Below are positions 1 through 22,243 of a stretch of DNA of 22,243 nucleotides, piece after piece. The translations under genes and the position numbers were made by a program. The notes beneath the pieces were generated by a model. That model saw nothing but the letters and a program-made list of their open reading frames with translations. It did no database searches and had not been told where the DNA came from. The DNA comes from a virus, in the IMG/VR virus record IMGVR_UViG_3300010354_000751, positions 1 through 22,243 of that record; one strand, 5' to 3'. Each line of letters starts with the position of its first letter. The stretch's first letter is position 1.

Positions 1-15
1 AGGAGATGACGAGCA

Positions 16-3000
16 ATGCCAATTAATTTAGATCAGACGGGCCCAGCGCATTTATTAAGTACCGATGACGATGGTCTGATCCTAAACGGCAGTCCAGTCA
101 TCTCAAAGAGTATTCACGTAAGTGACACTCAACCTTATACATATTTGGGCGATGTTGCAACTAAACTTCTTTGGTTAGATACTGGTACTCAAGGAGTTAG
201 TGCTTTTCCTCTTGGCGGTGCTGCTAATTGGATATTAAGAACTGATGGACAAGGTACTGTAAGTTGGGTCCCACCCAGTAGTATTGATGCTACTAAGTTT
301 CATTATAAGGTGAGTGACGATGTTTTTGTAACTAATCCTGGTAGTGGATATGTAAGGTTTCCAAGATCTGGAATTGATCCTATGTCTACGACCACTAATC
401 TTGTTGTCAGTGCGTACAGTATAGCAAGAAGTGGATTTTATACCGATATAGGTGAAGTTGCAAGTAGCTTTAATGACATAAGTGGATTCATAAACGGTTT
501 AGTTAACTATGGTAACAATAATCGTAGAGGATTTATAAAGATAGAAAAAGAAAATGATCCAAATCATTTTCAAATTTACGAATTTAAAACAATTACAGAT
601 CGTGTCGGTTGGTTTGAAATAGGTGTATCAGTAGTACAAGCCAGTGTTGAAGATCAAAATTTTTCTAACGATGACCCAGTAAGTATTACATTTAGCGTAT
701 CTGGACCACAAGCAGTAAGTCAAGATTTGTCAAATTATGTTAACTTAACTGGTACACAAACTTTATTACTAAAGAATTTAAATAAACCTTTACTTCGTGA
801 ACCTTTTATCATCGATGACAGTCTTACCCTAACAGGAGTAAGTATAGCAGGTAGTGGAGTAATAAACGCGAACCCATTTAACTTGTCCAGTGTTGGTATT
901 GGCAATAGTGGAGCATTTTCCTGCACTACTTCAAGTTTGAATATAAATGATAGAATATATGTAAGTGGAGTTAATTCTGGAACAGGCACGATTACAGGAT
1001 ATAATTCAGCTGGTACTATGTATTATATTGTAGCTACTAATGGAACGACAGAATTCACATTAAGTGAAACTTTAGGTGGTAGTCCAATATCAAGTAGTAA
1101 TGGTACTACCTCTGGTGCTATAGTTTTTACAAGGGTAGTTTATAGTATACATGATGTAGTAAGAATATCTGGCATAAATGGCGGCACAGGTACAATAGCT
1201 GGATATGATGATGCTGGTTCAATTTATTATATTATAGCAACTAATGGAAGAGATCAATTTACTTTAAGCTCTACGTTAGGTGGATCTGCTATTGCTACCA
1301 CTGCTGGAACTGTTACAGGTGCTATGACTTTTACTGCTAGAGTAGGATCAAGTATAACTTTTGAAGATTCATTTACATCTGGTGGGTTTGAAACAAAGTT
1401 AACTGTAGTCAAGAGTAGTGCAGATCATAAAATTGTGCTTCCTGATGCTACAACTACATTGGTGGGTATAGATAATGCTCAATTATTAACAAATAAGACA
1501 ATAACACAGCCCGTTATAAATGATCCCACTATCAATGTAACTTCAAATACTGCTAATTTACTTTTGACAAGCGATGTTGCCACTACATTTAATAGTAGTT
1601 TTAATACTACAGCCAATGATCGTTTTAACTGGGCCACTAATTTAGTATATAATGGCACCACATGGGCTAAAGATGACGCTAATAGAGGTGGATGGCTTTT
1701 TACTAAGAAAGCAGTAGGTACAGCAAATGCTGATAATGAAATATCTTTATCATTTATAGCTTTTGATGATACTACATTATCAAATAAATTTAAATTAAAT
1801 GGGGATGGGCAATTATCATTGCCTATAGTTATTCCAAGTACAACTACAAGTACTGGAACATTAGTGGTTGCAGGCGGAGTTGGAATAGCAGGAACAGCTA
1901 ATATTGGTGGTAATTTAAATCTAACTGGTACATTAGAGGCAGGAAGCATACAATCTACGCCAATTGGTAGTATATTTACAGATACAGGAGCATTTACAAC
2001 ATTAAGTGCTACGGGTATAGTTACTGTCAGTAATGCCACTGAAACTACAGCTAAAAATAATGGTGCTGTAGTAATAACAGGTGGATTAGGAGTAGGGAAG
2101 GCTGTAAGAGCAAAAGGTCCTGTATGGTTAAATGATTTAGATCCACTCGAAACAGAGTTATCTGGGTATAGTCTGGTTGTTCAAAATCCGCAAGCTAAGG
2201 TTAGAATAGGTCCAAATTATACTACTGGAGCCGTAGATTATGTTGATATACTTACTCTTGAAGATAATCCAACAATAACTACAACAAGTGATAATTTATC
2301 TATAGAAAATCTACAAAATCTAAGTGCAATTACTTTAACTGCTACAGGTGGAAGTGTAGTAATTACAGCAAATACAGCAAGTACAACGAAAACTACTGGA
2401 GCATTAAAAGTAGTAGGTGGCATAGGTGTTGAAGGTCAAATACGGGCAGACGATATATATGTATATGGACAAACTGGCTTATCAAATACAGCCAGTCAAG
2501 TAGTAAGTCTTGCTGCTACTCAAACTTTGACCAATAAAACCCTTACTGCACCAACAGTAAATAATACTGTTTTAACAGGTACAGTACAAGCAGGCGGTAG
2601 TGTAGGTCTTTTAGGACAGCTCTTAAGTAGCACAGTAACAGGTGTTGCTTGGGTAAATCCAGTTAGCGTTAGTGCAATGGTATATTATAAGGCTAGTGAT
2701 CAAAGTTTTTTCCCTTCAGGCACCGTAACTTTACCAGCTGGTCCACAGATTACAGTTGGATCAGGTTTTGGTAGTATGGCTAATGATGGTAGTGGAACAT
2801 TTACATTTAGTGTAACAGGCACTTATCAAGTTAGTATTAATTATAGCATAGATAATACTAATGGTGTAGGATATCCTGTAGCAGAATTTTGGATAAGAAA
2901 GAATGGAGTTGATACAATTAAGTATTGTCAACTTTTAAGTGATGGTATGAGAAGAGGAACAGTATCAGAAATTATCGAATTTGCTAATAATGATACATTA

Positions 3001-3087
3001 ACTTGGTATATCAATAGTCAAATGCGTGTGAATGGTGGTAGTCCAAGTGCTACAGGCAGTAGATTGACAATATTAAGAATATCATAA
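16..3087 (+). CDS. Tail fibre-like virion protein, 1023 aa, with internal repeats and C1q-like C-terminus
   Basis: Probably a trimeric adhesin on the tail or baseplate. The ATG follows AGGAG at bases 1-5. The protein is rich in Ser, Thr, Gly and Asn, with almost no Cys, as in beta-rich fibres. Residues 312-379 and 380-447 form a tandem repeat with a 68-residue period; both copies carry the pattern SG-N-GTGTI-GY followed by YYI-ATNG. Two LTNKT motifs near residues 489 and 836 are of a type common in phage fibres. Between about residues 610 and 810 there are three copies of a motif resembling TGALVVxGGxGVxG. The last ~130 residues (GTYQVSINYSI, EFWIRKNGV, SRLTILRIS) look like a C1q/TNF-type jelly-roll, a usual receptor-binding tip. 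No peptidase or lyase motif is visible. The glycan cassette follows directly. Being a structural fibre is well supported; receptor binding is inferred. Confidence 0.8.
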   Translation: MPINLDQTGPAHLLSTDDDGLILNGSPVISKSIHVSDTQPYTYLGDVATKLLWLDTGTQGVSAFPLGGAANWILRTDGQGTVSWVPPSSIDATKFHYKVSDDVFVTNPGSGYVRFPRSGIDPMSTTTNLVVSAYSIARSGFYTDIGEVASSFNDISGFINGLVNYGNNNRRGFIKIEKENDPNHFQIYEFKTITDRVGWFEIGVSVVQASVEDQNFSNDDPVSITFSVSGPQAVSQDLSNYVNLTGTQTLLLKNLNKPLLREPFIIDDSLTLTGVSIAGSGVINANPFNLSSVGIGNSGAFSCTTSSLNINDRIYVSGVNSGTGTITGYNSAGTMYYIVATNGTTEFTLSETLGGSPISSSNGTTSGAIVFTRVVYSIHDVVRISGINGGTGTIAGYDDAGSIYYIIATNGRDQFTLSSTLGGSAIATTAGTVTGAMTFTARVGSSITFEDSFTSGGFETKLTVVKSSADHKIVLPDATTTLVGIDNAQLLTNKTITQPVINDPTINVTSNTANLLLTSDVATTFNSSFNTTANDRFNWATNLVYNGTTWAKDDANRGGWLFTKKAVGTANADNEISLSFIAFDDTTLSNKFKLNGDGQLSLPIVIPSTTTSTGTLVVAGGVGIAGTANIGGNLNLTGTLEAGSIQSTPIGSIFTDTGAFTTLSATGIVTVSNATETTAKNNGAVVITGGLGVGKAVRAKGPVWLNDLDPLETELSGYSLVVQNPQAKVRIGPNYTTGAVDYVDILTLEDNPTITTTSDNLSIENLQNLSAITLTATGGSVVITANTASTTKTTGALKVVGGIGVEGQIRADDIYVYGQTGLSNTASQVVSLAATQTLTNKTLTAPTVNNTVLTGTVQAGGSVGLLGQLLSSTVTGVAWVNPVSVSAMVYYKASDQSFFPSGTVTLPAGPQITVGSGFGSMANDGSGTFTFSVTGTYQVSINYSIDNTNGVGYPVAEFWIRKNGVDTIKYCQLLSDGMRRGTVSEIIEFANNDTLTWYINSQMRVNGGSPSATGSRLTILRIS
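949..1356 (+). repeat. In-frame tandem repeat of 204 bp (two copies) in the fibre gene
   Basis: Copy 1 is 949-1152 and copy 2 is 1153-1356. Each encodes 68 residues with the same order of landmarks: a short strand ending SG, then GTGTI, GY, an aromatic pair YYI, ATNG, an FTL strand, LGGS and a closing G-A-FT strand. The copies are diverged at DNA level, so this is an old domain duplication and not a recent slippage product. Confidence 0.75.
1840..2440 (+). repeat. Three dispersed copies of a GG-rich motif in the fibre gene
   Basis: Motif copies lie near 1840-1897, 2044-2100 and 2392-2440. Each begins with a Thr-rich stretch, then G-(T/A)-L/V-V-V, then GG and G(V/I) with a further glycine. 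This looks like a repeating beta-prism or shaft segment of a trimeric fibre. I recall similar motifs in fibre-like proteins of other T4-like phages; the structural reading is inference. Confidence 0.6.
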
Positions 3088-3089
3088 TC

Positions 3090-3117
3090 TTGACATTTTA
3101 AAAAAATCCTGTATAGT
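3090..3117 (+). promoter_or_regulatory. sigma70-type promoter for the glycan cassette
   Basis: TTGACA at 3090-3095 is a perfect -35 box. A 16-base A/T-rich spacer separates it from TATAGT at 3112-3117 (5 of 6 to consensus). Transcription would start near 3124, about 16 bases before the first ATG of the downstream gene. No late octamer is present here, so the cassette is likely expressed early by host-type polymerase. The 10 bases TAATCTTGAC covering the start of this promoter recur exactly at the kinase promoter. Confidence 0.7.
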
Positions 3118-3138
3118 AAGTGCTTAGATAACTACAAC

Positions 3139-3156
3139 TATGCAAGAGTTAGGAAT
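3139..3156 (+). repeat. 18-bp exact direct repeat, copy 1 (5' end of DUF4422 gene)
   Basis: TATGCAAGAGTTAGGAAT here is identical to 10631-10648 inside the dNMP kinase gene. Both copies are read in the same frame, giving MQELG followed by M or I. Here the repeat supplies the first start codon of the glycosyltransferase; in the kinase it is internal. It may be a relic of recombination or of a displaced gene end. Confidence 0.6.
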
Positions 3157-3883
3157 GTATTGCCTATGTTATGTAGGCAAAGAAGCTAAAAAATATCAAT
3201 TTGATCAACGAAATTTAATGTGTGGTTCGATCAACTACAACCATGTTGATGTTTTAGAGATGCAGCAACGTGGATTTCTAATGGATCATATAGGTGAACA
3301 TATAAGCCATTTGAATAATGACTTTGGTAGCTTGACAGGCATATACTGGGTATGGAAAAATGCCAAACACGAGTATAAAGGAACAAATACTTATAGAATA
3401 TTTTGGGATGAGGAGTTTGATTTAAGGTCAAATAGAGTATATATACCACAACCTAAGGATATAGTCACTGCTATTAAAGGATTTGCCCCTCATGTAGATA
3501 ATGTTTATGACCATTTTAGTCATTGTCACAATAGCTTAGGATGGCAATTGTTATATGGTTTAGCAGGTGATAGACGTATTCCTATAACCACTAATATGAT
3601 AGATCAATTAAGAACATACAAATACCTTATACCATTTCATATGTTTACCACTCACTCTGTTATTTTTGATCGAATTTGTGAAATTTTATTTCAAATTATT
3701 TTTGAATTTCATTCCAATTATCAAAATTTCTTACCAGAAATTTATAAACGTAACCAACAGGTTAGATTTTATGATTTTTTTGGTGAAAGAATACTACATT
3801 TAATTCTGACAAATAATTATCATTTTTTAGGTAATGTAGATATTGTACATTTAAATATACAAGATATAGACCATCATGCTTGA
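3140..3883 (+). CDS. DUF4422-type glycosyltransferase, 247 aa
   Basis: Likely transfers a sugar onto a polysaccharide or protein-linked glycan in the cytoplasm. Donor and acceptor are unknown. The block at residues 53-75 (EHISHLNN, then GSLTGIYWVWKN) matches the signature of DUF4422 capsular-polysaccharide glycosyltransferases. So does the C-terminal pattern: PFHMFTT, CEILFQIIFEF, and RFYDFFGERILHLIL at about residues 208-225. First gene of a three-gene cassette behind a sigma70-type promoter; its end overlaps the next gene by 8 bases. The start is uncertain. ATG 3140 has no good ribosome-binding site, while ATG 3155 (MYCLCYVGKE) has AAGAG six bases upstream and would remove the five residues encoded by the repeated 18-mer. 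No signal peptide or membrane segment is seen. Family moderately sure; substrate unknown. Confidence 0.7.
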   Translation: MQELGMYCLCYVGKEAKKYQFDQRNLMCGSINYNHVDVLEMQQRGFLMDHIGEHISHLNNDFGSLTGIYWVWKNAKHEYKGTNTYRIFWDEEFDLRSNRVYIPQPKDIVTAIKGFAPHVDNVYDHFSHCHNSLGWQLLYGLAGDRRIPITTNMIDQLRTYKYLIPFHMFTTHSVIFDRICEILFQIIFEFHSNYQNFLPEIYKRNQQVRFYDFFGERILHLILTNNYHFLGNVDIVHLNIQDIDHHA

Positions 3884-5132
3884 AAGTCAAAAAATACAAC
3901 CACACTTACTAAGTTATATTCAAAATCCATCTGATCCAGAGCTTAATTTTATGATGGCATTAGAATATGATAATATGGGACAGTCAGCCAGTGCTGTAAG
4001 TTATTACTTGCGTACTGCTGAACGTGCCCAAGATGATCTATTAAAATATGAATGTTTAATAAGAGCTAGTATATGCTTTGAAAGACAAGGCAGTAGGAAC
4101 TTTACAGTTAAAGGTTTGCTACAACATGCAGTCAGTATTATGCCAAATAGACCAGAAGCTTATTATCACTTGAGTAGATTTTATGAATACAAACAGGATG
4201 ATGGTCATTGGAATGACACTTATATGATAGCAAGTATAGGTGAGGACGTAGCTGGTAAAGACCAACTGCCTACACGCACCGATTTAAGTTATTTAGGTAG
4301 AGACCACTTACGTTTTCAAAAAGCGTTAAGTGGGTGGCACTGTGGTCTTTGTGATGAAAGCAGAATAATTTTTAAAGATCTAATGCGTAGTAAACAATTG
4401 CCAGAAGATTATAAAAAAATTGTGTACAATAACTTGAAATATATGAGTTCATATGTTGAAATTCCTTTTGATACGTATGACAAATCTAAATTTGAAAAGT
4501 TAAGGCATAAGTTTCCAGGAGCAGAAAGTATTGAAACTAATTATAGTGAGGCTTATCAGGATATGTTTGTTCTTTCTATGCTTAATGGTAAAAAGGAAGG
4601 TACATTTATTGAAGTAGGAGCAGGTAGACCTTTCTATGGAAACAATACAGCATTATTAGAAAGGGTTTTTAATTGGCGTGGAATAAGTATAGACCTCGAT
4701 GAAAGACAAGTCAGTACTGAAAGAAAAACCCCATTTTTAATTCAAGATGCACTAAAGGTTGATTATAGTAGAATAATAAAACAATTAAACTTAGGTCCTG
4801 TGGTAGATTACTTACAACTTGACTGTGATCCACCAGAAGTAACTTTTGAAATATTAAAACGAATTCCTTTTGACGAGTTTAAATTTAGAGTAATTACATA
4901 TGAACATGATTTCTATAACACTGATAAAAAAGACCTTAGAGAAAAATCAAGGGAGTACTTGCAGTCAAAAGGTTACACACTTGTTGTAAATGATATAGCT
5001 CCAGATGAGTGGCGTAATTACGAAGATTGGTATATACATCCAGATCATGTAGATAAAAGTATTGTAAATTCAATGAAAGACCTTAGAGACATAGTCAAAA
5101 AAGGTGAAGATTATATTTTAGCAGGAAAATAA
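3876..5132 (+). CDS. TPR-domain protein fused to an FkbM-like methyltransferase, 418 aa
   Basis: Residues ~15-185 are helical and TPR-like (for example NFMMALEYDNMGQSASAVSYY, then PNRPEAYYHLSRFYE), probably a partner-docking platform. Residues ~215-400 fit an FkbM-family, SAM-dependent methyltransferase. SEAYQDMFVLSML leads into SAM-binding motif I (GTFIEVGAG, residues 242-250), an acidic residue at the end of strand 2 (ISIDLDE, D273), and LQLDCDPPE (D316) followed by ITYEHDFY. FkbM enzymes typically O-methylate sugars, which fits the flanking glycosyltransferases. The gene overlaps the DUF4422 gene by 8 bases and is followed after 3 bases by the GT2 gene, so all three are probably one transcript. 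The methyl acceptor is not evident; a virion glycan or a host surface glycan are both possible. Confidence 0.72.
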   Translation: MLESQKIQPHLLSYIQNPSDPELNFMMALEYDNMGQSASAVSYYLRTAERAQDDLLKYECLIRASICFERQGSRNFTVKGLLQHAVSIMPNRPEAYYHLSRFYEYKQDDGHWNDTYMIASIGEDVAGKDQLPTRTDLSYLGRDHLRFQKALSGWHCGLCDESRIIFKDLMRSKQLPEDYKKIVYNNLKYMSSYVEIPFDTYDKSKFEKLRHKFPGAESIETNYSEAYQDMFVLSMLNGKKEGTFIEVGAGRPFYGNNTALLERVFNWRGISIDLDERQVSTERKTPFLIQDALKVDYSRIIKQLNLGPVVDYLQLDCDPPEVTFEILKRIPFDEFKFRVITYEHDFYNTDKKDLREKSREYLQSKGYTLVVNDIAPDEWRNYEDWYIHPDHVDKSIVNSMKDLRDIVKKGEDYILAGK

Positions 5133-5135
5133 AAA

Positions 5136-5915
5136 ATGATTCCAGTTATAGGTACATGTGTAGTTTTTACAACACATTGGGTAGAACGTTTATTAGCCAG
5201 TGTGGATTTTCCTGTAGAAAATTTCTTAATTATAAACAATAATGGTAGAGGTGAAATAAACGAAAACTTAGATGCATTAGCAAAAGTCAAACGAAGATAT
5301 ATAAAAAATGTACATGTAATACACATGCCCTGTAATCTTGGTGTACCAGCAAGTTGGAATCTTATAATTAAAAGTTATATGATGTCACCATATTGGATTA
5401 TAGTAAATGACGATGTAGCATTTGGACATGGCCTATTAAGAGAAATGTATGAAACAGTAACAAATGATCCTGAAGTAGGTATCATACATGGTCATGCAGG
5501 TGATTTTAATGTAGGAAGTTGGGATTTATTTTTACTACGAGATCATACAGTAGCTAAGTTTGGATTATTTGATGAAAATATGTATCCGGCTTATAGTGAA
5601 GATGATGATTACATTATGCGTATGATGCATCAAGGAGTAAAAAAAGTGCTTGGGCTAAGTAGCACTTATTACCATGGAGACGGAGATAAAACTCAATATC
5701 ATTTCCATGGTGGTAACACACGTAGACATGATCCAGAAATTATGAAAAAATTAGATGAAGCAAGGGATATGAATATTGAATATCTAACTGCAAAATGGGA
5801 TAAGCATTGGCGTACTTGTTGGCCTACTTTTGAACCATGGCAAGGACAGCCACATAATTTGACTGAACAACGATATGATTTAGAATTTTTACGTAAGAAA
5901 TATATGGGGTTTTAA
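5136..5915 (+). CDS. GT2-like (GT-A fold) glycosyltransferase, 259 aa
   Basis: Expected to transfer a sugar from a nucleotide-sugar donor. The N-terminus has the usual nucleotide-binding start (VIGTCVVFTTHW). NLGVPASWNLII (about residues 66-78) is typical of GT2 enzymes, and IIVNDDVAF provides a metal-binding acidic cluster (D92, D93). EDDDYIMRM (residues 155-163) fits the ED catalytic-base motif. The C-terminus is rich in His and Trp (HYHGDGDKT-like run, then WRTCWPTFEPW) and is not recognised. At 259 residues it is a compact single-domain enzyme without a membrane anchor. AGGA lies about 10 bases before the ATG. The stop codon overlaps the stop of the convergent Nudix gene, with no terminator between them. 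Confidence 0.78.
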   Translation: MIPVIGTCVVFTTHWVERLLASVDFPVENFLIINNNGRGEINENLDALAKVKRRYIKNVHVIHMPCNLGVPASWNLIIKSYMMSPYWIIVNDDVAFGHGLLREMYETVTNDPEVGIIHGHAGDFNVGSWDLFLLRDHTVAKFGLFDENMYPAYSEDDDYIMRMMHQGVKKVLGLSSTYYHGDGDKTQYHFHGGNTRRHDPEIMKKLDEARDMNIEYLTAKWDKHWRTCWPTFEPWQGQPHNLTEQRYDLEFLRKKYMGF

Positions 5916-6346
5916 ACTAAGTCCATAATTTGAAAAACAGTCTGTAGTTTTGATCTTATATTTTTATTACTAAAGCTGCTACGCAATCCTTGATGTAATG
6001 GTTTTGGAGCCATGTCTATAGTTGTCCAACTATACCCAGCATGTTCAAAACTAAGCATAGGAATGAATTCTTTACTTATTACACAGAGATATGTGTGGAA
6101 ATTAAAAACATGATCATTGCTAACAAATGTTTCAAGTGGTATACTTTTTATTATTTCTGGCATGAAACCTAATTCTTCTACGATTTCTCTAACTAAAGTT
6201 TGCCAAGGATTTTCATTAGTTATAGCAGTGCCACCAACAAGACTCCAAGTACCTTGATGTTTACCTTTTGATTTTTGTAAAAGTAAAATACGTTTAGATT
6301 CTTTACTATAAAACAATGCACCACTACAAACAATTTTATCTTTCAT
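5912..6346 (-). CDS. Nudix hydrolase, 144 aa
   Basis: Hydrolyses a nucleoside diphosphate linked to another moiety; the exact substrate cannot be read from sequence. The Nudix box is complete (with start M1 = MKDKIV, residues 39-61): G, five residues, E, seven residues, then REIVEELGF. This fits GX5EX7REUXEEXGU with all metal-binding glutamates present. The start is placed at ATG 6346 because it forms an ATGA overlap with the gp15 stop codon, a classic coupling arrangement; an in-frame TTG at 6361 would add five residues. It is the last gene of the inverted gp14-gp15-Nudix operon and is therefore probably late, which is unusual for a nucleotide-metabolism enzyme. Candidate roles are sanitising oxidised nucleotides, cleaving ADP-ribose or dinucleotides, or consuming a nucleotide-sugar made for the nearby glycan genes. 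Confidence 0.88.
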   Translation of the reverse strand: MKDKIVCSGALFYSKESKRILLLQKSKGKHQGTWSLVGGTAITNENPWQTLVREIVEELGFMPEIIKSIPLETFVSNDHVFNFHTYLCVISKEFIPMLSFEHAGYSWTTIDMAPKPLHQGLRSSFSNKNIRSKLQTVFQIMDLV

Positions 6347-7974
6347 AAAATTAATCGCCAATAACCTTTTCTATATTCGCCTTCAAAACTTTTAACCCAT
6401 GTAATTCCATTCCATTTATATTGAACATTACTAAGAGTGTTTGTTAGATATTTAATTATATCTCTATTCTTAGTACTATCAAATATTATATGCCAATTAG
6501 ATCCAGTCCATTCTATAATATCATTTGTGTTAGCTATAAAATCTGTATTGTCAGTATTTTTCCAAGCATCTGGACCATCATGGTTAAAGTTGATTATATA
6601 CGTAATTATGTCATCAGGTAGTGCATCATTAGTTAATCTTACAACAAGTTTACCATCAATATTTAAATTAACAAAACTTACCGCAATATCATTGACAAGA
6701 ATTTTTACATCATCAACTTTATCAAAGTCTACCATTGTGTCTATTCTATTACTGGCATTTTCAGCTATTAATGTTTCTCTAACTCCTCCACCAATATTAT
6801 TAATTAATAAGTATCTAATACCCACAGTAGGTAATGGTAATCCACTTCCTGGACCTTTTTCTGTTGGATCAATTATAGCATCAAAGGTTCCAGGACTTGA
6901 TAGTCTATAGGGGCTTAATATATCTGTGTTACTTGGGTAAGTATCTGGATCCCAATTTATGTTTAATATTGTATTATCCAATGGACTTATTGCAATAGTT
7001 CCTATAACTTCTAATCCAGATGGTTGAGTAAGGAATATTTTACTTTGTCCAGGAGTATATGCTTTAGGGTGCTTATCCATTATTTCATACCAACTTACAG
7101 GATTAAGACTGTCTAAACCAGTTTCATTTATTCTAAATTGTAAATGTCCATCTTCAGTAGGTGAAAATATTTTTCCTTGTCCATTATATGTTATAAGATG
7201 ATAATCAACTATTCTTATATTAACTTTTTCAGGTATTTGCTCAAATATTCCTTGACTACCTTCGTTTGGATCTTCTCCAAATCCTTCAATATAGCCTGAA
7301 GCGGGTTCACCAATAGAACTATACATACCCATCGAGATGCTTTGTACTATTCCCAACTTTTTAACCTTGCTTGGAGGACTAATCCATATTGGCATACTAA
7401 AAGTAAGAGTAGCAACATCAATTGAACTTTCTGTACCAGTCGGTATTTGACGTCCAGTAAAAGCAACATCATCAAGATATACAACACTTAGACTGGTCCA
7501 ATCTATGTAATTATCTGTAGTTTGAATTTCCAAGCTTGGGTTGAATAACATTAATATTTGTTCAAGTATTTGTAATTTTTGTTCGGTGCTACTACTCCAA
7601 ATATCTGCCTTTACTGTAAGCTTATAAGGACTTGGCATTAATCGTTCAATAGTATAATTAGACCCTTCAAGACTATTATATTTTCCATTTTCAATTGCTC
7701 GTTCTCTAATATGTATTTTTCCTACATAAGTTGGGTCAGCAAGGCGTTCCTTATCCATTTCTAATCCAGTTATGTAGACTGCTATTCTTGGAGCACCGTT
7801 AATTTTATTTTCGCTGTTTTGTTTAATAAGATTGGCAACTTGACGATCCATATCACCGTACATTACAGGTACTTGAACCAATCTGCCATCACCATATTTG
7901 ATAACAAAATTACTCAATAAACGAATAGTTTGTAAAAGATATCGTCTAATTTGTCCGTCATAAAAAAACTGCAT
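6343..7974 (-). CDS. 15: Tail sheath stabiliser / tail completion protein gp15, with long C-terminal extension, 543 aa
   Basis: In T4, gp15 caps the head-proximal end of the tail and joins it to the neck. The first ~210 residues follow T4 gp15 order: FFYDGQIRRY (T4 YFYNSSFRRY), VPVMYG, PRIAVYITGLEM, PSPYKLTVKADIW, QILEQILMLFNP, and a late SMPIWISPP segment. T4 gp15 has 272 residues, so about 270 residues here are additional. The extension carries GPGSGLPLPTVGIRYLL and two aromatic W-x-G-x-x-W motifs (W489/W494 and W521/W526), ending in GEYRKGYWRLIL. The start ATG overlaps the gp14 stop (TAATG), and the gene overlaps the Nudix gene by 4 bases. It lies on the strand opposite to gp13, gp18 and gp19, unlike in T4. 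Confidence 0.85.
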   Translation of the reverse strand: MQFFYDGQIRRYLLQTIRLLSNFVIKYGDGRLVQVPVMYGDMDRQVANLIKQNSENKINGAPRIAVYITGLEMDKERLADPTYVGKIHIRERAIENGKYNSLEGSNYTIERLMPSPYKLTVKADIWSSSTEQKLQILEQILMLFNPSLEIQTTDNYIDWTSLSVVYLDDVAFTGRQIPTGTESSIDVATLTFSMPIWISPPSKVKKLGIVQSISMGMYSSIGEPASGYIEGFGEDPNEGSQGIFEQIPEKVNIRIVDYHLITYNGQGKIFSPTEDGHLQFRINETGLDSLNPVSWYEIMDKHPKAYTPGQSKIFLTQPSGLEVIGTIAISPLDNTILNINWDPDTYPSNTDILSPYRLSSPGTFDAIIDPTEKGPGSGLPLPTVGIRYLLINNIGGGVRETLIAENASNRIDTMVDFDKVDDVKILVNDIAVSFVNLNIDGKLVVRLTNDALPDDIITYIINFNHDGPDAWKNTDNTDFIANTNDIIEWTGSNWHIIFDSTKNRDIIKYLTNTLSNVQYKWNGITWVKSFEGEYRKGYWRLIL

Positions 7975-9278
7975 TATAAATCTGCCTTAGGTCTTAATAC
8001 TTTACTTAGTGCTTGACGTTCTGGTACATCTTGACCATTTATATTATTGATATTCACATTGTTAATAAAGCCAGATTTTTGTGTAGTTCTTACCTGTTTC
8101 CAATATTGTGGATTTTCTAAAGGATTTTTACCTGTACTTGGAGTAATTGCTATGTACTGCACATTTCCATAATTAATAAGATCATTTATTACATAATTTG
8201 TGAGTTCATTAAATACACCTCTTGGTGTAGCAAAGTTGGCACTTGTGTTGGTCAAGGTATGACGTATAGCATCTTCCACCTTCACCCAACGTTGTCCATC
8301 AAACCTAAATAATCTGTTAGGAGCAAAGTCAGTTCTTAGGAAATAGTCATTTAGATAAGGTTGGGATGGAAATGTTACACCATGACCAAATTGATAACCA
8401 TTAGGAGGAAATCCATCACCTAAGAGATAACCTGAATAACCGCTTCGTACTGCACGACTTTCAATTCTACTAGCATCCAACCCCATAAGACTGGCATCTA
8501 TGTCTGTTTGATCAGCAGTTTCAAGAGTTGGATTTCCTGTAGATTTATCTATGGCTAAAGTATAAAATTGTCTTGTTTCAAAACCATTCATTGCAGCATC
8601 GGCTTCAGCTTGCTCAATAATAGCTGCATTGATTTGTAATTCTTGTCCCTTAGTACTTAATATATCACGTAATGTTTGATCTGTATTTTCACCTGCTGGT
8701 TTATCTAATATATCAGCAAATGCCTGACCATCTACAATCTTTTTAAGTTTTAATCTGTATAAGTGTGGCCACCAAGTTTGACTGAATCCTTCACTGGCTC
8801 TACTAACATCTTCAATAACAAAATATCGAGGTAGAGCCACAGAATAATCATTCAGGGCGAATTCATCTACAAGATGAGGTAATTCAAATACATCCCCAGT
8901 CAATGGTTTACGCCCCACAGTCCTTATCCAGTCATTTATATGAACTGTGGCAAAAACTGTATCATTATCAATAAAAAGTCCAAATTGGCTGAGATTAAAA
9001 TCTAAATTTTGCACTTGGTAATGTCCCCTTATTTTATAAATGCTAGGGTCATATTTACGGTCACGATTCTCCAATAGCAAAAGATCCTGTATGTTAGTTT
9101 CTTTAAGTTCAGCGTAATGAGGTTGATCTGCTGTGGCATTTTCTGGAGCCGTGTTCGAACCAATGTATTTGTGTAGATAAAAATCAGTACCGCCAATACT
9201 AAACATTTCACTGATCTGACGATCTATGAACTTAAAATCATTACCTCTTTCTGGACGATATAGACTTAGGCGGGGCAT
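7974..9278 (-). CDS. 14: Neck protein gp14-like, 434 aa
   Basis: T4 gp14 works with gp13 in the neck that seals the filled head and receives the tail. Family-like segments here are SLYRPERGNDFKFIDRQI, GGTDFYLHKYIG, residues 56-140 (AELKETNIQDLLLLENRDR, then FGLFIDNDTVFATVHINDW and TGDVFELPHLVDEF) and TWWPHLYRLKLKKIVD. T4 gp14 is 256 residues; the added C-terminal part includes residues 311-336 (DYFLRTD, LFRFDGQRWVKVED), a motif resembling those in the sheath insert and gp15 extension. First gene of the inverted operon. The late octamer GATAAATA (minus strand of 9283-9290) ends only four bases before the ATG and no Shine-Dalgarno is visible, so a leaderless transcript is predicted. The gp14 identity rests on order and context as well as sequence. 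Confidence 0.78.
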   Translation of the reverse strand: MPRLSLYRPERGNDFKFIDRQISEMFSIGGTDFYLHKYIGSNTAPENATADQPHYAELKETNIQDLLLLENRDRKYDPSIYKIRGHYQVQNLDFNLSQFGLFIDNDTVFATVHINDWIRTVGRKPLTGDVFELPHLVDEFALNDYSVALPRYFVIEDVSRASEGFSQTWWPHLYRLKLKKIVDGQAFADILDKPAGENTDQTLRDILSTKGQELQINAAIIEQAEADAAMNGFETRQFYTLAIDKSTGNPTLETADQTDIDASLMGLDASRIESRAVRSGYSGYLLGDGFPPNGYQFGHGVTFPSQPYLNDYFLRTDFAPNRLFRFDGQRWVKVEDAIRHTLTNTSANFATPRGVFNELTNYVINDLINYGNVQYIAITPSTGKNPLENPQYWKQVRTTQKSGFINNVNINNINGQDVPERQALSKVLRPKADL

Positions 9279-9282
9279 AAGG

Positions 9283-9290
9283 TATTTATC
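9283..9290 (-). promoter_or_regulatory. Late promoter octamer for gp14-gp15-Nudix operon
   Basis: On the minus strand this reads GATAAATA, one base from the T4 late -10 octamer. Four bases (CCTT) separate it from the gp14 ATG. With T4 spacing (octamer at -13 to -6), transcription would start at about 9277, within the start codon. It is the left arm of a perfect palindrome with the gp13 promoter. Confidence 0.75.
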
Positions 9291-9294
9291 AGCA

Positions 9295-9302
9295 GATAAA
9301 TA
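9295..9302 (+). promoter_or_regulatory. Late promoter octamer for gp13
   Basis: GATAAATA on the plus strand. With T4 spacing, transcription would begin near 9308, downstream of the ATG at 9305. This is an additional reason to choose ATG 9320 as the gp13 start. Confidence 0.72.
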
Positions 9303-9306
9303 TCAT

Positions 9307-9310
9307 GGAG
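9307..9310 (+). promoter_or_regulatory. Ribosome-binding site deciding the gp13 start
   Basis: GGAG lies nine bases before ATG 9320 and after ATG 9305, so it supports initiation at 9320. The predicted late start point falls inside or next to it, so the site may be only partly present on the late mRNA. Confidence 0.5.
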
Positions 9311-9319
9311 ACAGCAAAT

Positions 9320-10087
9320 ATGAGCACAAGCACTACACTACAAGAGCGTGAAAAAATCTACAAATATTGCAGAACTATGTTAGGTGATGGTATGGTAGAT
9401 GTAGAATTAGATCCAGATCATTACGAGATTGCAGTGGATCGTGCTCTAAGCCGTTATCGTCAAAAAAGTCCTAATGCTGTAGAAGAAGCATATTATTTTT
9501 TGGAATTAAAAGAAGATACCAATGACTATAGATTACCTAAGGAGATAATTGAAGTACGAAGTGTTTTTCGTCGTACAATAGGTAGTAGAGTAGCAGGTGG
9601 TAGTGGTGGCACACAGTTTGAACCCTTTAATCTTGCGTATACAAATACCTACTTATTGAACAGCACAATGTTAGGCGGAATAGCCACGTATGATATGTTT
9701 GCAGGATATCAAAAACTTGTTGGTCGTATGTTTGGAGCCTTTATAGAATTTCAATGGATTCCTACTACACATACTCTGCGTATCTTGCAAAGAAGTTATG
9801 GTGATGGTGAGCAGATATTGATTAGAGGTTATAATCATAGACCAGATTATATTTTACTACAGGATACTTATGCTGCTCAGTGGTTTAAAGATTATAGTTT
9901 AGCTAATTGTAAATTAATGTTAGGCGAGGCACGCAGCAAATTTAGTCAAATAGCAGGGCCAGGTGGAGCAGGTGGATTAAATGGTAGTGATCTAAAGTCT
10001 TCTGCCAAAGAAGAAATAGAAAAGCTTGAAAAAGAAATTGATACCTATGTGGCAGGCGGCACTGGGTATACTTTTATTATTGGCTAA
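9320..10087 (+). CDS. 13: Neck protein gp13-like, 255 aa
   Basis: Counterpart of T4 gp13, which with gp14 closes the DNA-filled head and connects it to the tail. Recognisable segments are the N-terminal helical part (EREKIYKYCRTMLGDGMVDVELDP, broken here only by description, then AVDRALSRYRQKS), EAYYFLELKEDTNDYRLP, VRSVFRR, and after a Gly-rich loop GRMFGAFIEFQWIP, TLRILQRS and WFKDYSLANCKLMLGEARSKFS. This last block is characteristic of the family. Length is near that of T4 gp13. The start at 9320 is preferred over 9305 because of GGAG at 9307-9310 and the late promoter position. A Gly-rich run near the end (GPGGAGGLNG) precedes a charged helix. It is divergent from gp14, whereas in T4 the two are consecutive on one strand. 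Confidence 0.85.
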   Translation: MSTSTTLQEREKIYKYCRTMLGDGMVDVELDPDHYEIAVDRALSRYRQKSPNAVEEAYYFLELKEDTNDYRLPKEIIEVRSVFRRTIGSRVAGGSGGTQFEPFNLAYTNTYLLNSTMLGGIATYDMFAGYQKLVGRMFGAFIEFQWIPTTHTLRILQRSYGDGEQILIRGYNHRPDYILLQDTYAAQWFKDYSLANCKLMLGEARSKFSQIAGPGGAGGLNGSDLKSSAKEEIEKLEKEIDTYVAGGTGYTFIIG

Positions 10088-10095
10088 CATTAATC

Positions 10096-10124
10096 TTGAC
10101 TATAATTAAAAAATAAATTACTAT
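10096..10124 (+). promoter_or_regulatory. sigma70-type promoter for the dNMP kinase
   Basis: TTGACT at 10096-10101, a 17-base A/T-rich spacer and TACTAT at 10119-10124. Start of transcription would be near 10131, about 12 bases before the kinase ATG. It shares TAATCTTGAC with the glycan-cassette promoter. The match to the -10 consensus is 4 of 6, so this is weaker evidence than at 3090. A TATAAT at 10101-10106 exists, but its best upstream box is at 15-base spacing. Confidence 0.55.
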
Positions 10125-10130
10125 TTTAGA

Positions 10131-10136
10131 AAGGAG
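10131..10136 (+). promoter_or_regulatory. Ribosome-binding site deciding the kinase start
   Basis: AAGGAG ends six bases before ATG 10143. It directly abuts the in-frame TTG at 10137, which is too close, so ATG 10143 is the start. Confidence 0.75.
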
Positions 10137-10142
10137 TTGCCT

Positions 10143-10811
10143 ATGATAGTGGGAATTTGTGGTCTGATTGGCAGCGGTAAAGATACCATTGCTGATTATC
10201 TTGTTAATCTTCATCATTTCCGTAGAGAAAGTTTTGCCCGTAGCCTAAAAGATGCAGTGGCAGCAGTGTTTGGTTGGGATCGTGATATGTTAGAAGGTCG
10301 CACCAAGCAGAGTCGGGAGTGGCGTGAACAAGTAGATTTTTGGTGGAGTAATAGATTGGGTATGAAAATTACTCCAAGATGGGTATTACAAAATTGGGGT
10401 ACAGAAGTGTGTCGTCAAGGGTTCCATGATGATATTTGGATTGCCAGTCTTGAGCACAAATTACGTAACAGTGAGGATAATGTAGTAATAAGTGATTGTA
10501 GATTCCCCAATGAAATTACAGCAATTAAAAAATCAAATGGTATAATTGCTTGTGTGCAAAGAGGTGAATTACCTGATTGGTACGATATTGCACTGGATGC
10601 TAATGGAGGAAACTCTAAGGCTTATAATTATATGCAAGAGTTAGGAATACATCCCAGTGAATGGAAATGGATTGGTACAGAGTTTGATATAATTATTGAT
10701 AATAATAGCAGTTTAAACAATTTATATAATCAAATTGAAAGTATTATATTGAACAGAATTACTTTTGATGTTGATAAAAAAGTAACCTTTATACATACCA
10801 CTTGTGTTTAA
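10143..10811 (+). CDS. 1: Deoxynucleoside monophosphate kinase (T4 gp1-like), 222 aa
   Basis: Phosphorylates deoxynucleoside monophosphates to diphosphates with ATP, feeding phage DNA synthesis in the cytoplasm. The P-loop GLIGSGKDT is at residues 7-15. It is followed by FARSLKDAVAAVFGWDRDMLEG, whose central part is typical of gp1, then RWVLQNWGTEVCR, DIWIASLEHKL and VISDCRFPNE, a strong family signature (the D-R-F-x-N-E block). Length is close to T4 gp1 (241). It sits between gp13 and the sheath gene with its own host-type promoter, so it is probably early although embedded among late genes. An 18-bp stretch near its 3' end (10631-10648) is duplicated at the start of the DUF4422 gene. Which dNMPs are accepted cannot be told from sequence. 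Confidence 0.9.
   Translation: MIVGICGLIGSGKDTIADYLVNLHHFRRESFARSLKDAVAAVFGWDRDMLEGRTKQSREWREQVDFWWSNRLGMKITPRWVLQNWGTEVCRQGFHDDIWIASLEHKLRNSEDNVVISDCRFPNEITAIKKSNGIIACVQRGELPDWYDIALDANGGNSKAYNYMQELGIHPSEWKWIGTEFDIIIDNNSSLNNLYNQIESIILNRITFDVDKKVTFIHTTCV
10631..10648 (+). repeat. 18-bp exact direct repeat, copy 2 (inside dNMP kinase gene)
   Basis: TATGCAAGAGTTAGGAAT, identical to 3139-3156, read here as the internal residues MQELG-I. The upstream flanks are loosely similar as well (both have GCTTA a little before the repeat), which hints at a shared origin beyond 18 bases. Confidence 0.6.
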
Positions 10812-10816
10812 ATAGT

Positions 10817-10887
10817 ATTTCTCCTTAATCAACTCAGCAATTTTCGCCGTTTTGCGCTAAATATATTGAGTAAGATTTAGGAGAAAT
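10817..10887 (+). promoter_or_regulatory. Inverted repeat sequestering the sheath ribosome-binding site
   Basis: Left arm ATTTCTCCTTAATC (10817-10830) pairs with right arm GATTTAGGAGAAAT (10874-10887) over 14 bp with one T-T mismatch. The right arm contains the sheath Shine-Dalgarno (TAGGAG). The 43-base loop holds the late octamer at 10856-10863, whose predicted start point (about 10869) lies inside the loop. RNA reading through from the kinase gene would contain both arms and mask the site; late RNA would lack the left arm. T4 genes e, soc and 49 are known to use this arrangement. No U-tract follows, so it is not a terminator. Confidence 0.65.
10856..10863 (+). promoter_or_regulatory. Late promoter octamer for the sheath gene
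   Basis: GCTAAATA, a variant of the late octamer also seen (as ACTAAATA) before the tube-like gene at 14990. Predicted start near 10869 gives a ~25-base leader carrying TAGGAG. It lies within the loop of the inverted repeat 10817-10887. Confidence 0.6.
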
Positions 10888-10893
10888 CTAACA

Positions 10894-13800
10894 ATGGCCC
10901 AACTAAACTCACCTGGTGTAGCAGTCACCGTTATCGACGAAAGTTTTTATACTCCAGCTGCTCCAAGTACAGTCCCACTTGTAGTTATAGCAACAGCAGA
11001 AAATAAAGCTAATGGTAGCAACACCGGAATAGCACAAGGTACGCTAAAGTCAAATGCAGGTTTAGCATATCTTATCACAAGTCAAAGAGACTTATCAGAA
11101 ACATTTGGCATCCCAATTTTTAAAACTGATGCCAATAATAATCCTGTACATGCAGGTGAACAAAATGAATATGGACTTCAAGCAGCCTATAGTTATTTAG
11201 GTGTAAGCAATAGGGCATATGTAGTAAGAGCTGATGTTGATTTAGGTGCATTAGATCCACAAGCACTTGCTCCACAAGCAGATCCAGAAGGCGGTACATA
11301 TTGGTTTGATGTTATTAAGAGTTCATGGGGTATTTTTGAATGGAATGGTGATGCTAAAGGTGTGGGCCGTGGGCAAACATTTACTAAAAAATTACCAACA
11401 ATAATTACTGATGATTTGAAAATTAACAGCTCAACTGGAGCTCCTTTAGATAGTGTAGGTACTGTAGGTGATTATGCAGTCATCAGTAAAATGAATCTTG
11501 CAACAAGCTATAGTGGTGCAGATACATTATGGTATAGAAATAGTAGTACATGGGTAAAAGTAGGTAGTGAGGATTGGCGTTTAAGTTGGCCCGCAGTAAT
11601 TAGCACAAAACAAAATATTAGTCTCGCTGATGGACTACAATTGCAATTAGATAGAAATGCAGATAGTGATTTTCTTGATGCAGGAGAAACTATTACCATA
11701 AGTGGTACTACAGCAGCAACTATAGCAGCACAAATTAATACATGGGCACCAGCACTTCTAAGAGCCAGCGTAAGTAGTAATGGACGTTTAATGCTATTTT
11801 CAGTAACAGGTTCATTCCGTATCAGTGGTAGTGCGTGTGTTGAATTAGGAATTCCAGCAGGTATATATAATAGTCCTAAATTAGAAATTGCTCCACACAC
11901 AAGAGTTCCATTATTTAAGGACACTGATCCAGTAAAAAGACCAACAGGTAGTGTATGGTTAAAAACCACAGCAGCTAATGGCGGTGCAGAATTTACATTG
12001 AAAAAATATAATGCAGATTCTAAGTTGTTTGAATTAGTCACAGCTCCATTATATGCAAATAATGCTGTGGCGATTTATACTTTAGATAAAGCTGGAGGTG
12101 AAAGATTACCAATAGGTAGTATTTTTGTAAAGACAAATCAAAGCGAATATAACTACGTTTATCCAACAGGTGACACAGGGCCTTTAAGTGCTGATTTTAG
12201 ATTTTTTAGAAAGAGTACAAGTGGTGTAACAACTATTACCAGTAAAAAAATTGTTAATACAACATTAACATCTGGTACAGTTACTTTAACAATGAGTGAA
12301 ACACGAGCAGCAAGTCCTGAATACTCAACACCAATATCATTTAATATTACACTTACAGGTGCAGCAAGTGATGCAGAAAAAATTGCAAAGGCAATAAATG
12401 ATCAAGTTGATCTTGTAAATGTTAGAGCACAGGTAACAGATGATAATAGATTAAGAATTCAACATTTAATTGGTGGTGATATTAGAATTGAGGAAAGTAA
12501 TTTAGCAGCAGAAAAAATAATTACAATTTTATTTGCTGGTGAAAAAAATGCTAATTTACATGTATCATCCTTTGACGATCCAACAGGTCCTGCTTTTGAC
12601 CCTCAATGGGAAATAAGTCATTGGGCTCCATTAAGATTTACAGCCAGTGTAGATGCTCCTACATCATTGACTAATGATCAAACATTATGGTATAATAGTG
12701 TAGTAGATGAAGTAGACATGATGGTGCATAACGGTCAAAAATGGGTAGGTTATAAACAATTATTCCCACTTACAGATCCTAATGGTCCACAAGTAAGTGC
12801 TACAAAGCCGTTAACTCAGAGTGATGGTGCAACAAGTCTTGTAAATGGTGATTTATCGATTGATACTAGTGATATAGATAATTACCCAGTCATTTATAGA
12901 TTTGATACAAGTAGACCTGGTACAGTAGCCACACAATGGGTGCTTGTTGATAAAACTGACCAAAGTAGCGAAGATGGTGTTTTATTTGCTGATGCACGTT
13001 GGACTGACGAAGGTACAAATGCTAAGTATGCAGCCAGCACAATCCAAGAATTATTATCTAGCGATTATGTAGACCCAGATTGTCCAGATCCAGCATTATA
13101 TCCAAAAGGTATGCTATTGTGGAATATGCGTAGAAGTGGATTCAATGTAAAGAAATTTGTACATAACTACATAGATGTTAACGAAGTTAATACAAGATAT
13201 CAAGTTCCAGGACCTTCAGGTACACAAATTGATGAATCTATGAGTGCTTATTATCCACATCGCTGGGTAACTATCAGTGGAAATCAAGAAAATGGGGCAG
13301 GATGGTTTGGACGTGAAGCACAACGACGTGTAGTAGTTCAAAGTTTACAGGCAGTAACAAATAGTTCACGTGATATACGTGAGGAAGCAAGAGTATTTAA
13401 TTTAATTGCATGTCCAGGATATCCTGAACTAATTGGTGAATTAATTAATTTAAATTATGACAGAGGATTATCAGCGTTTATTGTTGGTGACACACCATCA
13501 AGATTAACTCCTGATGCAACAAGCTTGAAAGCTTGGGGTGATAATTTACGCTTATCTGTAGAAGATAATGATGATGGTGCACCAAGCTATGATGAGTATA
13601 TGAGTATGTTTTATCCATGGGGATTTACAAGTGATTTATCAGGGCGTAATATTGTAGTCCCACCAAGCCATATGATGTTAAGAACTATAGCCTTAAGTGA
13701 CAGTGTAAGCTATCCATGGTTTGCTCCTGCTGGAACACGTAGAGGTGGTATAACAAATGCTAGTAGCGTAGGTTATATAGATAAAGAGGGTGAATTTGTA

Positions 13801-14247
13801 GTAGTTGCCCTTAATACAGGACAACGTGATACACTATATGACGTTAAAATTAATCCAATTACATTCTTTACAGGTGTTGGACTTGTTAATTATGGTCAGA
13901 AAACAAGGGCAAAGAATGCCAGTGCTTTAGATAGAATCAATGTAGCACGTCTTGTAGTTTATTTGCGTAGACAATTAGATATATTAGCAAAACCATATAT
14001 CTTTGAACCAAATGATAAGATTACAAGAGATGAAATCAAAGGTGCTTGTGAAAGTTTACTATTAGAACTTGTTGGACAACGAGCTTTATATGACTACATT
14101 GTAGTATGTGATGAGTCTAATAATACACCTTCAAGAATTGATAGAAATGAACTTTATGTTGACATTGCTATTGAACCAGTAAAAGCTGTTGAGTTTATAT
14201 ATATTCCTCTAAGATTGAAGAATACTGGTGAAATTGCTGGTTTATAA
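10894..14247 (+). CDS. 18: Tail sheath protein gp18 with a very large insertion, 1117 aa
   Basis: Contractile sheath subunit. The N-terminus (LNSPGVAVTVIDESFYTPAAP) and the region to ~120 (YSYLGVSNRAYVVRADVDL) are sheath-like. The C-terminal third from ~735 is the conserved contractile core: YPKGMLLWNMRRSGFNVK, GREAQRRVVVQSLQ, IACPGYPELIGELI, PPSHMMLRTIALSD, APAGTRRGGI, GQRDTLYD, INPITFF, RINVARLVVYLRRQLD and a closing VEFIYIPLRL. T4 gp18 has 659 residues, so roughly 450 are extra, mostly between residues 120 and 700. The insert holds repeated small beta motifs: LWY at 212-214 then STWVKVG; VWLKT at 354; IFVKT at 410; LWY at 598-600 then NGQKWVGY. These probably decorate the sheath exterior. 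Its ribosome-binding site is in an inverted repeat. The next gene is the tube protein, as in T4. Confidence 0.93.
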   Translation: MAQLNSPGVAVTVIDESFYTPAAPSTVPLVVIATAENKANGSNTGIAQGTLKSNAGLAYLITSQRDLSETFGIPIFKTDANNNPVHAGEQNEYGLQAAYSYLGVSNRAYVVRADVDLGALDPQALAPQADPEGGTYWFDVIKSSWGIFEWNGDAKGVGRGQTFTKKLPTIITDDLKINSSTGAPLDSVGTVGDYAVISKMNLATSYSGADTLWYRNSSTWVKVGSEDWRLSWPAVISTKQNISLADGLQLQLDRNADSDFLDAGETITISGTTAATIAAQINTWAPALLRASVSSNGRLMLFSVTGSFRISGSACVELGIPAGIYNSPKLEIAPHTRVPLFKDTDPVKRPTGSVWLKTTAANGGAEFTLKKYNADSKLFELVTAPLYANNAVAIYTLDKAGGERLPIGSIFVKTNQSEYNYVYPTGDTGPLSADFRFFRKSTSGVTTITSKKIVNTTLTSGTVTLTMSETRAASPEYSTPISFNITLTGAASDAEKIAKAINDQVDLVNVRAQVTDDNRLRIQHLIGGDIRIEESNLAAEKIITILFAGEKNANLHVSSFDDPTGPAFDPQWEISHWAPLRFTASVDAPTSLTNDQTLWYNSVVDEVDMMVHNGQKWVGYKQLFPLTDPNGPQVSATKPLTQSDGATSLVNGDLSIDTSDIDNYPVIYRFDTSRPGTVATQWVLVDKTDQSSEDGVLFADARWTDEGTNAKYAASTIQELLSSDYVDPDCPDPALYPKGMLLWNMRRSGFNVKKFVHNYIDVNEVNTRYQVPGPSGTQIDESMSAYYPHRWVTISGNQENGAGWFGREAQRRVVVQSLQAVTNSSRDIREEARVFNLIACPGYPELIGELINLNYDRGLSAFIVGDTPSRLTPDATSLKAWGDNLRLSVEDNDDGAPSYDEYMSMFYPWGFTSDLSGRNIVVPPSHMMLRTIALSDSVSYPWFAPAGTRRGGITNASSVGYIDKEGEFVVVALNTGQRDTLYDVKINPITFFTGVGLVNYGQKTRAKNASALDRINVARLVVYLRRQLDILAKPYIFEPNDKITRDEIKGACESLLLELVGQRALYDYIVVCDESNNTPSRIDRNELYVDIAIEPVKAVEFIYIPLRLKNTGEIAGL

Positions 14248-14250
14248 AAG

Positions 14251-14258
14251 TATAAATA
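14251..14258 (+). promoter_or_regulatory. Late promoter octamer for tail tube gene
   Basis: TATAAATA, a perfect match to the T4 late octamer, lies 21 bases before the gp19 ATG. The predicted start near 14264 leaves a ~16-base leader containing GGAG. Tube protein is needed in high copy, which fits the strongest motif in the window. Confidence 0.85.
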
Positions 14259-14279
14259 AGAGTAACGGAGCAAAATAAT

Positions 14280-14903
14280 ATGGCAATTGCAACATTAAAC
14301 AAATTTACAGTACCTTTATCAAGTGACGCAAGTGCAAGCGCACAGGGCATGTTAATGCCAAAACTAAAATATCGCTTTAGAGTGATGTTTGAAAATTTTG
14401 GTGTTAGCACTCCAACCACGGAACTTACAAAACAGGTACAAACAGCAGCCAAGCCTAATGTACAGTTTCAAAATCAAGTTATTGAAACTTATAACAGTAA
14501 GATTAACTATGCAGGTAAACCACAATGGCAAACCATACAGGTTGTTTTACGTGATGATGCTACTGGAATAGTAAGTAAAATTGTTGGTGAACAAATGCAG
14601 AAACAGTTTGATTTCTTTGAACAAGCCAGTGCTGCCAGCGGTATTGACTATAAGTTCTTAATGCGTATAGAAATAACAGAAGGTGGAAATGGTATACATG
14701 TTCCAACCGTCTTAGAGACCTGGGAGTGCTATGGTTGCTATATTACACAGGCTAATTGGCAATCATTAAGCTATGCAGAAGCGACTCCACAAACTATTGA
14801 TCTAACAATTCAACCTGATAATTGTATTCAAATTCCACAAGGCAGTGGTGTTGGTGCAGGTATTGGCAGAACAGTTCGTACAATGGCTACTGGTGCAGGC
14901 TAA
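14280..14903 (+). CDS. 19: Tail tube protein gp19, 207 aa
   Basis: Major subunit of the rigid inner tail tube through which DNA passes. Family features in order are PKLKYRFRVMFENFG, QTAAKPNVQFQNQVIETYNSKINYAGKPQW (quoted in parts: TAAKPNVQF, ETYNSKINYAGK), TIQVVLRDDATG, FDFFEQASAASGIDYKF, ETWECYGCYITQANW and TIDLTIQPDNC. Slightly longer than T4 gp19 (163 residues), with a Gly-rich tail after the fold. A perfect late octamer and GGAG precede it, and an intrinsic terminator follows after 17 bases, so it may be transcribed as a short, abundant mRNA as well as from read-through of the sheath gene. Confidence 0.93.
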   Translation: MAIATLNKFTVPLSSDASASAQGMLMPKLKYRFRVMFENFGVSTPTTELTKQVQTAAKPNVQFQNQVIETYNSKINYAGKPQWQTIQVVLRDDATGIVSKIVGEQMQKQFDFFEQASAASGIDYKFLMRIEITEGGNGIHVPTVLETWECYGCYITQANWQSLSYAEATPQTIDLTIQPDNCIQIPQGSGVGAGIGRTVRTMATGAG

Positions 14904-14919
14904 AAATAGCTTACTCAAG

Positions 14920-14940
14920 AAAGGGCTTAGGCCCTTTTTT
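14920..14940 (+). terminator. Intrinsic terminator after the tube gene
   Basis: AAGGGC (14921-14926), loop TTAG, GCCCTT (14931-14936), then a U-tract to 14940. The stem is perfect and G/C-rich, the only such structure in the window. It separates the sheath-tube unit from the downstream group. Confidence 0.9.
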
Positions 14941-14976
14941 GTTGACTATGCAATATAATAGCAGTTAATTTAATAT

Positions 14977-14984
14977 ACTAAATA
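14977..14984 (+). promoter_or_regulatory. Late promoter octamer for tube-like gene
   Basis: ACTAAATA ends five bases before ATG 14990. With T4 spacing the first transcribed base is the A of the start codon. No Shine-Dalgarno lies between, and the preceding unit ends at a terminator, so this gene should depend on this promoter. Confidence 0.65.
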
Positions 14985-14989
14985 ATATT

Positions 14990-16066
14990 ATGGCAGGACC
15001 ATTTACAGGATTATTAGACCAATTAGGCAATGGGTTTCTACGACCCAAAGGTCAAATGGGAGACTGGCAACATGCTGCCCGTACCTTTGTTGATGACAAT
15101 TTTAGACTAGCACCTAAAGCAAAGTTCTTATATCATGTATATTTCGACATAAATCGTAGTGCAGTGTTTATGCCAGCCTTAACAGAACGTCATAGAAATG
15201 AAATAGGTTTGTTAGTTAAAAGTGTAGATTTACCTAAGTTTTCAATACGTTCACAAACTGTAAATCAGTATAATAGAAAGAAGGTCGTGCAAACTGGACA
15301 TTCGTACGGGCCAATGACTTTTAGATTTCATGATGATAGGGCAGATATTGTTAATATGATGTGGCAAGCATATTATAGATATTATTATGCTGATACTACT
15401 ACTGCTGAAATTGCTGGAGCTTATTTACGTAATAGTATGTCTTCTTTTTCAAAAATAAAAGGAGCTCATGGTTATGATAATAATAGTTCAATACCTTTTT
15501 TTAATAGTATATACTTGTATCAATTAAACAAACGTAACTATGTATCCTACAAATTAATAAATCCTTTGATAACTACATTTAACCATGACACTCCATCAAG
15601 CAGTGATCAAGGTGCTACTGGTGCTGAATGTAGTATGACTGTTTCTTATGAAGCAGTTACATACGATAGTGGACCAATAAGTTCAGGTAAAGTTCTTGGA
15701 TTTAATGATGAACATTATGATAAAAGTCCCAGTCCACTTAGTGCAGCTGGTGGGGGAACATCTACACTGTTTGGTCAAGGTGGTGTAATTGAAGGAGCAG
15801 CTAATATTTTTGGCGCTATTTCAAGTGGTAATGCTTTTAATAGTTTACCTAATATTATTAATACCGCTGCTACAGCAGTTAATACCTATCAAAATGCAAA
15901 AAATCTTAAAGGGTCAACTATTAAGGCAGAAGCTCGTAACCTGGCTGTGGCTGGTACTGTGGCTGCTGCTGGTGCTGCTTTTAATGTTATAGGTACAGCT
16001 TTTCCCTCAACGTCCTTATCAACGGCCACTAAGGCGATTAGACGAGATATAGGAGGTGGCGGTTGA
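14990..16066 (+). CDS. Tail tube-fold protein, possible tube initiator (gp54-like), 358 aa
   Basis: Probably a structural protein at one end of the tube. Residues ~40-225 have the order seen in tube and tube-initiator proteins: KAKFLYHVYFDI, LLVKSVDLPKFSIRSQTVNQY (quoted up to that point), QTGHSYGPMTFRFHDD, then a second strand set with YKLINPLIT and a closing CSMTVSYEAVTYDSG. The LP-x-F/Y-N-Y-N-(R/S) and FR-x-D pattern is similar to T4 gp54, the baseplate-tube junction initiator. The last ~115 residues are Ala/Gly/Ser-rich and low in complexity (for example AVAGTVAAAGAAF), and may be flexible or membrane-interacting. It follows gp19 after a terminator and has its own late octamer. A gp19 paralogue with another role remains possible. 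Confidence 0.6.
   Translation: MAGPFTGLLDQLGNGFLRPKGQMGDWQHAARTFVDDNFRLAPKAKFLYHVYFDINRSAVFMPALTERHRNEIGLLVKSVDLPKFSIRSQTVNQYNRKKVVQTGHSYGPMTFRFHDDRADIVNMMWQAYYRYYYADTTTAEIAGAYLRNSMSSFSKIKGAHGYDNNSSIPFFNSIYLYQLNKRNYVSYKLINPLITTFNHDTPSSSDQGATGAECSMTVSYEAVTYDSGPISSGKVLGFNDEHYDKSPSPLSAAGGGTSTLFGQGGVIEGAANIFGAISSGNAFNSLPNIINTAATAVNTYQNAKNLKGSTIKAEARNLAVAGTVAAAGAAFNVIGTAFPSTSLSTATKAIRRDIGGGG
16051..16057 (+). promoter_or_regulatory. Strong ribosome-binding site inside the preceding gene, deciding a TTG start
   Basis: AGGAGGT lies within the codons for the terminal glycines of the tube-like protein. It is five bases before TTG 16063, whose last two bases begin the TGA stop of that protein. The near-perfect site makes the non-ATG start credible. 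Confidence 0.7.
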
Positions 16067-16428
16067 AAACTAATTTACCCATAAATAACCAAAATAGTAA
16101 TAGAGAAGTTAGACAATTTTTTAATAATTATTTTACAGAAGAAATTACATTTCCTAGTAATCAAATAGATGCCGTATTAGGTTTTTTTATTAAAAGAGGG
16201 TTTGATGAGCAAGCCAGTAGAAGTGTAGGAATAGTTCTTTTAAATCAAGCACGTATTGATAATGTAAATGTATTTGAATTATTGGATAAATTAAAGGGCT
16301 ATAATACAGTTCAATTAAATGCTATAATAACTCAAATATTAAATTATTATAGAACTAAGACCAGTGTATTAGGATATAAATTAGGTGTGATGAATGAGTC
16401 CTATGAAACACGTAACATATTATTATGA
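16063..16428 (+). CDS. Small conserved phage protein of unknown function, 121 aa
   Basis: The start is TTG, chosen because AGGAGGT is ideally placed and the gene overlaps the preceding stop by 4 bases. The sequence is helical: REVRQFFNNYFTEEITFPSNQIDAVLGFF (parts: VRQFFNNYFTEEI, PSNQIDAVLGFF), then KRGFDEQASRSVGIVLLNQA, then NVNVFELLDKLKGYNTVQLNAII and a C-terminal helix ending in a region with YRTKTSVLGYK. I recall similar small proteins near the tail and terminase genes of other T4-like phages, labelled structural or hypothetical. No catalytic motif is seen. Its stop overlaps the gp4 start as ATGA, implying translational coupling with the head-completion protein. Confidence 0.75.
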   Translation: MKTNLPINNQNSNREVRQFFNNYFTEEITFPSNQIDAVLGFFIKRGFDEQASRSVGIVLLNQARIDNVNVFELLDKLKGYNTVQLNAIITQILNYYRTKTSVLGYKLGVMNESYETRNILL

Positions 16429-16862
16429 GTAAGTTTGCTAAGGGAAAATTTACTCCAAAAAATCCACAAAAATACGTAGGCTTAAAGAACCCAACTTATC
16501 GTAGTAGTTGGGAATGGGCCTTTATGAACTTTTGTGATAATCATGCAAGCATACAAAAATGGGCCAGTGAACCAGTAAAGATACCTTATAAAAATCCAGT
16601 TACTGGTAGACAAACAATATATGTTCCTGATTTTTTTATACAGTATTTAGATAAGAAAGGTAAACTTGTTACTGAAATCATTGAAATAAAACCACAAAAT
16701 CAACAGTTGATGGAAAAAGTAGGCCGTAATAGTGCAAGGATTAGTGCTTTTGTTGTTAACCAAGCTAAGTGGGCAGCAGCAAATCAATGGTGTAGGAATT
16801 CGGGATTGAAATTTCGTGTGCTTAATGAAACAGATATTTTCCACCAAGGAGGAATTAGATAA
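16425..16862 (+). CDS. 4: Head completion protein gp4-like (PD-(D/E)XK nuclease fold), 145 aa
   Basis: T4 gp4 acts after DNA packaging to make the head competent to bind a tail. The N-terminal block KFTPKNPQKYVG, then YRSSWEWAFMNFCD (residues 25-38), IQKWASEPVKIPY and YVPDFFIQYLD is the family signature. Pro-Asp at 68-69 followed by E87-I88-K89 (EIIEIKP) gives the PD-(D/E)XK nuclease pattern, so the active site looks intact. Length matches T4 gp4 (150). The ATG overlaps the preceding stop (ATGA), and the gene is followed after 7 bases by gp16. The AAGGAGG inside its last codons and the late octamer spanning its end belong to the next gene. Confidence 0.88.
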   Translation: MSKFAKGKFTPKNPQKYVGLKNPTYRSSWEWAFMNFCDNHASIQKWASEPVKIPYKNPVTGRQTIYVPDFFIQYLDKKGKLVTEIIEIKPQNQQLMEKVGRNSARISAFVVNQAKWAAANQWCRNSGLKFRVLNETDIFHQGGIR

Positions 16863-16865
16863 ATA
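16858..16865 (+). promoter_or_regulatory. Late promoter octamer for small terminase
   Basis: GATAAATA spans the end of the gp4 gene and ends four bases before ATG 16870. T4 spacing would place the first transcribed base at the start codon. An AAGGAGG at 16847-16853 lies 16 bases before the ATG, too far for standard use, and would be absent from this transcript but present on read-through RNA. Confidence 0.68.
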
Positions 16866-16869
16866 AGAT

Positions 16870-17346
16870 ATGACTAAAAAACTTGAGGAAGTCCTTAATT
16901 TACCTGAAAATAAAAAAATAATTAAGGAAGAAAAGAAACAACATGAAAAGCCTGAAGCGTTCATGCGTGATATTGCCGAGTTTGACAAAATTAGTGCTGC
17001 ACTGCCACAGGTCAAAGGATTAGGCGATTTAAGTGATAATGAATTTGATGAATTAGCTATTCGTGCTACAAATGCCTATGATGATCTTATGGATTTAGGT
17101 ATGAACGTAGAAGCACGTTATAGTGGACGTATCTTTGAGGTTGCAGGTACCATGTTAAAGAATGCCATTGATGCTAAAGCAGCAAAAATGGATAAAAAGT
17201 TAAAAATGATCGAATTACAGATCAAAAAAGCCAAGTTAGATCAAGAGGCTGAAGCTGATGCAGCTAAAGGTGTAAACATCCCAGGAGATGGTTACATTGT
17301 TGCAGATAGAAATAGTCTTTTAGAAAAACTTAAAAATATTAAATAA
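16870..17346 (+). CDS. 16: Terminase small subunit gp16-like, 158 aa
   Basis: Recognises or organises DNA ends and regulates the large terminase gp17 during packaging. The central block NEFDELAIRATNAYDDLMDLG (in parts: FDELAIRATNAYDDLMDLG), then NVEARYSGRIFEVAGTMLK (residues 79-97), then DAKAAKMDKKLKMIELQIKK, is the pattern I know from T4-like small terminases. The charged N-terminus (first ~30 residues, Lys/Glu-rich) and the long C-terminal helix fit the ring-forming coiled-coil architecture. Length is similar to T4 gp16 (164). It is separated from gp17 by two head-type genes, whereas in T4 16 and 17 overlap. A late octamer lies immediately upstream. Confidence 0.87.
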   Translation: MTKKLEEVLNLPENKKIIKEEKKQHEKPEAFMRDIAEFDKISAALPQVKGLGDLSDNEFDELAIRATNAYDDLMDLGMNVEARYSGRIFEVAGTMLKNAIDAKAAKMDKKLKMIELQIKKAKLDQEAEADAAKGVNIPGDGYIVADRNSLLEKLKNIK

Positions 17347-17349
17347 ATA
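17342..17349 (+). promoter_or_regulatory. Late promoter octamer for the 184-aa gene
   Basis: AATAAATA spans the end of gp16 and ends 18 bases before ATG 17368. The predicted start is near 17355. The ~13-base leader has only GGAA and no full Shine-Dalgarno. Confidence 0.6.
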
Positions 17350-17367
17350 TACTATATTGGAAATAAT

Positions 17368-17922
17368 ATGAGTACATTTAAAGAATATCTTGCAGAAAGT
17401 AAAAGAGTTTATAACTTCAAAGTCAAAATTGCAGGCGAACATGATAATAATAACAAAATCAGTGAACGTATAAAAATAGCCTTAGGTAAATTTGACTGTA
17501 CAAGTGTAAGCAAACCAAAAAGAACGCCAATTTCTGAAACTCCATTAGACTTTCCTGATCAAAAGTACACACATGTAAGTATATTTGATGTAACTTGCAG
17601 CTATCCAACAACCAGTCATGAAATGGTTCTTTATCTTGCAGAACGTTTGGGTATAAATGGTTCCTGTATAAGGGTAAGAAGTGAGTTTGAAGAACGTGAA
17701 AGAAATCTAAATAAAGATGCATATGATAGAATAGGCACTAAGGCACCTTCTATATTAAATAAACCATTAGAAGATATTAGTGGACAAGAAATGGTAGGTG
17801 AAAAAAAGCTTATGAGCTTTATCAAAGAGTTAGGTAAATCAAGTCACAAGGGTGAACAAGTTAAAGGAATAAATGATCAGTTGTTAGCCAAAAGTGCTCC
17901 AACAGGATCTGCACAAAAATAA
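17368..17922 (+). CDS. Putative prohead-targeted internal protein, 184 aa
   Basis: The first residues MSTFKEYLAES closely resemble the capsid-targeting sequence of T4 internal protein III, MKTYQEFIAEA. They end in Leu-Ala-Glu before Ser, which fits the gp21 prohead-protease rule (Leu or Ile, any, Glu, cut). The mature protein would start near residue 11. The rest is unrecognised: a strand-rich part (VYNFKVKIAGEH, then YTHVSIFDVTCSYPTTSHEMVLYLAERLG), an Arg/Glu-rich helix (VRSEFEERERNLNKDAYDR) and a charged C-terminus. I recall similar proteins near terminase genes of other marine phages. The location between gp16 and gp17 and the late octamer fit a head protein. Targeting is inferred from the N-terminus only. 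Confidence 0.65.
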   Translation: MSTFKEYLAESKRVYNFKVKIAGEHDNNNKISERIKIALGKFDCTSVSKPKRTPISETPLDFPDQKYTHVSIFDVTCSYPTTSHEMVLYLAERLGINGSCIRVRSEFEERERNLNKDAYDRIGTKAPSILNKPLEDISGQEMVGEKKLMSFIKELGKSSHKGEQVKGINDQLLAKSAPTGSAQK

Positions 17923-17931
17923 GGAGCAACA

Positions 17932-18501
17932 ATGGATTTTAATAAATTATATAAAAAAATATCTGACTTAGATCAAGGACGTAAACTTTTAACAGAAAGT
18001 GAACAACCTATTGAAGAATGTGGCATGATGGGTATGAGTCCTATGGGCGGCATGGACGAGCGTCCTACTACAATGAGCGTTAATATGAATGCCAGTGGTG
18101 CAGAAGGTATTCGTGAACTCTTAAACATTCTACAAGGTCAAGGGGATGATATGCCAGGAGGTATGGATGGCCCAGATAGTGGTCCAGCAGGCGTGTTAGT
18201 GGGCATGGATGGTCCAGATGATGGTCCAGATAGCGGACCTGAAATGGGAGCAGATGCACTGCAAGATAAAGGTGGTGATGACGATTTTGTAGATCCTGAT
18301 CTGGATGAGGAATTTGCCAACACACCTAATGAAACTATGGCAGCTGGCTTCGATCGTATGGCAGGAACTGATGGGGCAGGTGAGGGTATTGATAAACCAA
18401 AAGCAAGTTTTCCAGCAAGAATGCCAGGTGATCCACCAAATATTCATGAAAACCTTTATAATAGATTAAGTATCCTATATAAAGAAGTTAAAACAAGATA
18501 A
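17932..18501 (+). CDS. Acidic Gly/Pro/Met-rich protein with prohead-cleavage-like site, 189 aa
   Basis: AGGAG at 17922-17926 is five bases before the ATG. The N-terminal helix (MDFNKLYKKISDLDQGRKLL) ends in Leu-Thr-Glu before Ser, another possible gp21-type cleavage site. EECGMMGM follows, then TTMSVNMNASGAEGIRELLNIL. Residues ~77-104 are an acidic repeat of the type GMDGPD-GP. The last third holds DEEFANTPNETMAAGFDRMA and DKPKASFP, close to a FANxPxE / PKxxFP pattern I recall in uncharacterised proteins of many T4-like phages. The product is very acidic, as scaffold or DNA-mimicking internal proteins are, but the function is unknown. The stop overlaps the gp17 start by one base (TAATG), so the two are coupled. 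Confidence 0.72.
   Translation: MDFNKLYKKISDLDQGRKLLTESEQPIEECGMMGMSPMGGMDERPTTMSVNMNASGAEGIRELLNILQGQGDDMPGGMDGPDSGPAGVLVGMDGPDDGPDSGPEMGADALQDKGGDDDFVDPDLDEEFANTPNETMAAGFDRMAGTDGAGEGIDKPKASFPARMPGDPPNIHENLYNRLSILYKEVKTR
18161..18240 (+). repeat. Imperfect direct repeat encoding GMDGPD-GP
   Basis: Two copies starting near 18161 and 18203 share the pattern ATGGATGG-CCAGAT followed by GTGGTCCA or a variant; a further partial copy follows. They stay in frame and encode an acidic Gly/Pro-rich linker. A change in copy number would be tolerated in multiples of three. Confidence 0.55.
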
Positions 18502-20084
18502 TGGCCAAGTCGCTTGACGGTGTACTAACCAAAAAAGCACATAAGAAGGAAAAGTACACCGAGGATCAAATACAAAATTTATTAGCTTGTAGTGATCCTG
18601 ATACTGGCTACTTACACTTTAGTAAACATTTTTATTATATTCAACATCCAGTAAAGGGTAAGTTATTATTTGAGCCTTTTGGTTTCCAAGAAAGGCTCAT
18701 GCACGCTTATCATAATCATAGATTTACAGTTAATATGCTACCACGTCAGATGGGTAAGACTACTTGTGCTGCCTGTTATCTACTATGGTATGCAATGTTT
18801 ATACCAGATCAAACAATTCTTATAGCAGCTCACAAATACACTGGTGCATATGAAATCATGCAGCGTATTAGATATGCTTATGAATTATGCCCTGACTTTA
18901 TTAGAAGTGGTGTTATTAATTATAACAAAGGTAGTATAGAATTTGACAATGGTAGTCGTATTGTCAGTGCTACAACTACTAATAACACTGGTCGTGGTAT
19001 GTCAATATCCTTATTATATTGTGATGAGTTTGCATTTGTTCAACCTAATATAGCAGACGAGTTTTGGACTTCAATAAGCCCAACATTGGCAACTGGTGGT
19101 CGTGCTATCATTACCAGTACACCAAACAGCGATGAAGATACATTTGCCAATATATGGAAAGAAGCTAATAATCATTTTGACGAGTATGGAAATGAAACTG
19201 AATTAGGTCTTAATGGATTTTTCCCATTTACCTGTAGTTGGAATGAACATCCAGATCGTGATGAAACTTGGGCAAAAGAGGAACAAGCACGTATTGGTGA
19301 AGAAAGGTTCCGTCGTGAATATGGATGCGAATTTTTAGTATATGATGAAACACTAATTAATAGCATAAGGCTTAGTGAACTTATTGGGCGTGATCCTATT
19401 TTTAAAATGGGACAAACACGTTGGTATAGTAAAATAAATCCCAATATGTTGTATCTTGTGGCTTTAGATCCAAGTCTTGGAACAGGTGGAAATTATAGTG
19501 CTATAGTTGTTTTTGAGTTACCTACATTTAAGCAGGTAGGTGAATGGTATCACAATACTACACCAATACAAGGACAAATTAAAATACTTAAAGATATTTT
19601 ACAGTATCTTGACCAGCATATGGAAGGAAACAGTAATAATATATATTGGAGTATTGAAAATAATACAGTAGGTGAAGCAGGTTTAGTTGTTATAAGAGAT
19701 CAAGGAGAGGAAACTTTTCCTGGTTTAATGGTAAGTGAACCTATTAGAAAAGGACATGTGAGGAAGTTTCGTAAAGGATTCAATACAACACATTCTGCTA
19801 AAATTGCAGCCTGTGCTCGTCTGAAGCATTTGATCGAAACTGGTCAAATGACTATAAGTAGTCGTCCCATGATAAGTGAATTAAAAACATTTGTAGCCCA
19901 TGGGTTTACCTTTAAGGCTAAAGAGGGTGACCATGATGATCTTGTAAGTGCTTTGTTATTATTATGCAGAATGAGCGCTCTGGTAGCAGATTGGGATCCT
20001 CGGGTATTTGAAAGTCTTAGTGGAGTACATTCTGAGGATGATTTTGTTGCTCCATTACCAATCTTTATTTCCCAATCTTTCTAA
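18501..20084 (+). CDS. 17: Terminase large subunit gp17, 527 aa
   Basis: ATP-driven DNA packaging motor with a headful-cutting nuclease, acting at the portal. N-terminal ATPase: adenine-binding region FQERLMHAYHNHRF, Walker A-type RQMGKTT (82-88, K86), Walker B LLYCDEFAF (D175, E176) and coupling motif ITSTPN. C-terminal RNase H-like nuclease: LVALDPSLGTGGNYSAI with D323, WSIENNT with E386, and HDDLVSALLLL with D479 and D480. All key acidic residues are present, so it should be active. It is shorter than T4 gp17 (610 residues). The start overlaps the previous stop by one base. Intactness argues the genome is from a replicating phage and not a decayed prophage. Confidence 0.96.
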   Translation: MAKSLDGVLTKKAHKKEKYTEDQIQNLLACSDPDTGYLHFSKHFYYIQHPVKGKLLFEPFGFQERLMHAYHNHRFTVNMLPRQMGKTTCAACYLLWYAMFIPDQTILIAAHKYTGAYEIMQRIRYAYELCPDFIRSGVINYNKGSIEFDNGSRIVSATTTNNTGRGMSISLLYCDEFAFVQPNIADEFWTSISPTLATGGRAIITSTPNSDEDTFANIWKEANNHFDEYGNETELGLNGFFPFTCSWNEHPDRDETWAKEEQARIGEERFRREYGCEFLVYDETLINSIRLSELIGRDPIFKMGQTRWYSKINPNMLYLVALDPSLGTGGNYSAIVVFELPTFKQVGEWYHNTTPIQGQIKILKDILQYLDQHMEGNSNNIYWSIENNTVGEAGLVVIRDQGEETFPGLMVSEPIRKGHVRKFRKGFNTTHSAKIAACARLKHLIETGQMTISSRPMISELKTFVAHGFTFKAKEGDHDDLVSALLLLCRMSALVADWDPRVFESLSGVHSEDDFVAPLPIFISQSF

Positions 20085-20090
20085 TAAATA
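20083..20090 (+). promoter_or_regulatory. Late promoter octamer for the 709-aa gene
   Basis: AATAAATA begins just before the gp17 stop is complete and ends five bases before ATG 20096. T4 spacing puts the first transcribed base exactly on the A of the start codon. No Shine-Dalgarno is visible upstream of the ATG. Confidence 0.65.
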
Positions 20091-20095
20091 TTACT

Positions 20096-22225
20096 ATGAG
20101 TGCAAATTTCGAACGAATAGCTGTAGATTTGGGTCGTCAATTACAAACAAGATTTCCCAGTCTTCAACGTAGTACCGCAGACGATCAGCCTATTGATGGT
20201 GTTAACCTGCTTGATAAGGATGCAAGAGTATTTGATTTTGATTTTGTAGATGAAAGAGGTAGAAGAATAACCAATGTAACTGTTAAGTTAGATCAAAAAG
20301 GTGAAGAAGGCGTTCCAGGGTTGGATGTAACTTGGAATGATACAATTAAAAGCAATGCATGGGATAGATTTATAATCAATATACTACCTAAATTTGCTCA
20401 AAGTCATGGTCTAAACTTTAATGCACAAAATCCAAGTCAAAGTAATTTAACAAAAAGAGATACCGGTGGGGAAGGTAATATGAATGAGTCAAAATTATTT
20501 GGGACTAATAGGACCAGTTATCAACAAGTAGGAGAAGCTAAACTTATTGTAAGGCATAGTAAGCCTATTAATTTTAACGCTCCTAATGGTAGAACACAAC
20601 ATATTGAACACATATATGTAGAAAACATGATGGGTGAGCGGTTTCGTTACCCTATTAAGCACCTTAATGGCGCAAGAGCTATGGCTCGTCATATTGCTGA
20701 GGGTGGTAACTTTTTTGATGATATAGGAAATTATATTATTGGATTAAGTGAAGAACTTGGTAAGTTACGTGTATTTAAAAATTATGTAGATCGTAGTCCT
20801 GTGGTAAGTGAAAGCATGAGTAATATACAGGCAAAGGTTATAGATCGAATAACAGGTATTAAAGAAGAAATTCATGCATTACAGACTAATAGATACTATA
20901 GTCAATTTAAAGAAAATTTTACTGGTAGCAATAAAATTGAAGTTCCAGAAGATATTTTAAATGATTGGATTGATCGTTTAACTGTGCGTAGTTTTAATGA
21001 AGAACTTAAGGATGCATTTCCTTATATCTATAGATTAGTTGATGAAACACAAATACCTATTAAAGAACTTACAGCTGATGATATCCTTGAGGATGATAAA
21101 GAGAAAAAATACGATGATAATGATCCACCATTTGATCCAGATCCTCCTAAGAAAAAGAAAGAAGCCGGTGACAAAGCAGAGCATGGTGGACATAGTAGAG
21201 CCAAACATCTTGCTAAAAGTGCAATGAAAGATGTTAAAGAATTTAGTATGTTTGAAAAGTATATAAATCAAATTGTTAGTGAAACAGATGATTTATTCGC
21301 TAATGATGAGGAATTACAAGGTCAAGCTATGGAAAGTTTGAAAACACTTTTCAACACAGAGGTACCTCTTGGAACTAATGGTAGTAATGCTGTGGATAGT
21401 GTAGCAGGTATTATTGATGAGAAAAAACTTAATAAAGCCTTTGAATTATTAGCAGAATTAGGTTTAGATGAAATGGATGCACGCCCTATTATTAGTGAAT
21501 TTTTAAGAGCGTATGATAGAGAAAATAGCACTAATTTTCATGAGAAGTTGGGTTTTGATAGTGCTACAAATCTTTCAGCGCCACCAAAATCAGCCCCACC
21601 AGCACCTCCCCCAGAAGCAGCGGCACCCCCTCCAGCTCCCGAACCAGCACCAGTTGATCCTATGGCAGCAGGAGCAGCACCACCTCCTCCAGGAGGAGCA
21701 CCAGGACCTTTAGTCCCTAACCCACCAGCTGCACCCCCTATGATGGAAGGAAGAGTAATGCATAAAATAGTAGATGAGATATTTGAGCGTGTAAGTGGGT
21801 TTTTCAATGAGAACAATGGTACATTTACTATTGGTGAACACGGTTTTGTAACAAAGATGTGTAAAGAACTAAAAGAGAAGTATCATATTGATCCAAGACA
21901 TCCAAAGTCAGAAATGTTTGATCGTATGGTAGAAGGTGCTTGTGCTCGAATTATGGAAAAGATGAAGCAAAAGCATCAAGCCGAAAGTGATCACGCACGT
22001 ATGTTAGAACTTGCTGGAATGATGCAGCAAGAAGAACGTAAGACAATGAGTCAGCATGCCAAAGGTAATGAGAAGTACGGCAAAGATGGTATGCAGGCTT
22101 TGCGTGATAAGGCACAGAGCGGAGCCAGTGAAAAAGAAATGGATGCTACTCGTGACAAATACGACAAGTATGATGAGAGTAAAGATGATTTAGCTGTAGT
22201 TCTAAAAATAGCAGGATTACGATAG
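20096..22225 (+). CDS. Large multidomain phage protein of unknown function, 709 aa
   Basis: I do not know its function. Domains by eye: residues 1-125 are a compact N-terminal part (FDFDFVDERGRRITNVTVKLD, then WDRFIINILPKFAQSHGLNF and SQSNLTKRD). Residues ~130-270 contain ESKLFGTNRTSYQQVGEAKLIVRHSKP, quoted as ESKLFGTNRTSYQ and KLIVRHSKP, then GERFRYPIKHLNGARAMARH and a helix ELGKLRVFKNYVDRS. This block I recall from uncharacterised proteins of other marine phages. Residues ~335-370 are acidic then Lys-rich. Residues 494-548 are a Pro/Ala linker. The C-terminal part (GEHGFVTKMCKELKEKYHI, helical, ending DDLAVVLKIAGLR) is charged and helical. It lies after gp17 with its own late octamer, which suggests a virion or head-assembly role. 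No enzyme motif is visible. Confidence 0.8.
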   Translation: MSANFERIAVDLGRQLQTRFPSLQRSTADDQPIDGVNLLDKDARVFDFDFVDERGRRITNVTVKLDQKGEEGVPGLDVTWNDTIKSNAWDRFIINILPKFAQSHGLNFNAQNPSQSNLTKRDTGGEGNMNESKLFGTNRTSYQQVGEAKLIVRHSKPINFNAPNGRTQHIEHIYVENMMGERFRYPIKHLNGARAMARHIAEGGNFFDDIGNYIIGLSEELGKLRVFKNYVDRSPVVSESMSNIQAKVIDRITGIKEEIHALQTNRYYSQFKENFTGSNKIEVPEDILNDWIDRLTVRSFNEELKDAFPYIYRLVDETQIPIKELTADDILEDDKEKKYDDNDPPFDPDPPKKKKEAGDKAEHGGHSRAKHLAKSAMKDVKEFSMFEKYINQIVSETDDLFANDEELQGQAMESLKTLFNTEVPLGTNGSNAVDSVAGIIDEKKLNKAFELLAELGLDEMDARPIISEFLRAYDRENSTNFHEKLGFDSATNLSAPPKSAPPAPPPEAAAPPPAPEPAPVDPMAAGAAPPPPGGAPGPLVPNPPAAPPMMEGRVMHKIVDEIFERVSGFFNENNGTFTIGEHGFVTKMCKELKEKYHIDPRHPKSEMFDRMVEGACARIMEKMKQKHQAESDHARMLELAGMMQQEERKTMSQHAKGNEKYGKDGMQALRDKAQSGASEKEMDATRDKYDKYDESKDDLAVVLKIAGLR
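21575..21740 (+). other. Pro/Ala-rich linker-coding island
   Basis: Encodes residues 494-548 of the 709-aa protein, including several runs of three or four prolines. The stretch is visibly richer in G and C than its surroundings because of CCx and GCx codons. It probably forms an extended spacer between the central and C-terminal domains. Confidence 0.75.
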
Positions 22226-22243
22226 ATTTAATCTACCTTTTTA
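22221..22243 (+). terminator. Possible weak terminator at the window edge
   Basis: GATAGATT and AATCTACC can pair around the TAG stop codon with one mismatch and a tiny loop, followed by TTTTTA at the end of the window. The stem is A/T-rich and the T-run may be cut by the window edge, so the call is tentative. Confidence 0.3.

Follow-up and report, generated by a model that had tools for sequence, protein, structure and literature searches.

A predicted ribosome-binding-site cage with a putative late promoter in its loop precedes the tail sheath gene of a probable jumbo phage and recurs in other jumbo-phage lineages

The tail sheath gene of a 22 kb virus record (IMG/VR IMGVR_UViG_3300010354_000751; the window, below, is the whole analysed stretch of 22,243 nucleotides) has its ribosome-binding site (RBS) in an inverted repeat that carries a putative T4-type late promoter in its loop. 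This arrangement is probably a cage of the type described for T4 genes e, soc and 49, silencing sheath mRNA that is read through from upstream. The control would be the one known from T4 lysozyme, here at a new gene, and it has apparently evolved more than once.

The window is most readily taken as part of a jumbo-phage genome, because the nearest sheath relative on a long contig, L004, sits in a contig of 399,796 bp. Around the cage, the genes follow the order neck protein (head-tail adaptor family), deoxynucleoside monophosphate (dNMP) kinase, tail sheath, and tail tube. The kinase gene (phrog_139; 10143-10811, plus strand) is co-directional with the downstream sheath gene (1117 aa; phrog_10581, phrog_23; 10894-14247, plus strand), and a gap of 82 nt separates the kinase stop at 10811 from the sheath start at 10894. 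As a small correction, the kinase starts at the ATG at 10143 and not at the TTG at 10137. No terminator was found between kinase and sheath in positions 10000-11000 with an exact-match filter, which also left a terminator-like stem in phage RAS14 unflagged. Downstream of the sheath, two tandem genes (14280-14903 and 14990-16066) both match the tail-tube family. A galactosyltransferase-like gene (5136-5915, plus strand) and a nudix-hydrolase-like gene (5912-6361, minus strand) lie amid virion genes. The sheath coding sequence itself contains a 19-nt inverted repeat, 79% complementary, at 11405-11423 and 11471-11489.

The left, anti-Shine-Dalgarno arm of the cage, ATTTCTCCTTAATC (10817-10830, plus strand), lies only 5 nt beyond the kinase stop. 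The right arm, GATTTAGGAGAAAT (10874-10887, plus strand), includes the sheath Shine-Dalgarno sequence (SD) AGGAG at 10879-10883. Together, the arms make a 14-nt inverted repeat with a single T-T mismatch (10826/10878). Both this complementarity and the placing of the SD in the right arm and of a late-type octamer in the loop had been pointed out previously, and proved exact in sequence and coordinates. In letter shuffles, pairing with the sequence ahead of the promoter has p = 0.004-0.013. Two other functions were considered and rejected: no minus-strand ORF of at least 60 aa starts where the left arm could serve as an SD, and the stem is followed by no T run that would make it an intrinsic terminator, nor was any such terminator found.

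Folding of RNA from 10800 leaves the SD paired (MFE -30.9 kcal/mol, z -2.2), and folding from 10869 gives a 6-bp hairpin whose loop exposes AGGAG. As had been anticipated, the long RNA closes the site and the late RNA opens it. Opening AGGAG takes 11.0 kcal/mol in the long RNA but 0.1 in the late RNA. When the upstream part was shuffled in 1000 trials with dinucleotides kept, the long-RNA cost was 1.5 +/- 1.5, with a maximum of 9.0, and none of the 1000 shuffles reached 11.0. In these computations, the closed state depends on the left arm: the cost is 11.8 kcal/mol for an RNA starting at 10817, 4.9 at 10822 and 0.4 at 10826, and does not exceed 0.8 for later starts up to 10872. Eighteen gene starts of the window were tested, eight of them left unscored for want of an SD match; the sheath is the only gene with a recognisable SD above 5.0 kcal/mol in long RNA, the nine others ranging from 0.5 to 5.0.

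The small hairpin that had been suggested for the late leader is predicted by folding as AGATTT-AGGAG-AAATCT (10873-10889, plus strand). It holds the SD in its loop, is mutually exclusive with the cage, occurs once in the window, and is predicted to be compatible with an open SD. Two alternative structures, as had been proposed, are in keeping with the folding, but covariation is uninformative about it, since the letters of the hairpin never vary among the close relatives of the window.

The octamer in the loop, GCTAAATA (10856-10863, plus strand), matches the T4 consensus TATAAATA at six of eight positions, and NTAAATA is found at its position throughout the window clade. Late promoters of the gp55 type start RNA a few bases after the octamer. 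By analogy, the octamer would be a late promoter with its RNA start near 10869, beyond the left arm. Upstream, the candidate source of read-through RNA is a sigma70-type promoter of the kinase, TTGACT, 17 nt, TACTAT (10096-10124, plus strand). As a bare consensus match it does not stand out from chance (4.1 such matches expected, 3 found). The case for it comes from its conservation in relatives: TTGACT-17-TANNAT stands in the same place before the kinase in nine of ten clade members with a complete upstream region, L085 being the one without it. The sequence of L002 begins inside the -35 element and is outside the ten, and L083 shows the promoter but was outside that scan. The promoter assignment of the preliminary description is supported by its conservation but not by the consensus match, and the kinase would be an early-type gene.

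The intergenic region would then act as a switch that responds to the origin of the transcript. RNA entering from upstream, from the kinase promoter or from further back, would contain both arms; its SD would be paired and little sheath would be made. Late RNA would start inside the loop, past the left arm, and because it begins after that arm the stem would be impossible and the small hairpin would show AGGAG. With the SD paired in read-through RNA and shown in late RNA, the sheath would be translated only from its own late transcript. Against this reading, ribosomes finishing the kinase at 10811, beside the left arm, might open the cage.

In T4, the late genes e, soc, 49, and I-TevI have an RBS that long early transcripts keep closed; at e and I-TevI, a nearby late promoter frees it by omitting the 5' arm (PMC3014915, PMC2988022). 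Used here as positive controls, T4 genes gave opening costs that fell from long to late RNA (e, 13.5 to 4.1 kcal/mol; 49, 7.5 to 1.3; segB, 9.4 to 4.4), whereas several late genes serving as negatives were low in both (long/late: 18, 1.4/0.9; 22, 1.6/0.5; 24, 2.4/1.2). T4 genes 53 (8.6/3.7) and 4 (7.1/1.9) were raised too. The soc gene was missed by opening cost, because its SD lies in a loop while its AUG is paired.

The window shares several features with these cages. The T4 genes e, soc, 49, and I-TevI also lie downstream of early-type genes (in the window, the presumably early kinase), co-directional and without a terminator between; the SD, the AUG or both are paired in the long transcript (in the window, by folding); the late octamer stands between the left arm and the RBS (in the window, a candidate promoter); and the 5' arm is missing from late RNA, whose site is open (in the window, by folding, for any start in 10826-10872). 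The opening costs of T4 e and 49 behave as those of the window sheath do. Unlike in the T4 cages, the caged gene in the window is the tail sheath, whose T4 orthologue, gene 18, is uncaged; the window cage belongs with the T4 ones in mechanism and not through shared ancestry. Its loop is also longer: 43 nt separate the arms, and the promoter is about 25 nt past the left arm. In T4 e, by contrast, the arm overlaps the promoters. The late leader of the window sheath also has an SD-showing hairpin of its own, unlike the T4 cages. Hairpins of mobE from Aeromonas phage Aeh1 and of T4 segB sequester the RBS in read-through RNA (PMC2988022), and a nearby late promoter frees it, as predicted for the window. 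These are homing endonuclease genes inserted in early operons, whereas the window gene is a core virion gene.

Eleven other sheath loci having the kinase upstream were compared with the window. The stretch GAGTAAGATTTAGGAGAAATCTA is identical in all compared loci of this clade. The left arm varies yet continues to pair: in an alignment of ten sequences, standard pairs make up 93.8% of cells, but only 33-58% when the arms are slid by one to three columns. All changes opposite the six SD-proximal bases are C to U and give G-U pairs. The right arm never varies within the clade, so that true two-sided covariation is absent and a test for it was uninformative. Among relatives whose sheaths are about 60-80% identical, the core of the arm persists amid drift in the remainder of the gap. 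The arms are shifted relative to the promoter in L004, whose left arm is GATTTCTCCTA in a shifted register, and in L089, where AGATTTCTCC lies near a perfect TATAAATA and the arm lies far from the kinase stop. The expectation that relatives with the promoter and a co-directional kinase would conserve the pairing was largely borne out, G-U changes included, but L008 is a clear exception: it keeps the kinase, the kinase promoter, and the late octamer, and its cage has decayed (opening cost 0.6 kcal/mol in both RNAs).

The logic of the cage that the preliminary description had proposed gains from other jumbo phages, in which the layout recurs with other arm letters. In RaK2, GAP32, CBB, BF, PBECO4, Munch, and XaC1, the kinase-sheath gap reads AATCCTCCAA-TAAATA ... 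TTGGAGGATT-ATG or a close variant, and in this set the opening cost drops from 11-15 kcal/mol for the long RNA to 2-5 for the late one. The corresponding gap reads TATAACCCC ... GATAAATAC ... GGGGTTATA in Atu_ph07 and TTTCTCCTA ... AATAAATA ... TAGGAGAAA in XacN1. The arms of the RaK2-like phages, Atu_ph07, and XacN1 differ in letters and are set around an ATAAATA motif, and the SD is always in the right arm. ATAAATA has been reported as a late motif of the RaK2-like phage CBB and proposed as a late promoter for CBB and GAP32 (PMC5259590). The RaK2-like sheath leaders share with the window the kinase-sheath order and the succession of left arm, ATAAATA, SD arm, and ATG; they differ from it in their arms, in a left arm that touches the promoter, and in a sheath phylogenetically far from the window clade. 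They also show another palindrome that is conserved, TAT-A-CGAATATTCG-A-ATA, close to where late RNA is predicted to begin (alignment A1), and a CCAAA/TTTGG pair just before the SD that would exclude the cage. No report of a cage in RaK2-like or other jumbo phages, and no map of jumbo-phage transcription start sites, was found in the open-licence literature.

Several other loci were considered. The sheath of SCTP-2 is uncaged, and no significant cage was found in Stenotrophomonas phage RAS14 (L112), a relative of XacN1. In RAS14, the gap before position 1795 holds a terminator-like stem with a T run, AAGCCCTGATTTTCGGGGCTTTTTT, where XacN1 has its cage; the stem and the cage are two ways of blocking read-through. 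A candidate in PA5oct/Paride was not counted (p only 0.05, opening cost hardly changing), nor was one in Vibrio 2.275.O, with a duplex p of 0.016 and a site closed in late RNA too. A genome-wide scan of RaK2, GAP32, Paride, and Atu_ph07 returned 6 of 211 genes with p <= 0.01 and the SD covered, a modest excess over the approximately two expected; such a scan misses T4 e and soc, because their left arm overlaps or follows the promoter. In RaK2 (NC_019526.1), the neck gene at 18826 (L189; head-tail adaptor Ad2), which follows a run of small, mostly hypothetical genes, is preceded by a perfect arm pair, TATAGCACCTC / GAGGTGCTATA, around TCTAAATAA, and is a second strong cage candidate. The case of the RaK2 tube gene at 25237 is weaker (p 0.016). 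Similar leaders, AACTCCAAGG ... GATAAATAC ... CCTTGGAGTTTTTT before the ATG, occur at 139479 in RaK2 and at 235913 in GAP32 (NC_019401.1), an element that could be a cage and a long-loop terminator at once.

The presence of a cage was found to vary with the direction of the upstream gene. In a first set, all divergent sheath loci had a duplex p above 0.05 and most co-directional loci reached 0.05 or less; the median difference in SD opening cost (long minus late) was 8.0 kcal/mol at 33 co-directional versus 0.8 at 40 divergent loci. Fisher counts on clusters were 23/30 versus 0/27 at 95% and 5/9 versus 0/1 at 65%; these tests overstate the contrast, since most of the divergent loci belong to a single clade. 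For a second set, without RaK2-like loci, the prediction was fixed before examination. Here p 0.05 was reached in 8 of 37 co-directional versus 1 of 19 divergent clusters, and p was lower in co-directional loci (MWU p 0.001 at 95% clustering, 0.015 at 80%). The remaining 29 of the 37 have no significant cage, and the result is therefore an enrichment in co-directional loci and not a rule. A test on phylogenetically independent pairs, low in power, gave 1.3 for, 0.2 against and 8.5 ties.

In the sheath tree, the window clade, all co-directional, nests in a large divergent and uncaged clade, with the divergent L010 as its nearest outgroup and the RaK2-like group far away. Because of this nesting, the window and RaK2-like cages are probably separate in origin, and two origins are the simplest reading of the tree. 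In L010, L012, L013, and L022, a divergent gene of about 110 aa, HNH-endonuclease-like in a family assignment made by eye for the loci inspected, takes the place ahead of the sheath that the kinase has in the window clade.

Among other explanations, the one with most weight, though still rather unlikely, is that the silenced read-through RNA is itself late, from a neck-kinase operon, and that the cage insulates stoichiometry and is no clock, sheath dosage being set by the sheath promoter alone. The kinase is preceded by the neck gene, a structural gene with GATAAATA just before it. In RaK2-like phages, a stretch of 300 nt by the kinase gave no clear sigma70 promoter, and several of them have a late-type motif about 330 nt upstream of it. 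Against this, the kinase of the window clade has its own conserved TTGACT-17-TANNAT promoter, and a dNMP kinase is a DNA-metabolism gene. Control of the cage by kinase translation is improbable; in that case a ribosome stopping at 10811 would cover the left arm from 10817, open the sheath site, and couple the two genes. The 5-nt spacing in the window invites this idea, but phages with the design vary in the distance from stop to arm (about 5 to about 29 nt), and L089 has retained its arm far from the stop.

Chance complementarity retained through relatedness is very improbable. The region is rich in A+T, a purine-rich SD pairs readily with any CTCC, and single duplex p values are only about 0.01; yet no shuffle matched the opening cost, the arm core outlasts the drift of the gap around it, and the same design stands in the same place with other letters in other lineages. 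Even less credit is due to the repeat acting in DNA, as an operator or a cruciform at the late promoter that it flanks. Most left-arm changes opposite the SD preserve pairing as G-U, which is meaningless for a DNA palindrome, the arm letters vary by lineage with the SD always in the right arm, and the arms shift against the promoter in L004 and L089.

Read as a cage acting on read-through mRNA, the element would bring to a core virion protein a control circuit that is classical in T4 for lysis, homing, and accessory genes. It would do so in jumbo phages, for which most of the timing of gene expression has yet to be mapped. That two distant lineages have the same design in different letters suggests that gene order predicts RNA control; if this is true, an anti-SD arm would often stand upstream of the late promoter of a virion gene that follows an early gene. 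It is tentatively proposed, as a possibility short of an even chance, that the caging of virion genes is a recurrent and independently evolved layer of late timing in jumbo phages, which would tend to appear behind an early-type gene on the same strand, decay with a divergent neighbour, and affect several genes per genome, as in RaK2, where the neck gene, the tube gene, and ORF155 (139479) may be caged in addition to the sheath.
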